Origin: Candidatus Latescibacterota bacterium
GTDB taxonomy: Bacteria; Latescibacterota; UBA2968
Assembly: GCA_022821275.1 (NCBI GenBank)
Contig: JAJEDY010000043.1
Coordinates: forward strand, 1-64,000
Direction: 5' to 3'
Length of the DNA: 64,000 nucleotides
In this document: piece after piece, positions 1-64,000 of the stretch
How positions within the stretch are numbered: the first letter of the stretch is position 1
Layout: each line of letters begins with the position of its first letter
Position numbers and translations under genes: made by a program
Notes under the pieces: model-generated
Seen by the model: only the letters and a program-made list of their open reading frames with translations
Databases searched by the model: none
What the model was told of the DNA's origin: nothing

Positions 1-192
1 AACGGCAATTTTCGTGCCCATACCAGCAACAATGCCAGAATGAACACCTTCATCCATCATATTCCCTGCCCCGCTATCGGCAATCAAATCAATCGACACC
101 GTCGCATTTGCATTGGGACCAGCAGAAGCCTGACCCGCAAACGCCAGAAATGCAAGGGCAGTGAAAAATAACAATCCTCTTTTCAAAAACAT
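1..192 (-). CDS. Secreted surface protein, N-terminal fragment (partial)
   Basis: The 64 visible codons run off the left edge. They start with a classical signal peptide (MFLKRGLLFF, a hydrophobic core, then AFAGQASA as the likely cleavage site) followed by a beta-type stretch rich in small residues. The leader is nearly the same as that of the next gene (MFLKKSLLFM...AGQTSA), so this is a paralogue in the same tandem set of exported proteins. An AAGGAG ribosome site sits just upstream of the ATG. The rest of the protein, and whether it has the same C-terminal sorting domain, lies outside the window. Confidence 0.75.
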   Translation of the reverse strand, partial: MFLKRGLLFFTALAFLAFAGQASAGPNANATVSIDLIADSGAGNMMDEGVHSGIVAGMGTKIAV

Positions 193-247
193 TTGCAAGA
201 CTCCTTCGCTGAAAACTACTCCATGTAAGTTCTAAATGACAAATTAA

Positions 248-271
248 GGGCGAGGCATGCCTCGCCCCTAC
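248..271. repeat. Dispersed palindromic repeat, GTAGGGGC family
   Basis: Perfect inverted repeat GGGCGAGGCATGCCTCGCCC followed by CTAC. It lies 5 bases past the stop of the surface-protein gene on its left flank. Other copies with the same outer GTAGGGG/CCCCTAC ends but different stem bodies occur across the window. It could fold in the 3' end of the upstream transcript and slow or stop transcription, but the U tract is poor. Confidence 0.85.
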
Positions 272-275
272 CGAA

Positions 276-3200
276 TTACTTGAGCAGCATCAGCTTCCGC
301 ACATCCTGGAACTTCCCTGCCGAGAGCTGGTAGAAATAAATTCCACTCGAAACCGGCATCCCGCGATCATCCATACCGTCCCAACGGACCTGATAGCGGC
401 CAACCGACTGCGATTCAGAAGCTATAAGCGTCCGAACCACCTGACCCACCACATTGTAAATCTGGAGCGTCACATCGGCAGACTCGGCCAATTCATACCC
501 GATCGTCGTTTCGGGGTTAAACGGATTGGGGAAATTCTGGAGCAGAGCAAACTCTGTAGGCGTCGTCTGGATATCCAGCACACCGCCAACCAGCGGATTG
601 GCGAATTGACTCGGGTCAAAGACCAGACCCTCGGCAATCTCAAACCGCGCATCATCCTGGAAATCGCGCAACACGCGGAACACCAACCGGACAATATCGC
701 CATTGCCAGAAACCTCCGAGCCATTCGCGATCGTATTCGTCACGTGAACCTGCCCGGACTCAGGCGACCAGCCCCGGAACAGCGGGGTCTCACCACCCGA
801 AGACGCCAGGAAATCTTCAGCAGCCGGCATCGCTTCGACAAACTCGAACTTCTCGGCATCGTAGTGAAGCACAAACCCATAACCCATCAGAGCCTGCACA
901 TTGGCGAGAGACACATCGACAAACACATTCTCGCCAGCCACCACGCGATCACTGCCCAAACGCAACGTCAACTCGGCAGCCTCATTCACGCCAAGAGAAG
1001 GCGTAACCAGAGACTTGCCAGCAGGACCTTGCGCTTCCTTGCCATAAGAGCCGAAGAACAGGATAAAGTCCTCGAAATTAACCATCTTATCGTCATTCAG
1101 GTCAGCCTGAACAAAGACTCTCCAATTCTCGTGCGTCTCGTCTGTATTAAACGCCATCGTAAACGCCACAAAATCTTCAAAGTCAACCGTCAGCGGCGTC
1201 ATCGCTCCGTGCCTGTCGAGCTTCACGATATAAACGGGACCACCGTCTGCATCCACAAACGGCTTGCGCGTCGGGATAAGCTCGACCAACAGCGGCACAC
1301 TCGGCGTCATATTGGTGCCGTCGAGTGCAGTCACTGTCACCAGCACCGCAGGCACACCCTGATCAATCAGAGACTGAAGCAATGCCTCCGGAACCTGGAA
1401 ACTACTCGAACCTGCGGGAACAACGCCGATATCGATCATCGCATCTTCCGTGACACCGCCCCGGATCAAATATCCGGTCACATGCGGAATCATAATCGCG
1501 TGCCCGCGATACATCACAGCATCCATGCCGCCATCATCGGCGGACACCGTCCAGGTAATGATCCCGGTCTCCGCATCAGCGGCAACATCCGTCACCATAA
1601 TAGGCGCTGTATCATCCACCGCAGCCACCATATCATCCGTCGCCGTAATTGGAGACGTAAGAATAGGACCAGACCCATCCGTTCGGATATTCTGCGGGAC
1701 AGCAACATCGCCACCAATCAGAACACTCACATCGGGATCGAGTGCTGCAAACACCACATTCTTCTGATCGCCAATAAGTGCCTTGATATAATCAGCAGAA
1801 GGCATAAACATCTGACTGAGTTCATCCTCGGTGACAACCCGATTGGGATCCACACCCAGGAACTGAACCAACTGTTGCACGCTCTCTTTGGAGAACACGC
1901 GCTTGCCAGCAGGCGTAATCTCTGCCGAATCCATACCACTCTCGGCGGCAACGCCCCAGCGAGTCGCCGTCATATCCGTCACCGGAACAACGGCGCGCGT
2001 CATACCTTCATCATTATCCATCGCATCAATAACAGCCCAGGGGACCCACTTCGCCATCGGCGTATCGGTCGGCACCACCTTGCCATCGGAATCTGTGGTG
2101 GTATTCACCATCATCTCGCGATACACGCGATACTGGCTCACATCGCCGTGATTTGCAGAATGGGCAAAACTCACCATCACATAATGACCGTTATCCCCTT
2201 CCTGATCCTGCACAACCACACTACCGGGTGCAGCGGGCGTATCCTGGGTAAACGTCACCGTAACCGCAGACGTCGTAACCCCGGCACCAGAAGCCGTCAC
2301 AGACACCGTAACCGAACCCGTAGCCGTCAAAGTCAAAACAGTGCCATCCTGAGACTGTGAAAGATCACTCTCTGAACCGCTCACCACCTCGACATTGAAC
2401 GTAATCTCAGCGCCAGCGGGAAAATTAACAGCCATCACCATTGACGACCCATCGGGAACCACAGCCTGCGGAACCTCGACATCCGCCATATCCGTAGCAA
2501 CAGTAGGCATCGCCCTGAAAGTAATGGTCTTCGCGTCAGTCGTCATCGTACCATCAGAGGCGATCAACGTCACAGTAGATATCGCGGATAAATCATCGGA
2601 ATCCTCGGCAGTCAACGTCGCAGTCGCACCATCCGTATCGATATTAACCGTCGCCATGCCGGTCACTTCGCTGACAGTCCAGCTAATATCCGCACCCAGA
2701 CCCGTCGCCATAACCGTCACCGTCGCCTCTCCGCCCTCTGGAATAATCACATCGGTATTTTCCGCCGTCAGATAAGGAGCGGGATTCACAAACGAAATCG
2801 TCAGCGGGGCAGTCGCATTACCCATATCATCTTCGGCGACCATCGTCACATCACCGGCTCTATCTGTGGATACCATCCAGGTTGCAGCGCCATCTGCTGT
2901 TGCAAACCCGGTACCACCCGTGATCTTAAACCTGATATTGGCACCTTCATCAAAACCCATAGCCGTAACAGTCGCTGAAGCTGTGGCACCAAAATCTTCA
3001 AACATCACCGTGGTACTCTCAGTTTGTAGTTCTGGCGGGGCCTTGGTAAAAACAACCGTAACCGGACCCATTGCAACGCCACCGACCATAGCCGACACCG
3101 TCACTGTGGCATCGCCCGTAGCGGACAACGTCACCGTATTACCATCCACCGTGCCCGCATCAGCGGGATCCACGGTAAAAGTAACCGCTTCATCCTGCGT

Positions 3201-4088
3201 ATCCATCGCGGTCACCGTCGCCGTCGCCGTCTCGCCGTGGCCAACCGTCACCGCAGTTGCACTCGCCTCGAGATAGGGCGAGAACTGGACGACCGTCAAA
3301 GCCTCACCACTACCCACAGCCCTCTTCATTCCATCTGCTGTAAACACCGTCAACGAAGCAACACCAATGCTAAACTCAGTCGCATCGGGATCTACTGCAA
3401 ACGTCACAGAACCGTAACTGCCGCCATCCAACATCACAGGAGGCAAACCCACCACCGTCAGCTTGAGGCCCATCGCACCATCCAGCGGGGCTTCTTGCAA
3501 ACCCTCAGCAGGCATCACACCTGTGAGAGACGCCGAACCAGCGGGATCAGCCACAAACACAATCTCAGCACCCGTCGTTCCGCCGACCCCGGGAACAGCC
3601 ACATCGACAACGAGTTCACCAGCGTCATTGATCTCGCCATCACTCGTCAGAGCAGCTTCAAGACCATTAAACGCAATCGCTCCGGGAAGTGCAGCAGAAA
3701 TCGGATTACCATCAAGTGAAATTGCGCTAATACCAATAGAAAATTCCACACCCGTTACATCTGCGGCTGTGGTAAAGGTAAAACTCGAACTTGCGGGCAC
3801 CGGTGCAGGCATAATAGACAACAGGGAAGCCGTAGTGCCATTCGTTGTAAGAAAACCAGCAGGCGCACCCGTAAGGGTAATAACAGACGTATCGACATCA
3901 AACACAATTTGTACGGCATTCGCGGACCCGGTGACACCGGACACATCAACCGAAATTTCCGTGCCCGCGCCAGAAACCGTTGTGGAGCCACCCTCACCAA
4001 GCGCGAGCGACACCTGCGCAGAAGTCTGCCCTGCAAACATCAGCAATGCCAAAGCAGTCATAAACAAAAGACTTTTTTTCAAAAACAT
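276..4088 (-). CDS. Large secreted protein with Ig-like, cohesin-like, dockerin-like and C-terminal sorting domains
   Basis: 1270 residues. Signal peptide 1-24; two cohesin-like beta regions to about 270; several bacterial Ig-like repeats (about 270-640) with TVTVTA-type strands; a fibronectin-like middle; a dockerin-like pair of calcium loops (DVDFEDF... and ADLNDDKMVNFEDF) near 965-1035; a second cohesin-like domain near 1045-1175; and an FlgD/Por-type sorting domain at the end (QNFPNPFNPETTI ... SGIYFYQL ... RKLMLLK). Such tails direct export and surface anchoring through type IX-like secretion in FCB bacteria, so a cell-surface or matrix role is inferred. The ligand is unknown. It shares leader and tail with the neighbour at 4159-11364. 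The start has an AGGAG site upstream. Confidence 0.85.
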   Translation of the reverse strand: MFLKKSLLFMTALALLMFAGQTSAQVSLALGEGGSTTVSGAGTEISVDVSGVTGSANAVQIVFDVDTSVITLTGAPAGFLTTNGTTASLLSIMPAPVPASSSFTFTTAADVTGVEFSIGISAISLDGNPISAALPGAIAFNGLEAALTSDGEINDAGELVVDVAVPGVGGTTGAEIVFVADPAGSASLTGVMPAEGLQEAPLDGAMGLKLTVVGLPPVMLDGGSYGSVTFAVDPDATEFSIGVASLTVFTADGMKRAVGSGEALTVVQFSPYLEASATAVTVGHGETATATVTAMDTQDEAVTFTVDPADAGTVDGNTVTLSATGDATVTVSAMVGGVAMGPVTVVFTKAPPELQTESTTVMFEDFGATASATVTAMGFDEGANIRFKITGGTGFATADGAATWMVSTDRAGDVTMVAEDDMGNATAPLTISFVNPAPYLTAENTDVIIPEGGEATVTVMATGLGADISWTVSEVTGMATVNIDTDGATATLTAEDSDDLSAISTVTLIASDGTMTTDAKTITFRAMPTVATDMADVEVPQAVVPDGSSMVMAVNFPAGAEITFNVEVVSGSESDLSQSQDGTVLTLTATGSVTVSVTASGAGVTTSAVTVTFTQDTPAAPGSVVVQDQEGDNGHYVMVSFAHSANHGDVSQYRVYREMMVNTTTDSDGKVVPTDTPMAKWVPWAVIDAMDNDEGMTRAVVPVTDMTATRWGVAAESGMDSAEITPAGKRVFSKESVQQLVQFLGVDPNRVVTEDELSQMFMPSADYIKALIGDQKNVVFAALDPDVSVLIGGDVAVPQNIRTDGSGPILTSPITATDDMVAAVDDTAPIMVTDVAADAETGIITWTVSADDGGMDAVMYRGHAIMIPHVTGYLIRGGVTEDAMIDIGVVPAGSSSFQVPEALLQSLIDQGVPAVLVTVTALDGTNMTPSVPLLVELIPTRKPFVDADGGPVYIVKLDRHGAMTPLTVDFEDFVAFTMAFNTDETHENWRVFVQADLNDDKMVNFEDFILFFGSYGKEAQGPAGKSLVTPSLGVNEAAELTLRLGSDRVVAGENVFVDVSLANVQALMGYGFVLHYDAEKFEFVEAMPAAEDFLASSGGETPLFRGWSPESGQVHVTNTIANGSEVSGNGDIVRLVFRVLRDFQDDARFEIAEGLVFDPSQFANPLVGGVLDIQTTPTEFALLQNFPNPFNPETTIGYELAESADVTLQIYNVVGQVVRTLIASESQSVGRYQVRWDGMDDRGMPVSSGIYFYQLSAGKFQDVRKLMLLK

Positions 4089-4158
4089 TACAAACTCCTA
4101 TAGTTGAAAAATGGAATCGGGAAGCCTCAACAGGGAAACTTCCCGATCCATCGGCGAA

Positions 4159-7100
4159 TTACTTGAGCAGCATCAGCTTCCGCACATCACTGAACTTCCC
4201 GTCTGCCGAAATCTGGTAGAAATAAATTCCACTCGAAACCGGCACACCGCGATCATCCATACCGTTCCAGCGAATCTGATAGCGACCCGCATTCTGCGCC
4301 TCAGAAACGACCAGCGTCCGAACCACCTGACCCAACACATTGTAAATCTGGAGCGTCACGTCGGCGGACTCGGCCAAATCGTACTTAATGGTCGTATCCG
4401 GGTTAAATGGATTGGGGAAATTCTGGTGCAAAGCGAACTCTCTGGGCGTGCTCTGGAGTTCCAACACACCCGCGACCACCGCCGGATTGGAAAGCTGACT
4501 CGGGTCAAAGACCACACCGTCGGCAATCTCGAACCTGGCGTTATCCTCAAACTCGCGCAACACGCGGAACACAAACTGAACCACACCGCCACCGCCGGAA
4601 ACCGCCGTGCCATTATACAAACCATTGGCAACGGTAACCTGACCGTCGGCAACAACATGATGGAACAGCGTCTCTCCACCTGTTGACTTGAGCAGATCCT
4701 CATCGGCAGGCGCCACACTCACGAACTCGAACTTATCGGTCTCGTAATTGAGCGCGAACCCATAACCCATCAGAGCAGCGACATTGGCGAGCGACACATC
4801 GACAGCCACCATCTCGCCAGCGACCACGCGCTCACTACCCAGACTCAGCGAGAACTCGGCATTCTCATTGATACCGGGAGCCAAAACGAGCGGCTTCGTC
4901 GCCGGACCAACAGCGGTCCTGCCAAAGGACGTGATAAACTCGAGGAAGTCAGCAACGTCAACCATGCCATCGTCATTGACATCGGCCTGGGCATTGTAAT
5001 TATCATCACCATCGCTGCTGCCAAACGCAGCAACCAGAGCGAGGAAATCATCCACGCCAACTGTCATATCTGCGTCGGAGATGAGATAAACCGGATTGCC
5101 GTCTGCGTCGGCATAGCTCTTACGCGCTGGCTCAGGAGGCGTATCGACAAATACCACAGTAAGCTCATCAGTCGAATATCGACCATCCGTAGCCGACACC
5201 GTCACAGAACCCGCCTCACTCATCATAATCATCAACGCGGCAGTGCCATCGTCATTGGCTTCCATAGCATCCAGTGCCGTGCCATCTTTGGTAAAGGTGA
5301 CCATACTACCGGCCTTAAAGCCCTCTGCAGCAACCGTCACCGTTACATCGCCATCAGCGGGAATCACAACATCGTTACCCGCCTCATCGTCATCGCTACC
5401 GGGCACCCAAAGCGTAAGCACAGGTGTCAACGGAGCAGCAATGTCGAATTTCGCAGAACTTCTGATATTCTGGCTTCGGGAATCGCCCTCTTTTAAGGCC
5501 GTATTCACGACCCTGACCTGGACGGTCTGAGTGCGTCTATTGTCAGGTGCTACGAGATCGTAATTAGCACCTTCCTTCCCGATACTCAAGATCAATAGAG
5601 CGAAATCTTCAATCGAGGGAACGCCGATAATCTCGACATCAATGCCATTCTTATACTCAAAGGCACCACTGTCTCCCACCCGGGTATCCAGCACATCCAG
5701 GGAGTCGTAGTCAGCCCCAAACGCTCTCACTGAAGGATTGCCATGCCTATCAACCGGGACCACCCGAAGGGTGTAGTCGCCCCAAATGTCTTGCACAGCC
5801 CCTTCTGCGCCAGCTTCCCAGGCAGTTATATCAAACGCGGCAAAGTCGGCAGCACCAACATAGACATTTATTGAGCTATCAAATCCCACGACTGACGTAC
5901 CGTCCTGACCAGAATTCAGATGTTGGACCAGAACTTTAATCGAACCAACAGCCATGTTCGACTTGACCGTAACGCTACGCTTACCAATTTTCCAATCAGC
6001 AGCACTCAGCATAGCCTCACCATCGGGATTATCGGCATCATCATCTACGCCAGCACCTTCAAACCACACGGACTCGGCAGCACCACCATTTGCGTCCCAG
6101 GCACTGATACGCACCGCATTCTTATACGTCAGCGCATTGCGCGTCGTATTAGACCCGGCATCGTGATCTTCAGCCTGAATCGTCAGAATATTTGCCTGGC
6201 CCGCAATCACAGAGTCAGTCCCAGTAGAAATCTTGTACCTATTCGCTACCGGATTATCGAACTGCGCGTTAAACAGCATATTCGAAGAAGAATCCGCAGG
6301 CGTGATATAGACATTCCCCGCGAGATCGCGGACAAATATCGTCATATCATACGATATATCATCCGTTAGCGCACCAGAGAAATCGATGCTTTCTTCACCC
6401 TTCGTCGTTACGCCACCACGTTGCTTGGCGACCTCGGACCCATCTGAACCTTCAAACCTAACCGCAATCGAATCCACGTCTTCCGACAACGTAAAGATCG
6501 GCGGTGTCGCATCGTTAATCTGGCCATCCGGGAGCAAACTGTTCTTGGGGAACCAGTCCGTAACCACTGGCGGTGATGCATCGTGCGTCACACCAGAAAT
6601 CGTCACTTTGGTCGTATTACCCAACAAATCAGTCGCCAAAACAGCCAAATCTATCGTCGTACCCGCTCGATTGCCCGACGACGGCTTGAAATTGCCATCA
6701 TCGTCTTTCTCCGTAGAATTGAGCGTACTCGTATCATAAACAGCGGTTGAGTCCCCTATAATATTGCTGGGGATTTGGCCAAAGATATCCAGGGTATCCG
6801 CTCCGACTGCAAAAACCTTGAGTGCTGAAAGATCTTCATCCACTACAATTGCCAGAGGATTGAGATGCATATCTACGTTCTGGCCCTCAACAATAGACTC
6901 TACAGCACCAGAAAAGCGCAAGGGATGCGTGTGTTCATAGATGCTGTCGGGGTTCGCAGACGGATACAGGATCGAAACCTTCGGTGGACGAGAATCCGCG
7001 TCGAATGTTGTCACATTTGAGCCACTCCAGTTACCGGCCTGATCCTTTACAGCGACAAGAACCCTACCCCTCGTATTATCTGCCTCAAACACCGTACCTC

Positions 7101-10100
7101 TCGGTCCTATAAAATCGACAAAGTCATCGGTTTTATATGTAAAGAAACCTTCGGTTATCTTCCAAGAGGCACGCAATGAATCGTCGGCGGCAGAAATGAC
7201 CTGAGCAGCAGTAAAATTGATAGTCTTGGTAATTTGGGCGACCTGACCAGTAGTATATGTCCGCCCTCGATACGTCCCTTGACCATCCTGAGTCTGTATC
7301 TGAGCCCGCATACCACTTTCTCGGAACAGAACATCCCCTTTTACCGCGATAGCCACGCGAACTTCATCGCCAACTTTAGCAGCAGTAAGAGGCTCACCAT
7401 CCGCATTGGTCACATTAACACCGGCAATAGCAGCGTTTGAGGGTTTAAGGTTATCAACCTTAAACAGCTTTCCATCGCCGACGTATCTGTTTGCTTCATC
7501 AACAAGCGTGGGATTCGAAGGATAAACCGATTTGTCCGAGTCCCTATTTGAGAGTGTGGTCGTGGTCCCACCAACGTTGAATTCAGCAGTCACGTACGCG
7601 CCCAGATATTGACCATTCGACGAGGGATCATCGTTGTTGTGCGCATGTATCTGGATCCTAAATAGGATCGTATCATTGCCTTTCCAGACAACATCACCAC
7701 GACTTCCCGATTCGGTAAACGTAATGGTTCCATTCTCGTCGTTGAAATCGGCCGCTGTTACGGCATCAATTACATGATCTGCATGAGCCGTATCGCGCAC
7801 CGAGACCTTAATGCTCTCAAAATCCGTCCAGGGATATGCTACGCTACCGACGCGCATCACATTAACCTCAACCTGATGATTGGCATCGATCGCCCAGCCA
7901 CCTGCTGCTGCTGGCTTGATTACGACAAGACGGTAACCCTGCACATCAACACCATCACGATCTCTTATGGGAATCGCGCGCGTACCCGAATCATACATCT
8001 CCGCCGAAGCAGTGATGTTAACCGTTCCTCCTGCAGCTACCTCATCCGCAGTAAGAGTCAGAGTGGATATGCCTGGGTCTCCCGGGCCAGGACCATCATT
8101 GGACTGAGTCCGATAAGTGTCAGGGTTTTGGTCCGGATGCTTCCCCAGCGTCACTGTCACCACGTTAGCACTAAGCGTTCCCGCATCGGTAGATAGATTC
8201 ACGGCCACCGTCGTACCTTCGGGCGTATCTGTCTGTCCTACGACATGGATTGTCAACTTCACGGACTGGGCACCACTACCCTTTGTCAAACTGGGTGGGG
8301 CGGAACTAACCGAGAGCGTTCCCATAGAAACATCATCATCCACGATACCAATCGTCGCAGTGCCACTGGTATAACCAGTAACACTACCAGTCACTGTGAA
8401 TGACCTGGTCGTAAAGACATCATCATTAACTGGCGTAATTGCCACCGTGGCTGTACCTGAGGTCGCAGTACCCGCTATTGAAATCTGAGTTGACACCGGT
8501 GCTGCGCCTCCGGTTACCATGACATCAACCATCACCGTATTCCCTGCACCTGGTGCTGCAGGCAACGTCGCAGTCACAACCACATTTCTCGTACGACTAT
8601 TTTCCCTGATGCTTTCCAGGCTGGTAGAGACTGTGATATCTCCCATAGATACAGTAGTATCATCTACGTTGAGAGTCACGGTACCCGATTGTCCACCACC
8701 CATACCTGTTATGGTAATGGTTTCGTCGTCCAAATCGGCATCTGTCGGCGGCGTGTAACTAATGGAGACCTCCGCCATGCCCGATGTTGCGCCTTTCGCA
8801 ATTTCCACAGAAACTGGGGTGGTAATACCAAGATCAGCGAGGGCAGCGCCATCAGCAGACAAATCTACCGATACCGTCTGAGCAGCACCCGCTTCCACAT
8901 TGACCGTCACGGTTACCATCCCAGAGAATGCTGTTCCTTCAGTCAAATCAAGCGTAGCAGAAGATAACGCGATACCTGTCACAGCACCCATATCATTATC
9001 TGCTATATTGAGTGCCAAGGTACCCGACTGTCCACCAGCCATACCTGTTATGGTAATGGTTTCATCGGCAGAATTATCATCGTCTTCTGGCGGCATATAA
9101 CTAATGGAGACCTCCGCCGTGCCCGATGTTGCACCTTCCGCAATTTCCACAGAAACTGGGGAATTAATAGTGCCCAAAGGAAGCGGCATACTACTCGACA
9201 ATTCTACCGATAACGTCTGAGCAGGTCCTGCGTTCGCATTGACCGTCACGGTTACCATCCCAGAGAATGCCTCTCCTTCAGTCAAGGAAAGCATAGCAGG
9301 ATCGAACACAATACTTGTTATGGGACCCATATCATTATCTGCTACGGTGAGTGTCGCAGTATTATCGTCTCCCCCAACCGCACCAGCCATACCTGTTATG
9401 GTAATGGTTTCATCGGTAAAATTATCGTCGTCTTCCGGCGGCGTATAATTAATGGAGACCGTCGCCGTGCCCGATGTTGCGCCTTCCGCAATTTCCACAG
9501 AAACTGGGGAGGTAATACCAAGATCAGCGAGGGCAGCACCATCAGTAGTCAAATCTACCGATACCGTCTGAGCAAGCCCCCCTCCTGCTACATTGACCGT
9601 CACGGTTACCATCCCAGAGAATGCCATTCCTTCAGTCAAGGAAAGCATAGCAGGAGATAACGCGACACTTGTTACAGCTTCTTGTACTGGATCGGGGTCC
9701 ACGCCGGAATCTGTTATTTGCAGTATCGCTTCATCCATTTGGTCGCCAATAGTAGCTTCAAATACAAGATCTTCGGCGTCAGAATCAGTGTCTCTTGCTG
9801 GCGTTAAAACAATGTTAGTACTCTCCGTGTAGGTCACAGCACTACCATCCCCAGTGACAGTAATAGACACTGGTAATGGTGGAGTGGTTGAATACTTCGC
9901 ATCATCATCAGATTTAACACCCACCATCACGGTTCGCTTCTCATCACTATCAAGAGCTTCCCCAAAAGTGACAGACACTGATACCGTCACGATAGTCGCA
10001 CCAATATTATCAGCAAAAGTGACTGCGGCGATAGGGGGATCAGCATCACTACCTGCAGTACCATTGAGACTGAGCGTGACGGCTGTTGCACTATTGTCTG

Positions 10101-11364
10101 TATCTGTGATGGTCAGTATCGCTTCATCCATTTGGTCGCCAATAGTAGCTTCAAATACAATATTTTCGTTTTCAATATCAGTGTCTTCTACTGGCGTTAA
10201 AACAATGCTGGTAGTCCCCGCGAGGGTCGTAGCACTACCATCCCCAGTGACAGTAATAGACACTGGTAATCCTGGAGTGACTGAATAATCCCCAGCTTCT
10301 GCAGTCATACTTTTAACATCCACCATCACCATCCGGGTCTCACCCGTCGGAAGTGCTGACTCAAATACGACACTCACTCCTAACGTCACAGCAGTCGCAC
10401 CAGCATCATCATCAAAAGTGGCTACGGCGATAGGGGGATCAGCATCACTACCTGCAGTACCATTGAGACTGAGCGTGACGCTTGTTGTACTAATGTCTAC
10501 ATCTGAGATGGCCAGTATCGCTTCATCTGTTGCGGCACTGTTGGCAACAGTAGCTTTCAATACAACCGCTTCATCATCAAAATCACTATCTGTTACTGGC
10601 GTGAAAGCAATGCTGGTAGTCCCCACAAGGGGATTAGTACTACCATCCCCAGTGACAGTAATAGACACTGGTAATCCTGGAGTGGTTGAATAATCCCCAG
10701 CTTCTGCGGTAGTACCCATACTTTCAACACCCACCATCACCATCCGGGTCTCACCCGTCGGAAGTGCTGACTCAAAGTTGACAGATACTCCTATCACCAG
10801 AGAACCAGGACCAGCATTATCAGCAAAAGTGGCTACGGCGACAGGGGGATCAGCATCACTACCTGCAGTATCATTGAGACTGAGCGTGACGCTTGTTACA
10901 CTAACCTCTGAATCTTCGAGGGTCAATGTCACGCCTTCACTCGTTTGGTCGCCAATAGTGGCTTCCAATACAATATTTTCGTTGTCAGTATCAGTGTCTG
11001 CTACTGGCGTGAAAACAACGGTGCCATTTCCAGTGGCTGTAGTAGTACCATCCCCAGTAACAGGAATAGACAGTGGGAATGCTGGAATGGCTGAATAATC
11101 CCCAGCTTCTGCGGTAGTACCCTCACTTTTAACACCCACCATCACCATCTGGGTCATACCTGTTGCAAGAGGATCATCAAAAGTAACACTTACACTTACC
11201 GCCAAAACAGTGGTACCAACATCATCAGCTATGGCAGCAGGTGTGGCACTACCATTGATATTAAGCGTGACGGCGGTAGGGTCTTGCGCAAAACTATCTG
11301 GCACCCCTATCCCAAGCGTGAGCAATAGAGCCGCCAAAAAGCCAATTGTTTTGTGAAAATTCAT
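4159..11364 (-). CDS. Giant repetitive secreted protein (Calx-beta-like repeats, dockerin- and cohesin-like domains, sorting tail)
   Basis: 2401 residues with a signal peptide (1-26). The N-terminal third is built of about four units of roughly 130 residues (NGTAGSDADPPIAVATF ... VSITVTGDGS) and then three to four Calx-beta-like units (SLTEG.AFSGMVTVTVN ... SVEIAEGATSGTA ... DETITITGM). A long beta-rich middle follows, then a dockerin-like pair (DMTVGVDDFLALVAAFG, ADVNDDGMVDVADFLEFI), a cohesin-like domain, and the FlgD/Por-type tail (QNFPNPFNPDTTI). Calx-beta repeats usually bind calcium and are common in adhesins; an adhesive or scaffolding role is inferred. The DNA repeats are close to identical, so unit number may vary between strains. 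Stop TAA is 70 bases upstream of the next gene's start. Confidence 0.85.
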   Translation of the reverse strand: MNFHKTIGFLAALLLTLGIGVPDSFAQDPTAVTLNINGSATPAAIADDVGTTVLAVSVSVTFDDPLATGMTQMVMVGVKSEGTTAEAGDYSAIPAFPLSIPVTGDGTTTATGNGTVVFTPVADTDTDNENIVLEATIGDQTSEGVTLTLEDSEVSVTSVTLSLNDTAGSDADPPVAVATFADNAGPGSLVIGVSVNFESALPTGETRMVMVGVESMGTTAEAGDYSTTPGLPVSITVTGDGSTNPLVGTTSIAFTPVTDSDFDDEAVVLKATVANSAATDEAILAISDVDISTTSVTLSLNGTAGSDADPPIAVATFDDDAGATAVTLGVSVVFESALPTGETRMVMVDVKSMTAEAGDYSVTPGLPVSITVTGDGSATTLAGTTSIVLTPVEDTDIENENIVFEATIGDQMDEAILTITDTDNSATAVTLSLNGTAGSDADPPIAAVTFADNIGATIVTVSVSVTFGEALDSDEKRTVMVGVKSDDDAKYSTTPPLPVSITVTGDGSAVTYTESTNIVLTPARDTDSDAEDLVFEATIGDQMDEAILQITDSGVDPDPVQEAVTSVALSPAMLSLTEGMAFSGMVTVTVNVAGGGLAQTVSVDLTTDGAALADLGITSPVSVEIAEGATSGTATVSINYTPPEDDDNFTDETITITGMAGAVGGDDNTATLTVADNDMGPITSIVFDPAMLSLTEGEAFSGMVTVTVNANAGPAQTLSVELSSSMPLPLGTINSPVSVEIAEGATSGTAEVSISYMPPEDDDNSADETITITGMAGGQSGTLALNIADNDMGAVTGIALSSATLDLTEGTAFSGMVTVTVNVEAGAAQTVSVDLSADGAALADLGITTPVSVEIAKGATSGMAEVSISYTPPTDADLDDETITITGMGGGQSGTVTLNVDDTTVSMGDITVSTSLESIRENSRTRNVVVTATLPAAPGAGNTVMVDVMVTGGAAPVSTQISIAGTATSGTATVAITPVNDDVFTTRSFTVTGSVTGYTSGTATIGIVDDDVSMGTLSVSSAPPSLTKGSGAQSVKLTIHVVGQTDTPEGTTVAVNLSTDAGTLSANVVTVTLGKHPDQNPDTYRTQSNDGPGPGDPGISTLTLTADEVAAGGTVNITASAEMYDSGTRAIPIRDRDGVDVQGYRLVVIKPAAAGGWAIDANHQVEVNVMRVGSVAYPWTDFESIKVSVRDTAHADHVIDAVTAADFNDENGTITFTESGSRGDVVWKGNDTILFRIQIHAHNNDDPSSNGQYLGAYVTAEFNVGGTTTTLSNRDSDKSVYPSNPTLVDEANRYVGDGKLFKVDNLKPSNAAIAGVNVTNADGEPLTAAKVGDEVRVAIAVKGDVLFRESGMRAQIQTQDGQGTYRGRTYTTGQVAQITKTINFTAAQVISAADDSLRASWKITEGFFTYKTDDFVDFIGPRGTVFEADNTRGRVLVAVKDQAGNWSGSNVTTFDADSRPPKVSILYPSANPDSIYEHTHPLRFSGAVESIVEGQNVDMHLNPLAIVVDEDLSALKVFAVGADTLDIFGQIPSNIIGDSTAVYDTSTLNSTEKDDDGNFKPSSGNRAGTTIDLAVLATDLLGNTTKVTISGVTHDASPPVVTDWFPKNSLLPDGQINDATPPIFTLSEDVDSIAVRFEGSDGSEVAKQRGGVTTKGEESIDFSGALTDDISYDMTIFVRDLAGNVYITPADSSSNMLFNAQFDNPVANRYKISTGTDSVIAGQANILTIQAEDHDAGSNTTRNALTYKNAVRISAWDANGGAAESVWFEGAGVDDDADNPDGEAMLSAADWKIGKRSVTVKSNMAVGSIKVLVQHLNSGQDGTSVVGFDSSINVYVGAADFAAFDITAWEAGAEGAVQDIWGDYTLRVVPVDRHGNPSVRAFGADYDSLDVLDTRVGDSGAFEYKNGIDVEIIGVPSIEDFALLILSIGKEGANYDLVAPDNRRTQTVQVRVVNTALKEGDSRSQNIRSSAKFDIAAPLTPVLTLWVPGSDDDEAGNDVVIPADGDVTVTVAAEGFKAGSMVTFTKDGTALDAMEANDDGTAALMIMMSEAGSVTVSATDGRYSTDELTVVFVDTPPEPARKSYADADGNPVYLISDADMTVGVDDFLALVAAFGSSDGDDNYNAQADVNDDGMVDVADFLEFITSFGRTAVGPATKPLVLAPGINENAEFSLSLGSERVVAGEMVAVDVSLANVAALMGYGFALNYETDKFEFVSVAPADEDLLKSTGGETLFHHVVADGQVTVANGLYNGTAVSGGGGVVQFVFRVLREFEDNARFEIADGVVFDPSQLSNPAVVAGVLELQSTPREFALHQNFPNPFNPDTTIKYDLAESADVTLQIYNVLGQVVRTLVVSEAQNAGRYQIRWNGMDDRGVPVSSGIYFYQISADGKFSDVRKLMLLK
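8890..9700 (-). repeat. Tandem coding repeats, about 340-354 bp period
   Basis: The same string TTGACCGTCACGGTTACCAT recurs near 8899, 9238 and 9592, with matching flanks (AGTCAA..AGC, CTTCCGCAATTTCCACAG). These are direct repeats inside the giant surface-protein gene, each coding for one Calx-beta-like unit. Confidence 0.9.
9840..11190 (-). repeat. Tandem coding repeats, about 395 bp period
   Basis: CCCAGTGACAGTAATAGACA recurs near 9850, 10245 and 10642, with a diverged copy near 11056; CATTGAGACTGAGCGTGACG recurs near 10064, 10460 and 10872. Each unit codes for one of the N-terminal beta repeats of the same giant protein. Confidence 0.88.
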
Positions 11365-11442
11365 CCTATCGACCTCCTAAAAAATGTAGGATCGAGTAAA
11401 TGATTATTTACGAACGTTTTGAATCTACTGCGGTAAACTACA

Positions 11443-11468
11443 GGGCAACCACAAGGGATTGCCCCTAC
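11443..11468. repeat. Palindromic repeat, CCCCTAC family
   Basis: GGGCAACC ... GGATTGCCC then CTAC: imperfect stem with the same CCCCTAC edge as the other family members. A sister copy with stem GTCGGGTTT/AAACCCGAC lies at 11549-11573. Confidence 0.7.
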
Positions 11469-11913
11469 TTCTCGTTCCTCGCGTTGTTTAAGACCTGGCC
11501 CCAGAACAGGGTGAGAACCACGACCTTTGCGGAGCAACGGAGAAATTTGTCGGGTTTGAAACCCGACCCTACCAGATTCCAAATTTATATCCCTCCCTTC
11601 AACAGATTTGTTTTCATTTTTTCAAATTCCTTATCTAACAACAAGTTACGTAACAACTTATGAACTCGCCATTTTATTCGAGTACCTCCTTCCAAAAACA
11701 GCCTAACACACACCAATGCAACATCCTCACAATCGCGTTGAGGAGCAATGCGTTAGGAAAAAACAATACCCCTTCTGTTTTGTTTAACGTTTGGTTCATG
11801 GGAACTGCTCCACTATAAATACATAACGGGCTAATTATATGCAATCAAAAACATAGTGTCAAGCGTTTTTTGTATCATAATGATACGATAATAAAAAAGA
11901 AACGCAAATACAA

Positions 11914-12050
11914 TCAGAATCAGGATTTACAGGATTAAAGGATGAACAGGATAAAGGCAAAGGCGAAAGGCATCCGAAGATGACGCAGATGAAACGGATG
12001 AAGGCAAAGGCAAAACCTCTGGATCGCGGCTAACAACACGCCGCGATGAC
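11914..12050. repeat. Mosaic intergenic repeat (families A and B)
   Basis: Starts with CAGGATTTACAGGATTAAAG and GATGAACAGG (family A), passes through an AGGCAAAGGCGAAAGGC spacer, and ends with the family B palindrome CTGGATCGCGG ... CCGCGATGAC. The same order A, spacer, B is seen at 14611, 29989, 37188 and 49702. A further partial copy, GGATCGCACGGGACGGCACA, follows at about 12071. Confidence 0.85.
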
Positions 12051-12125
12051 GAACAAAAGCGAAATCTCCTGGATCGCACGGGACGGCACAGGGTCTTTGG
12101 CGGTATCTGAACCTGTTTTGTTAAA

Positions 12126-12677
12126 TTAGAACACATCTGCAAGTGGCAATTGCCACCCGGGCACGACATCTTCCCCGTCAATAGTGTCGCCTTCTGTGAG
12201 AATGCGAACATCATCGAACGCGCGATAGATGGTCGCCGTGCGCGTTTTGGGATTGAGAACAATAACCATCTTCGCACCTGCCCGCAACCAATCAAGGGCC
12301 TTGTCTTCCACTTCGACAGCGCGATCATTTGGCGAAATGACTTCAACGGCGAGGTCGGGGGCACCGGGAAAGAACCCTTCTTCTTCGTCTGTGGCATCTG
12401 CGCGTGCTCGCGACACAAAACTCGCATCGGGTGCGCGCACCGTATCCGGATCGGTCCAAATTAAAAACCCCGTCTCGGCAGCATAGATTTCACCGAGATT
12501 ATTATTGTTCACAAATGATTCGAGACGGCTACAGATTGTCGCTGCAATTCGTCCGTGTTGTCTGCCTGCTGGAGCCATCTGGCGCAATTCTCCCTTTATG
12601 AGTTCATAGCGATAGCCATTGTGCGGCATCACCAGAAGCTCATCGGCTGTCATGGTGGCAACGGTTTGTAGGGCCAT
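12126..12677 (-). CDS. Uma2 family (DUF820) PD-(D/E)XK endonuclease
   Basis: 183 residues, the usual Uma2 length. Typical family order: MTADELLVMP opening with YELIKGEL, then GRIAATI, then VRAPDASFVS, PDLAVEVISPND, KALDWLRAGAKMVIVLNP and a WQLPLADVF end. The D in VRAPD, the E in AVEVI and the K in the KALDWL helix match the presumed restriction-fold catalytic triad. These proteins are abundant in cyanobacteria, Planctomycetes and FCB relatives; their biological role is not settled (mobile-element or housekeeping nuclease). It stands alone between repeats. Confidence 0.85.
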   Translation of the reverse strand: MALQTVATMTADELLVMPHNGYRYELIKGELRQMAPAGRQHGRIAATICSRLESFVNNNNLGEIYAAETGFLIWTDPDTVRAPDASFVSRARADATDEEEGFFPGAPDLAVEVISPNDRAVEVEDKALDWLRAGAKMVIVLNPKTRTATIYRAFDDVRILTEGDTIDGEDVVPGWQLPLADVF

Positions 12678-12737
12678 ACCTGAACCTGTTGTGTTTGGGG
12701 AAAAATAATGGTTGACTTACGGGATAGCGAAAAATCT

Positions 12738-12775
12738 TCTGGATCGCACGGGACGGCACAGGGGCCATCCCCCAC
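12738..12775. repeat. Partial family B/D mosaic repeat
   Basis: CTGGATCGCACGGGACGGCA then CAGGGGCCATCCCCCA, a hybrid of the CTGGATCGC family and the GGGACGGC palindrome, placed between the Uma2 and DUF151 genes. Confidence 0.65.
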
Positions 12776-12790
12776 ATTATAACAATGCGA

Positions 12791-13414
12791 TCATTTTTCG
12801 ATGCTGTGTTCGAGCCGGCCGATCTCGTCGCGCAGCCTGGCGGCTTCTTCGTACTCTTCCAGCTCGACCGCCTCTTGCAAACGCGCCTTGAGCGCGACCA
12901 CCTGTTGTGCCACCTGGCCGAGCGCCTCTGAGGCATCTTCTTCTACCGCCTCTACAATCGCGGCAATCTCCTCATCGTCCGCATCGCTCTCAACGGGCAA
13001 CCGGGGATCTTCTCCCGCAATTGACAGCCCCGCCTCCTCAATCACCTGATCCGCCACAAAAACCGGGGCATTGACGCGCAACGCCAGTGCCAGCGCATCG
13101 CTCGGACGCGAATCAATAATAATCGTCTCGCCATCGCGCAGGAGTTTAATCTCGGCAAAAAACGTCTCGTCCTTCAATGCACTGACCAGCACCTGCTCGA
13201 CCTGTACATTGAACCCATCCATAATCGCACACAACAAATCATACGCAATGGGACGCGGCGGCAACTCATCGTGAAGCGCCAGAGAAATCGCAGCCGCCTC
13301 AAAATTGCCAATCGCAATCGGCAAAAAGACCTTCTGGCCCTCATCCTTTAACCAGACCAGCGGATTGTTGCTATTGGGCTCGAGCTGCACGGCGATGACT
13401 TCCATTTTTGTCAT
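12791..13414 (-). CDS. Bifunctional nuclease family protein (DUF151) with C-terminal UVR motif
   Basis: 207 residues. The N-terminal DUF151 domain (about 1-140) has the family signature VFLPIAIGNFEAAAI ... SRPSDALALALR..APVFVA. It is joined to a C-terminal helical UvrB/UvrC-type motif (EAVELEEYEEAARLRDEI, about 180-203). This combination is common in thermophiles and FCB bacteria; an Arabidopsis homologue has DNase and RNase activity, so a nuclease role is inferred. An acidic linker joins the domains. The start ATG has an AAAGGA site about nine bases upstream. Confidence 0.87.
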   Translation of the reverse strand: MTKMEVIAVQLEPNSNNPLVWLKDEGQKVFLPIAIGNFEAAAISLALHDELPPRPIAYDLLCAIMDGFNVQVEQVLVSALKDETFFAEIKLLRDGETIIIDSRPSDALALALRVNAPVFVADQVIEEAGLSIAGEDPRLPVESDADDEEIAAIVEAVEEDASEALGQVAQQVVALKARLQEAVELEEYEEAARLRDEIGRLEHSIEK

Positions 13415-13433
13415 GTGAGAGATCCTTTTAATT

Positions 13434-13466
13434 AGGGGCTGGGGGTTAGGGGCTGGGGGTTAGTTG
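13434..13466. repeat. Short tandem repeat GGGGCTGGGGGTTA
   Basis: Two tandem copies of a 15-base unit GGGGCTGGGGGTTAG fill the gap between the DUF151 gene and the Phd-like gene. G-rich and possibly able to form a quadruplex; no function is shown. Confidence 0.7.
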
Positions 13467-13750
13467 GGAAGCACGTCCAGCCCAACCTCTCGGCGCAAGT
13501 CGTCAATGGATTGAGCGGGTTCGGTACCGGCTTTGGCTCGGTTTAGCGCTGTTGCCAGTCGTTCTGCATTTTTGGGTGAACTGAGAAGATGAGCGGTTTC
13601 TATGAGGCTGGAAAGCTCGGACGCAGAAATCAAAGCGACATCTTCGTGTCCTCGACGGGTGATAATGACGTAATCATTGTCATTCGTCACATCTTTGCAA
13701 AGACTGGCGAGCCTGGCGCGTGCCTGAGTACAGGTAAATATCTTAGTCAT
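13460..13750 (-). CDS. Phd/YefM-type antitoxin-like protein, no partner toxin nearby
   Basis: 96 residues. The N-terminal half matches the Phd/YefM fold (MTKIFTCTQARARLASLC ... DYVIITRRGHEDVALISASEL...LIET), the usual DNA-binding and dimer part; the C-terminal part would bind a toxin. No RelE, Doc or PIN gene follows, only a GGGGCTGGGGGTTAG tandem repeat, so it is an orphan. I chose this ATG because an upstream leader with AGGACATT is shared with the UPF0175 gene, and upstream codons are made of repeat DNA. Confidence 0.75.
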   Translation of the reverse strand: MTKIFTCTQARARLASLCKDVTNDNDYVIITRRGHEDVALISASELSSLIETAHLLSSPKNAERLATALNRAKAGTEPAQSIDDLRREVGLDVLPN

Positions 13751-13786
13751 GTATAATGTCCTGATGTGTAAAGCGATCTGCGGGCA
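13751..13786 (-). promoter_or_regulatory. Leader shared with the UPF0175 gene
   Basis: On the minus strand GCAGATCGCTTTACACATCA then GGACATTATAC precede the ATG. Almost the same bases precede the UPF0175 start at 14534-14569. The ribosome site is AGGACA. Confidence 0.55.
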
Positions 13787-13798
13787 GCGAAAAACTTT

Positions 13799-13830
13799 CT
13801 GGATCGCGGCTACAACCCTGCCGCGATGAC
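13799..13830. repeat. Family B palindrome CTGGATCGCGG...CCGCGATGAC
   Basis: Stem ATCGCGG/CCGCGAT around CTACAACCCTG. It lies between the Phd-like gene and hicB. Confidence 0.8.
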
Positions 13831-13844
13831 AAAGACGCGAAGGG

Positions 13845-14060
13845 TCAGGCAATTCTTAGCATCTCGGGTGTTGGCAGTGGTTTGTGGTCTCGCTCGTATA
13901 ATTCAATGGTATCTTCGACAATGCGACACAGTTCCGAGAACACCTCTTGTTCGTCATCGCCGTGACATCCACCATAAAAGAGTCCCGGACATCTTCCAAC
14001 ATAGCACTGATCCTCTTCAGACCAGGCTACTATTTTTATGTAACGGGCACTTTTTTTCAT
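13845..14060 (-). CDS. hicB: HicB-type antitoxin
   Basis: 71 residues. Partial RNase-H-like HicB fold: IKIVAWSEEDQCYVGRCPGL followed by GCHGDDEQEVFSELCRIVEDTIEL, the standard pattern of small HicB antitoxins. It neutralises the HicA mRNA interferase and usually represses the operon. It lies downstream of hicA with the ATGA overlap at 14057-14060, so the two are translated together. No separate C-terminal DNA-binding domain is present, as is common in short HicB forms. Confidence 0.85.
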   Translation of the reverse strand: MKKSARYIKIVAWSEEDQCYVGRCPGLFYGGCHGDDEQEVFSELCRIVEDTIELYERDHKPLPTPEMLRIA

Positions 14061-14254
14061 CTTTTTGATACCTCAATAGCCACCTTGACATCTTTCTCTT
14101 GATAGTGTTTTGCATCATCGCCAAGTTGGCCGGAAAGGATCACCGATTTAGAAACTTTGGAATGAACAAATTTTCTATGACTTCCTCTTCCGCCACGATT
14201 TACAAACCCAGCAGCCTCAAGATCTTTGATGAGTTCCCTAATTTTACATGGCAT
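14057..14254 (-). CDS. hicA: HicA mRNA interferase toxin
   Basis: 65 residues, normal HicA length. Double-stranded-RNA-binding-like fold with IRELIKDLEAAGF, then GGRGSHRKFVHS in which His26 is the catalytic residue of HicA RNases, and a late SGQLGDDAKHY segment. Intact frame and key histidine, so this is the one toxin-antitoxin pair in the window that looks functional. Confidence 0.85.
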   Translation of the reverse strand: MPCKIRELIKDLEAAGFVNRGGRGSHRKFVHSKVSKSVILSGQLGDDAKHYQEKDVKVAIEVSKR

Positions 14255-14263
14255 AGAAAAAAT

Positions 14264-14533
14264 TTAATCCTGCACTATCTCTTCCTGAACCTGGGTTTTA
14301 CTCCAACGAGGTTGGATTCCAACAATCCGAGCCTGATGTACCATTTCCTGCTCTGTTAGATCGGCGAGTTCTGCTGCTCTGCCAATTGATATAAGTCCCC
14401 GCTGGTAGAGCAACAGGGCCTCCTGAATTTTGACCTGAGACAACCCGAGCAACAGAAGCTCTCCTAACCGATCTTTATAGGCTTCCAACTCCGCCATTTT
14501 TTGATCGGGAATTTCGACTGATGTTTTTGCCAT
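14264..14533 (-). CDS. UPF0175 family protein (antitoxin-like)
   Basis: 89 residues, typical UPF0175: an amphipathic N-terminal part, then a helix-turn-helix-like ALLLYQRGLISIGRAAELADLTEQEMV with IGIQPRW at the end. The family commonly pairs with a DUF3368 PIN-type toxin, but none is adjacent here; hicA starts just after it. The ATG at 14533 is preferred over an upstream one because the AGGACATTAT leader precedes it. Confidence 0.82.
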   Translation of the reverse strand: MAKTSVEIPDQKMAELEAYKDRLGELLLLGLSQVKIQEALLLYQRGLISIGRAAELADLTEQEMVHQARIVGIQPRWSKTQVQEEIVQD

Positions 14534-14543
14534 ATAATGTCCT

Positions 14544-14572
14544 GATATATAAAGCGATCTGCGGACAGTCAA
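14544..14572 (-). promoter_or_regulatory. Possible sigma-70 promoter for UPF0175-hicAB
   Basis: TTGACT, a 17-base spacer and TATATC on the minus strand, just upstream of the UPF0175 ATG. The -10 match is moderate. Confidence 0.4.
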
Positions 14573-14610
14573 AAACAATATAGAAGGATAGAGAGGGGAA
14601 AAGCAAGCGG

Positions 14611-14734
14611 AATCAGGATGTGCAAGATGAAAGGATGAACAGGATGAAAATCAAAACCACAAACAAAACCAGAACCTTCTGGATCGCGGCTACAACCCTG
14701 CCGCGATGACGGGCGAGGCATGCCTCGCCCCTAC
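14611..14734. repeat. Mosaic intergenic repeat (families A, B and D)
   Basis: AATCAGGATG...GGATGAACAGGATGAAAA, then CTGGATCGCGG...CCGCGATGAC, then GGGCGAGGCATGCCTCGCCC with CTAC. After it comes a TTCACACTTC-type low-complexity stretch to about 14800. This fills most of the gap between UPF0175 and the formylglycine-generating enzyme. Confidence 0.85.
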
Positions 14735-14805
14735 AACAATTTGTCTCACCCTTCACACTTCCTACTTCACACTTCTCCCTTCACTCTTCACACTTCTCCC
14801 CCCTC

Positions 14806-14834
14806 TTGACAGCCCGCGCGTCGCAGTGTATCAT
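14806..14834 (+). promoter_or_regulatory. Sigma-70-type promoter of the formylglycine-generating enzyme gene
   Basis: TTGACA, exactly 17 bases, then TATCAT, about 46 bases ahead of the ATG, which itself has an AGGAG ribosome site. Confidence 0.65.
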
Positions 14835-14880
14835 TTTATAATAAAGAACTCACGCAACCCATAATCTCAGGAGAAACACT

Positions 14881-15822
14881 ATGTCCTCCCCCTGCTGCGG
14901 TGCGAGCAGACCCGTCTCATCCAAACGCAAAAAAACGCGCAAACAAAAAAACAGGCGCAGAAGTGATACCTCCCTCAAAGGCATGGTCCGCCTCTCGGGC
15001 GGCACCTTTCTCATGGGCACAGATGGCGACGAAGGCTTTGCAGAAGACGGCGAAGGACCCATGCGCGAAGTCACCGTCGATCCCTTTTACCTCGACGAAT
15101 GCGCCGTCACCAACGCCGACTTTGCCAAATTCGTCCGCGCAACCGCGTACAAAACCGAAGCCGAACGCTTTGGCTGGTCCTTTGTCTTCCACCTCTTTGT
15201 CCCCCCAACCATTGCATCGCACATCTCGCAAACCGTCGTCGATACCCCCTGGTGGTGGGCGGTTGACGGCGCGTGCTGGCACCGCCCCGAAGGACCCGGC
15301 ACAAATGTCAACAACCGCTGGCACCACCCCGCCATCCACATCTCGTGGAACGACGCGGTCGCCTATTGCAACTGGGTGGGCAAACGCCTGCCCACAGAAG
15401 CCGAATGGGAATATGCCGCACGGGGCGGCTTAAACAGCATGCGCTACCCCTGGGGAGACGACCTCGAACCCAACGGCAAACACATGTGCAACATCTGGCA
15501 GGGCACATTCCCCGAACAAAACACCCGGGCAGACGGGTACATCGGCACCGCACCCGTCACCTCCTTCCCCCCCAACGACTACGGCATCTACAACATCTCG
15601 GGCAACGTCTGGGAATGGTGCAGCGACTGGTTCAGCCCGCAATTCCACCTCAAAAGCACCGCAAAGAACCCCACGGGACCCAACATCGGACAGGCAAAAA
15701 GCATGCGCGGCGGCTCCTATTTGTGCCACGACTCCTACTGCAACCGGTACCGCGTGGCTGCCCGCAGCGCAAACACGCCGGACAGCTCCACGGGAAATTT
15801 GGGATTTCGGTGTGCGCGATAA
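14881..15822 (+). CDS. Formylglycine-generating enzyme (FGE/SUMF1 type)
   Basis: 313 residues. FGE-sulfatase domain: MVRLSGGTFLMGTD, HPAIHISWNDAVAYCNWVGKRLPTEAEWEYAARGG, YGIYNISGNVWEWCSDWF and MRGGSYLCHDSYC. Cys282 and Cys287 have the five-residue spacing of the two active-site cysteines of true FGEs, which separates it from the many SUMF1-fold proteins without catalysis. It would oxidise a cysteine in the CxPxR motif of sulfatases to formylglycine, using copper and oxygen. An N-terminal CCGASRP and a basic linker (12-30) precede the domain. No sulfatase gene is in the window. Own promoter and AGGAG ribosome site. Confidence 0.9.
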   Translation: MSSPCCGASRPVSSKRKKTRKQKNRRRSDTSLKGMVRLSGGTFLMGTDGDEGFAEDGEGPMREVTVDPFYLDECAVTNADFAKFVRATAYKTEAERFGWSFVFHLFVPPTIASHISQTVVDTPWWWAVDGACWHRPEGPGTNVNNRWHHPAIHISWNDAVAYCNWVGKRLPTEAEWEYAARGGLNSMRYPWGDDLEPNGKHMCNIWQGTFPEQNTRADGYIGTAPVTSFPPNDYGIYNISGNVWEWCSDWFSPQFHLKSTAKNPTGPNIGQAKSMRGGSYLCHDSYCNRYRVAARSANTPDSSTGNLGFRCAR

Positions 15823-15830
15823 AGGCAAAA

Positions 15831-15950
15831 GTCTGAATCAGGATTTACAGGATGAACAGGATAAAGGCAAAGGCGAAAGGCAAAAACCGTCTGAATCGCG
15901 GATTAAGCAGATGACACAGAAGGACGCGGATGAAAGGCGAAAGGCAACAG
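15831..15950. repeat. Family A mosaic repeat
   Basis: GTCTGAATCAGGATTTACAG then GATGAACAGG, AGGCAAAGGCGAAAGGC, and a second AATCGCGGATT-type arm. It starts 8 bases after the FGE stop. Confidence 0.75.
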
Positions 15951-16012
15951 CAAAAACCAAGATTAAAACCTTGATGACAGCACGATAGGAATGACAGTTG
16001 CATATAGGGCAT

Positions 16013-16044
16013 AAAAAAACGGAAGACGCGAAAACGTCCTCCGT
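16013..16044 (-). terminator. Intrinsic terminator after the rpsF-rpsR-rplI run
   Basis: Minus-strand stem ACGGAGGACG / CGTCTTCCGT (one G-U pair) with a short loop, followed by a run of seven T. About 75 bases past the rplI stop. On the plus strand the tail is weak, so it probably serves the minus-strand operon. Confidence 0.75.
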
Positions 16045-16096
16045 TTCTTATTATCGGGTGGGCAACCAGCCCCCAGTCTCCAGTCCCTATAACGAC

Positions 16097-16123
16097 GGGC
16101 GGGCACGGGGGCACCGCCCCTAC
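16097..16123. repeat. GTAGGGGC-family palindrome supplying the rplI stop
   Basis: GGGCGG...CACCGCCC with CTAC. On the minus strand the TAG of its GTAGGGGC edge is the stop codon of rplI. Confidence 0.8.
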
Positions 16124-16563
16124 TCTCTGACCACCCACACCTTCACAGACACCGTAACCCCAGCATAAAGCCGAATGGGCACATCATAGACCCCCAGCGC
16201 TCGAATAGGCTCTTCGAGTATTATATCTCGGCGATCAATCTCAAACCCCAGATCACCGAGCGCAACGGCAATTTGCGGTGCTGTCACCGATCCAAAAATG
16301 CGATCCTCTTCGCCTGCCTTGACGGCCACATTGCACGAAACCTCTTTCAGAGCCTCTGCCAGAGCCTCGGCACCGCGCGTCTCGCGCGCGTGTTGTGCCT
16401 CGCGCTGCTGGCGCACCTTCTCGTACACCGCCATATTGCGCTCATTTGCAATCAGCGCCACCGAGCGCGGCAGCAAAAAATTTCGCGCGTACCCATCCTT
16501 CACCTCAACCACATCGCCGGCATTGCCCAGCGTATCCACATCTGCTGTAAGAATAATTTTCAT
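16120..16563 (-). CDS. rplI: 50S ribosomal protein L9
   Basis: 147 residues, normal L9 length. N-terminal domain MKIILTADVDTLGNAGDVVEVKDGYARNFLLP is diagnostic, followed by the long linking helix (about 40-80) and the C-terminal domain (AVALGDLGFEIDRRDI). Last gene of rpsF-rpsR-rplI; no ssb between rpsF and rpsR. The protein ends at GAG TAG, where the TAG belongs to an adjacent dispersed repeat. Confidence 0.97.
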   Translation of the reverse strand: MKIILTADVDTLGNAGDVVEVKDGYARNFLLPRSVALIANERNMAVYEKVRQQREAQHARETRGAEALAEALKEVSCNVAVKAGEEDRIFGSVTAPQIAVALGDLGFEIDRRDIILEEPIRALGVYDVPIRLYAGVTVSVKVWVVRE

Positions 16564-16572
16564 GGTGTAATC

Positions 16573-16824
16573 CTATCTCACAGAATCATTCACATAAGGC
16601 ATAAGCGCGAGGAATCGGGCCTGCTTAATCGCGCGCACCAATGCGCGCTGACCCTTTGCACAGGTACCCGTCATGCGCCGGGGAACAATTTTCCCGCGCT
16701 CGGTAACAAACCGGCGCAACAAACGATCATTCTTATAGTGAATATCCAAACGGTGTGCTTCAAAATGGCAGGCTCTTGAGTGACCCTCGCAAATATGGCA
16801 AACCTTCAATCGTCCCCTATTCAT
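16573..16824 (-). CDS. rpsR: 30S ribosomal protein S18
   Basis: 83 residues. Carries the S18 core [48 protein letters not shown]. The N-terminus has C9, C12, H15 and C19 ([14 protein letters not shown]), a possible metal site of the zinc-binding (C+) S18 type. The ATG overlaps the rpsF stop (ATGA), so translation is coupled. Confidence 0.96.
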
Positions 16825-17171
16825 TCGGCAACCTCCTCTTCTACAACAGCTTCTTCTTCAGCCGCCTCTTCAGCGTCATCCTCTTGAGGAGGAATCTCAG
16901 TCTGAAGAATCAGATGCCGCAAAACAGCCTCATCCAAACGGCACGCCCGCTCAACATCTGCAATCGCGCCCGGATCGGCCTCAAAATAAAAAAATGTATA
17001 ATCGCCCTGTTGCCGCTTGTCAATCGGATAAGCGAGCCTGCGCACGCCCCAGCGGTCGATATTGACCACCGTAGCGCCCTCATCGACAAGCAGCGACTCA
17101 TAGCGACTGATCGTCTCATCCGCATTCTCCTGCGTATCGACAATCAAAGCCATCTCATACGCTCGTGACAT
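16821..17171 (-). CDS. rpsF: 30S ribosomal protein S6
   Basis: 116 residues. S6 fold: [24 protein letters not shown], then [47 protein letters not shown] glutamate/alanine-rich tail (about 96-116) is typical of longer S6 proteins. First gene of the ribosomal trio; the leader just upstream can form a hairpin enclosing its ribosome site. Confidence 0.96.
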
Positions 17172-17225
17172 AAAATATCCCCCATGGACGTGTGGTTCAG
17201 AATCTCGTATTCTGAACGGGGTTGG
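17172..17225 (-). promoter_or_regulatory. Candidate autoregulatory leader of rpsF-rpsR-rplI
   Basis: Minus-strand RNA holds CCCC, a perfect hairpin GTTCAGAAT-ACGAG-ATTCTGAAC, then CCACACGTCCATGGGGGA before the ATG. The CCCC can pair with the GGGG that forms the ribosome site, making an outer stem around the hairpin. This resembles in outline the known S6:S18-binding leaders, but the match to that motif was judged by eye only. Confidence 0.4.
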
Positions 17226-17234
17226 AAAAAGTGT

Positions 17235-19229
17235 TCACGCCAGCAAAGGTGCCAGCATTAGAGAAACCACCGACATCAACTTAATCAAAATATTCAACGC
17301 GGGACCAGACGTATCCTTCAAAGGATCGCCAACCGTATCGCCAACCACGGCAGCCTTGTGCGCCTCGGACCCCTTACCGCCCAAATTGCCCCCCTCAATC
17401 AACTTCTTCGCATTATCCAGCGCCCCCCCGCTATTCGCCATCATCAGCGCCAGCAACACACCCGACACCGTCGCCCCCGCCAGCATACCGCCCAGCGCCT
17501 CTGCCCCCAGAAAAAAGCCAACCAGCACCGGCGTCAACACAGCCACCAGACCCGGCACCACCATCTCGCGCAGTGCCGCCACAGAACTGATATCCACACA
17601 ACGGCGCGTATCCGGCTTACCCGTCCCCTCCATCAACCCGGGAATCTCGCGGAACTGGCGACGCACCTCCTCCACCATCTTAAACGCCGCATTGCCCACA
17701 CTCGTCATCGTCAGCGCCGCCACGCAAAAAGGCACGCCACCGCCCAAAAACAAACCAATCACAACCATGGGCTTCGCCAAATTAATAGAATCGATCCCCA
17801 CAGCCGCACAATACGCGGAAAACAGCGCCAGCGCAGTCAGCGCAGCAGAACCAATCGCAAACCCCTTCCCAATCGCCGCCGTCGTATTCCCAAGCGAATC
17901 CAACTCATCCGTAATCTCGCGCGTCTCCGGACCCAAATGGGCCATCTCGGAAATACCGCCCGCATTATCTGCAATCGGACCATAAGCATCCACCGCCATC
18001 GTAACACCCACCGTCGATAACATCCCCACAGCGGCAATGCCAATACCGTATAACCCCGCAAAGTGAAACGACCCGGCAATCGCAACACAAATCCCCAAAA
18101 TCGGCAACGTCGTACTCTCCATCCCCACGGCCAGCCCCGCGATCATATTCGTCGCCGACCCCGTCTCCGAAGAATGGGCAATACGCCTGACAGGTGCCCC
18201 GCCCGTATAGTACTCCGTCATCAGCGCAATGGCAATCCCAACCAGACAACCGAAGAGAATCGCCCAAAACACCCCGCGAGACAACCCGAGATACTCAGCG
18301 GCAAAAAAAGCCCCAACAAGCATCAAAACAGCGGAAATATACGTGGCATAGCGCAACGCTGCATCCGGGCTTAAAGACTGCAAAACGCGAATAGACCCCA
18401 CGCCGATCAGCGACGCCACCAGACCGATCATAACCACGACAAGCGGATATTGCATCGCCGCGATCCGCACCTGCAAAGTATCGCCGCCCAACGTCCCCAA
18501 CGCCGCACCACCAGCCGTTGCCGCAATCGCAATCGTCGCAATAACAGACCCCACATAAGACTCAAAAATATCTGCCCCCATCCCCGCCACATCGCCCACA
18601 TTATCGCCCACATGATCGGCAATCACAGCCGGATTTCTCGGATCGTCCTCCGGTATCCCGGCCTCCACCTTACCCACCAGATCCGCCCCCACATCTGCCG
18701 TCTTCGTATAAATACCGCCGCCAACCCGGGCAAACAACGCAATAGAACTCGCGCCCATAGCAAACCCATTAATCATAGCTGCCTGATCGGGTTTGCCGAA
18801 AAAATAAAAAAGCAAGCCCACGCCAAAAAGCCCCAGACTTGCCACAGACAGCCCCATCACTGCCCCACCGGAAAACGCGACATTCAACGCTTTATCCCGC
18901 CCACTTTGACTGGCGGCATAAGCCGTCCGAACATTTGCCTTCGTCGCCGCCTTCATCCCGATAAAACCCGCACCGAGCGAACACAGTGCGCCGCCCAAAA
19001 AAGAGCTGGCCGTCTCCAGATTAATACCCCAGCACACCAGCGCGAACACAATCACAATAAAAACAGAGAGCACACTGTATTCGCGCTTCAAAAAGGTCAC
19101 GGCGCCCTCCTGGATATCCGCTGCGATCTCCCGCATCAGATCCGTGCCCTCTGATTGTCTGGCAACATAGAGATAAATCAAACCAGCGCAAATCAGCCCA
19201 ACCACGCCCAGCACAGGTGCCAAAATCAT
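17235..19229 (-). CDS. hppA: Membrane-bound ion-pumping pyrophosphatase
   Basis: 664 residues, about 16 membrane segments. Substrate-site signature [20 protein letters not shown] followed by [20 protein letters not shown], and [19 protein letters not shown] at the end. [10 protein letters not shown] has Ala and Gly at the two positions that distinguish the potassium-dependent class (the independent class has Lys and Thr), so K+-dependent; such enzymes pump Na+ or H+. The ATG at 19229 opens the first membrane helix; codons farther upstream are repeat DNA. It follows pth and precedes rpsF, all minus strand. Confidence 0.95.
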
Positions 19230-19237
19230 AAAAATCT

Positions 19238-19293
19238 CCAGAATCGCGGGACGGCACAGGGGGCCGTCCCCTACAATGCCCTGCCGCGATGAC
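19238..19293. repeat. Nested repeat: GGGACGGC palindrome inside a family B palindrome
   Basis: CAGAATCGCGGGACGGCACA then GGGGGCCGTCCCCTAC, closing with CTGCCGCGATGAC. The D-type hairpin sits within the two arms of the B palindrome. It fills the space between pth and hppA. Confidence 0.8.
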
Positions 19294-19306
19294 AAAATCC
19301 ACCCTC

Positions 19307-19882
19307 TCACTTCATATTATACCTGTTCATCGCCCGTTCAATACCTTCTGTAGCCCAACAGAGCGCGCCATGAACCGCGCGCCCAACCGCATCTGCAATC
19401 ACATCCCGATCCCCGGGTGAAAATTCACCCAGCACATAATCGATCATCCCATCCAATTCGGCGGGTTGCCCAACACCGAGGCGCAACCGCGGAAAATCTG
19501 CAGAACCCAACGCGGATTCAACAGACCGCAAACCATTGTGCCCACCGTGACTGCCCGTGCGTCGGAAACGCAACCGACCCAAATTGAGATGCACATCGTC
19601 AACCACCACCAGCACATCTGCCCGAACAACCCGGAAACACCGCACAACCTCCGCCACACCCCAACCGCTCTTATTCATATACGTCAGCGGCTTAACCAGC
19701 ACCAGATCATCTGAAAACCTGCACCACGTACAAAACTCAAACGCATGCCAGGGCATATCTTTGCCCAGCGCATCGACCACCCAAAACCCCACATTGTGGC
19801 GCGTCTGTGCATAACGCGCGCCCGGATTGCCCAACCCCACAACCGCCTTTGTACGGGCGAAAGATCTTTCGCCCCTACTCAT
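19307..19882 (-). CDS. pth: Peptidyl-tRNA hydrolase
   Basis: 191 residues from the ATG at 19882, close to the usual 190-195. Motifs: [20 protein letters not shown] with the catalytic His, [38 protein letters not shown] and FPRLRLGVG. It frees tRNA from prematurely released peptidyl-tRNA. The ATG overlaps the end of rplY; its first dozen codons ([12 protein letters not shown]) are written by a dispersed palindrome, GTAGGGGCGAAAG/CTTTCGCCCGTAC. Another in-frame ATG lies six codons upstream in rplY. Order ispE-rplY-pth is a familiar bacterial arrangement. Confidence 0.93.
19851..19878. repeat. GTAGGGGC-family palindrome spanning the rplY stop and pth start
   Basis: GTACGGGCGAAAGATC and its mirror GATCTTTCGCCCCTAC. 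One edge supplies the rplY TAG stop, the body codes for the N-terminus of Pth. Confidence 0.85.
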
Positions 19883-20570
19883 CGCCTTCTTCTTCGTCAT
19901 CGCCGCGCCTTCTGCCGCGCTCAATAACCTCAGGCTCCTGCATTTCCTCTTCCCCTTCTTCACCCACCAATTCTGCGTCTTCCTCTTCCTCTTCCTCTTC
20001 TTCAAGAACAAGCGCGGGCGCAGCCACCGCAAACACCGTGCGGTCGGTATCCGTCACAATCGTCAAATCATCGTCATCCACGACGATATCCGAAACGTGC
20101 AGCGAATCCCCGATATCCAGATCCGACACATCAATTTCAATATGATCGGGGATCTCTGTGGGCAGGCACTCGACCTCGAGATCGTGCAACATCTGTTCCA
20201 GGATCCCCTCGCCAATCCGCACCCCAACGGCCGACCCCGTGGCGTGAAGGGGCACCTCAACCACAATTTTGCGCGTCAAATCAATGCGGTGAAAATCCAC
20301 ATGCAAAATCTCATCGCGCACGGGATGATACTGAATATCCTTAATAATAGTACTCTGGTTCGTATCGCCCGCACGCAGCAAAATAATGGCATTGCGACCG
20401 TGTGCCTTCAGCAAATCGGACAACGTGCGCTCATCCACGGAACAGGCAATGGGCGAGGCATTTTCGCCATAAACAACCGCGGGCAATTGACCGCGAAAGC
20501 GCAACCTCTTAGCAACCTTCTTTCCCGAATCCGTGCGAACATCTACATTGAGAGAAACTTGATCGGACAT
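19875..20570 (-). CDS. rplY: 50S ribosomal protein L25/general stress protein Ctc
   Basis: 231 residues: the longer TL5/Ctc form with an N-terminal 5S-rRNA-binding L25 domain (1-90; KRLRFRGQLPAVVYGE, DILHVDFHRID equivalent at EILHVDFHRI) and a C-terminal beta domain (to about 185), then a very acidic tail (EEEEEEEEDAELVGEEGEEE..., 190-231). Start ATG at 20570 begins MSDQVSLNVDVR. The frame stops at GAG TAG inside a dispersed repeat. Tail length may be shaped by that repeat. Confidence 0.94.
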   Translation of the reverse strand: MSDQVSLNVDVRTDSGKKVAKRLRFRGQLPAVVYGENASPIACSVDERTLSDLLKAHGRNAIILLRAGDTNQSTIIKDIQYHPVRDEILHVDFHRIDLTRKIVVEVPLHATGSAVGVRIGEGILEQMLHDLEVECLPTEIPDHIEIDVSDLDIGDSLHVSDIVVDDDDLTIVTDTDRTVFAVAAPALVLEEEEEEEEDAELVGEEGEEEMQEPEVIERGRRRGDDEEEGDE

Positions 20571-20584
20571 ATCTATTCTCCTGC

Positions 20585-20611
20585 GGGCGGGCACGGGGGC
20601 ACCGCCCCTAC
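20585..20611. repeat. GTAGGGGC-family palindrome
   Basis: GGGCGG...CACCGCCCCTAC, nearly the same as the copies at 16097 and 30091; lies just upstream of the rplY start. Confidence 0.8.
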
Positions 20612-20638
20612 ATAAATTAAACCGGACAACCCTTTTTA

Positions 20639-20674
20639 TTCATCTGTGTTCATCTGCGCCATCTGCGGATCAAA
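20639..20674. repeat. Family C repeat (CATCTGCG units) supplying the ispE stop
   Basis: TTCATCTGTGTTCATCTGCG then CCATCTGCGGATCAAA. The TCA of GGATCA is the TGA stop of ispE on the minus strand. Confidence 0.8.
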
Positions 20675-21521
20675 CAGGACAACACAAAAACGCCCGAAAC
20701 CGATCGGACCTGAACCTTGCCCAAACAGCCTCGGCAGCATCTCGAGACTCAAAAACACCGTAAAGCGTGGAACCACTGCCAGACATCGACGCCGCGATCG
20801 CGCCGGCATCTGTCAGCCGAGACAAAATACCGCGCGTCTCCGGATATGATTGAACAATAAGCGGCAAAAAATCGTTCTCAATACGCTCAAAAAAACCCGA
20901 AACGGGCAAATCTTTTGCAAAATTAATGAAACTATCATAATCACCATGCCCTGTCAAGGTCTTTTTATAATTTGCAAAAGCCCAGCCCGTACCCACCTGA
21001 AACCCCGGACAAACCAGCACATAGACCACATCCCCGGACCACGGCACGTACCGCACATGCTCGCCCCGCCCCGAAACAACAGCCGTACCCTTTTGCCGCA
21101 CAAAAAACGGCACATCGGACCCTATGGACGCGCCGATCTCGCGCAACGCCTCGCCCGAAAGACCCGCATCCCACACCCGATTCAAAACCCGCAACACAGC
21201 CGCCGCATCAGAACTCCCGCCGCCCAAACCCGCCGCCATTGGAATCCGCTTCTCTATCGCGACCTCAACGCCCCGATCCATCCCCGTATAAGACCGAAAC
21301 GCCAGAACCGCCTGATACACCAGATTCTCTGGCCCCGCAGGCAAATCCGCATCGTCGCACGACAAAATAATCTGCCCCTGCGCCGCTGGCTCAAAAACGA
21401 GGCGATCGCACAAATCCACAGTTTGAAAAACCGACAAAATATCGTGAAACCCATCGCTGCGCCGCCCGAGAATCCTCAGCCCCAAATTGAGCTTTGCATA
21501 AGCGTATTCGACAATTTTCAA
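20670..21521 (-). CDS. ispE: 4-diphosphocytidyl-2-C-methyl-D-erythritol kinase
   Basis: About 283 residues from a TTG start at 21521 (LKIVEYAYAKLNLGLRILG); an ATG at 21575 would add 18 residues that partly come from repeat DNA, so the start is uncertain. GHMP-kinase motif PMAAGLGGGSSDAAAVL binds ATP; YAKLNLGL and the late SMSGSGSTLYGVF motif complete the family pattern. It phosphorylates CDP-methylerythritol in the non-mevalonate isoprenoid pathway. Its last codons run into a family C repeat that supplies the TGA stop. Confidence 0.93.
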   Translation of the reverse strand: MKIVEYAYAKLNLGLRILGRRSDGFHDILSVFQTVDLCDRLVFEPAAQGQIILSCDDADLPAGPENLVYQAVLAFRSYTGMDRGVEVAIEKRIPMAAGLGGGSSDAAAVLRVLNRVWDAGLSGEALREIGASIGSDVPFFVRQKGTAVVSGRGEHVRYVPWSGDVVYVLVCPGFQVGTGWAFANYKKTLTGHGDYDSFINFAKDLPVSGFFERIENDFLPLIVQSYPETRGILSRLTDAGAIAASMSGSGSTLYGVFESRDAAEAVWARFRSDRFRAFLCCPV

Positions 21522-21573
21522 AAGCAACCACCGTCTGAAGCGATGTACAACTGGTCGTTTTCCAGACCAGTTC

Positions 21574-21817
21574 ATCAGGATTTACAGGATTAAAGGATGA
21601 ACAGGATAAAAGCAAAGGCAACTACAGAAAAGCAACCACAGATGAACATGGATAAACACAGATTGACGCTTTTGGTAAAATATAATACATTCTCGTAAAA
21701 TAAAGAACCTCAGTGGTCAGATAAAAACCTTACTGGATCGCGGCTTTAAGCCTGCCGCGATGACGGGCGACCACAGGCACTGCCCCGTAATGTTTTTATA
21801 CGGGGGGTCGCCCCTAC
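21574..21817. repeat. Mosaic repeats upstream of ispE and the TPR gene
   Basis: Family A at 21574-21610 (CAGGATTTACAGGATTAAAG, GATGAACAGG), family B at about 21732-21765 (CTGGATCGCGG...CCGCGATGAC), and a long D-type hairpin (GGGCGACC...GGTCGCCCCTAC) ending at 21817. A family C copy (TTCATCTGCG units) follows at 21846-21880, ending 8 bases before the TPR start. Confidence 0.8.
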
Positions 21818-21888
21818 GGTTGTTCACACTTCACAAACCCTCTTTTTCATCTGCGTTCATCTGCGTTCATCTGCGGATCACACTTCAC

Positions 21889-24800
21889 ATGACCCTTCTA
21901 AAAAATACATTAATCCTCATCCTCATCCTCGGCGCCTCATCTCACCTCTGCGCGCAGGGGACCCAGGACGAAAACGCCCATTACGAACTCGCACAGCGAA
22001 TCTTCAAAGACGGCCTCTATGCCGATGCCGCGCGGGAATACAAGCAATTCATCATCAACTACCCCACCAGCAAGCGCCTGCCCGACGCCATGTTGCGCGT
22101 TGGACAAGCATACGCCAGAGCCGAACAATACGACCACGCACTCGAAGCCCTTCAACAATACATCGACCGATACCCCGGCCACATCGACGTCATTGTAGCG
22201 ATGCGCACACGCGCCAATGCCCTCAGCCAACTCGGAGAACACACCCGGGCTGGCGCAGCCTATCGCGAAGTACACGCGGCCTATCCCGCCTCGACAAACG
22301 CGCCCCAGGACCTCTTATCAGCCGGAGAGAACCACCACAAAGGCGGCGCCTTATCAGACGCTGGCGCAGCCTATCGCCAACTCACCGAACAATACCCCAA
22401 ATCATCCCTCATCAACGAAGCCACCTTCAACCTGGGCCGCGTCCTCCTTGAAGAAACGCGCACCGAAGAAGCCCTCGAACAATTTCGCACCCTCGTCGAA
22501 CGCCCCGGACCATCCAAACGCAAACCCGACGCCCTCCTCGAAATGGGCAACATCGCCCTCTCGCGCGACAACCTCCCGGAAGCAGAACGCATCTTTGCAA
22601 ACCTGCGCGCCAGATATCCCGCAACACCTGCCGCCCAAAACACATACCTCATCATAGGCGCGTGGTACGCCGGCAAAAACGACTGGACACGCGCTGAAAA
22701 AACCTATAACAACGCCCTCGCAAAAATACCGAACAACACCCGCCTGCAGCAAGCCCTGTTGGGAAGTGCGAATGCAAAACGCAAACTCGGCAAAAGCCAG
22801 GGCGCGCTACAGCGCTACGCCGCATTTCTAAGAGCCTATCCCCAAAGCCCCTTCCACGCCCACGCCCTGATAGGCTATGGCCGCACATTTGCAGACCTGA
22901 AAAATTACCGCAATGCACTGGACGCATTTAAAAACCTGCAAGAAAAATATCCAGACACGGACATCAGCATCCAGGCATACGGCGACATCGGAAACATCTG
23001 GCGCGCCCTGGGAACGCACCAGAAGGCATTATCGGCCTATCAAACATACCTCGCGCGCATACAATCCCCTATCGAAAAAGCCAATGCCCGACTGCACATC
23101 GCGCAAATCTGCGAAGACCTGCACTGGCACGACCTCGCAGCCGAAAATTATCGCATCCTCATCAACAGCCCACTTTCACACTACGCCGCCGAAGGTCAAA
23201 TTGGCCTTGCCCGCATATTTGAAAAAACCGGACAAACCGAACTCGCACTGCGAGAATACCGCACCTACATCAAAAACCACGGCGACACACCGCATGCCGA
23301 CACAGCGGAAACGCGCATCCAACTCCTCACCGAATACGGCACAGAAACCGACCGCGACCGCACATGGATCGAACTCCTCGCCAACCTGCCCGGCATCGCC
23401 GACGATGCACACACGCAACTAAAACTGGGCAAAACCTTCTACGACCAAAAATACTACAACCGCGCAATCACCCACCTCGAAGCCGCGCTCGTATCCCGGG
23501 GATTGCCCCTCAACATCACGCTGCCAAACCTATCCGCCAAAGCATTAAACACAACATCTGCACCACCACCTGCCCCAACACCTGACGACACACTCGCCCT
23601 TGCAGTCCGGGCTGCCCTTGCAGCCGAAGCCGCACTCGCATTGGCGAATGACGACGGGCGGGTACAGGAAAATATGCGGGACGGCACGGGGGCCGTCCCC
23701 TACACATCTGAAGACATACCCGCCGAAGAACCCGGCGAAACAGCCAACGACACACCCATCGACACACCCCCACCCAGCGACACATCGGACGACGCATTCA
23801 CCAACGCGCCCCCCTGGGCACCTGAAGCCTATTACCTCCTCGGCAACAGCTACTTAAAACAGGCGCGCAGAGCCACCCTCGAAAACAAATCTCCAGACCA
23901 ATGGCAAAACAGGGGCCTCACAGCACTCAAAATACTCATCCAAAAACTCCCCGAAAACGACCACACCGAAAACGCCGCACGCGCAGTCATACACACAGAA
24001 ACAGCCCACATACAACCCGACACCCTCCGCGCACAAACGCGCCTGAGCGCCTATCGCGCATATCGCAAAACACATAGTCCCGACCTGCGCCTGCAAATCG
24101 CCGACGCCCACTTCGCCAGCACCCACATCGACAGCGCCTTGAGCATATACCTCCAGCTCCAAAAAACAGATCGCGATCCAAAAATAAAAGAAAAAGCCAC
24201 CTATGGCATCGGCCTGTGTCAAGCCAGAAAACAACAACACGCGCGCGCCGAAGAAACCCTGAAAAACTTTCTCTTCAACTATCCCCAGAGCGACCTGTCA
24301 CCGCACGCGCAATACCAACTGGGACGCATACTCCTCGACCGGGAATTTTACGCCAGCGCCGCCGAAGCATTCTCCGAACTCCTATCCGCATCCCCAACAC
24401 TCGCACTTCGGCGAACTGCCCGCGACCTGTTGGCAGAAAGCTACCATCGCCTGAGCAACTACGAACGCGCCATAGAAATAGACGAAAGCCTGATCACCCA
24501 CAACCCCACCCCGCAATTACTGCGTCGCCTCGCCGAATCCTATGCACACAACAACCAGCGCGACAAAGCCATCACAACTTATAACATGTACCTCCACAAA
24601 TACCCACAAGCACCCGACGCCGACAGCATCGCCTACACACGCGCCGAACACCTGACACACCTCAACCGCACATCGGAAGCCCTCACCGCCTTCCGCGAAT
24701 TCTCAAAAAAATACCCCAACAGCCCCCTCGGCACACACGCAGACCAGGCCATAGGCGACCTCCTCTTCCAAACGGAAAAATACACCCAGGCCATCGCCGC

Positions 24801-25782
24801 GTACCAGCGCATACCCAAAACCGCGCGCAACGAAACCATGGCCGCACGCGAAATCTTGAGCTACTACCGCCTGCGGCGCATTGGCGAAGCCAACAAAGCC
24901 GCGGGAGAATTCAAAAAAACCCACAAAACGGCAACCGAATGGATCGCCCGCTTTGAAGTGGAAAAAGGCAAATATCAACTCGCCGTCAGAAACCCGAAAA
25001 AAGCGCGACAAATTTTTGAAGACATCACAAAAAAATACGCCACCACCGAAGCAGAAGCCGACGCGCGTTACTACCTCATTCGCGCCTACTATAACGAGGG
25101 ACCCGACAAAGACGGCAACAACGAACCCTATCTCAACGCCCTGGGCACCTTCATAAAAAATTACACCGACAGCCCGCACTGGGTAGATGCCAACATCGAA
25201 CTCGCCGAATTTTGGGAACGCAACGAAGAATACAACCTGTCTGCCCGCGCATATCGCAACGCCATAGAAAAAGGCGTCGCCCAATCCGAAAAACCCGGCA
25301 TCCTCCACAAACTCGCAAAAAATTACAGCAACCTCAACGCCTATGACCTCGCCATCAACTTCGCGCGCCAACTCATCCGCGAATTTCCCCAGGACCCCCT
25401 TGCCCTGGACGCCCGCATCGACATCGGCACCATATACCTGCCCAACAAAGGCGACCACGAGCAAGCCATCGCAGAACTTCGGCCCCTGCTCAAAATCGTA
25501 ACCGTAAAAGACGAAAGAGCCAGCATCCAGTACGCCATCGCAGAAAGTTATTACGAGCTGGCCGACTACGACAAATCGCGTCGAGAATTTTTAACCCTGC
25601 GCTACAACCAGAACGCGGGACCTATGTGGATCGCATCTGCACAAATGAAAATCGCAGAAACCTATGCGGCACAGAATAAAATTGAAGAAGCCATACGAGA
25701 ACTCGAAGCCATAAAACGCAACCACGGCGCGGCCAGTAATTATGGTATTCAGGCAGAGAAACGCATACAACAACTAAAATAA
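21889..25782 (+). CDS. Giant periplasmic or outer-membrane TPR protein
   Basis: 1297 residues. Signal peptide 1-22 (TLILILILGASSHLCAQ). Then more than twenty TPR-type helical hairpins of the YbgF/BamD sort (ALEALQQYIDRYPGH, AEETLKNFLFNYPQSDLSPHA, AIAAYQRIPKTARN), running to the end. A proline- and acid-rich linker of about 60 residues (roughly 565-640) breaks the array, and residues 597-605 in it (RDGTGAVPY) are written by an inserted dispersed palindrome. Likely a protein-protein scaffold at the cell envelope; function not known. The chosen ATG follows a repeat; longer frames upstream are repeat-derived. The sigma-54 regulator follows six bases later. Confidence 0.85.
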   Translation: MTLLKNTLILILILGASSHLCAQGTQDENAHYELAQRIFKDGLYADAAREYKQFIINYPTSKRLPDAMLRVGQAYARAEQYDHALEALQQYIDRYPGHIDVIVAMRTRANALSQLGEHTRAGAAYREVHAAYPASTNAPQDLLSAGENHHKGGALSDAGAAYRQLTEQYPKSSLINEATFNLGRVLLEETRTEEALEQFRTLVERPGPSKRKPDALLEMGNIALSRDNLPEAERIFANLRARYPATPAAQNTYLIIGAWYAGKNDWTRAEKTYNNALAKIPNNTRLQQALLGSANAKRKLGKSQGALQRYAAFLRAYPQSPFHAHALIGYGRTFADLKNYRNALDAFKNLQEKYPDTDISIQAYGDIGNIWRALGTHQKALSAYQTYLARIQSPIEKANARLHIAQICEDLHWHDLAAENYRILINSPLSHYAAEGQIGLARIFEKTGQTELALREYRTYIKNHGDTPHADTAETRIQLLTEYGTETDRDRTWIELLANLPGIADDAHTQLKLGKTFYDQKYYNRAITHLEAALVSRGLPLNITLPNLSAKALNTTSAPPPAPTPDDTLALAVRAALAAEAALALANDDGRVQENMRDGTGAVPYTSEDIPAEEPGETANDTPIDTPPPSDTSDDAFTNAPPWAPEAYYLLGNSYLKQARRATLENKSPDQWQNRGLTALKILIQKLPENDHTENAARAVIHTETAHIQPDTLRAQTRLSAYRAYRKTHSPDLRLQIADAHFASTHIDSALSIYLQLQKTDRDPKIKEKATYGIGLCQARKQQHARAEETLKNFLFNYPQSDLSPHAQYQLGRILLDREFYASAAEAFSELLSASPTLALRRTARDLLAESYHRLSNYERAIEIDESLITHNPTPQLLRRLAESYAHNNQRDKAITTYNMYLHKYPQAPDADSIAYTRAEHLTHLNRTSEALTAFREFSKKYPNSPLGTHADQAIGDLLFQTEKYTQAIAAYQRIPKTARNETMAAREILSYYRLRRIGEANKAAGEFKKTHKTATEWIARFEVEKGKYQLAVRNPKKARQIFEDITKKYATTEAEADARYYLIRAYYNEGPDKDGNNEPYLNALGTFIKNYTDSPHWVDANIELAEFWERNEEYNLSARAYRNAIEKGVAQSEKPGILHKLAKNYSNLNAYDLAINFARQLIREFPQDPLALDARIDIGTIYLPNKGDHEQAIAELRPLLKIVTVKDERASIQYAIAESYYELADYDKSRREFLTLRYNQNAGPMWIASAQMKIAETYAAQNKIEEAIRELEAIKRNHGAASNYGIQAEKRIQQLK
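23677..23703. repeat. GGGACGGC palindrome inserted in the TPR coding sequence
   Basis: CGGGACGGCACGGGGGCCGT then CCCCTAC, nearly the same as the intergenic copy at 19248-19274. It stays in frame. Confidence 0.85.
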
Positions 25783-25787
25783 AAACC

Positions 25788-27299
25788 ATGCCCACCGACC
25801 AAAAAGAAGCCCTCATCATCGTCGAACAGCCCACTGAACTGGGCCGGGACCTGCGTGCCGAACTCGAAAACCTCGGCTGGCAAACCCTCGTCACCAACAG
25901 CGCGAGACCCGCCAGAAAACTGATCGCCGAAAACCCGTTTGACCTGCTCGTCCTGGACGAAACCACATTACCCGAAGTGCAACTCACCGACATATTATCC
26001 GACCAACCCGAAAAAATCCCCATCTTCGTCATCACCACGCAAGGCGGCACGCAACTCCAAACAGCCCCCGCATTAGACCCCGACGCCCTGCTCTCCTATC
26101 CCCTCATCCCGGCGGAATTGCACGATGCCCTGACACAAAAGCGCACCCCGCCCGACACCGCCATCCTGGGCCGCTCAGACGCCATGCAACAAATCCGGGA
26201 AAGCGTGGCACAAATCGCGCCCACCCCCGTCAGCGTACTCATCACAGGAGAAAGCGGCTCTGGAAAAAACCTCATCGCCGAAGCCATCCACAGGCAAAGC
26301 GCGCGCAGCGACGCACCCTTTCTCGTCGTCAACTGCGGCGCCATACCCGAAACCCTCCTCGAAAGCGAACTCTTCGGCCACGAAAAAGGCGCATTTACCG
26401 ACGCGCGCGCACAGCGATCGGGCATCTTTGAAGCCGCCGATCGCGGCACCGTCTTCCTCGACGAAATCGGCGAAATGTCGCTCTCTGCACAGGTGCGCTT
26501 ATTGCGCGTCCTGGACGCCAAAGAAGTTACCCGCCTGGGCAGCACCACACCAATAGCCGTTGACGTCCGCGTCATCGCCGCCACCAATCGCAACCTGCAA
26601 CAAGCCGTTGCCGAAGGCAAATTCCGGCAAGACCTCTACCAGCGCCTTCGCGTCATCGAAATCGAAATGCCCCCCCTGCACGCCCATCCCCAGGACATCC
26701 CCCTCATCGCGCAAAACATCATCCAAAAACAAAGCGACCAACTGAGCATGCCCCCCATAGAATTCGCGCCCGACGCGATAAACGCACTCCAGCAATACCA
26801 CTGGCCGGGCAACGTGCGGGAACTCATCAATCTCATCGAACGCCTCATGGTCCTATCCAAAACCCGACACATAACCGCCGCCGACCTCGCGCAACACCTC
26901 GCCACAACCCGGGTGGCAGAACCCTCTTATCTGCCCGTCCTCGCGGGCAAAACACCTGCGGAATCCGACCGCGACCTGCTCTATTGGGCAATACTCGAAG
27001 TCGCCAAAGACGTCAAAGAACTCAAAGCCTATCTCATGCAAAGCATGCAAACATCGTCCCCGCAATCTTTCCCCATACCCATACCCATAGAAGAAACGGA
27101 AATCGGATACACAGAAGCGGAGACCCCCGTAGAAACCCAGGCACTCACAGAAAAAGACATACGCCCCTTGCGAGAACTCGAACGCGAAGCCATTGCCAAT
27201 GCCCTGCGCGTAACCGGAGGCCACCGGGAACGCACGGCAAAACTCCTCGGCATGGCCGTACGCACGTTGTACAGGAAAATTGATCAATACGATTTGTAG
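25788..27299 (+). CDS. Sigma-54-dependent transcription activator with degenerate receiver domain
   Basis: 503 residues, NtrC layout. Receiver-like domain 1-115 keeps the Asp57 position (LLVLDETTLP) but lacks the acidic pair that binds magnesium (IIVEQP instead of the usual VDDE). AAA+ domain 120-360: Walker A GESGSGK (154-160), GAFTDA (201-206, a variant of the sigma-54 contact loop GAFTGA), Walker B TVFLDEIGEM, arginine finger region and WPGNVREL. After a linker with a helical LLYWAILEVAKDVKELKAYL segment comes a Fis-type helix-turn-helix (HRERTAKLLGMAVRTLYRKI). No histidine kinase is adjacent. Likely controls neighbouring envelope genes, but this is inference. Confidence 0.9.
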   Translation: MPTDQKEALIIVEQPTELGRDLRAELENLGWQTLVTNSARPARKLIAENPFDLLVLDETTLPEVQLTDILSDQPEKIPIFVITTQGGTQLQTAPALDPDALLSYPLIPAELHDALTQKRTPPDTAILGRSDAMQQIRESVAQIAPTPVSVLITGESGSGKNLIAEAIHRQSARSDAPFLVVNCGAIPETLLESELFGHEKGAFTDARAQRSGIFEAADRGTVFLDEIGEMSLSAQVRLLRVLDAKEVTRLGSTTPIAVDVRVIAATNRNLQQAVAEGKFRQDLYQRLRVIEIEMPPLHAHPQDIPLIAQNIIQKQSDQLSMPPIEFAPDAINALQQYHWPGNVRELINLIERLMVLSKTRHITAADLAQHLATTRVAEPSYLPVLAGKTPAESDRDLLYWAILEVAKDVKELKAYLMQSMQTSSPQSFPIPIPIEETEIGYTEAETPVETQALTEKDIRPLRELEREAIANALRVTGGHRERTAKLLGMAVRTLYRKIDQYDL

Positions 27300-27382
27300 A
27301 ATTTCTCGGAACCATCTAACGGGGTCGTGGGTCTAACCGTCGAAAATAGAAACTGCACACCCTGAAAAAAGGAGTCTCTCCC

Positions 27383-28849
27383 ATGAAACACCGCACCATC
27401 GCGCTATTGGGCCTCATCGCACTGTTATTATCCGCCACAACGGGCGAAGCCGCGCTCACACCCGAAGAAAAACAGGCCATTGCCCAAATCCGAGCTTATA
27501 ACACCGCCTTCAAAGCCATCGCGCGGGAGGTTACCCCATCGGTCGTAACCATCAACGTCACCCTCAAACCAGAGGACAGACCCCGCCGCCGCAACTTTCC
27601 CTTCCCCTTTGACTTTGAAGAAAGGCCAAACCCGAGAAACCGGAGACCACAACCCCTGCCAGACCCACAAACCACGGGATCGGGCATCGTCATAACGACC
27701 AATGGGTACATCCTCACCAACCACCACGTCGCGGGCGACGCCGAAAAACTCACCGTCACCTTCAGCGACAACCGCGAATACGACGCCGAACTCGTCGGCT
27801 CTGACCCCCGCACCGACATCGCCGTCATCAAAATAGACGCCGCGGGACTCAAACCCGCCACCATCGGCAAATCAGACGCCGTTGAAATCGGCGAATGGGT
27901 ACTCGCCGTAGGCGCGCCCCTCAACCTCAAATCCACCGTCACAGCCGGCATCGTAAGCGCCGTTGGCCGCGACATCAACATCATCAACGATCCGCGGGGC
28001 CTGAGCATCGAAGACTTCATCCAGACCGATGCCGCCATCAACCCCGGCAACTCCGGCGGCGCCCTCGTCAACCTCAACGGCGAAGTCATCGGCGTCAACA
28101 CAGCCATCGCCACATCCAACCGATCCTTCATCGGCTATGGCTTTGCAGTACCCATAGACCTCGCCAAAAAAGTAATGGACGACATCGTCGCCCACGGCAA
28201 AGTCAAACGCGGTTATATCGGCATCAACCTCGGCTCAGTCGATGCGGGCACAGCAGAGGCTTTTGGACTTGACCGTCCCAAAGGCGTACTCATCAACGAC
28301 GTCCTATCCAATACCCCGGCCGCGAAAGCCAACCTGAAAGAAGGCGACATCGTCCTCTCCGTAGATGGTCAACCCGTCAATCGTCCCAACCATCTCCAGA
28401 GCCTGGTCGCCCGCAAACACCCGGGCGACACCGTGACACTCGCCATCAGGCGCAACACCGAAGACCTGACCATCCGCGTCACCCTGGGCGAACGCCTGCC
28501 CGAAGAATTGGCCAGCGCAGATGACGCGCCCGAAAAAGAACGTGAAAACGCATCTGCTTCAGAAATCGGCCTCACCGTCCACGACATCACCGCGAAAACA
28601 ATCGCAGAATACGCCATCCCCGAAAACACCACAGGCGTGGTCGTCACCGACGTCTCTCGCGAAGCGCGCAACGCCGGCTTTAGCGAAGGCGACATCATCT
28701 ATGGCGTGCGTCAAAGCCCCTATCAAAAAGACATAAAAACAGTACACGACTTTGAAACGGCTGTATCCAAACTCAAAAAGGGAAAAAACGCCGCATTTTC
28801 AGTCATCATGCGCGATGGCAGCCGTCGCTTCTTATCCCTCAAAATATAA
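27383..28849 (+). CDS. HtrA/DegP-family periplasmic serine protease
   Basis: 488 residues with signal peptide (1-23). Trypsin-like domain with His115 (LTNHHVAG), Asp145 (RTDIAVIK) and Ser224 (NPGNSGGAL), all in place. A basic, proline-rich loop (65-97) stands in the LA-loop position. Two PDZ domains follow, about 275-370 and 395-485 (GFSEGDIIYGV). It would degrade or hold misfolded envelope proteins. The ATG has an AAAGGAG site. It lies between a sigma-54 activator and a peptidase gene; no clear sigma-54 promoter is seen in the 83-base gap. Confidence 0.93.
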   Translation: MKHRTIALLGLIALLLSATTGEAALTPEEKQAIAQIRAYNTAFKAIAREVTPSVVTINVTLKPEDRPRRRNFPFPFDFEERPNPRNRRPQPLPDPQTTGSGIVITTNGYILTNHHVAGDAEKLTVTFSDNREYDAELVGSDPRTDIAVIKIDAAGLKPATIGKSDAVEIGEWVLAVGAPLNLKSTVTAGIVSAVGRDINIINDPRGLSIEDFIQTDAAINPGNSGGALVNLNGEVIGVNTAIATSNRSFIGYGFAVPIDLAKKVMDDIVAHGKVKRGYIGINLGSVDAGTAEAFGLDRPKGVLINDVLSNTPAAKANLKEGDIVLSVDGQPVNRPNHLQSLVARKHPGDTVTLAIRRNTEDLTIRVTLGERLPEELASADDAPEKERENASASEIGLTVHDITAKTIAEYAIPENTTGVVVTDVSREARNAGFSEGDIIYGVRQSPYQKDIKTVHDFETAVSKLKKGKNAAFSVIMRDGSRRFLSLKI

Positions 28850-28860
28850 GGACCCAAATA

Positions 28861-29991
28861 ATGAGCACCTCTGAAGCGCGGCTCATGATCGCCGCCAGTG
28901 AAACCGATGCCGACATGTACTACGCCACGCGCTTTCTCGCGCCCGACCCCTTCATCTTCTTTCAAATCGGCGCAAAAAAATACCTCCTCATGTCCGACTT
29001 AGAACGCGACCGCGCGCGTGACCAGGCCCAGGTCGATCACGTCCTCTCCCTATCCGAATACCAGAAAAAAGCAAAAAAAAAGAACACCGATGAAGAACCC
29101 TCTCAAATCGATGCCCTAAATGAAGTACTACGAGAAAAAAACATCACCCACCTGAACGTCCCCCGCGCCTTTGCCATCGCCACGGCAGACGACCTGCGCG
29201 AACGCGGGTACACCGTGGCATTTCCAGAAGGCGCGTATTGGCCCGACCGGGAAATCAAAACCCCTCGAGAAATCGAATACATCCGCGAAGCCCAACAACA
29301 CACCGAAGCCGCAATGGACGCCGCCATAACCCTCATCCGCAACTCGGAAATCCGCGGCGACACCCTCTACCACAACGGCGAACCCCTCACCTCGGAAACC
29401 GTCAAACGCGAAATAAAATTTCTCCTCCTCGAACGCGACTACACAGCCGGCCACACCATCGTCGCCGGAGGCGATCAAGCCTGTGACCCCCACAACGAAG
29501 GCACCGGACCCTTGCCCGCGCACCAATCCATCATCATCGACATCTTCCCGCGCTCAAACACCACGGGCTACTTCGCCGACCTCACCCGCACCGTCGTCAA
29601 AGGCGAACCCACTGCCGACCTCCAGAACATCTACGACGCGGTCCTCGCCGGACAAAACCTCGTCCTCGACAGCATCCGCGCAGAAGCAGACGGCCAGGCC
29701 ATCCACGAGGCACTCACCGAACTCTTTGAAAACCGCAACTTTGAAACCGGCAACATAGACGGCCGCATGCAGGGCTTCTTCCACGGCACGGGCCACGGCC
29801 TGGGCCTTGAAATCCACGAACCCCCGCGCATCGGCAAAACCCCACAAACCCTCTGCGCCGGCCACATCGTCACCATCGAACCAGGCCTCTACTACCCCGG
29901 ACGCGGTGCCGTACGCATCGAAGACCTCGGGGTCGTCACCGAAGACGGACTCGAAAACCTGACGAGCTATCCGAAGTTTTTAATTGTCTGA
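28861..29991 (+). CDS. M24 family metallopeptidase (Xaa-Pro aminopeptidase type)
   Basis: 376 residues with a creatinase-type N-terminal domain (1-135) and the pita-bread catalytic domain. All five metal ligands are present: Asp227, Asp240, His312 (GTGHGLG), Glu340 (VTIEPGLYY) and Glu354 (RIEDLG). It likely removes N-terminal residues preceding proline. Twelve bases after the protease gene, so probably in the same operon. The TGA stop is part of a family A repeat (GTCTGAATCAGG). Confidence 0.92.
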   Translation: MSTSEARLMIAASETDADMYYATRFLAPDPFIFFQIGAKKYLLMSDLERDRARDQAQVDHVLSLSEYQKKAKKKNTDEEPSQIDALNEVLREKNITHLNVPRAFAIATADDLRERGYTVAFPEGAYWPDREIKTPREIEYIREAQQHTEAAMDAAITLIRNSEIRGDTLYHNGEPLTSETVKREIKFLLLERDYTAGHTIVAGGDQACDPHNEGTGPLPAHQSIIIDIFPRSNTTGYFADLTRTVVKGEPTADLQNIYDAVLAGQNLVLDSIRAEADGQAIHEALTELFENRNFETGNIDGRMQGFFHGTGHGLGLEIHEPPRIGKTPQTLCAGHIVTIEPGLYYPGRGAVRIEDLGVVTEDGLENLTSYPKFLIV

Positions 29992-30173
29992 ATCAGGATT
30001 TACAGGATTATAGGATGGACAGGATGAAAGACAAAAACCAGGATCAAAAGCAAAACCTTCTGGATCGCGGCTAACACCATGCCGCGATGACGGGCGGGCA
30101 CGGGGGCACCGCCCCTACCTTTTTGTATCTTTTCGCCTTTTATCTGCGTTTATCTGCGTTCATCTGCGGATCA
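29989..30173. repeat. Full mosaic repeat, families A-B-D-C in order
   Basis: GTCTGAATCAGGATTTACAG (A), CTGGATCGCGG...CCGCGATGAC (B), GGGCGGGC...GCCCCTAC (D), then TATCTGCGTTTATCTGCG and TTCATCTGCGGATCA (C). Its left edge supplies the stop of the M24 peptidase and its right edge the stop of xerD, so the two convergent genes both end in it. Confidence 0.85.
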
Positions 30174-31091
30174 TGCCCTCGGATGAAACGTCCGATGCAC
30201 CTCCTTCAAATACTCCCGATCCACATGCGTATAAATCTGCGTCGTAGAAATATCCGCATGCCCCAGCATCTCCTGCACCGCCCGCAAATCCGCGCCCCCC
30301 TCCAGCAAATGCGTCGCAAAAGAATGCCGCAACGTATGTGGACTCACCTTTTTCTCCAACCCCGCTATCACCACATATTGCCTCAACATCTTCCACACAC
30401 CCATCCGCGACAACGGACCCCCGCGAAAATTCAAAAACACCTCAGATCCGGTATGGGGCTTAGCCAGACCGGGACGCACCGCATCCAGATACTCAGACAC
30501 CCACACAATACCCTCTGACCCAATCGGCACCACCCGCTCGCGCCCGCCCTTACCCAGCACCCGAATCACCTCCACGTCAAACAACAAATCCACCTGCGAC
30601 AACCCGATCAACTCCGACACCCGCAACCCCGCCCCGTAAAGCATCTCTATAAGCGCGCGATCGCGCAACCCTAAGGGCGTCTCCACATCCGGCGCCAGCA
30701 TCAACCGCTCAACCTCGTAAATATTCAACACCGACGGCAGCTTTCGCCCCAACCTCGGCGGCTTCACATGCTCTGTCGGATCCCGATGCGCAAGCCCCTC
30801 CCCCATCAAAAACCGGTGAAACATCCGCACCGCCGTCAAATTCCGCGCCACACTCGACGCCTCCAGCCCCATCTCCGAAAGCAAATCCAACAGCGCGGAC
30901 ACCTCCACCTGAGAAATTTCATCCGGCACATCGATCCCCAAATCCGTCAACAGCGTCAAATACCGGCTCAAATCGCGTTGATATGCACTCGCCGTATTAT
31001 CCGCCAACCCACGCTCCAGCGTCACAGAATCGAGAAACCGCTGCAACGCGCGCGCCAGTTCCGGGGCTATGGACATTTGTTCTATAGGCAT
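30171..31091 (-). CDS. xerD: Site-specific tyrosine recombinase XerD
   Basis: 306 residues. N-terminal SAM-like core-binding domain (10-100, RFLDSVTLERGLADNTASAY) and catalytic domain with Arg157 (AGLRVSEL), Lys181 (GKGGRER), His252 and Arg255 (HTLRHSFATHLL), His278 (LGHADI) and Tyr287 (IYTHV). Spacing and length match XerD rather than a phage integrase, so it should resolve chromosome dimers with XerC at dif. Its last codon, TGA, lies in the family C repeat TGATCCGCAGATGAACGCAG. Confidence 0.93.
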   Translation of the reverse strand: MPIEQMSIAPELARALQRFLDSVTLERGLADNTASAYQRDLSRYLTLLTDLGIDVPDEISQVEVSALLDLLSEMGLEASSVARNLTAVRMFHRFLMGEGLAHRDPTEHVKPPRLGRKLPSVLNIYEVERLMLAPDVETPLGLRDRALIEMLYGAGLRVSELIGLSQVDLLFDVEVIRVLGKGGRERVVPIGSEGIVWVSEYLDAVRPGLAKPHTGSEVFLNFRGGPLSRMGVWKMLRQYVVIAGLEKKVSPHTLRHSFATHLLEGGADLRAVQEMLGHADISTTQIYTHVDREYLKEVHRTFHPRA

Positions 31092-31149
31092 CGTTTGCCC
31101 TATTTGATTGTAACAACCGCTTTACCGACCAGAACGGGAGGATAGCGCG

Positions 31150-31178
31150 TTGACAAAACACATAGAACTGAATATACT
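31150..31178 (+). promoter_or_regulatory. Sigma-70 promoter of the small membrane protein gene
   Basis: TTGACA, 17 bases, TATACT: near-consensus. An AAAAGGA ribosome site sits at 31191-31197, with the ATG at 31205. Confidence 0.8.
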
Positions 31179-31204
31179 ATCTTTGCATACAAAAAGGACG
31201 CATT

Positions 31205-31438
31205 ATGAACGTTCTCACCATTGAAAGCCGTGTCGCCGCCCTTGAAGCGATCGTTGAGCAGATCAACCACCGATTGAATAGCATCGACAATCGCTTGAAC
31301 AACATGGACAACCGTTTTACGAATATCGAGAATCGAATCAACAGCAACTTTAAGTGGACAGTCGGCTTACTGATTACAGTTCTCCTTGCCAATATCGGAA
31401 CGGCTATCACCATCATTTTGACGCTGAATAAACCTTAA
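31205..31438 (+). CDS. Small coiled-coil membrane protein
   Basis: 77 residues. Residues 5-48 form heptad-like coiled coil with repeats of LNSIDNRLNNMDNRFTNIEN; residues 50-74 form one membrane helix (WTVGLLITVLLANIGTAITI). Small proteins of this build are common in these bacteria and in cyanobacteria; no function is known. It has its own near-consensus promoter and a terminator 50 bases later, so it is a free-standing gene. Confidence 0.8.
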   Translation: MNVLTIESRVAALEAIVEQINHRLNSIDNRLNNMDNRFTNIENRINSNFKWTVGLLITVLLANIGTAITIILTLNKP

Positions 31439-31487
31439 CCTTCAGCACCAATGAATCGCACAGGTAAGCAAAGTTTTATTAAAAAGG

Positions 31488-31530
31488 AATGGCCTCCCAA
31501 AGTGGTATTGGCAGGCCATTTTTATTTTTT
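31488..31530 (+). terminator. Intrinsic terminator
   Basis: Stem AATGGCCT / AGGCCATT around a 17-base loop, then TTTATTTTTT. It ends the small membrane protein gene. Confidence 0.8.
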
Positions 31531-31551
31531 GAGATATAGATTTATCCCTTC

Positions 31552-31752
31552 TTAAGCACAGGCAACTACCGTTTTGGTTTCAGAGGAGATATAAACTTCT
31601 TTATTAACAATGGGCGTATCCTTCTCAAAAAAGGAAATCCCCGCCTTCACGCCAATTGCGGCTAAGTATCTTTTGATTTTCGCAATCTCTGCTCGGCAAT
31701 ACCGTATGTCCCTATTTTGACTCCTCTTTCCACCAATACGCTGAATAAGAGG
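31552..31752 (-). other. Open segment without a start codon, possible gene remnant
   Basis: A minus-strand frame of 66 codons without an ATG, directly after the XRE antitoxin stop, reads like protein (CRAEIAKIKRYLAAIGVKAG, then ISFFEKDTPIVNKEVYIS) and ends at TAA. It may be the decayed end of a third gene in the toxin-antitoxin operon. I do not recognise it. Confidence 0.3.
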
Positions 31753-32073
31753 TTAAATTAAAGCCACAGCGATTGTTTCCTCTGTTTTGTGGCCTAATTT
31801 TGGACGTACTCGGATTTCAATATGGTGATCCAGTTTTCCCAATAGAGAAAACAGGCAGTCAATGGTAAAATCTTTTAATCGACCATTTCTCAGTTCCGTC
31901 ATTTTGGATCGGCTTATACCCAAAGAATCCGCAGCTTTCTTTTGGCTCATTCCCCGATCGGCGATCAAGCGGTTGATTTTATATGCCAGTTTCGCTTTTG
32001 CCAATCTTTCATCAGAGGAAGGAAGCCCCAAATCCTTAAAGACGTTTCCCGAACTGCGGGTATAGTCTGCCAT
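31753..32073 (-). CDS. XRE-family antitoxin of a Gp49/HigB-type pair
   Basis: 106 residues. Conserved lead SSGNVFKDLGLPSSDERLAKAKL, then a Cro/C1 helix-turn-helix (MSQKKAADSLGISRSKMTELRNG, about 42-66) and FTIDCLFSLLGKLDHHIEIRV. This is the standard antitoxin that follows phage-derived Gp49-like RelE/HigB toxins. It lies three bases after its toxin gene. It should repress the operon and bind the toxin, whose own frame has an internal deletion. Confidence 0.87.
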   Translation of the reverse strand: MADYTRSSGNVFKDLGLPSSDERLAKAKLAYKINRLIADRGMSQKKAADSLGISRSKMTELRNGRLKDFTIDCLFSLLGKLDHHIEIRVRPKLGHKTEETIAVALI

Positions 32074-32076
32074 GAT

Positions 32077-32379
32077 TTATCCTCCTTGTGCTAACTCTTG
32101 CGCTCTCTGCAATCGACGTCTGATGAGAGCGATTTCTTGTTTCGGTGTTCCGATGCCTCTTTTGGATTTCTTTTGAAAAGCGTGTAACACATAAATTGCA
32201 TCACCGATTTTGGTGGCATACACCGCTCGATAGGTATCGCTTGCGTAATTACTTCGAATTTCCAGGACACCCGAAAATCCCATTTCATCTTGGATATCTG
32301 CGGGAAATTTTTTCAGGTCTTCGTGTGATGAACGAATCCAAACTACAGGTCTTATCCCACCTTCTCCCATCTCTCTCAT
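32077..32379 (-). CDS. Gp49-like RelE/HigB toxin with internal in-frame deletion
   Basis: About 100 residues. Start region RPVVWIRSSHEDLKKFPADIQDEMGF and end VLEIRSNYASDTYRAVYATK ... VLHAFQKKSKRGIGTPKQEI are both highly typical of the family. Between MGF and SGVLEI the family normally has about 23 more residues (an ALYLAQ-like helix, a HP.AKPL motif and a GF turn) that are missing here, with the frame kept. The loss probably ruins the fold. Start: ATG at 32379 or the next ATG three codons later. Confidence 0.8.
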   Translation of the reverse strand: MREMGEGGIRPVVWIRSSHEDLKKFPADIQDEMGFSGVLEIRSNYASDTYRAVYATKIGDAIYVLHAFQKKSKRGIGTPKQEIALIRRRLQRAQELAQGG

Positions 32380-32450
32380 CCCAAATCCTGTAATATAGTG
32401 TATAGAAGGGCATACCCATTTGAAAAAATATAAAAACCTGTGGCTGAAAA

Positions 32451-34286
32451 TCAAGAACCAATCCCCAGGTGGTTGCTTTTCCTCAACCCCTCACAAATCA
32501 CCTCTGCCAGTTTCAGCCCCACCCCATCGACCTCTGCCACCTCCTCAACCTCTGCCTCTCGGATCCGCTTCACCGAGCCGAAATGCTTCAACAGTGCGAC
32601 GCGACGCGACGGACCCACCCCGGGAATCTCATCCAACTCCGACGTCAGCGTCCGCTTATCGCGCAACTTGCGGTGATATGTAATCGCAAACCGGTGCGAC
32701 TCATCGCGCAACATCTGCAGCAACTTCAACGACGACGACGACTTCGGAATATTCTGCGGATCGGACAACCCCGGCATAAACACCTCCTCCAACCGCTTCG
32801 CCAGCCCAATCACCGCCTGATCTTCAATCCCCAACGCTTTTAACGCCTCAAGCACACTCGAAAGCTGCCCCTTACCCCCATCGACCAGCAGCAAATCCGG
32901 AAAAGACTTCCCCTCCTCCATCAGCCGCTTAAACCGCCGCGTCACCACCTGCTGCATCATCGCAAAATCATTGGGACCCTCCAACCCCGTAATTTTAAAA
33001 TGCCGGTACTCGCGCTTCCGCGCCCTGCCATCCACAAAACACACCAGCGACGCCACCGGATCCGACCCCTGGATATTTGAAATATCCACCGCCTCGATCC
33101 ACCGCGGCGGCTTCTCCAGATGCAAATCGCGCTGAAGCGCCTGCACCGCTGCCGGCGCTTGCGACCTGCGATTCTCGCGCTTCAACCGCCGCTCTGCCAA
33201 CAACAGCCGCGCATTATTCTCCGCCATCTTCATCAACTGGAACTTATCCCCCCGCTGGGGCACGCGCATCTCAACCCCGCCCTCTGAACGCTCTGTAAGC
33301 CAATCGAGCACCGTCTCCCGATCCTCGATATCACACGGCAGGCACACCTCTCGCGGCACAAACGTAGCCGTCGCGTAAAACAACTGCACAAATTTTGAAA
33401 CCACCTCCTCCTCAGACGCATCGAGCACCCCCCCGAGAAAATAATTCTGCCGCCCGATCAACCGCCCATCGCGCACCTCCATCACCACCCCACAAGCCTC
33501 GTCATCCTCCCGCGAAATCGAAATCGCATCCCAATCCGCCAACTCATTGGACACCACCTTTTGCCGGCTCGCAGCCTGTTCCAGCGCCTGAATGCGATCC
33601 CGATAAATCGCCGCCTCCTCGTACCTCATCGCCTCCGACGCCCGCTTCATCCGCTCGACAAGCGTCACCTTCACCTGCGTGTGCCGCCCCGTCAAAAACA
33701 ACACCGCCTCATCCACGATCTTCCGATACGCCTCTGCCACAATCAACCCCTCACACGGACCATCGCACCGCTTAATCTCATAATCCAGACACAGCCGCAC
33801 ATTGGCCTTTGGCAAATCGTAATCACAACTCCGAATCCGAAACAACCGGTGCATCGTCTCCACCATGCGCCGCATCGCCCGCACATCCGTATAAGGACCC
33901 AAATACCGCGACCCATCCTTCACCACATCGCGCGTCACCACAACGCGGGGAAACGCCTCTTTTGTAATGCGGATATACGGATACTTCTTATCGTCCTTCA
34001 AACTGATATTGTAGCGCGGCTTGTGTTCCTTGATCAAATTCGCCTCTAAAATCAACGCCTCCAATTCCGTATCCGTAACAATATATTCCAAATCGCGCAC
34101 ATTGCGAACGATTGCCCGAAACTGCCGCCGCCCATCATGGGCATTGGGACGAAAATACTGCTGCACCCGGCTGCGCAACACCTTGGCCTTGCCGATATAA
34201 ATAATCTGCTCCCCATCGCCCCTCATAATGTACACACCAGGCTCTCTCGGCATCAGCGCCACAATACTGTCGATATGCTCGCTCAT
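32451..34286 (-). CDS. uvrC: Excinuclease ABC subunit C
   Basis: 611 residues, full length. GIY-YIG nuclease domain (1-95: PGVYIMRGDGEQIIYIGKAKVLRSRV), UVR motif near 205-235 (RMKRASEAMRYEEAAIYRDRI), RNase-H-like C-terminal nuclease domain (about 380-535: PRWIEAVDISNIQGSDPVAS, DLLLVDGGKGQLS, ESHRFAITYHRKLR) and tandem helix-hairpin-helix (545-605: IPGVGPSRRVALLKHFGSV). It makes both incisions in nucleotide excision repair. GGAGG ribosome site. It follows the phosphoesterase gene by 12 bases. Confidence 0.97.
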   Translation of the reverse strand: MSEHIDSIVALMPREPGVYIMRGDGEQIIYIGKAKVLRSRVQQYFRPNAHDGRRQFRAIVRNVRDLEYIVTDTELEALILEANLIKEHKPRYNISLKDDKKYPYIRITKEAFPRVVVTRDVVKDGSRYLGPYTDVRAMRRMVETMHRLFRIRSCDYDLPKANVRLCLDYEIKRCDGPCEGLIVAEAYRKIVDEAVLFLTGRHTQVKVTLVERMKRASEAMRYEEAAIYRDRIQALEQAASRQKVVSNELADWDAISISREDDEACGVVMEVRDGRLIGRQNYFLGGVLDASEEEVVSKFVQLFYATATFVPREVCLPCDIEDRETVLDWLTERSEGGVEMRVPQRGDKFQLMKMAENNARLLLAERRLKRENRRSQAPAAVQALQRDLHLEKPPRWIEAVDISNIQGSDPVASLVCFVDGRARKREYRHFKITGLEGPNDFAMMQQVVTRRFKRLMEEGKSFPDLLLVDGGKGQLSSVLEALKALGIEDQAVIGLAKRLEEVFMPGLSDPQNIPKSSSSLKLLQMLRDESHRFAITYHRKLRDKRTLTSELDEIPGVGPSRRVALLKHFGSVKRIREAEVEEVAEVDGVGLKLAEVICEGLRKSNHLGIGS

Positions 34287-34298
34287 ATTGCACCTCCC

Positions 34299-34793
34299 CT
34301 ACAATTCCACAATCTCCACATCCATCGCATTCAAATCCAGAATCCCCACCGTCTCTCGCCCCGTCGTCCAGCCGCACGCCTCCCCCGGATTGATCACCAG
34401 CGTATCGCCTCTTCGCACATCAATCTCATGCGTATGCCCGTAAAAAATCACATCATAAGCACCGCTCTGCGCCAGAGCATCCACCTCATCAGGCTCGTGC
34501 AACATCAAAATGCGCTTGCCCTCCCACTCGTGTACATAAGGCGGGCGATGAATCGGACCCAGATTCTCAAAAAGCGCCCGCAAACCGAACTTCTCCCCAT
34601 CATTATTCCCAAAAACACCGACAAAAGGCACCGTCAAATCACCCATCCAGCGCGCATTAAACGGCGCGATATAATCCCCCCCGTGCAACACCAGCCCCAC
34701 ATTCCGCTCTATAAAAAGCCTCATAGCCTTCTCAATCGCGTGTTTATTATCGTGTGTATCCGTAATCAAACCGACGAGATGTGATTTTCCCAT
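34299..34793 (-). CDS. YfcE/MJ0936-type metallophosphoesterase
   Basis: 164 residues. Calcineurin-like two-metal motifs: GLITDTHDN, LVLHGGDYI, VFGNNDG, LMLHEPDEV and FYGHTHE, all in order. Such proteins hydrolyse simple phosphodiesters in vitro; the cell substrate is not known. The ATG at 34793 has an AGGAG site seven bases upstream, which decides against the TTG two codons earlier. Likely co-transcribed with uvrC. Confidence 0.9.
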   Translation of the reverse strand: MGKSHLVGLITDTHDNKHAIEKAMRLFIERNVGLVLHGGDYIAPFNARWMGDLTVPFVGVFGNNDGEKFGLRALFENLGPIHRPPYVHEWEGKRILMLHEPDEVDALAQSGAYDVIFYGHTHEIDVRRGDTLVINPGEACGWTTGRETVGILDLNAMDVEIVEL

Positions 34794-34938
34794 GGTCAAA
34801 CTCCTGTTGTTAGATCAATTCTTCCGAGATAACTCACTTCACATTATATATATGCATTAAATTTCCCAAAAAAAACAAAAAATCGTATCTTTACCCCTGA
34901 TAGACCTCAACAGCTAAGTTTACAGGAGCAAATCCCCC

Positions 34939-35817
34939 ATGCCCATACTAAAAATCGGCCTTCCTTCCGGGAGCCTTCAAGAATCCACGCTCAATTTATT
35001 TGCCAAAGCCGGTTATCGCATCCGCACCAGCCACCGGTCCTACACGCCCGTCATCGACGACCCCGAACTCGAGGGCTTATTTCTGCGCGCCCAGGAAATC
35101 GCGCACTACGTCGAACGCGGCGTCCTCGACATTGGCCTCACCGGCATCGACTGGATCCGCGAAAACGAAGCCGACATCATCGAAATCGCCGAATTTGCCT
35201 ACAGCAAAACCACATCGCAACCCGCGCGCTGGATCATCGCAGTCCCCGAAGACTCGGACATCCAGACCATCCAGGACCTGCAGGGCAAGCGCATCGCCAC
35301 CGAACTCGTCACAGCCACGCGCAACCACCTCAAAAACCAGGGCATAACCGCCGAAGTCGAATACTCCTGGGGATCCACCGAAGCCAAAGTCCGCGTACCC
35401 GGCCTCGTCGATGCCATCGCCGAAATCACCGAAACCGGATCTTCTCTGCGCGCCAACAACCTGCGCATCATAGACACCATGTTTGAAACCACGCCCAGAC
35501 TCATCGCCAACAAAAATGCCTATAGCGATACGTGGAAACGCGAAAAAGCGCAGCACATCGCCACCTTGCTCATCGGCGCATTCAACGCCGAAGACAAAGT
35601 CGGCCTCAAAATGAACGTACGCCGCGCAGACCTCGTGCAAATCGTCAAAAACTTACCCGCGCTCAACAACCCCACCATCGCCAACTTACTCGACGAAAAC
35701 TGGGTCGCCATCGAAGTCATCGTCGATGAGCGCATCGTGCGCGACCTCATACCAAAACTCAAAAAAGCGGGCGCCGAAGGGATTATAGAGTATCCTTTGA
35801 ATAAAGTGATTTATTAA
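34939..35817 (+). CDS. hisG: ATP phosphoribosyltransferase, long form
   Basis: 292 residues: catalytic domain (LKIGLPSGSLQESTLNLFAKAGY, VERGVLDIGLTGIDWI, RIATELVTATRNHL, VDAIAEITETGSSLRANNL) plus the C-terminal regulatory ACT-like domain (from about 215; GLKMNVRRADLVQIVKNLPAL) that allows histidine feedback. Because it is the long form it does not need HisZ. It starts the histidine operon; AGGAG lies 11 bases ahead of the ATG. No attenuator peptide was found in the leader. Confidence 0.95.
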   Translation: MPILKIGLPSGSLQESTLNLFAKAGYRIRTSHRSYTPVIDDPELEGLFLRAQEIAHYVERGVLDIGLTGIDWIRENEADIIEIAEFAYSKTTSQPARWIIAVPEDSDIQTIQDLQGKRIATELVTATRNHLKNQGITAEVEYSWGSTEAKVRVPGLVDAIAEITETGSSLRANNLRIIDTMFETTPRLIANKNAYSDTWKREKAQHIATLLIGAFNAEDKVGLKMNVRRADLVQIVKNLPALNNPTIANLLDENWVAIEVIVDERIVRDLIPKLKKAGAEGIIEYPLNKVIY

Positions 35818-35834
35818 CCCCTGAACAAACGACT

Positions 35835-35898
35835 GGGGCGAGGCATGCCTCGCCCCTACATTCATCTTATCTGTGTTCATCTGCGTCCATCTGCGGAT
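35835..35898. repeat. GTAGGGGC palindrome plus family C repeat between hisG and hisD
   Basis: GGGGCGAGGCATGCCTCGCC then CCTAC, followed by TTCATCTGCG-type units ending GCGGAT, 11 bases ahead of the hisD ATG. Confidence 0.85.
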
Positions 35899-35908
35899 AC
35901 TTTTACCC

Positions 35909-37207
35909 ATGATCGAAACCATCAAATACAACCGCAGGCAAACACCCCCAAAACTCGACGCCATACTCTCGCGCACCCCTGACTTCTCCGCCGAACAGGA
36001 AGCAACCGTGCGGGAAATCGTCACCGCCGTCAAAGAACAGGGGGACCGCGCCCTCCTCGCGTACACCAAAAAATACGACGGCATCGACATGAAAGCAGGC
36101 GACATACGCGTACCCGAAACCGAAATCAAAACCGCATATCGCAACGCCGACCCCAAATTCATCGACATCATAGACGCAGCCGCCACCAACATCCGCAAAT
36201 TTCACGAAACGCAAAAACAAACATCCTACTTCATCGAAGACGGCGACGGCGTCATCCTCGGCAAACGCATCCTCCCCATCGAACGCGTAGCCCTGCTCAT
36301 CCCCGGTGCGAGTGCCCCCTTATTCTCCACCCTGCTCATGGCCGCCATCCCCGCGCAAATCGCAGGCGTCCCGCACCTCTGTATCGCCACGCCCCCGCAG
36401 GCAAACGGCGCCATACACCCCGCCGTCCTCGCCACAGCCCATCACCTGGAGATACGCGAAATCTACAAAGTATTTGGCGCACAAGCCATCGCCGCGCTCG
36501 CCTATGGCACCGACACCATACCCCGCGTTGACAAACTCGTCGGACCCGGCAACCCCTATGTACAAATCGCAAAAAAACGCGTCTTCGGAACCGTTGACAT
36601 CGACATGATCGCCGGACCCAGCGAAATCGTCGTCATCGCCGACCACACCGCAAACGCCAAACACATCGCCGCCGACCTCCTCTCACAGGCCGAACACGGC
36701 AGCGGATATGAAGCCGCAGTCTGCATCACACCCTCTGCGGACCTCGCCGACGAAATCGCCGACGAAATCGTCCGTCAAACCGCCGACCTGACGCACCGCA
36801 AAGCCATACAAAAAGCACTCGACCGCTTTGGCGCAATCGTCGTCGTACGCGACCTCGCCGAAGGCATAGACCTCGCCAATCGCATCGCGCCCGAACACCT
36901 CGAACTCATCGTCGCCGACCCCTGGGCACACCTGCAAACCGTTCGCCATGCCGGCGCCGTATTCCTCGGCGCGGCATCATCCGAACCCGTGGGCGACTAC
37001 TACGCGGGCACCAACCACATCCTGCCCACAGCCGGTGCCGCCCGATTCGCGTCATCCGTTGGCGTTGACACCTTCACCAAAAACATCAGCATCTTACAAT
37101 ACACCGACCAACGCCTGCAAAAAACCGCGGGCCACATCATCAGCATGGCCGAAACCGAGGGCCTCGACGCTCATGCAAACGCCATAAGGATCAGGATGGA
37201 AGGATGA
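35909..37207 (+). CDS. hisD: Histidinol dehydrogenase
   Basis: 432 residues. Family motifs: ERVALLIPGASAPLFSTLLM, YKVFGAQAIAALAYGT, VDKLVGPGNPYVQIAKK, DMIAGPSEIVVIAD, SQAEHGSGYEAAV and YYAGTNHILPTAGAARFAS. It carries out the last two oxidation steps to histidine. Zinc ligands are the Gln and His of SQAEHG and a later Asp and His, which are present. The final residues (IRIRMEG) and TGA stop come from a family A repeat. I chose the ATG at 35909 because codons before it are repeat DNA. Confidence 0.95.
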   Translation: MIETIKYNRRQTPPKLDAILSRTPDFSAEQEATVREIVTAVKEQGDRALLAYTKKYDGIDMKAGDIRVPETEIKTAYRNADPKFIDIIDAAATNIRKFHETQKQTSYFIEDGDGVILGKRILPIERVALLIPGASAPLFSTLLMAAIPAQIAGVPHLCIATPPQANGAIHPAVLATAHHLEIREIYKVFGAQAIAALAYGTDTIPRVDKLVGPGNPYVQIAKKRVFGTVDIDMIAGPSEIVVIADHTANAKHIAADLLSQAEHGSGYEAAVCITPSADLADEIADEIVRQTADLTHRKAIQKALDRFGAIVVVRDLAEGIDLANRIAPEHLELIVADPWAHLQTVRHAGAVFLGAASSEPVGDYYAGTNHILPTAGAARFASSVGVDTFTKNISILQYTDQRLQKTAGHIISMAETEGLDAHANAIRIRMEG

Positions 37208-37300
37208 AAAGCAAAGGCAAAACCTCTGGATCGCGGCTCAACACCATGCCGCGATGACCCTTCACACTTCAACCTTCACACTTCAACCTTCACACTTCAC
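37188..37300. repeat. Family A-B repeat and TTCACACTTC tract between hisD and hisC
   Basis: GGATCAGGATGGAAGGATGA then CTGGATCGCGG...CCGCGATGAC, followed by three ACCTTCACACTTCA units. It overlaps the hisD end. Confidence 0.8.
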
Positions 37301-37301
37301 A

Positions 37302-38381
37302 ATGACCTATCTCCAAAACATAAAACCCGAAGTCCGCGCCCTGCACGGGTATCACCTCACCGCCTACGACTGTCCCATCAAGCTCAACCAGAACGAAAGT
37401 CCCTTTGACGTACCCGACAGCTTGAAAGACGACATCTTGCGCGCCGTCCGCGACAAATCCTGGTCGCGCTATCCCGAACCCATGCAAATGGACCTCGTCG
37501 AAGCACTCGCCGACCACACGGGCGTCCAACCCGAAGGCCTCATCGTCTGCAACGGATCGAACACCCTCGTACAACTCGTCCTCGGCGTCGTATCCGCGCC
37601 CGGCGTCCAGGTCGTCATCCCCTCGCCCTCATTCTCCCTCTACGGCCTCTACACCGACATATTCAGCGGACGCGTAATCGACGTACCCCTCACGGAAAAC
37701 TACGGCTTCGACATCCCGGCTCTGTGCCGCGCAGCTATGGAAAAAAACGTGCGCCTCATCATCCTCTGCTCCCCCAACAACCCCACCGGCTGCGCCATCT
37801 CAAACGCGGACCTCGACAAACTCCTATCCAGCACCAGCGCCCTCGTCATGGTCGATGAAGCCTACGGCGAATTCTACAACCAGACCGCCATAGACCTCTT
37901 GCCCAAACACCCCAACCTCATCGTACTCAAAACCCTCTCCAAAGCATTTGGTGCCGCGGGCATCCGCATCGGCTATCTCATCGCCCATCCCGACTTGCGC
38001 GACGAAATCATCAAAGGCAAAATCCCCTTTGACATCAACATCTTCTCGCACACAGCAGCCCTGGCCATCCTCAACCACAAAGACCTCATACAAAAACGCA
38101 TCGGCTTCATCTGCTCAGAACGCGAACGCGTCTTCCAATCCCTCGCCCAAATAGAAGGCGTCACACCGTATCCATCACACGCCAACCTCATCCTCTTTGA
38201 AGTCGCCGATCCAGATGCCGTCTTCACCGGACTGATCGAACAAGGCATACTCATCCGCAACGTCACATCCTATCCCAGGCTCGACAGGGCGCTACGCGTA
38301 TCCATCGGCTCACAAAGAGAAAACGACCTGTTTCTGGAGGCACTTGAAAGAACATTGTCAGAATCAGGATTCTCAGGATGA
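37302..38381 (+). CDS. hisC: Histidinol-phosphate aminotransferase
   Basis: 359 residues, fold-type I PLP enzyme: KLNQNESPFDVPDSLK, VCNGSNTLVQLVLG, LCSPNNPTGCAI, MVDEAYGEF and TLSKAFGAAGIRIGYLIA with the Lys that binds PLP. It transaminates imidazole-acetol phosphate. Its last residues SESGFSG and TGA stop coincide with a family A repeat (TCAGAATCAGGATTCTCAGG), so the C-terminus was written by the repeat. Confidence 0.94.
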   Translation: MTYLQNIKPEVRALHGYHLTAYDCPIKLNQNESPFDVPDSLKDDILRAVRDKSWSRYPEPMQMDLVEALADHTGVQPEGLIVCNGSNTLVQLVLGVVSAPGVQVVIPSPSFSLYGLYTDIFSGRVIDVPLTENYGFDIPALCRAAMEKNVRLIILCSPNNPTGCAISNADLDKLLSSTSALVMVDEAYGEFYNQTAIDLLPKHPNLIVLKTLSKAFGAAGIRIGYLIAHPDLRDEIIKGKIPFDINIFSHTAALAILNHKDLIQKRIGFICSERERVFQSLAQIEGVTPYPSHANLILFEVADPDAVFTGLIEQGILIRNVTSYPRLDRALRVSIGSQRENDLFLEALERTLSESGFSG

Positions 38382-38427
38382 AAGGATGAACAGGATGAAA
38401 GGCAAAGGCAAAACCTCGCCGCAATGA
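38359..38427. repeat. Family A repeat supplying the hisC stop
   Basis: TCAGAATCAGGATTCTCAGG then ATGAAAGGATGAACAGGATG and a short relic of family B (GCCGCAATGAC). Confidence 0.8.
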
Positions 38428-38443
38428 CACGAAAGACAAACCC

Positions 38444-39835
38444 ATGTCAAAACCAACAGACATAAAAATCAAAACCGTCGCCACCTACTTCCTCCCCGTC
38501 CAAACGCGCATACCCTATCGCTTTGGCACCGAACAACTCGACAGCGTCACCTGCGTAAGAGTCCGCATCGACGTCGAAGACCGGCTGGGCAACACGGCTT
38601 CTGGCTGGGGAGAAACACCCTTGAGCGCGCCCTGGGCATGGCCATCGCCACACCTCACGTATGCCATCCGGGAAACCGCCATGAAAAACTTCTGCCTCAA
38701 AATCGGACGCGCCTGGGTAGGTATCACCACCACCGGCCACCCCATAGAAATCGGCCACACATTCCAGGAAAACATCCTCCCCGACCTCCTGTCGGACTTC
38801 AACGACGAACAGCGAGAAACCACGGGCGACATGCCCCGTCTATCCGCGCTCGTCTGCGCATCGGCATACGACCTCGCCCTCCACGACGCTTATGGCATAC
38901 GCCACAACATCGACATCTACGACACGTACAACGCAGACTTCATGAACGCCGACCTCTCCCACTACCTCGAACCCGCCGAAGACCTCGCGTTCTCCGGCCA
39001 CTATCCCGAAAACTACCTCATCCGCCCGCGCCCAAACCGCCTGCCCGCATGGCACGCCGTAGGCGGCAACGACCTCCTCGACGACTCGGAACGCACGGGC
39101 GGTGAACCCGACGACGGCTATCCCGTGGTCCTCCCCGACTGGATACAGCGCGACGGCATCACCTGCCTCAAAATCAAACTCACCGGACAAGAACCCGGAT
39201 GGGATTACGACCGCATCGTCCGCGTCGGACAAATCGGCATCGAAAACAACGCCATGTGGTTGTGTACAGACTTCAACTGCACCGTCCAAACAGTCGATTA
39301 CGTCAACGACATCCTGGACCGTCTCCTCACCGACCACCCGCGCATCTATCAAATGATCCTCTACGTCGAACAGCCCTTCGCCTACGAACTATCTGAAAAT
39401 CCCCTCCGCGTACACAGCATCTCCGCGCGCAAACCCCTCTTCATGGACGAAAGCGCGCACGACTGGCGCATCATACGCATGGGGCGACAACTCGGCTGGA
39501 CCGGCGTCGCGCTCAAAACCTGCAAAACCCAGACCGGTGCCCTGCTCTCCCTCTGCTGGGCCCGCGCACACGGCATGACCCTCATGGTACAGGACCTCAC
39601 AAATCCCATGCTCGCGCAAATCCCCCACGCCCTGCTCACCGCGCATGCCGGCACCGTCATGGGCTTTGAAACCAACGCCATGCAATTTTATCCCGACGCC
39701 TCAACCCCTGAAGCCGCCGTACACCCCGGCGTCTATCGCCGGCAAAACGGACACATCGACATCGCCACAGTCAAAGGACCCGGCTTTGGATACAAACATC
39801 ACTTGATCGACCGCTCATTACCCGAACCCTCATAG
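38444..39835 (+). CDS. Mandelate racemase/muconate lactonising (enolase superfamily) enzyme
   Basis: 463 residues. N-terminal capping domain (TVATYFLPVQTRIPYRFG) and a barrel with superfamily-type motifs: CLKIKLTG (catalytic KxK region), LCTDFNC (metal Asp), LYVEQPF (metal Glu), PLFMDESAHD (metal Asp/Glu) and VALKTCKTQTG. Likely an acid-sugar dehydratase or related enzyme; substrate unknown. Its place between hisC and hisB is unexpected, because no known histidine step uses this family. It may simply have been inserted, or serve as an accessory in the operon. Start ATG just after a family A repeat. Confidence 0.85.
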   Translation: MSKPTDIKIKTVATYFLPVQTRIPYRFGTEQLDSVTCVRVRIDVEDRLGNTASGWGETPLSAPWAWPSPHLTYAIRETAMKNFCLKIGRAWVGITTTGHPIEIGHTFQENILPDLLSDFNDEQRETTGDMPRLSALVCASAYDLALHDAYGIRHNIDIYDTYNADFMNADLSHYLEPAEDLAFSGHYPENYLIRPRPNRLPAWHAVGGNDLLDDSERTGGEPDDGYPVVLPDWIQRDGITCLKIKLTGQEPGWDYDRIVRVGQIGIENNAMWLCTDFNCTVQTVDYVNDILDRLLTDHPRIYQMILYVEQPFAYELSENPLRVHSISARKPLFMDESAHDWRIIRMGRQLGWTGVALKTCKTQTGALLSLCWARAHGMTLMVQDLTNPMLAQIPHALLTAHAGTVMGFETNAMQFYPDASTPEAAVHPGVYRRQNGHIDIATVKGPGFGYKHHLIDRSLPEPS

Positions 39836-39850
39836 ACAAGGCACACACCA

Positions 39851-40441
39851 ATGTCTTCTCGCACCGCGCACATCCAGCGCAAAACCTCCGAAACCGACAT
39901 AGACCTCACCCTCAATCTCACGGGCACGGGAGAATCGCACATCGACACCGGCATCGGCTTCTTTGACCACATGCTCATAGCCCTTGCCCGCCACGGCTTA
40001 TTCGACCTCACCGTCACCTGCAAAGGCGACCTCGAAGTCGATGCCCACCACACCGTCGAAGACATCGGTATCTGCCTCGGTCAAGCACTATCTAACGCAC
40101 TGGGCGACAAAACCGGCGTCGCGCGATTCGGCTCTGCGTACGTCCCCATGGACGAAGCCCTCGCCCGCGCCGTAATCGATCTCTCTGGACGCGCGCACCT
40201 GATCTATAACGCCGCATTCGCCGAAGAACGCATCGGCGCATTTCCCACAGTCCTCGGCCTCGAATTTTTCACCGCACTCGCGCACAATGCCCGCTTAAAC
40301 CTGCACATCGACCTCATCCGCGGCAACAACGCGCACCACGGCATGGAAGCCATCTTCAAAGCCGTCGCCCGATCCCTGCGACAAGCCGTCACCCTCGACA
40401 ATAGGATCAGCGGCATACCCTCAACCAAAGGAAGCCTGTGA
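39851..40441 (+). CDS. hisB: Imidazoleglycerol-phosphate dehydratase
   Basis: 196 residues, monofunctional HisB. Duplicated metal-binding motifs: GIGFFDHMLIALARHGLFDL, DAHHTVEDIGICLGQAL, then HGMEAIFKAVARSLRQA. It dehydrates imidazoleglycerol phosphate in histidine synthesis. The TGA stop overlaps the GTG start of the next gene, so the two are translationally coupled. Confidence 0.96.
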   Translation: MSSRTAHIQRKTSETDIDLTLNLTGTGESHIDTGIGFFDHMLIALARHGLFDLTVTCKGDLEVDAHHTVEDIGICLGQALSNALGDKTGVARFGSAYVPMDEALARAVIDLSGRAHLIYNAAFAEERIGAFPTVLGLEFFTALAHNARLNLHIDLIRGNNAHHGMEAIFKAVARSLRQAVTLDNRISGIPSTKGSL

Positions 40442-41034
40442 ACGCACAACCCGCAGCATTCATCGACCGCGACGGCACAATCAATATCGAGGTCCACGAC
40501 CTCAACCGCGTGGAACAACTCCAGCTCATCCCGCGCGCCGGAGAAGCCATTGCACGCCTCAACCAGGCCGGTTATCCCGTCATCGTAATCACCAACCAAT
40601 CCGCCATAGCGCGCGGCCTGCTCACAGAAACTGGACTTGCTGCGATCCACCGCGAACTCAAACGCCAACTATCCGCGTACAACGCATCCATCAACGCCAT
40701 CTACCACTGCCCCCATCACCCCGACGGAAAAGACAACTGCACCTGCCGCAAACCCGCGCCGGGCATGATCTTGCGCGCCGCCAGTGAACACAACATCGAC
40801 CTCGCGGGTTCTATCATGATAGGCGACAACGCAACCGACCTCGAAGCCGGATGGAATGCCGGGTGTCGCGCAGCCCTCGTGCGCACCGGCTCTGGTGAAA
40901 ACGCCCTTGCAGAAATCAACCGACAAACGCGCGACCGCATAAGCTACATCGGCAACGACTTATTCGACGTCATAGAAGAACTCATAAACGCTCATAGCAA
41001 TGACCGACGACCTTTACATTCCAACGCGAAATAG
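40438..41034 (+). CDS. HAD family phosphatase (GmhB / histidinol-phosphatase type)
   Basis: 198 residues from a GTG start overlapping hisB by four bases. HAD IIIA motifs: nucleophile Asp10 and Asp12 (FIDRDGT), TNQSAIARG, Lys105 and MIGDNATDLEAG. A zinc loop C91-x-H93 and C101-x-C103 (CPHHPDGKDNCTC) is shared by GmhB and by the N-terminal histidinol-phosphatase half of enterobacterial HisB. The fused position suggests it is the missing histidinol-phosphate phosphatase; heptose-bisphosphate phosphatase remains the alternative, since a glycan cluster lies downstream. Confidence 0.85.
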   Translation: MNAQPAAFIDRDGTINIEVHDLNRVEQLQLIPRAGEAIARLNQAGYPVIVITNQSAIARGLLTETGLAAIHRELKRQLSAYNASINAIYHCPHHPDGKDNCTCRKPAPGMILRAASEHNIDLAGSIMIGDNATDLEAGWNAGCRAALVRTGSGENALAEINRQTRDRISYIGNDLFDVIEELINAHSNDRRPLHSNAK

Positions 41035-41079
41035 GTAAATTGCATAAAAGAAAAAAATATCATAAAAGGAGAAAATATC

Positions 41080-41319
41080 ATGAGCGCGATTAAAGAATCT
41101 CTCTATCAAACAATAGACCAATTAAATGAAGGGGAACTCCTTCAGGTGTTAGAGTTTGCCCATAAAATCAACAAAGCAAGCGAGATTTCTCAAATCAAAA
41201 CATCATTGGCTAATGATCCAGCTATAACAGTTCCTGCAGATAATAGTTTTAAAAAGGTTAAACCCGTGTGCGGTAAGGGCATCTCTGCTTCTGAACTTTT
41301 AGTGAGAGATCGTAAATGA
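41080..41319 (+). CDS. Antitoxin-like small protein, partner of a PIN toxin remnant
   Basis: 79 residues: a helical N-terminal domain (MSAIKESLYQTIDQLNEGELLQVLEFAHKI) as in DUF2281-like/VapB-type antitoxins, then a flexible C-terminal arm (KKVKPVCGKGISASELLVRDRK) that would wrap a PIN toxin. AAAGGAG ribosome site, with AAAATATCAT directly repeated on both sides of it. The stop shares ATGA with the start expected for the toxin gene, which is now broken. Confidence 0.72.
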   Translation: MSAIKESLYQTIDQLNEGELLQVLEFAHKINKASEISQIKTSLANDPAITVPADNSFKKVKPVCGKGISASELLVRDRK

Positions 41320-41542
41320 CCTGGCTAAAAGTTACGCCCTCCGTGGAGCTGATGCCATTCACTTAGCATCAGCTTTGCACTTATATGGGCTTTTTTCTTT
41401 TTCTGAACATCAACTCATTGTTGTAACTTCAGACATTGAACTAAAAGAAGCGGCCCAAGCAGCCGGTCTAAATGTCGTTGATCCAAATGACCATCAAGAA
41501 TCAGAACAGACAAATACAAACGCTCAGCAAGGGCCATCATAG
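41318..41542 (+). pseudogene. PIN-domain (VapC-type) toxin, N-terminal half deleted
   Basis: An open stretch of 74 codons without its own start reads DLAKSYALRGADAIHLASAL then HQLIVVTSDIELKEAAQAAG and LNVVDP: the second half of a PIN nuclease with the third and fourth acidic residues (GADAIHL, TSD). The first half with the first Asp and the Glu is gone. At the antitoxin stop an ATG (41316) opens a short out-of-frame peptide, which is likely the relic of the old toxin start joined to the deletion. Confidence 0.82.
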
Positions 41543-41557
41543 TTAAAGGAGAACACA

Positions 41558-43183
41558 ATGCGACCATTCGCTATTTTCATTTTCATTCTGTTGGTGGAAC
41601 AGGCGTCTGCTGAGCCGAATGCCAATAAGCGCACCGCGACGCATTTTACCTCATCAAATCAGTCCCCCCTGCAACTCTACCTCGATGCAAAGATCGAAAC
41701 ACCACCTGTTTTCAACAACATCCAGAATCTGCCCAAACAACAGGCTGGCAATACAATCCGACTTCAACTCTTTGTCCCTGAAGTTGCGCGCCAACCAACT
41801 CATGGTTACGAAATTGAACTGGCTCTGCCCGGCGAGATGTTTTTTGATCATATCGGTAGCCTATCGGGCACAAATTGGACTGGTTCTTCCCTATATTCAG
41901 GAACAAGCACGCCTATCCTCTCCGCGCTGTTCATCTCTGCCTATGTTGTGCCCGACAATGGTTATCTCGGTCAGGTTGACTTGCAAGTGACCAGATCTCT
42001 CGCATCGGGATCTACTCTGATTGTCAAAACTGCTTCCATAGCCAGTCCCGGCACGCAACAGACCCCATTGGACGTGTCCCAGGCGGTGATTTCCTTTACC
42101 AGCTTTCCCGGAGATTTTGATAAGGACTTTGATATTGACTTTGCCGATTTTCTGCTCTTCACCGGTGTTTATGGGCTAACGTCATTGGATGCTGAATATA
42201 ATGTCCTTATGGATCTGGACAGCAGTGGTGTCATTAACTTTGCCGATTTTTTGGCCTTTGTCGAAATTTACGGTACAATATACTCCCCGCCACCTGCGAC
42301 AGACCGCGATGTGCTGGTGGCACTGTACAATGCGACCAATGGAATCAATTGGAGAACCAGGACAAATTGGCTGAGCGACAACGACCTTTCGACCTGGTAT
42401 GGCGTCACGACTTCTAACAATCGGGTCACGTCCCTGGACCTTGAGGAAAATAATTTGACAGGTAGGATTCCTGTGGAATTGGGCAACCTTTCCAACCTCA
42501 CGACCCTGAGGCTTGCCTGGAATCAGCTGAGTGGGTCTGTTCCTCCCGCACTGGGCAACCTTTCCAACCTGAGGCAACTGACGCTTTCTTACAATCAGTT
42601 GAGTGGGTCTATCCCACCCGAATTGGGCAATCTGACCAACCTCAGACTCCTCCATTTTTCCAACAATCAGTTGAGTGGGCCTATCCCACCTGAATTAGGT
42701 AAGATGTCCAATCTCCACACTCTATATCTCAATATGAATTGGACACTAAGTGGGCCTATCCCATCTGAATTGAGCAACCTGTCCAATCTTACAATCCTGT
42801 TTCTTTCCGAAAATCAATTAAGTGGGCCTATCCCACCTGAATTGGGCAACCTTTCCAACCTGACGGCCCTGTGGATTGGTATCAATCAATTAAGCGGGTC
42901 TATTCCACCCGAATTGGGCAACCTTTCCAACCTGAGGCGCCTGAATCTCGATAAGAATCCGTTGAGTGGGAGTGTCCCATCTACATTGGGCAATCTGGTC
43001 AACTTGACGGAGTTGCATCTCGGTACAAATCAATTGAGTGGACCTCTTCCTCAAAGCCTGACGGCACTAAAGTTTCTGAATACCTTTGTATTTGACAACT
43101 CAGCGCTCTGCGCGCCGCTCGATCCTGCCTTTCAGACATGGCTTCAGGGCATTAGCAGACGATCCGGCAGCAACTGTCAGTAG
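41558..43183 (+). CDS. Secreted protein with dockerin-like module and plant-type leucine-rich repeats
   Basis: 541 residues. Signal peptide 1-18 (FIFILLVEQASA). A cohesin-like beta region (40-180), a dockerin-like double calcium loop (DFDKDFDIDFADFLLFTGVYG and DLDSSGVINFADFLAF, about 185-240), then LRRs from about 255 to 520 of the plant-specific class (NQLSGPIPPELGNLSNL, repeated about ten times at 24 residues). A short C-terminal cap with two cysteines follows. No Por-type sorting tail. Codons are much less C-biased than in flanking genes, a sign of different origin. Probably a binding protein at the cell surface; ligand unknown. Confidence 0.85.
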   Translation: MRPFAIFIFILLVEQASAEPNANKRTATHFTSSNQSPLQLYLDAKIETPPVFNNIQNLPKQQAGNTIRLQLFVPEVARQPTHGYEIELALPGEMFFDHIGSLSGTNWTGSSLYSGTSTPILSALFISAYVVPDNGYLGQVDLQVTRSLASGSTLIVKTASIASPGTQQTPLDVSQAVISFTSFPGDFDKDFDIDFADFLLFTGVYGLTSLDAEYNVLMDLDSSGVINFADFLAFVEIYGTIYSPPPATDRDVLVALYNATNGINWRTRTNWLSDNDLSTWYGVTTSNNRVTSLDLEENNLTGRIPVELGNLSNLTTLRLAWNQLSGSVPPALGNLSNLRQLTLSYNQLSGSIPPELGNLTNLRLLHFSNNQLSGPIPPELGKMSNLHTLYLNMNWTLSGPIPSELSNLSNLTILFLSENQLSGPIPPELGNLSNLTALWIGINQLSGSIPPELGNLSNLRRLNLDKNPLSGSVPSTLGNLVNLTELHLGTNQLSGPLPQSLTALKFLNTFVFDNSALCAPLDPAFQTWLQGISRRSGSNCQ

Positions 43184-43218
43184 AGAGACCCGGCTATAGC
43201 TCAAGCGATTTCTAAAAA

Positions 43219-44319
43219 ATGAACATCTTACACACCTTATACGACGACATCGACAACCCCTGGTGTGGTGGGGGCGGTGCCCTGCGCACTTATGAAATCG
43301 CCCGTCGTCTCTCGCACAAACACCAGATCACCATCCTATCAGGCGCGTATCCCAACGCCCTCAGAGACGAAACCCGAGACGGCGTACACATCCGCCGCGT
43401 GGGAACAGACCGCTCGTATCTCCTGAGCCGAATGAGCTATGCCCACTATGCCTCCCGCGAAATCGCCCGCGCAAACCCCGACCTGTGGGTGCATCAATTC
43501 TCTGCCTTTGCGCCCCTCTTCGTATCCGCCAAAAAAAGACGCCACAGCCTCCTCGAATTCTTCCACTTCATGGACAACCACGCCACCGCAAAATACCCCC
43601 TGCTCGGCCACATCGCCCGCAAAGCCGAAAAGCGCGCCCTGCGTCTGCATCCCCATATCCTGACCATCTCGCCCACCGTCACACGCCAGCTTGAAAAACG
43701 CGCACCCAACGCACAATATCACCTCGTCTATACCGGCGTCGATCAAATCTGTTTCGACGCCCCCTGGGCAGAAGAAAACTACATCCTCTATTTTGGGCGC
43801 ATGGACACCCACAACAAAGGCATCGACATCCTCCTATCCGCCTTTGCCAGACTCAACGCACCCGACATCCGCCTCATCCTCTCGGGCCGCGGAACCCAGC
43901 AAAACAAACGCGAAATACGATCCATCGCCAATGACCTCAACATCGCAAACCGCGTCGAATTTACCGGCGCCGTCTCGCCCGAACAAAAAAACATCCTCAT
44001 GGGCCACGCCCTCTTTGTCTGCACGCCCTCGCGCTACGAAGGCTGGGGCATCGTCGCCATCGAAGCCGCTGCCGCTGCCAAAGCCATCATAGGCACCGAA
44101 ATCCCCGGCCTGACAGATGCCATCCGCGCCGACGAAACGGGCCTCCTCGTCCCGCCAGAAGATCCCCAGGCACTCGCCAGCGCCATGAAACGCCTGCTCA
44201 GCGACGCCCGCCTGCGCAAACGCCTGGGAACAGCGGGCCGCAAATGGGCCGCCCAATTCACCTGGGACCGCACGGCGCAAGCGCAAGAAGAGGTCTATTT
44301 GAAAGTTGCCAATGACTAA
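43219..44319 (+). CDS. GT4-type glycosyltransferase
   Basis: 366 residues, GT-B fold. N-terminal GGGGALRTYEIARRLSHKHQITIL, and C-terminal donor domain with YILYFGRMDTHNKGIDILLSA, RIEFTGAVSPEQK-like VEFTGAVSPEQK, and SRYEGWGIVAIEAAAAAKAII, the E-x7-E motif of GT4. It would add a sugar from a nucleotide donor at the cytoplasmic face. First gene of the surface-glycan cluster; the next gene overlaps it by eight bases. Confidence 0.88.
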   Translation: MNILHTLYDDIDNPWCGGGGALRTYEIARRLSHKHQITILSGAYPNALRDETRDGVHIRRVGTDRSYLLSRMSYAHYASREIARANPDLWVHQFSAFAPLFVSAKKRRHSLLEFFHFMDNHATAKYPLLGHIARKAEKRALRLHPHILTISPTVTRQLEKRAPNAQYHLVYTGVDQICFDAPWAEENYILYFGRMDTHNKGIDILLSAFARLNAPDIRLILSGRGTQQNKREIRSIANDLNIANRVEFTGAVSPEQKNILMGHALFVCTPSRYEGWGIVAIEAAAAAKAIIGTEIPGLTDAIRADETGLLVPPEDPQALASAMKRLLSDARLRKRLGTAGRKWAAQFTWDRTAQAQEEVYLKVAND

Positions 44320-45826
44320 ACGAACCACAACCCATCTCTTCATCTTCCTCCTCTGCATCTACGCACTCACAGCGGGTGGACATTACGGAGGCGATGGCTT
44401 CTGGAATTACCTCACCGCACAAAGCCTGGTACGCGATGGCGACCTCGTCATCTCCGATGAAAGCTTCACCCTGCCCGAAATGCAAAAACACCGCGATGCG
44501 GTCACCTCGTCTGGACGCCAGTATTCCAAATACGGTATCGGCATGCCCCTCGCAGAAATACCCTTCTACGCCATTGGCCTCCTGCTCACCCGCATCCTCC
44601 CCAATATCCCCGCCGACTACCTCACCATGTTCATCACATCGATGACCAACGCAGTCATATCCGCCCTGTGGGTCCTCTTCTTTTATCTCATCATTCAATC
44701 ATTCAACTACACACCATCAACCACAAAATGGCTCACAGGCGCTTTTGCATTCGGCACCATGGTCTTTCCCTACTCGGGATACGGATATCCAGAACCGCTC
44801 GTCGGACTGGGCCTGCTCATCGCAACCCACGCCCTCATCAAACGCGCGCCCTCGCCCATCCTTGCGGGCATTGGCTTTGGCATTGCCATCCTCACCAAAT
44901 TCTACACCCTCATCCTCTTACCAATCCCCCTGCTCTATCTACACCGCACCCGACACACCCCATCCCGCATCGCCATCTTCTCATCGCCCATCATCGCAGC
45001 CTGTCTCATCGTCGCCTATCACAACCACCTGCGTTATGGCAACATCTTACTCACCGGATATCACCTCGACATCCTCACCCAAAAAGGTGGCTATCTCGCC
45101 TTGATACCCACGCAGATCTTCACCGCCTTTTACGGCCTGCTCTTCAGCACGGGACGGGGCCTCATCTTCTTTTTTCCATTAATATGCCTCCTCCCCATCG
45201 CCTATCGCAAATTCCGAACATCACACCCGAACGAAGCACACCTCTGCCTGGGCTTCACCTTAACACTATTCATCCTTCTCTTACCCATGATCGACTGGCA
45301 TGGTGGATCCTCGTGGGGACCGCGTTATTTGCTTCCCATCCTCCCCTTTTGTATTTTTCCACTCGGCGTCCTCGCCGACATCAAATGGACGCGCTGCCTC
45401 GCCATTCTCGGCTTCCTCGTACAACTCCCCGCCGTGCTGATGAACCCCTATCTCTTTACGCACCTTGTACAGGACAAAAAAATAGGCGCGACAATCTTCG
45501 CGCCTCATCAAATGGGCGACCTCCTCTTTTCGCCCAACCTATCCCCCATCCTCGGCGGCTACTACCAGCTCGCCTCGGCAATCCAACGCCTCATAACTGG
45601 ACAATCGCTCAACTACACCATCACCTCTGGCACAGAACGCTACGTCTCAGCATCTCTGAAAAATTACGACCTCATCGACATATGGTGGGTCAATACCCTG
45701 CGCACAAACATCCTCAGCCCAACAATGACATTGGCACTCATCCTCGTCGTAATCTGCCTCATACTCATCGCCATCTACGCTGCGCGGCAAGCCATCTCAT
45801 CACCACAAAAAGGACCCCAACAATGA
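44312..45826 (+). CDS. Polytopic membrane glycosyltransferase (GT-C, ArnT/PMT-like)
   Basis: 504 residues with about ten membrane helices. Early lumenal motif YGGDGFWNYLTAQSLVRDGDL carries the acidic residue expected of polyprenyl-phosphate-sugar users, followed by YSKYGIGMPLAEIPFY. It likely transfers sugar from a lipid carrier on the outer face of the membrane. ATG at 44312 overlaps the GT4 stop (ATGACTAA). Next gene overlaps by ATGA. Confidence 0.78.
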   Translation: MTKRTTTHLFIFLLCIYALTAGGHYGGDGFWNYLTAQSLVRDGDLVISDESFTLPEMQKHRDAVTSSGRQYSKYGIGMPLAEIPFYAIGLLLTRILPNIPADYLTMFITSMTNAVISALWVLFFYLIIQSFNYTPSTTKWLTGAFAFGTMVFPYSGYGYPEPLVGLGLLIATHALIKRAPSPILAGIGFGIAILTKFYTLILLPIPLLYLHRTRHTPSRIAIFSSPIIAACLIVAYHNHLRYGNILLTGYHLDILTQKGGYLALIPTQIFTAFYGLLFSTGRGLIFFFPLICLLPIAYRKFRTSHPNEAHLCLGFTLTLFILLLPMIDWHGGSSWGPRYLLPILPFCIFPLGVLADIKWTRCLAILGFLVQLPAVLMNPYLFTHLVQDKKIGATIFAPHQMGDLLFSPNLSPILGGYYQLASAIQRLITGQSLNYTITSGTERYVSASLKNYDLIDIWWVNTLRTNILSPTMTLALILVVICLILIAIYAARQAISSPQKGPQQ

Positions 45827-48192
45827 GCAAACGACGCAGGCATAGTCCAACCCCCCGGACCAAAACGGCGTTTGACCTCACCCATCTCCTATCGCGCCCC
45901 TGGGTGCCCATTGTATTCTTCGCCCTGCTCACAGCCGGCTACTTCTATCACCTCCTCATCACGGGCGACGTGATCTACGGCACCGACACCGGTGCAGAAC
46001 TTCACAGAGGCAACGAACCCTTTGCAGAAGCCCTGAAAAAACTACCACCCAAAAACTGGAGCCGATTCATGGGCGGCACCCCGGAATCGTCCGCCCTGCG
46101 ATCCCAATACTACCCCCTCGTCGTCATCGACCTCTTCACCAGCGAACACCGCTACTTTGGCTGGCGCTACATCTTCGCCATGTTCACAGCAGGCTACTTC
46201 ATGTACCTCTGCGTACGCAGCTTTGGCCTCCACCCCCTCGCCGCCCTCATCGCGGGTGCGGCCTACGCTTCTGCACCGGCATTTCTCACCTTCACGCATG
46301 CCGGACACTACGCAAAAATGACCGTCATCGGCCTCTTCCCCCTCATGTACTGGGCACTCAACCGCGGCATGGACACCCGGCGCATCATCTACTTTTTAAT
46401 CCTCGGCGGCACCGTCGGCATCGCCATCTACAGCCCGCACCTCCAGATGGCCTACTTTGCCCTCTGGGGACTGGGCCTGCTCTTCCTCTACAAACTCATA
46501 AGGGACCTATCCCGTAACAGAACAAAAACCGCCGTCTATCAGACCCTCCTATCGGCAGGCGCGATCTGCCTGGGCCTCGCCATAGGCGCAGAAGGCGTCA
46601 TCCCCCAATATTGGAACACACAAACAGCTTCAAAACGCGCCGTCTCCGAACAAACATCCGACGACCACTACGAATTTGCCTCATCCTGGTCGCTCCACCC
46701 CGAAGAAATCTTCGCCCTCGTCATCCCCGAATTCGCCAGCTTTGACACAAACACAACACCCCACAAATACTGGGGACGCAACGCCTTCAAAATCAACTCG
46801 GAATACGTCGGCATCGTCCCCCTCTTCTTCGCCATCATCGCCCTATCGCGCATACGAAAAAAGAACCACATCGCATTCCTCCTCGGCCTCTTCATACTCG
46901 CCGTCGCCTACGCCCTTGGACCCCACACCCCCCTGCACAAACTCCTGTACCACCTCGTCCCGGGCGTCAAAGTACTGCGCGCACCCGGCATGATCGCCTT
47001 CCTCTTTGCCTTTGCACTATGCGCCCTCGGCGCGTACGGCCTCCACCGCCTCATCACCGATGACATCACCCCTGAAACCGCAAAAAAAATCGGCATCGCA
47101 GGTGGGATATGCACCGCCATATTCCTCCTATTCGCCTTCGTCCCTTCTACACTCCTATCCCTCTGGCAAAATATCGTCTGGACGGACATATCCGCTCCCC
47201 GCCTCCAAATCGCCCAAAATAACCTCCCCCTCGCGGGACAGGGCGCACTACTCGCCGCACTCTTCGTCGGCATACTCACCGTCATCTCGTATCTACGCGC
47301 ACAAAACAAACTCAAAATCCATACCTTCTTCCTCATCCTCCTGACCATCATCCTCATCGACACCTGGCGCATCGACAAACTATTTCTCAACTACGCCAAC
47401 CCCAACCGCGTTCTACCAGAAGAGCGCGTCAATGCCGACGCCGTTGCCTTCCTCAAACGCGACAACACCCTCTTCCGCGTACTCGCCCTACCCGACCACA
47501 ACCAGATGCCCCTGCCCGGCATAGACCTCGTAACTGGATTTAACGACTTCGCCATCAGGCGTTACGACCACATCCTCAAATCCGATGCACTCTACAACCC
47601 CGCGATCCTCGACCTCCTCAACACCAAATACATCGTCGCACCATCTGAACTGGACGCCCCCTATCTCCAAAAAATTGCCGGACGCCAGGGCCTGCACATC
47701 TACCGCAACCCCGGCGCGCTACCGTGGTTTTATCTCGCACCCCAACACGAAATCATCCCCGATGAAAACCAAATTCTGCAAAAACTGACCGACCTCAACA
47801 CCCATCCCACACAAACAGCCCTACTCGAAGAAAATCCCGGCATCGCCTCCGACACCAACAGCGAGACAGGCCGTGTCGAACGCCTCGAATACAACGAACA
47901 CCAGGGCCATCTCAAACTCAGCACAACAGCCCCCGGACCCCGCATCCTCGTCATCTCGCAAAACCACCACCCCAACTGGACTGCCACCGTCAACGGCGAA
48001 CCCAGACCCCTCATACGCGCCAACTACCTCTGGACCGCAGTCGCACTCGAACCCGGAGAACACATCGTCGAACTCACCTACCGGGACCCCATCGTAGCCA
48101 CCACGCGATGGATCACACTCGGCGGCGTCATCCTCCTCATCGCGGCAATCGCGCTGAGCCTATACAATGAAAAAACCCACAACACCAACTGA
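45823..48192 (+). CDS. YfhO-family integral membrane protein
   Basis: 789 residues. Many membrane helices, a first large loop (YGTDTGAELHRGNEPFAEAL, then WSRFMGGTPESSALRSQYYPL), and a periplasmic C-terminal part (FRVLALPDHNQMPLPGIDLV; ILDLLNTKYIVAP; ILVISQNHHPNWTATVNGE), a pattern of the YfhO family, whose Bacillus member takes part in lipoteichoic-acid glycosylation. Probably a GT-C-like transferase. ATG overlaps the previous stop; the flippase gene starts 26 bases before its end. Confidence 0.85.
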   Translation: MSKRRRHSPTPRTKTAFDLTHLLSRPWVPIVFFALLTAGYFYHLLITGDVIYGTDTGAELHRGNEPFAEALKKLPPKNWSRFMGGTPESSALRSQYYPLVVIDLFTSEHRYFGWRYIFAMFTAGYFMYLCVRSFGLHPLAALIAGAAYASAPAFLTFTHAGHYAKMTVIGLFPLMYWALNRGMDTRRIIYFLILGGTVGIAIYSPHLQMAYFALWGLGLLFLYKLIRDLSRNRTKTAVYQTLLSAGAICLGLAIGAEGVIPQYWNTQTASKRAVSEQTSDDHYEFASSWSLHPEEIFALVIPEFASFDTNTTPHKYWGRNAFKINSEYVGIVPLFFAIIALSRIRKKNHIAFLLGLFILAVAYALGPHTPLHKLLYHLVPGVKVLRAPGMIAFLFAFALCALGAYGLHRLITDDITPETAKKIGIAGGICTAIFLLFAFVPSTLLSLWQNIVWTDISAPRLQIAQNNLPLAGQGALLAALFVGILTVISYLRAQNKLKIHTFFLILLTIILIDTWRIDKLFLNYANPNRVLPEERVNADAVAFLKRDNTLFRVLALPDHNQMPLPGIDLVTGFNDFAIRRYDHILKSDALYNPAILDLLNTKYIVAPSELDAPYLQKIAGRQGLHIYRNPGALPWFYLAPQHEIIPDENQILQKLTDLNTHPTQTALLEENPGIASDTNSETGRVERLEYNEHQGHLKLSTTAPGPRILVISQNHHPNWTATVNGEPRPLIRANYLWTAVALEPGEHIVELTYRDPIVATTRWITLGGVILLIAAIALSLYNEKTHNTN

Positions 48193-49687
48193 AGCATCCG
48201 CCATCCAGCGCATAGCCCACGGCGCGATCCAGACCTTCGGCAGCACCTACCCCGCGCGAATCATCAACTTCGCGGTCCTCTTGCTCCTCTACCAGATCCT
48301 CGTACCCGAAGACTTTGGCGCCATCACAACAGCCTATTCCATCCTCGCCCTCGTCATCGCCATCCGGGACCTCGGACTGCACTACGCACTCCTCCACGAA
48401 CACGACAACGTCCACGACCTCGCCCCCACGCACTTTGTACTCAGCGTCAGTCTGGGCAGCATCAGCACACTCCTCGCCCTGTGCATCGCCCTCTATTCCG
48501 AACACCTGTTTGAACTCACCCGCACATTCAACACCTACATCACAGACACCCAGACCTACCCCAAAGTCGCCACCGCCCTATGCATACTGGGCGCATTCGA
48601 CCTCCTCCGAACCGCTGCACTCACCGCAGAAACCCAGCTCCAGCGCGACCTCGAATTTGGGCGCCTCGCCTTTGCACACGCAGGCGGAACCATCCTCGCA
48701 GCCCTCGTCGGCCTCGCCGTTGCCTACCTCGGATACGGCAAATGGGCACTCGTCCTCGGATTCTTCCCATACAGCGTCACCTACATCCTCTTCTATTGCA
48801 CCGTCGTCTGGCTCCGCCATCCCCCACCCCTGAACCAGGTACACACCTTCAACGCACAAGCCGCGCGGCGCATGATCCGCTACGGCATCTGGTTCTGGAT
48901 CGGCGGCATACCCAAAATCTTCATTCACCACTACGACAAACTCATCGTCAGCTTATTCTTCGGCTTGAGCCTGCGCGGGATATACGACGCCGCACACAAT
49001 TTTGCACAGATACCCAGCGGCGCCATCACCATGGTCATGGTACGCATCACCGTCACGGTGTATGCCCGCTACCAGAACAACCGCGACCAGCTCTCCGCAG
49101 CATACCGCCGAACCTCGCGCCTCATCCTCCGCACCACAGTCCCCATCTCCCTCGTACTCGCGCTCGAAGCCAACCGGTGGATACACATCTTCAAACCCGA
49201 CTGGGCACCCGCCGCCCCCCTGCTCCAATGGCTCATCATCTACTCCCTCTGTCGCCCCCTGCTCGACGACATACACGCCCTGTTCTACAGCATAGGCAGC
49301 CCCAAAAGCATCGCAAAATTCGCCTCAGTACAAGCCCTCATCCTCCTCATCCTGGCCCCCTATCTCGCCCATCATATGGACGCGATAGGCATCGCCATCA
49401 GCATGAACGCCATCGCCATCATCGGCCTCATCCTCGCACTCATCCTCGTACGCACATACGTCGATCTCCCCATCGCCAGAACTTATGCCCCCCCGCTCAT
49501 CGCCGCAGCCATCGGCACCGGCATGCACTTTGCCCTCGCCGAGTGGCTCAACACACTGCCAATACTGCTGGGCGTCCTCGCTGGCAGCACAATCTTCACC
49601 ACGGGTTACAGCATCGGCTTACTCATCGTTGAACGCAAAACACTCATCGACGAAATCAGAACCGTCATTCGTACGGTCAGATCTTGA
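48167..49687 (+). CDS. Polysaccharide flippase (Wzx/MOP family)
   Basis: 506 residues with about fourteen membrane helices. Start QTFGSTYPARIINFAVLLLLYQILVPEDFGAITTAYSIL is the standard N-terminus of the polysaccharide-transport branch, and FIHHYDKLIVSLFFGLSLRGIYDAAHNFAQIP is the typical second-half repeat. It moves lipid-linked glycans across the inner membrane. No Wzy polymerase was identified; the GT-C enzymes may fill part of that space. Confidence 0.88.
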   Translation: MKKPTTPTEASAIQRIAHGAIQTFGSTYPARIINFAVLLLLYQILVPEDFGAITTAYSILALVIAIRDLGLHYALLHEHDNVHDLAPTHFVLSVSLGSISTLLALCIALYSEHLFELTRTFNTYITDTQTYPKVATALCILGAFDLLRTAALTAETQLQRDLEFGRLAFAHAGGTILAALVGLAVAYLGYGKWALVLGFFPYSVTYILFYCTVVWLRHPPPLNQVHTFNAQAARRMIRYGIWFWIGGIPKIFIHHYDKLIVSLFFGLSLRGIYDAAHNFAQIPSGAITMVMVRITVTVYARYQNNRDQLSAAYRRTSRLILRTTVPISLVLALEANRWIHIFKPDWAPAAPLLQWLIIYSLCRPLLDDIHALFYSIGSPKSIAKFASVQALILLILAPYLAHHMDAIGIAISMNAIAIIGLILALILVRTYVDLPIARTYAPPLIAAAIGTGMHFALAEWLNTLPILLGVLAGSTIFTTGYSIGLLIVERKTLIDEIRTVIRTVRS

Positions 49688-49701
49688 AAAAGCAACCACC
49701 G

Positions 49702-49793
49702 TCTGAATCAGGATTCTCAGGATGAAAAGATGGACAGGATGAAAAGCAAAAGCAAAAACCTCTGGATCGCGGCTTACACCCTGCCGCGATGAC
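49702..49793. repeat. Family A-B mosaic repeat
   Basis: GTCTGAATCAGGATTCTCAG, then CTGGATCGCGGCTTACACCC and TGCCGCGATGAC. It lies after the flippase stop. Confidence 0.85.
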
Positions 49794-49822
49794 GACTCTA
49801 CCTTTAATTGCATTGACATTCA

Positions 49823-49859
49823 TAAAAAAAATAGGGGCGAACACGCAGGCTCGCCCCTA
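49823..49859 (-). terminator. Intrinsic terminator made from a GTAGGGGC-family palindrome
   Basis: Minus strand: AGGGGCGAGCC ... TTCGCCCCT stem, then ATTTTTTTTAT. It is 22 bases past the stop of the gene at 49882. Confidence 0.75.
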
Positions 49860-49881
49860 ACAATTACCTGACACAGCGGAT

Positions 49882-50229
49882 TTACACAGCAGCCTCTGAA
49901 GATCTTTCGCGCTCCAAAAGTTGCAAACACAACGCACGTATCTGTTCCAACTCGTGCAAAAATTCGCGCTGGGCTTCTTCAGCAGGCAGACTCTCAAATA
50001 AATCCGGCAACTGTACCCCGCGGCTCATAACAATATTGGCTTCTCGGCTTTGTAAATGCTTGCGAACGTAGAGACAATTATCTGCGTGATAGAAGCGTCG
50101 AATCGCCTCAGAAGGACTCAAAGCTCCACTGTGCAAAGACTGTACAAGTCCCAGATTCAAAAATGCGAACAATGCCAATCCAGACTCCCCATTGGAATCT
50201 GAAAGAAGAATACGATGATGTGTTTTCAT
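49882..50229 (-). CDS. Conserved hypothetical protein
   Basis: 115 residues, soluble and helical. It opens with THHRILLSDSNGESGLALFAFLNLGLVQSL, then ALSPSEAIRRFYHADNCLYVRKHL and a leucine- and glutamate-rich C-terminal helix. I do not recognise the family. It stands alone on the minus strand inside a plus-strand glycan cluster and has a clear terminator. Codons are less C-biased than those of the glycan genes. Confidence 0.7.
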   Translation of the reverse strand: MKTHHRILLSDSNGESGLALFAFLNLGLVQSLHSGALSPSEAIRRFYHADNCLYVRKHLQSREANIVMSRGVQLPDLFESLPAEEAQREFLHELEQIRALCLQLLERERSSEAAV

Positions 50230-50322
50230 AAATTCACCGAATCAATACATCAAATGTCTTTCACAAAAATACATCTATAATGCATATATATCAAGCCCAT
50301 CTCGGACTTTTTTGTTCGTAGC

Positions 50323-50351
50323 TTGACCTTTCCCCCTCAAAACCCTATGTT
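50323..50351 (+). promoter_or_regulatory. Sigma-70-type promoter for the second half of the glycan cluster
   Basis: TTGACC, 17 bases, TATGTT, about 50 bases before the epimerase ATG. Confidence 0.55.
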
Positions 50352-50401
50352 TTTCCCTGCAAAAAAACAAACATGTCAAACCACGCACTAAAAGCGCATC
50401 C

Positions 50402-51454
50402 ATGAAAACCCTCCTCGTCACTGGATCCTCGGGCCTCATAGGCTCGGAAGTCTGCATCTACTTCGCCGAACAGGGATATATCGTCCACGGCATCGACAAC
50501 AACCAGCGCGCCGTCTTCTTTGGTCCCCAGGGAGACACGCGCTGGAATCAAAAACGCCTGAACAGCGTCTCAAAACACTTCCACCACCACGAAATAGACA
50601 TCCGCGACCGCACCGGCATTTGCGAACGCCTCTCCCAAATAAAACCCAGCGCCATCGTACACGCAGCCGCCCAACCCTCACACGACCTCGCCGCGCGCAT
50701 TCCCTTCGACGACTTTGACACCAACGCCGTCGGCACGCTCAACCTCCTCGAAGCCGCGCGTCAAACCTGCCCCGAATCCCCCTTTATCCACATGTCCACC
50801 AACAAAGTCTATGGCGATGCCCCCAACCACATCCCCTTAAAAGAACTGGACACCCGCTGGGATTACGACGACCCCGCGTACAAACACGGCATCCCCGAAA
50901 CATTTACCATAGACCAGTCCAAACACTCGCTCTTCGGCGCATCCAAAGTCGCCGCCGACATTATGGTACAGGAATACGGGCGTTATTTTGACATGCCCAC
51001 CTGTTGCCTGCGCGGCGGATGCCTCACCGGACCCAACCACAGCGGCGTTGAACTACACGGCTTCCTGAGCTACCTGATCAAATGCAACATGGAAGGCCGC
51101 ACGTACACCATCTTCGGTTACAAAGGCAAACAGGTACGCGACAATATCCACGCCCTCGACGTCGCCCGCTTCATGTGGGCCTTTGTCCAATCGCCCCGAT
51201 GCGGCGAAGTCTATAACCTCGGCGGCGGAAAAAACAACAGTTGTTCCATCCTCGAAGCCTTTGACCTCGCTGCCCGATATACCGACAAAAAAATGCAATA
51301 CACCTACACCGACCAGAACCGCGAAGGCGATCACATCTGCTATTACAGCGACCTCCGCAAAATGAAAACGCACTATCCCAACTGGGACATCACAAAAACC
51401 CTCGAAGACACCGTTGCCGAAATTGTCACAAGCTGGCAGAAACGGCTCATATAA
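50402..51454 (+). CDS. Extended short-chain dehydrogenase, CDP-paratose 2-epimerase-like
   Basis: 350 residues. NAD-binding [12 protein letters not shown] at 7-18, [20 protein letters not shown] as in RfbE/Tyv-type epimerases, [12 protein letters not shown], and [26 protein letters not shown]. In the YxxxK catalytic pair the tyrosine position is Phe178 (LFGASK), with Lys182 kept; this needs attention when assigning an activity. Likely a sugar-nucleotide epimerase for the surface glycan. Followed by a glycosyltransferase gene 15 bases later. Confidence 0.82.
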
Positions 51455-51469
51455 CCGGAGAACCTCATT

Positions 51470-52426
51470 ATGAAAATTCAGGTCTATGCCGCCCACGAAG
51501 GCGTACAGGAAAATTTATTTCGCGAATGGGTTGCACGCGGCCACGAAGTCTATCTCACCGAAGGCGTTGGAAAATGGGAGGAGAAACAGGCTGCGCTACC
51601 CGAAGGGGTAAAACGCGAATGGGCGAACAATCCCGATGTCTTATGGGTCGGAATAACACAGGACGTGGGAAATGCCTTGCTGTATAAATGGAAAAAACTC
51701 CGCCCCGGTATTCCCATCGTACTCACCCACTGGTGGGTACCATCAACCAGACGATTTGCGGGGACCGTGTACAAATTCGCCCATCAAATCAGCGTATGCG
51801 AATGGGGCCGCGAATACCTCCTGAAACACCATAACCTGGACTCCGCAGTCATGTATTGCTCGGTCGATGCCGACATTTTCACCTTAAGAGAAGAAGACCC
51901 CGACCCCAAGCGCGTCTTATGCGTGGGCAACCACTTTGCCTCGCGCGACATCATGGGATGGGAATATCTGGAACCCATCATGCACAAAGTCTATGAACAG
52001 GACCCCGAAGTACACTTCGAATTCCTCGGCATCAATCCCGAAATTGACCCCAAAAACTATCCCAATGTTTCCAAACGCGCCGTCCTTCAAAACGAAATGC
52101 CCGACTACCAGGCCAGAGCGCGGTGCGTCGTCATCACCACCACCTTCAACCTCATCCCGCACTCGCTATTGGGCGCAATGGCACTGGGGCGCAACATCGT
52201 CGCATTTGATCTCCCATCCCTGCACGAAGTCATCGAACACGAAAAAAGCGGGTACCTCATCCCGCGTTACGACACCGACGCCTTTGCCAAACAAATACTC
52301 CAACTCACCAGCACACCCGTCAATCCAGAAATAGGCCGCAAAGCACGCGAAAATGCATTGGGCAAATCCGACCACCGGCTCGTGGCATCGCAGTATGAAG
52401 AATATTTCGAGAAAATTATAAAATAA
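51470..52426 (+). CDS. Glycosyltransferase (GT-B fold)
   Basis: 318 residues. Short N-terminal domain (MKIQVYAAHEGVQENLFREW) and a donor domain with RVLCVGNHFASRDIMGWEYL, VSKRAVLQNEMPDYQARARC and PHSLLGAMALGRNIVAFDLPSLHEVI, matching the GT4 pattern loosely. Slightly shorter than most GT4 enzymes. Sits between the epimerase and another GT4 gene. Sugar donor not predictable. Confidence 0.78.
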   Translation: MKIQVYAAHEGVQENLFREWVARGHEVYLTEGVGKWEEKQAALPEGVKREWANNPDVLWVGITQDVGNALLYKWKKLRPGIPIVLTHWWVPSTRRFAGTVYKFAHQISVCEWGREYLLKHHNLDSAVMYCSVDADIFTLREEDPDPKRVLCVGNHFASRDIMGWEYLEPIMHKVYEQDPEVHFEFLGINPEIDPKNYPNVSKRAVLQNEMPDYQARARCVVITTTFNLIPHSLLGAMALGRNIVAFDLPSLHEVIEHEKSGYLIPRYDTDAFAKQILQLTSTPVNPEIGRKARENALGKSDHRLVASQYEEYFEKIIK

Positions 52427-52483
52427 ACGGGCGTGAGAGACCTCCCGCTCTCCTCTGCATCTGGTCAAAAGAGGATTTCTATC

Positions 52484-53626
52484 TTGTCTATACCAGAGAC
52501 AATATTAATCGGATCACTGCCTCCCCCGCTCACTGGGCAAACCATTGCATTTCAGATGGTCTGCGAGGGTTTTCAAGAGCGCGAGTTGCCTTATCGGGTG
52601 ATCAACCTCAGCGGAGGAGAACACACAAGGCCAGAAGGCGGCTTCTCTCTGAGGCGGTTAATACAACTTCTCAAACCCTTCTTCAGAGCACTTATCCTTT
52701 TATTTGGAAAAAAAAATCTATACCTCAGTGCCGCTCAAAATTGGGTGGGATTTCTCAGAGACAGCATATTCATACTCCTGGCCACCATCGGCAGACAGCG
52801 CATTGTGATTCACGTACACGGGGGAAATTACGACGGCTTCTATGCCTCCCTTTCGCCCTTACAACAGTACGCAGTGCGCGCCTTTCTCAAACCTGTGGAC
52901 AGAATACTAATCCTGGGAAAAAGTCTGCGCGGCATGTTCGATTTTGAACCTGCTCTGCGGGATAAAACACAGATCGTCTTTAACGGAATCCCCTACGACA
53001 TAGAAAAATTATCCGTCGAACCAAAGCACTTACCATCGGGAGAACGCCCAAAGCTCCTCTTCTTATCCAACCTGATCGTGAGCAAAGGCTACCTCCAGGT
53101 ACTCGAAGCCCTGCACATCCTGGTACACGACTTGAGAATTGACGCCGAATGTCATTTTTGTGGCAGCTTTGTCCTGGCTTCCGACATCTGCCCTTACGCT
53201 ACCCCCGAAGAAGCGGAAGCCGATTTTTTGCACCAAATTAAAAAATTGGGCCTTAGTAAAAACGCATTCTGGCATGGTCCCGTCGATGGCAATAGAAAAC
53301 TTCGTTTCCTGCAAGAGAGTCACTTCTTTTTGCTTCCAACCCGCTATGTGTACGAAGGCCAACCGATATCGATCATCGAAGCACTCGCATTTGGCCTGAT
53401 TGTGATTACAACACCCCATCGCACGATACCGGAAATGGTAGAAAACGGTAAGGTCGCGGAATTGATTCCCTTTGATCAACCTGAGAAAATCGCATGCGCG
53501 ATCGAATCTTATATTCAAGAACCGGACAAATTCGAAGCGATGAGTCGCGCATCCATTGACCGATATCGCAACGCCTTTACCCGCGAACAACACCTGAAAA
53601 AGTTGATACCTCTTATTTTGCGATGA
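52484..53626 (+). CDS. GT4-type glycosyltransferase
   Basis: 380 residues from a TTG start at 52484, chosen because AAGAGGA sits eight bases ahead; a GTG at 52433 has no ribosome site. N-terminal GSLPPPLTGQTIAFQMVCEGF is the usual GT4 opening; donor domain has PKLLFLSNLIVSKGYLQVLEAL and RYVYEGQPISIIEALAFGLIVITTPHRTIPEMV with the E-x7-E motif. Codons are less C-biased than neighbours, so it may be a later arrival. Four-base overlap with the next gene. Confidence 0.86.
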   Translation: MSIPETILIGSLPPPLTGQTIAFQMVCEGFQERELPYRVINLSGGEHTRPEGGFSLRRLIQLLKPFFRALILLFGKKNLYLSAAQNWVGFLRDSIFILLATIGRQRIVIHVHGGNYDGFYASLSPLQQYAVRAFLKPVDRILILGKSLRGMFDFEPALRDKTQIVFNGIPYDIEKLSVEPKHLPSGERPKLLFLSNLIVSKGYLQVLEALHILVHDLRIDAECHFCGSFVLASDICPYATPEEAEADFLHQIKKLGLSKNAFWHGPVDGNRKLRFLQESHFFLLPTRYVYEGQPISIIEALAFGLIVITTPHRTIPEMVENGKVAELIPFDQPEKIACAIESYIQEPDKFEAMSRASIDRYRNAFTREQHLKKLIPLILR

Positions 53627-55206
53627 ACAAAAAACGCCGACAAAAAACATCCTCTCCCCTCTTTAACCTCGCCCAGCACGAGCGCAAACCCTATTTCTTG
53701 CCCGCGCTGGGCCTGTGTGGCTTGCTCATGGGCATTCTCCTCTTCGACGCCAACCTCTCCCTCACTGGCGACAATGCCCAATTCATCAACCTGGGCCGAT
53801 CCCTTGCAGAGGGGTATGGACTCTCGGAAACCATCGAAGGCGAACCCGTCCCACACACCAAATACCCCTTTGGATTTCCGCTCCTCCTCGCCATAGTCCA
53901 TATCCTCTTCCCGGGCAACCTCATCGCACTCAAAAGCCTCGTCGTCCTCCTCTATGCCGTCTCAATCCCACTCACCTATCTCCTCATCCGCCGCTTTGCC
54001 GATCCACCCCTATCACTCGGCGTAAGCGCGCTATGTCTCGTCTCCCCCCTCCTGTTGGATTATTCGCACCAGATCATGTCCGAAATCCCCTTTCTCCTGT
54101 GTTCCCTCATCGCACTCCTCCTCCTCCACCGCGCACACAGTGACTCATCCACGAAGGTCACAAAGGACACGAAGGGGGAAAAACCTTTTCTTTTTCGTGT
54201 TCCTTGGTGTTCTTCGTGGATCCTTCTCGCAATCATCGCCATCATCGCGGCCTACTACATCCGCAGCGCGGGCATCATCCTCATCGGCACCGGCATCATC
54301 TTCTTTGCCCTGCACAAAAAATGGAAAGAAGCGGGTCTCATCGCCATCGGCAGCCTCCTCCTCGCCCTGCCCTGGCAAATCCGCAACGCATCACTCGGCG
54401 GCACCTCCTACATCCAACAACTCCTGAGCATAAATCCCTACCGCCCGGAAGAGGGTATGCTCACACTCACCACGCTAACCGAACGCATCCTCGCAAATCT
54501 CGAACTCTACGGCCTGAAAATCATCCCCTACATCTTGCTACCCAGTTCTATCGACACCCACTACTTTGTCGGCGCCGTCTTCTCAGCCCTGATTCTCTAC
54601 GCCCTGATCGCCGGACTCCTGAAACGGCACTTACTCATCGTGTACCTCACCTGCTATCTGATCCTCTACATCCTCTGGCCTTACGTCTGGTCAGACACGC
54701 GCTTTCTCGTCCCTGCCATCCCCATCTTCTTCTACGCCATCCTCACCAGCATGGACGAACTTCTCCACCTTCTTGCCCGAGCACTAAAAAAAACCGCCTC
54801 GCGGGCGGGCATCGTACTATTCTTTCTCTTCCTCCTCGGCTCAAATATCTATGAAACCAACAACCTCGCCGAGTACACCGGACAATTGTCTCCCGAATGG
54901 AGCAATTACTTTATCGCTGCAGAATGGATCAAAGACAACACCGAACCCGATGCCAAAATCGCCTGCCGCAAACCCTATCTCCTGAACGCGATTGCCAGCC
55001 GCAAAGCCACGGGCTACGCCTGGAAAGCACCAGATGAGGTCATTGCCGAATTTGAACAAAAGGGCATCGACATCGTCGTTATCGACCAGATCGGATTCCG
55101 TTCCACACCCGAATTTCTCGTCCCCGCTGTTCGGGCACATGCAAATCGCTTTAAAATCCTCTTCATCGTACGCAATCCCGATACTTTCGTCTTAAAGTTC
55201 GAATGA
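53623..55206 (+). CDS. GT-C membrane glycosyltransferase with a repeat-encoded insert
   Basis: 527 residues, about eleven membrane helices. ArnT/PMT-like first loop: LSLTGDNAQFINLGRSLAEGYGLS, and HTKYPFGFPLLLAI. After the third to fourth helix, residues about 175-200 (STKVTKDTKGEKPFLFRVPW) are coded by a 75-base foldback element, in frame, in a loop between membrane helices. A soluble C-terminal part follows (WIKDNTEPDAKIACRKPYLL). Likely transfers a sugar from a lipid carrier at the outer membrane face. Confidence 0.83.
   Translation: MNKKRRQKTSSPLFNLAQHERKPYFLPALGLCGLLMGILLFDANLSLTGDNAQFINLGRSLAEGYGLSETIEGEPVPHTKYPFGFPLLLAIVHILFPGNLIALKSLVVLLYAVSIPLTYLLIRRFADPPLSLGVSALCLVSPLLLDYSHQIMSEIPFLLCSLIALLLLHRAHSDSSTKVTKDTKGEKPFLFRVPWCSSWILLAIIAIIAAYYIRSAGIILIGTGIIFFALHKKWKEAGLIAIGSLLLALPWQIRNASLGGTSYIQQLLSINPYRPEEGMLTLTTLTERILANLELYGLKIIPYILLPSSIDTHYFVGAVFSALILYALIAGLLKRHLLIVYLTCYLILYILWPYVWSDTRFLVPAIPIFFYAILTSMDELLHLLARALKKTASRAGIVLFFLFLLGSNIYETNNLAEYTGQLSPEWSNYFIAAEWIKDNTEPDAKIACRKPYLLNAIASRKATGYAWKAPDEVIAEFEQKGIDIVVIDQIGFRSTPEFLVPAVRAHANRFKILFIVRNPDTFVLKFE
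54147..54221. repeat. Foldback repeat inside a glycosyltransferase gene
   Basis: Left arm ATCCACGAAGGTCACAAAGG ACACGAAG, right arm mirrors it with CTTTTTCGTGTTCCTTGGTG TTCTTCGTGGAT. 75 bases, exactly 25 codons. Confidence 0.85.
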
Positions 55207-55256
55207 CCACCCCATTCACATTTGTAAAAAAACGCGCGCTTTGCTATCTTTGTTCA

Positions 55257-55320
55257 GACAGGTTTTAAACCTGCCCCTACTGACTGACCACTGACGGGGC
55301 GAGGCATGCCTCGCCCCTAC
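55257..55320. repeat. Two GTAGGGGC-family palindromes
   Basis: GACAGGTTTTAAACCTGCCC with CTAC at 55257-55280, and GGGGCGAGGCATGCCTCGCC with CCTAC at 55296-55320. They fill the gap before the GT2 gene. Confidence 0.85.
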
Positions 55321-55342
55321 AATTCATAACTGACCACCAACC

Positions 55343-56272
55343 ATGCCCGACCTCAGCCTCGTCATACCCCTGCTCAACGAAGAAGAAAGCCTGCGCCCGC
55401 TCATGGAACAAATCCGCGGCGTGCTCGCCACTCAGGACCTTACCTACGAAGTCATCTTCATCGACGACGGCAGCACCGACGGGTCAATCACCGTATTGGA
55501 AGACCTGCACAACACCTATCCCGAAGTCAAAGTCATCCAATTTCGGCGCAACTTTGGCAAAGCCGCGGCATATACTGCCGGATTTCAACGCGCACGCGGC
55601 ACATACATCATCACCATGGACGCCGACCTGCAAGACGACCCGGCGGAAATCCCCAACCTCCTATCCAAAATGGAAGAAGGCTATGACCTCGTCTCTGGAT
55701 GGAAGAAAAAACGCTTTGACCCCCTGGGCAAAACCCTGCCCTCCAAATTCTTCAACTGGGTCACGGGCTTCGTTTCCGGCATTGACATACACGACTTTAA
55801 CTGCGGCCTCAAAATCTATCGCAGCGAAGTCACAAAAGACATACGCGTACTCGGCGAACTCCACCGCTACATCCCCGTACTCGCCCACATAGAAGGATAT
55901 CGCATCGGTGAAATACCCGTTCAGCACCACCCGCGTCAATACGGCGTAACCAAATACGGTTGGGGGCGCCTGCTCAAAGGATTTTTTGACCTCCTCACCG
56001 TCATGTACATCGGCAAATACATGGGCCGGCCACTCCACCTCTTTGGCACCGTGGGCCTCATCTTTGGCATCACGGGCATGCTCATCAACGCATACATCGC
56101 ATCCCTCTGGCTCCAAACCGGCACCATCCAATACCGGTATCCCCTGCTCATGCTCGGGGTCTTCCTCACCGTACTCGGCGTACAATTCATCTGCACGGGC
56201 CTGCTCGCCGACATGCTGACCCGGGGACCACAGCCCAATGAAAAATTCAACATCCGAAAAATCCTGAAATAA
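55343..56272 (+). CDS. GT2 polyprenyl-phosphate glycosyltransferase (DPM1/ArnC type)
   Basis: 309 residues. GT-A domain with SLVIPLLNEEESL, FIDDGSTDGSI, RRNFGKAAAYTAGF and the metal motif MDADLQDDP; acceptor motif NCGLKIYR. Two C-terminal membrane helices (about 230-295). It would charge undecaprenyl phosphate with a sugar, the donor needed by the two GT-C enzymes in this cluster. Stop TAA directly abuts the next ATG. Confidence 0.9.
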   Translation: MPDLSLVIPLLNEEESLRPLMEQIRGVLATQDLTYEVIFIDDGSTDGSITVLEDLHNTYPEVKVIQFRRNFGKAAAYTAGFQRARGTYIITMDADLQDDPAEIPNLLSKMEEGYDLVSGWKKKRFDPLGKTLPSKFFNWVTGFVSGIDIHDFNCGLKIYRSEVTKDIRVLGELHRYIPVLAHIEGYRIGEIPVQHHPRQYGVTKYGWGRLLKGFFDLLTVMYIGKYMGRPLHLFGTVGLIFGITGMLINAYIASLWLQTGTIQYRYPLLMLGVFLTVLGVQFICTGLLADMLTRGPQPNEKFNIRKILK

Positions 56273-57397
56273 ATGACATCCAAAAACATTCTCATCACCG
56301 GCGGCATGGGATTCGTCGGCTCTTACCTCGCCGATGAACTCATCCAACGCGGACACCGCGTACGCATCTTTGACAACCTGGACCCACAGGTACACCCCAA
56401 CCGCGAACTGCCGGATTACGCCAACCCCCATGCCGAATTCATCCAGGGCGATGTGCGCGATTACGACGCCTTAAAAAAAGCCCTTCAAGGCATCGAAATC
56501 ATCTTCCACAAAGCCGCCGCCGTAGGCGTGGGACAATCGCAATACGAAATCAAAAAATACGTTGACGTCAACACCGGGGGCACCGCAAACCTGCTCGACA
56601 TCCTCGTCAACAACAAACACAACATAGAAAAACTCATCGTCGCAGCCTCGCAAACCAGCTATGGCGAGGGCCTCTACACCTGTGCGGAACACGGCACACA
56701 ACACCCTGATCTCCGCCCAGACAGCCAGCTAAAAAATGCCCACTGGGAACACAGGTGTCCCCAATGCGGTGAGGACATGTCCCCAACACCTGCCCCCGAA
56801 AACACCCAACGCATCTGCCATACCATCTACGCACAAACCAAAACGCATCAAGAAGACATGGTCCTCAACATAGGCCGCGCCTACAAAATCCCCTCAGTAG
56901 CCCTGCGCTACTTCAACATCTTCGGCCCCCGGCAGTCGCTCTCCAACCCCTACACGGGTGTAACTGCCATCTTCATGAGCCGCCTCAAAAACGGCAACCG
57001 TCCCGTCATCTATGAAGACGGCAAACAATCGCGGGACTTCATCTCCGTCCACGACATCGTCCAGGCCAACATCCTCGCCATGGAAAAATCCGAAGGGAAT
57101 TATCAGGCCTTCAACGTCGGCAGCGGAATCGGCACATCCATCAAACACATCGCCCTGACCCTGTCCAATATCCTGGGCACTGAACACCTTTCCCCCGACA
57201 TCACGGGCACCTATCGCCAGGGCGACATCCGCCACAGCATTGCCGACATCTCGCGCATAAAAAAAACACTGTGCTTTAAGCCCAGTGTCAGTTTTCAACA
57301 CGGCATGGAAGAACTCATCGAATGGGGGCGAGACCGCGAAGCCATAGACGGCTTTGCAAAAGCGCAAAGCGCACTACAACAAAGAGGTCTCATTTAA
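56273..57397 (+). CDS. NAD-dependent sugar epimerase with cysteine-rich insert
   Basis: 374 residues, extended short-chain dehydrogenase. TGGMGFVGSYLADEL at 9-23, Tyr186 and Lys190 (YAQTK) in place, and RYFNIFGPRQ, GKQSRDFISVHDIV as in UDP-glucose 4-epimerase relatives. Between the substrate loop and YxxxK lies an insert with Cys137 and CPQCG (162-166) that looks like a metal-binding knuckle; I know of related epimerases with it but not its function. Starts right at the end of the GT2 gene. Confidence 0.85.
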   Translation: MTSKNILITGGMGFVGSYLADELIQRGHRVRIFDNLDPQVHPNRELPDYANPHAEFIQGDVRDYDALKKALQGIEIIFHKAAAVGVGQSQYEIKKYVDVNTGGTANLLDILVNNKHNIEKLIVAASQTSYGEGLYTCAEHGTQHPDLRPDSQLKNAHWEHRCPQCGEDMSPTPAPENTQRICHTIYAQTKTHQEDMVLNIGRAYKIPSVALRYFNIFGPRQSLSNPYTGVTAIFMSRLKNGNRPVIYEDGKQSRDFISVHDIVQANILAMEKSEGNYQAFNVGSGIGTSIKHIALTLSNILGTEHLSPDITGTYRQGDIRHSIADISRIKKTLCFKPSVSFQHGMEELIEWGRDREAIDGFAKAQSALQQRGLI

Positions 57398-57561
57398 ACC
57401 GGAACAAATTCACGAATGGTAACTGGAATCCGTTTCAGCGTCTCATGATCCCGGCGCAGCACAGTCCGAATCTTCTCGGACCGGTCAACATCACCGTGAA
57501 TCGCGTAATACAGCGCGCGATACGCCATCTGGTCGCGTTTTTCCAGATCGATGCACATCAT
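57394..57561 (-). CDS. Small unlisted protein, 55 residues
   Basis: Reads MMCIDLEKRDQMAYRALYYA then IHGDVDRSEKIRTVLRRDHE and TLKRIPVTIREFVPV. Start ATG has a perfect AAGGAG seven bases upstream, which makes it a real gene candidate despite the size. Charged, helical and without a membrane segment. Its TAA overlaps the stop of the epimerase on the other strand (convergent, tail to tail). No function known. Confidence 0.65.
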   Translation of the reverse strand: MMCIDLEKRDQMAYRALYYAIHGDVDRSEKIRTVLRRDHETLKRIPVTIREFVPV

Positions 57562-57814
57562 GTCATATCTCCTTCTATGGGTGACAGTATTTTGGTATCT
57601 TTATGGTATCTCTACTCATGAGCAAATTCCGTGCCATTTATTTCGATCTTGTGAAAAATTTTATCTAATAGCTGATTTTAAACAACTTATCACAAAAAAT
57701 TCATATCTGACCAAAAAATACATGTGACAAAAATGGAACATTATGGTCAAAATGACCACATATAGCCCAACAAATTGGCACATTTTTCTCTATTCTCTTC
57801 AGGAGTAATCCTTC
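57562..57814. other. Divergent upstream region of the small gene and serS
   Basis: AT-rich, no gene seen. It holds TGGTATCTTTATGGTATCTC, a direct repeat near the small gene's start, and the palindrome at 57744-57758 ahead of serS. AGGAG precedes the serS ATG. Confidence 0.6.
57744..57758. promoter_or_regulatory. Palindrome TGGTCAAAATGACCA, possible operator
   Basis: Perfect inverted repeat with a three-base centre, 56 bases ahead of the serS ATG. A half-site TGACCA occurs nearby at about 57706. Confidence 0.4.
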
Positions 57815-59098
57815 ATGCTCGACATCAACCTCATTCGCAACAACCCCGAACGCGTCGCTCAGGCATTGAAAAAACGCATGGACGACATCGACTTCACAGA
57901 CCTGCTCCTCTGGGATGAAAAACGCCGCGCGCACATCGCAGAAGCCGGACAACTGCGCGCAAAACGCAACAGCGTCTCTGCCCAAATCCCCCAAATAAAA
58001 AAAGCGGGCGGAGACATCGCCCAGATACAAACGGAAATGCGCGACGTCTCGACCCGCATCAAAACCATTGAAACCGAACTCGCGGAAATCGAGCAAAACA
58101 TCCATCAGTTTATCGAAAGCCTCCCCAACATACCCGCAGGCGACGTACCCCCCGGAGACAAAGAAAACAACCGCGTCGTACGCACATGGGGTGAAAAACC
58201 CGCACCCGACTTCGATCCCCAGGACCACATCGACCTCGTCACCCATCTTCGCCTGATCGACTACGAACGCGGCGTCAAAATGGGCGGAACGGGATTCTGG
58301 CTCTATATCGGTGACGGCGCGCGCCTCGAATGGGCCTTGCTCAACTACTTCATCGACAGCCACATCGCCGACGGCTACGAATTTGTATTGCCCCCACACA
58401 TACTCAACGAAGCATGCGGCTTTACCGCCGGACAATTCCCCAAATTTGCCGACGATGTATTCCACCTCAAAACCGGCGACGACAAAGTACAATTCCTCTT
58501 GCCCACCTCTGAAACCGCACTCATCAACTTCTACCGGGACGAAATCATCCCGGAAACCGACCTGCCCAAAAAATTCTTCTCCTACACCCCCTGCTATCGC
58601 AAAGAAGCCGGCAGTTATCGGGCACAGGAAAGGGGCATGATTCGCGGGCACCAATTCAACAAAATCGAAATGTTCCAATTCACCCGCCCCGAAGACTCCG
58701 AAGACGCACTCGAAGAACTCATCGACAAAGCCGAAAAACTCACCCGGGACCTGGGCCTGCATCACCGCGTCTCCATGCTCGCCGCAAAAGACGTCAGCGC
58801 GTCCATGGCCAAAACCTACGACATTGAAGTCTGGATCCCCAGCATGAACGAATACAAAGAAGTCAGCTCCGCATCCAATGCCAGCGACTACCAGGCAAGA
58901 CGCGGCAGCATCCGATTCAAACGCACAGAAACCGGCAAAAACGAACTCGTACACACCCTCAACGCCTCGGGCCTGGCGACCAGCCGCATCATCCCCGCAA
59001 TCGTCGAACAAAATCAAAACAGTGACGGCAGCGTCACCATCCCCGAAGTTCTGCGCCCCTATCTGGGGGGAAAAGAAATTTTTGAACCCGTGGATTAA
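57815..59098 (+). CDS. serS: Seryl-tRNA synthetase
   Basis: 427 residues, full length. N-terminal coiled-coil arm that grips tRNA-Ser (about 25-105) and class II core with motif 2 FRKEAGSYRAQERGMIRGHQ-like CYRKEAGSYRAQERGMIRGH and motif 3 NASGLATSRIIPAIVEQNQ. Charges tRNA with serine. It has its own upstream region and is not tightly linked to neighbours. Confidence 0.97.
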   Translation: MLDINLIRNNPERVAQALKKRMDDIDFTDLLLWDEKRRAHIAEAGQLRAKRNSVSAQIPQIKKAGGDIAQIQTEMRDVSTRIKTIETELAEIEQNIHQFIESLPNIPAGDVPPGDKENNRVVRTWGEKPAPDFDPQDHIDLVTHLRLIDYERGVKMGGTGFWLYIGDGARLEWALLNYFIDSHIADGYEFVLPPHILNEACGFTAGQFPKFADDVFHLKTGDDKVQFLLPTSETALINFYRDEIIPETDLPKKFFSYTPCYRKEAGSYRAQERGMIRGHQFNKIEMFQFTRPEDSEDALEELIDKAEKLTRDLGLHHRVSMLAAKDVSASMAKTYDIEVWIPSMNEYKEVSSASNASDYQARRGSIRFKRTETGKNELVHTLNASGLATSRIIPAIVEQNQNSDGSVTIPEVLRPYLGGKEIFEPVD

Positions 59099-59140
59099 TT
59101 CCTATCCGAATGAGAACTGAGAACAATGCGATACAAGTCC

Positions 59141-59431
59141 TTAAAACGGATCAAGTTGAAGTTTTGGAATCTTTTTTTGTAGTCGGGTCTTAGCCAGGTC
59201 GTAATTCCGTTGAAGATTCATCCACAACTCAGGTGTTGTGCCCAGTGCTTGAGAAAATAACCAGGCTGTCTCAGGCGTTACACCCCGCTTGCCACGTATA
59301 ATCTCATTAACTCTTTGAAGTGGCACTTCAATGTGTTTGGCAAACGCTACCTGGGTTATTCCCAAAGGTTTCAGAAATTCTTCCAAAAGGATTTCACCTG
59401 GATGCGTCGGAATGCGATTTTCGGGCAGCAT
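59141..59431 (-). CDS. higA: HigA-type antitoxin, partner toxin deleted
   Basis: 96 residues. HigA pattern: NRIPTHPGEILLEEFLKPLG, ITQVAFAKHIEVPLQRVNEII, RGKRGVTPETAWLFSQALGT and TPELWMNLQRNYDL. Helix-turn-helix repressor of higBA operons. GGAG lies six bases before the ATG. Only the last codons of the HigB toxin remain upstream, so it is an orphan. Confidence 0.87.
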   Translation of the reverse strand: MLPENRIPTHPGEILLEEFLKPLGITQVAFAKHIEVPLQRVNEIIRGKRGVTPETAWLFSQALGTTPELWMNLQRNYDLAKTRLQKKIPKLQLDPF

Positions 59432-59448
59432 GATTATCTCCAAATAGT

Positions 59449-59500
59449 CTAATGATAGTCCGTCAGCGATACCTGATGTGCAGAACTATAGCCAACCTTG
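59449..59500 (-). pseudogene. C-terminal remnant of a HigB toxin
   Basis: Minus-strand codons read GYSSAHQVSLTDYH and stop at TAG, 17 bases before higA. The ending VSLTDYH is the usual last segment of HigB toxins in front of HigA. Upstream of it there is no sign of the rest of HigB. The left limit is approximate. Confidence 0.6.
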
Positions 59501-59547
59501 ACTCCAATATCAATGAAAATTTATCGGCTTACTGTGAGGAGAAAAAA

Positions 59548-59582
59548 AGCCCATCAATCACCACCGATTGATGGGCTTTTTT
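59548..59582. terminator. Strong bidirectional intrinsic terminator
   Basis: Perfect 12-base stem AGCCCATCAATC / GATTGATGGGCT, loop ACCACC, T tract on the right and A tract on the left. It could serve minus-strand transcripts from 60585 and plus-strand readthrough from serS. Confidence 0.88.
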
Positions 59583-59728
59583 ATATTTTTGGTAGCCCGG
59601 ATGATACATTCACCGGATTCTGTATGTGAGACCGTTTCCCCATCCATCACATCCGCAGAAACAATAAACCCATTATCGCAATCGGACAGGAGCCACAAAA
59701 ACAATTCGTTACCCAAAAACTGTACCAT
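59558..59728 (-). CDS. Doubtful small open frame, 56 residues
   Basis: Reads MVQFLGNELFLWLLSDCDNG then FIVSADVMDGETVSHTESGE and CIIRATKNIK. It looks like protein and begins 28 bases after the gene at 59757, but the ribosome site is weak and the frame ends inside the terminator stem. It may be a decayed or truncated gene. No family recognised. Confidence 0.3.
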   Translation of the reverse strand: MVQFLGNELFLWLLSDCDNGFIVSADVMDGETVSHTESGECIIRATKNIKKPINRW

Positions 59729-59756
59729 ACTATCCACTAAAACGGGTCAAGTCCAA

Positions 59757-60317
59757 TTACGCAGCTTTGAGACTTTCAAACCACTTAAAAGCCTCATAGG
59801 CTTCGGTTTCATTTGAAAATATTTTTACCTTTTCTCGCATTTTTTTAAAAAATTTGATCATGGCAGGAACCTGGCTCCATCGTATGCCTGTAGCAATTCT
59901 CTTCGCCCACCGCAAGACCACACTTCTTTTCATAATGATGTCAAAGAAGAGAACATCAACATAACGCCACCATAATGCTTCGAGTTCGGGATTTTTAGAG
60001 AGTTCTTCTGTGAGTTCATTCTGATTGGGCTGCGCGGTCCGGACACTTGCAATCAGGGCGTTAATGAACCACCGAACTTGGGGTCGCCTTCCCGCAGCAA
60101 TTCCCAAATTGATAACATCATAAACAAGATCAAAAACTTTGTCGTTTGCAATTTTACCCTCTATTTTCAGGGTCAAAAATTCATCTCTTATAGCGCACAG
60201 CTTATAAATATCCTCTTTCCATTGCAGCCGTTTAAGGGTAATACTGCGATGATAACAAACCGTGATCAAAATAGTAAGACCACAACACGCACCGACGAAA
60301 ATTTCAAATTCATTCAT
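59757..60317 (-). CDS. Unknown protein with one N-terminal membrane helix
   Basis: 186 residues. Residues 5-22 form a membrane helix (IFVGACCGLTILITVCYH), the rest is soluble, helical and charged, with LWWRYVDVLFFDIIMKRSVV near 120-140. No family recognised. The ATG has a strong AGGAGG site, and the gene overlaps the end of its upstream partner by eight bases, so the two form an operon. Codon use is AT-richer than core genes, hinting at transfer. Confidence 0.72.
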   Translation of the reverse strand: MNEFEIFVGACCGLTILITVCYHRSITLKRLQWKEDIYKLCAIRDEFLTLKIEGKIANDKVFDLVYDVINLGIAAGRRPQVRWFINALIASVRTAQPNQNELTEELSKNPELEALWWRYVDVLFFDIIMKRSVVLRWAKRIATGIRWSQVPAMIKFFKKMREKVKIFSNETEAYEAFKWFESLKAA

Positions 60318-60585
60318 GGTCGCCTCCTGTCTCGCTGCTGTCTTCCAATTTTTCAATCACCGCATCCATATCCTTTGAACTGCGTCGCTCCTTCAAAATA
60401 TGTTCCAGCAAAAGGTTCCTTTCATCTATTAATCGCGTGACCTCTGCATCATGCAAAGTTTCCATGCGTTTGATAATATATTTCGAATAGTAAAAAACAA
60501 AACCAAGTGTAAGAACAACCAAAAAAGCATTAAAACCGTGCTCTTCAAGAATCTTTGTAAGAATATCTACAAATGCTGAGAACAC
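60310..60585 (-). CDS. Small membrane protein with coiled coil, partner of the gene at 59757
   Basis: 91 residues, GTG start with GGGAGG ahead. One membrane helix (FNAFLVVLTLGFVFYYSKYI, 18-37) followed by a charged coiled coil (MDAVIEKLEDS). Build resembles phage-type accessory membrane proteins, but there is no sequence motif to name it. Overlaps the next gene by eight bases, implying coupled expression. Confidence 0.68.
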   Translation of the reverse strand: MFSAFVDILTKILEEHGFNAFLVVLTLGFVFYYSKYIIKRMETLHDAEVTRLIDERNLLLEHILKERRSSKDMDAVIEKLEDSSETGGDHE

Positions 60586-60807
60586 CTAATCCCTCCCCGT
60601 AATTGTAAATTTGTGTTTCATCTTAAATCATTACCGAAGAGGATGTCAAGTACTTTTTTAGACGCTTTACATATTAATAAGTTTCTATTTCGTCTTGAGT
60701 TGCGGGCTTTGGGTTACGAGAAAAGGAATTGTAATGCAATTTTTTGCATCACAATAGTACATGCATCTGAGTACAAATTCTAAAGTACAGACGCCCCAGT
60801 ACATGTG

Positions 60808-60974
60808 TTAATAACTGATGTTACGCATGTCCGGCGTTTTGTCATGCTGAGCGTAGCCGAAGCATCTTTTCCACCTGTGTTGGTAGGAGATTCTTCGCCT
60901 CCACTACGTTACGGCTCAGAATGACAAGCGCATTTATGCATTATATTGTGTCTGTGCGTAACGTCAGTTAATAA
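60808..60974. mobile_element. MITE-like element with terminal inverted repeats
   Basis: TTAATAACTGATGTTACGCA at the left and TGCGTAACGTCAGTTAATAA at the right are inverted repeats of 20 bases with two mismatches. The inside is itself a foldback (GTCATGCTGAGCGTAGCCGA and its mirror CGTTACGGCTCAGAATGACA). No coding capacity. Length 167 bases. Confidence 0.7.
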
Positions 60975-61009
60975 ATAACCGGGCAAATTCTCACTTGCCC
61001 GGCTGTGAT

Positions 61010-61250
61010 GTACTCAATACTTTTGGTCACTATCCTACATAATCCCCAAAAAAAAGGCCGTAAGTGTTGCTCAGATGGAGCAAAAACTCACGACCTTTGA
61101 AGAATTATTTAATGAAGCCACACCAGAGGAACAGAAAGACCTGTTAGGACTGCATATCAACCACCTGATCTATACCCCTGCTGAGATTCAACTCGCCTTA
61201 TTTGGTTGCAATGAAGCAGATAGGCCAAAAGTTCAGCGAGACGATACAAT
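61010..61250 (+). pseudogene. Remnant of a large serine recombinase C-terminus
   Basis: Frame reads QMEQKLTTFEELFNEATPEE and QKDLLGLHINHLIYTPAEIQ, LALFG: the helical tail found after the zinc ribbon in large serine recombinases (TPEEQ..LL..L...I.Y.P..I.L.LFG). The catalytic and zinc-ribbon parts are absent. The open frame runs on through the tRNA gene on the other strand, which confirms that it is not an intact gene. Confidence 0.55.
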
Positions 61251-61326
61251 TGGTAGCGGCAGAGGGACTCGAACCCCCGACCCATGGATTATGATTCCAC
61301 TGCTCTACCAGCTGAGCTATGCCGCC
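61251..61326 (-). tRNA. tRNA-Met (anticodon CAT)
   Basis: 76 nucleotides with encoded CCA. Acceptor GGCGGCA/TGCCGCT, D arm GCTCAGCTGGTAGAGC, anticodon arm GTGGA-ATCATAA-TCCAT with CAT, T arm GGGGGTTCGAGTCCCTC. Elongator tRNA-Met is most likely; tRNA-Ile2 with a modified C34 cannot be excluded. Confidence 0.95.
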
Positions 61327-61413
61327 ACATGATATCAGGGCGAGAAAAATACAGGAAAATGCTTATAGTGTCAAGCATTGGGAAGCAAGCTATCAGCAAT
61401 CAGCTAAAAACCT

Positions 61414-61605
61414 CCTGGATCGCGGCTCAAGCATATCTACTTGATTAAATCCTCAAGTGCAGGCGCTGCATGATTTAAGCAGGGAACCATGCCGCGATGA
61501 CGGGCGAGGCATGCCTCGCCCCTACGATCTCCACAACCTCTCTTTTTTATCTGCGTTTATCTGCGTTCATCTGCGTTCATCTGCGTTCATCTGCGGATCA
61601 AACCT
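61414..61605. repeat. Mosaic repeat with a split B palindrome, D and C units
   Basis: CTGGATCGCGGCTCAA, then about 55 foreign bases, then ACCATGCCGCGATGAC: a family B palindrome opened by an insertion. Followed by GGGCGAGGCATGCCTCGCCC with CTAC (61502-61525) and five CATCTGCG-type units (to 61603). The rest of the 61327-61669 gap holds nothing else except the promoter candidate. Confidence 0.8.
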
Positions 61606-61613
61606 CAAAACCA

Positions 61614-61642
61614 TTGACAACGACTTCAATATAAGGTATTCA
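61614..61642 (+). promoter_or_regulatory. Possible promoter for the NfeD-floA operon
   Basis: TTGACA, 17 bases, TATTCA, 28 bases ahead of the ATG. The -10 is poor; TATAAG lies closer but at wrong spacing. Confidence 0.35.
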
Positions 61643-61669
61643 TGGAAATATACATGGAGGACCTTATTG

Positions 61670-63004
61670 ATGAAACCCGTACTCACACTCCTCGTACTCG
61701 TCCTGGGCCTCGGTTTGCCCATCCGGGCAGACGAAGTACACATCGCCAAAATCAACGGCACCATTGAAGGTGGCGTAGCCGCTTTTGTCAAACGCGTCAT
61801 GAGCGACGCAGAAGACGCGGGCGTCAAAGCTGTCGTCTTCGAAATCGACACCCCTGGCGGTGCCCTCGATGCCGCCCTCACCATCCGGGACGCCATCCTC
61901 TACAGCGAAACCAAAACCATCGCCTTCATCAACCCCCGCGCCATATCTGCAGGCGCCCTCATCGCGCTCTCAACCGACCACATCATCATGGTCGAAGGCG
62001 GCACCATTGGCGCGGCCACAGCCGTCGATATGCAGGGCAACAAAGCCAGTGAAAAAATCATCTCGTACTTCCGCAACGAAATGAAAGCCACAGCCGAAAA
62101 AACCGGTCGCTCCTCCAAACTGGCCGAAGCCATGGTCGATGAAGACGTCGATGTCGAGGGCCTCGCGCCCAAAGGCAAGCTCCTCACCCTCACCACTGAG
62201 GAAGCCATTGAAAACGACATCGCCGAACACAAAATCTCCGAAAAAAACGAATCGGAAAAACTCATCGCCGTACTCAAGCACTACGACCTCGTACAGGCCA
62301 ATGTCATCCACCAATCGACCAACTGGGCCGAACAAGCCGTGCGCTACCTCACCCACCCCTATCTCGCGTCGCTGCTCATGACCCTGGGATTTTTGGGCCT
62401 GATCTTCGAAATCCAAAGCCCGGGCTGGGGCATCGGCGGCACCATCGGCTTAATCTGTCTGGGCCTCTTTTTCGGCAGCCACCTCCTCGTCAATCTCGCC
62501 GACTGGTCTGAAATCCTCATCTTCCTGATCGGCATCGCGCTCATCCTCCTCGACCTGTTCTTTGTCGTGGGCTTTGGCCTCCTCGCCATACCCGGCGCAA
62601 TCCTGGTCTTAACCAGCCTGTTCTTAAGCCTCATGGGACGCTTTGACCTCTGGACCTGGGACGACATCAGCGCCGCACTCACACCCTTGCTCCTCTCTGT
62701 GATCCTCACGGGAGTCCTCGCCATACTCATCTTGCGATCCCTCCCAAAATCCAGAATGTGGAACCGCCTCGTACTCGACATCGAAGAAAAATCATCCGAA
62801 GGATATGTTGCGGCACCCTATAGCGACCTCCTCGGCGTATCGGGTATCGCATTCACAGACCTGCGACCCGGAGGCACCGGCGTATTTGACGGCCGCCGCA
62901 TCAGCGTATCGACCGAAGGCGAATACTTAACCAAAGACACACCCGTCACAATCATCGAAATTGAAGGCAGTCGCGTCATCGTGCGAAAAACCGAAGACAC
63001 ATAA
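61670..63004 (+). CDS. NfeD-family membrane protein with ClpP-type serine protease domain
   Basis: 444 residues. Signal peptide 1-20; ClpP-like protease domain (25-220) with [15 protein letters not shown], Ser93 in [10 protein letters not shown] and [15 protein letters not shown], with a lysine near 125-129 as the likely partner base; four to five membrane helices (about 230-375); and a C-terminal OB-fold NfeD domain ([20 protein letters not shown], about 390-440). Long NfeD proteins of this type work with flotillin/stomatin partners, and the next gene is floA, 20 bases away. Codons before this ATG are repeat-derived. Confidence 0.93.
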
Positions 63005-63024
63005 GCCATTTTAAGGAGCTTTCT

Positions 63025-64000
63025 ATGGACGCCATTATCCTCCTCCTCTTTGTTGTAGGTGGTATTCTCTTACTCTCCCTCTTTTTCTACTTCATCCCGG
63101 TCGGCCTCTGGATCTCCGCCCTTGCCGCGCGCGTGCGCATCGGCATCATCGAACTCGTCGGCATGCGCCTGCGCCGCGTGCCCCCGCGCATCATCCTCGG
63201 CTCACAAATCAACGCCACCAAAGCGGGCCTCGACATCCCCACTGCATTTCTCGAAGCCCACTTCCTCGCTGGCGGCCATGTCGAAAACGTCGTCAACGCA
63301 CTCATCGCCGCAGACAAAGCCGGCATTGGCCTGACCGGCGAACGCGCCGCCGCCATCGACCTTGCCGGACGCGACGTACTCGAAGCCGTACAGGTCAGCG
63401 TCAACCCCAAAGTCATCTCCACCCCCATGGTCACCGCCGTTGCCAAAGACGGCATACAGGTCAAAGCCACCTCTCGCGTCACGGTTCGCGCCAACATAGA
63501 ACGCCTCGTCGGTGGCGCAGGTGAAGAAACCATCATGGCCCGCGTAGGCGAAGGCATCGTCACCACCATCGGCTCCTCGGAAACCCACAAAGACGTGCTC
63601 GAAAATCCCGACATGATCTCCAAAACCGTACTCGACAAGGGCCTCGACTCGGGCACCGCCTACGAAATCCTTTCCATCGACATCGCCGACGTGGATGTGG
63701 GCGACAACATCGGCGCAAAACTCCAGACAGACCAGGCCGAAGCCGACAAAAACATCGCACAGGCGCGCGCCGAAGAACGCAGAGCAATGGCCGTTGCACA
63801 AGAACAAGAAATGTCAGCCCGCGTTGAAGAAATGCGCGCCCGCGTCGTCGAAGCCGAAGCCGAAGTCCCACTCGCAATGGCCGATGCATTCCGCAGTGGC
63901 AATCTGGGCATTATGGACTACTACCGCATGCGCAACATCGAAGCCGACACGCAAATGCGCGAAGGCATCGCTGGTGAGACCGAGGAAGAAGAGGAGAATA
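63025..64000 (+). CDS. floA: Flotillin-like protein FloA (partial at the window end)
   Basis: 325 codons visible, no stop reached; the family is about 330 residues. N-terminal membrane anchor ([22 protein letters not shown]), then [47 protein letters not shown], a PHB/SPFH domain ([28 protein letters not shown]) and the coiled region with [20 protein letters not shown] and [20 protein letters not shown]. It organises membrane microdomains and pairs with NfeD proteins. AAGGAG ribosome site before the ATG. Confidence 0.95.

Follow-up and report, generated by a model that had tools for sequence, protein, structure and literature searches.

A GTAG-tagged REP at the rplY–pth junction of a Latescibacterota genome, probably translated as the N-terminal tail of peptidyl-tRNA hydrolase

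We analyzed a short repeat that lies across the boundary of two housekeeping genes, rplY and pth, in a 64-kb stretch of a Latescibacterota genome (hereafter the window). The repeat is a 28-base GTAG-tagged hairpin on the minus strand (19878–19851, GTAGGGGCGAAAGATCTTTCGCCCGTAC). It is very probably a GTAG-tagged REP that has been spreading in the genus, landed in frame at this junction, and is now the tail of Pth. Eleven congeneric genomes, as judged from their sequences, show the junction to be a turnover hot spot that holds a REP, a different REP, a nested REP, a scar, or none of these.

The junction and the neighboring elements in the window are as follows.

19851–19878, minus strand: GTAG-tagged REP, comprising GTAG (19878–19875), the palindrome GGGCGAAAGATCTTTCGCCC (19874–19855), and GTAC (19854–19851)

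19307–19882, minus strand: pth, peptidyl-tRNA hydrolase (TIGR00447, PF01195; 191 aa)

19875–20570, minus strand: rplY, 50S ribosomal protein L25/Ctc (PF01386 and PF14693, TIGR00731; 231 aa)

20585–20611, minus strand: REP from a different subfamily, GTAGGGGCGGTGCCCCCGTGCCCGCCC, just ahead of the rplY ribosome-binding region; sister genomes lack it or differ here

19248–19274, minus strand: REP GTAGGGGACGGCCCCCTGTGCCGTCCC, in the interval separating pth from the H+-pyrophosphatase gene (PF03030); polymorphic in sister genomes

16097–16123, minus strand: REP giving the stop of rplI (L9, 16563–16120), whose TAG is at 16122–16120

The junction palindrome is perfect over 20 nt and follows directly on GTAG, as in the GTAG-tagged REPs, in which the tag sits 5′ of a palindrome of ~20–40 bp; a repeat search reports it as a 17-nt overlapping inverted repeat that is 94% complementary. 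Its minus-strand context is ...GAAGGCGATGA-GTAG-GGGCGAAAGATCTTTCGCCC-GTAC-AAAGGCGGTTGTGGGG.... An earlier note on this DNA had placed a palindrome at 19851–19882, crossing the two genes. The repeat is real, and its sequence, the rplY stop, and the pth frame all read as described there, but the element proper spans 19851–19878, and 19879–19882 is the native ATGA.

Related elements are abundant. Within the window, GTAGGGGC occurs 12 times, all on the minus strand, against 1.3 expected. Across the 5.66-Mb genome, the one-sided pattern GTAGGGGCGN{6,22}CGCCC matched 79 times and its reversed form, used as a control, twice, which puts the number of GTAGGGGCG…CGCCC hairpins at 79 or more; the symmetric pattern GTAGGGGCG...CGCCCCTAC gave zero matches because the 3′ end usually differs from CCCCTAC. 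A rough gene caller placed 56 of 78 hairpin-bearing copies between genes, with intragenic counts taken from genome samples. High copy number, dispersal, and a mostly intergenic location are those of GTAG-tagged REPs, and the characterization of the repeat as dispersed and mobile-looking was borne out: it belongs to a known mobile class and is present or absent among sister genomes. The exact 24-mer of the junction REP has two genomic copies (the junction and C20:68919), with close variants at other sites. The stems fall into several subfamilies (GAGGCATGCCTC, GGTGCCCC.GTGCCC, GACCCCCTGTGGTC, GGGTTTC.AACCC, and the GAAARATCTTTC type), the last of which includes the junction REP.

The termini of these elements also supply TAG stops, as is common for GTAG-tagged REPs; beyond rplY, the sampled genome yielded four further 3′-overlapping cases, rplI among them. 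rplI is the second ribosomal-protein gene in the window to end on a REP TAG. At the pth/pyrophosphatase site of one sister (G007), the stop of pth itself is a REP TAG, and the elements 5′ of rplY, at rplY/pth, and at pth/pyrophosphatase have all been gained or lost between species. Elsewhere in the window (~21766–21817), a REP loop is swapped for a longer insert (GTAGGGGCGACCCCCCGTATAAAAACATTACGGGGCAGTGCCTGTGGTCGCCC) in what resembles a hairpin within a hairpin. G007 additionally carries a strong REP cluster, nearly all on one strand, at C1:530,000–925,000 (~0.4 Mb of a 6.5-Mb genome). An apparent 1-Mb single-strand REP block in the outgroup G008 was rejected as an artefact of listing forward matches first; even sampling returned both strands.

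We compared the junction segment bounded by the ATG of pth and a conserved Lys-Ala in the window genome (G000) and ten genomes of the same genus, with G008 as outgroup. The sisters are ~80–92% identical to G000 over concatenated neighboring genes. A REP is present in five of the eleven (G000, G007, G002, G010, and G004; two subfamilies, one nested), a short scar in two, and no REP in four. The junctions of the ten read:

G007: MRRGEKSFAPI-KA, REP

G010: MSRGEKSFARTI-KA, REP

G002: MCRGEACLALPT-KA, REP differing from that of G000

G004: MSRGVGAKDFSPLRFAPK-KA, REP nested in a REP

G005: MSRRT-KA, short GTAG-containing scar

G009: MSRGA-KA, short GTAG-containing scar

G001, G003, and G006: MSRSV-KA, REP-free

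G008 (outgroup): MRRSM-KA, REP-free

Relative to the REP-free form, the junctions differ by 0, +18, +21, or +39 nt, multiples of three in all nine distinct sequences. In trees of neighboring genes, filled and REP-free genomes are intermingled, and no fewer than two gains or losses are required. By nucleotides, G000 joins the three REP-free sisters with 97% support; the tree of amino-acid sequences disagrees on its position, with weaker support (57%). The earlier note had proposed that close relatives be aligned. Sisters indeed lack the REP, hold another one, or carry a scar, and REP-free Pth proteins start differently; the single recent insertion that it envisaged gives way to one state of a repeatedly turning-over junction.

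At pth, the ATG (19882) overlaps the end of rplY (ATGAGTAG), and residues 2–11 of the enzyme are wholly or partly encoded by the REP, in a frame different from that of rplY. REP-free and filled junctions read ATGA-GTCGTAGTGT-AAAGG and ATGA-GTAGGGGCGAAAGATCTTTCGCCCGTAC-AAAGG, so that 28 nt stand in place of 10 and Pth gains a net six codons (+18 nt). In an AlphaFold2 model built from 41 sequences (mean pLDDT 92), residues 1–7 fall below a pLDDT of 50, and strand β1, which adjoins the invariant GLGNPG, occupies residues 12–16; alignments to known Pth structures mostly begin at residues 10–14. The REP-coded residues are thus predicted to form a mostly disordered tail before β1, outside the fold. 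Pth might instead begin at an in-frame ATG at 19900, 18 nt further upstream, which would leave the argument for translation unchanged. The preservation of frame in sister genomes indicates that the REP is translated as the Pth N-terminal tail, in agreement with the initial reading that the repeat body encodes the start of this protein.

The other gene is hardly changed. RplY ends in ...EEEGDE, with its stop (TAG, 19877–19875) inside the GTAG of the REP. REP-free sisters end in GDES* or GDAA*; their TAG stop, one codon further on (GAG TCG TAG; GCG GCG TAG), is likewise part of a GTAG, and rplY stops on TAG in REP-free distant relatives as well. The REP therefore need not have written the stop: its TAG does end rplY, as had been claimed, but a TAG is already present in sisters that lack the element. 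By the same comparison, the idea that the repeat became part of two housekeeping proteins stands for Pth, on the evidence of frame, and not for RplY, which appears altered by a single residue.

We weighed three other accounts of the junction. It is highly improbable that the REP is an untranslated leader and that Pth starts downstream, at GTG Val15 or TTG Leu17. According to the published description of the superfamily (PMC3733652), N-terminal REPs within annotated ORFs in many cases reflect misannotation, and REPs that seemed to lie inside our SecA and AP-endonuclease-like genes were rejected as intragenic, sitting upstream of likely true starts. At pth, however, starting at Val15 or Leu17 would delete most of β1, there is no in-frame ATG, GTG, or TTG between the REP and Val15, and every junction variant is in frame with the upstream ATG. 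We also consider it quite unlikely that the hairpin owes its persistence to a role as an RNA element controlling the coupling of rplY and pth, being opened by a ribosome that terminates at the TAG or holding down Pth output, and is not simply a tolerated insertion. The hairpin starts at the rplY stop, a few bases from the pth start, and is stable when folded in isolation (−16.4 kcal/mol, z −4.8), and other REPs lie in the 5′ regions of rplY and the pyrophosphatase gene; yet the fold of the whole junction is not clearly better than that of shuffled sequences (z −1.2), hairpin and flanks vary between species, four of the eleven genomes, outgroup included, lack a hairpin, and two others show just scars.

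A stronger contender, though still on the unlikely side, holds that the genus ancestor already carried the REP, with the short GTAG-containing junctions being deletion scars and not sites that were never filled. GTAG does persist in REP-free junctions (GTCGTAGTGT; GCGGCGTAGCATG), those of G005 and G009 are clearly scar-like, and the nucleotide and amino-acid trees conflict over where G000 branches. Against this, the outgroup (TAGCATGAAG) has its ATG right before the conserved Lys and reads as a native start, more distant relatives begin GTG-AAG in a form resembling it, and the TAG stop of rplY occurs in distant relatives that lack REPs. We favor gain and loss of a mobile REP within the genus.

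Candidate transposases are present. RAYT-like HuH-Y1 genes occur in G000, G007, G010, and, truncated, G004. Their matches score below the NCBIfam cut-off, and the three full-length proteins retain both the HuH and the tyrosine (QRNYYEH or QRNFYEH) motifs. The G000 gene (contig C72, ~62,000–62,500) matches NF047646 at E 5.6e-18 with 65 bits against a cut-off of 80, and carries NHIHG and QRNYYEH; that of G007 (C1:~5,586,900) matches at E 1.5e-13, with HuH and Tyr motifs. The genes of G007 and G010 were missed by PF01797 alone and found with NF047646. A phmmer search of PDB chains with the G007 protein found no relative, and we found no RAYT in G008, though REPs are many there.

The G007 gene is linked to REPs of the GAAAAAYCTTTC type, with copies of GTAGGGGCGAAAAACCTTTCGCCC on its flanks and GTAGGGGCGAAAAATCTTTCGCCC in frame inside it; the REP at pth has this latter form in both G007 and G010. 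Next to the RAYT-like gene of G000, we found no REP of the pth type. In all four RAYT-like genes, an in-frame REP-like insert, of differing subfamilies, follows shortly after the HuH motif (VGAKN..., VGAGFKPAPT, VGAPLVGALVGA, VGAKDFSP); the transposase seems to have become a host for elements of its own kind.

The REPs are oriented according to local GC skew, with GTAG on the G-rich strand, at 67:11 in sampled G000 and 42:6 in sampled G007 copies, and the association holds against the direction of the nearest gene (21:6 and 17:2, respectively), these counts resting on a simple codon-score caller for gene directions and on REPs that are not mutually independent. It is weak in G008 (27:12). The window has a GC skew of −0.23, and all 18 of its GTAGGGG motifs lie on one strand. 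IS200/IS605 elements insert into the lagging-strand template (PMC6006769). The bias that we see is what such insertion would give, a link that we infer.

REPs also lie in frame in other proteins of the genus encoded in this genomic block. One lies in the window within a gene for a TPR protein:

23678–23703, minus strand: REP in the linker of the TPR protein (21760–25782, plus strand), antisense and in frame (RDGTGAVPYT)

At this site sisters hold other REP peptides or none, and across species the peptides GRGMPRPYT, GEKSFAPT, and DGTGAVPYT vary in number. The linker of this protein is hypervariable and partly made of REP-encoded peptides. Behind the N-terminal hydrophobic segment of an HtrA-like protease, DVGAKDFSPL is present in G004 only; comparison with its sister G005 (ATTGDVGAKDFSPLTAEE versus ATTGEAALTAEE) again shows 28 nt in and 10 out. 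That footprint fits Pth and the HtrA-like gene; as a fixed rule it was rejected, since other sites do not follow it and intergenic footprints are non-uniform. GAKDFSP also lies near the C-terminus of IspE (so named from its sequence; the Pfam match is to GHMP kinase) in G004 and G007. The elements are read in differing frames and on both strands, which argues against conservation of the peptide as such.

How does this system relate to those already described? GTAG-tagged REPs consist of an unpaired GTAG 5′ of a short hairpin, exist in many copies, often end a neighboring ORF with their TAG, and in some copies lie inside ORFs (Di Nocera et al. 2013, PMC3733652, from the part of its text available). 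Ours share all of these features, an assignment made by structure; 24 family consensuses have been published for the superfamily. TAG stops and protein segments supplied by REPs are already documented in that text, and the junction is a new, well-resolved case, which differs from what is described there in its Latescibacterota host and in that eleven congeneric genomes resolve how REPs were gained, replaced, and lost at a single junction of an essential gene. A limited literature search for REPs in Latescibacterota found no paper.

The likeness to the REP/RAYT (TnpA_REP) REPtron lies in an HuH-Y1 REP-associated tyrosine transposase gene in the genome (below cut-off in G000), in same-subfamily REPs around that gene in G007, and in perfect-palindrome REPs, as in the second REP group (Corneloup 2021, PMC8266576). 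The inverted arrangement of REPs flanking rayt genes is said to be constant (Nunvar 2010, PMC2817692); those of G007 stand in direct orientation, each of the four RAYT-like genes has the insert after the HuH motif, and the G000 gene does not sit beside a REP of the pth type. We take the system to be no classical REPtron, and it may only work like one. Rickettsia palindromic elements (RPE), which are ~150 bp long with a conserved peptide, are likewise palindromes that sit inside housekeeping proteins without breaking the frame (Ogata et al. 2000, as reported in PMC10969869). In-frame palindromes absent from orthologues are found here in Pth, the HtrA-like protease, IspE, and the TPR protein, but they are GTAG-tagged elements of 24–28 nt (28 at the junction), read in several frames and on both strands. 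No single peptide is therefore kept, unlike in RPE, which the junction REP resembles in behavior only.

We propose that a RAYT-type HuH transposase would recognize the GTAG hairpin in single-stranded form, probably in the template of the lagging strand, with GTAGGGGCGAAAGATCTTTCGCCC as its candidate target, and would paste REP copies at new sites, mostly between genes. At rplY–pth, a copy would have entered the short segment that separates the start codon of pth from the first β-strand, with 28 nt gained and ~10 nt of the former junction lost (net +18). pth is essential in bacteria generally. For that reason only in-frame outcomes would survive, leaving the REP to be translated as a mostly disordered, presumably near-neutral, tail of Pth. 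More tentatively, and at somewhat less than even odds, a still-active REP system may repeatedly rewrite the termini and linkers of Pth, IspE, the HtrA-like protease, the TPR protein, and RAYT, at hot spots recurring in different species and in an orientation set by the replication fork.

N-terminal REPs are often suspected to be misannotated starts; the eleven congeneric genomes indicate a REP within an essential enzyme. At rplY–pth the reading frame is policed while copies at one spot have been gained, exchanged, nested, and lost, which makes the junction a simple case of mobile DNA contributing new tails to proteins. Pairs of filled, scarred, and REP-free sites are material for reading REP insertion and, if our interpretation is true, such junction pairs would be insertion footprints for a class of element whose transposition has not been watched.
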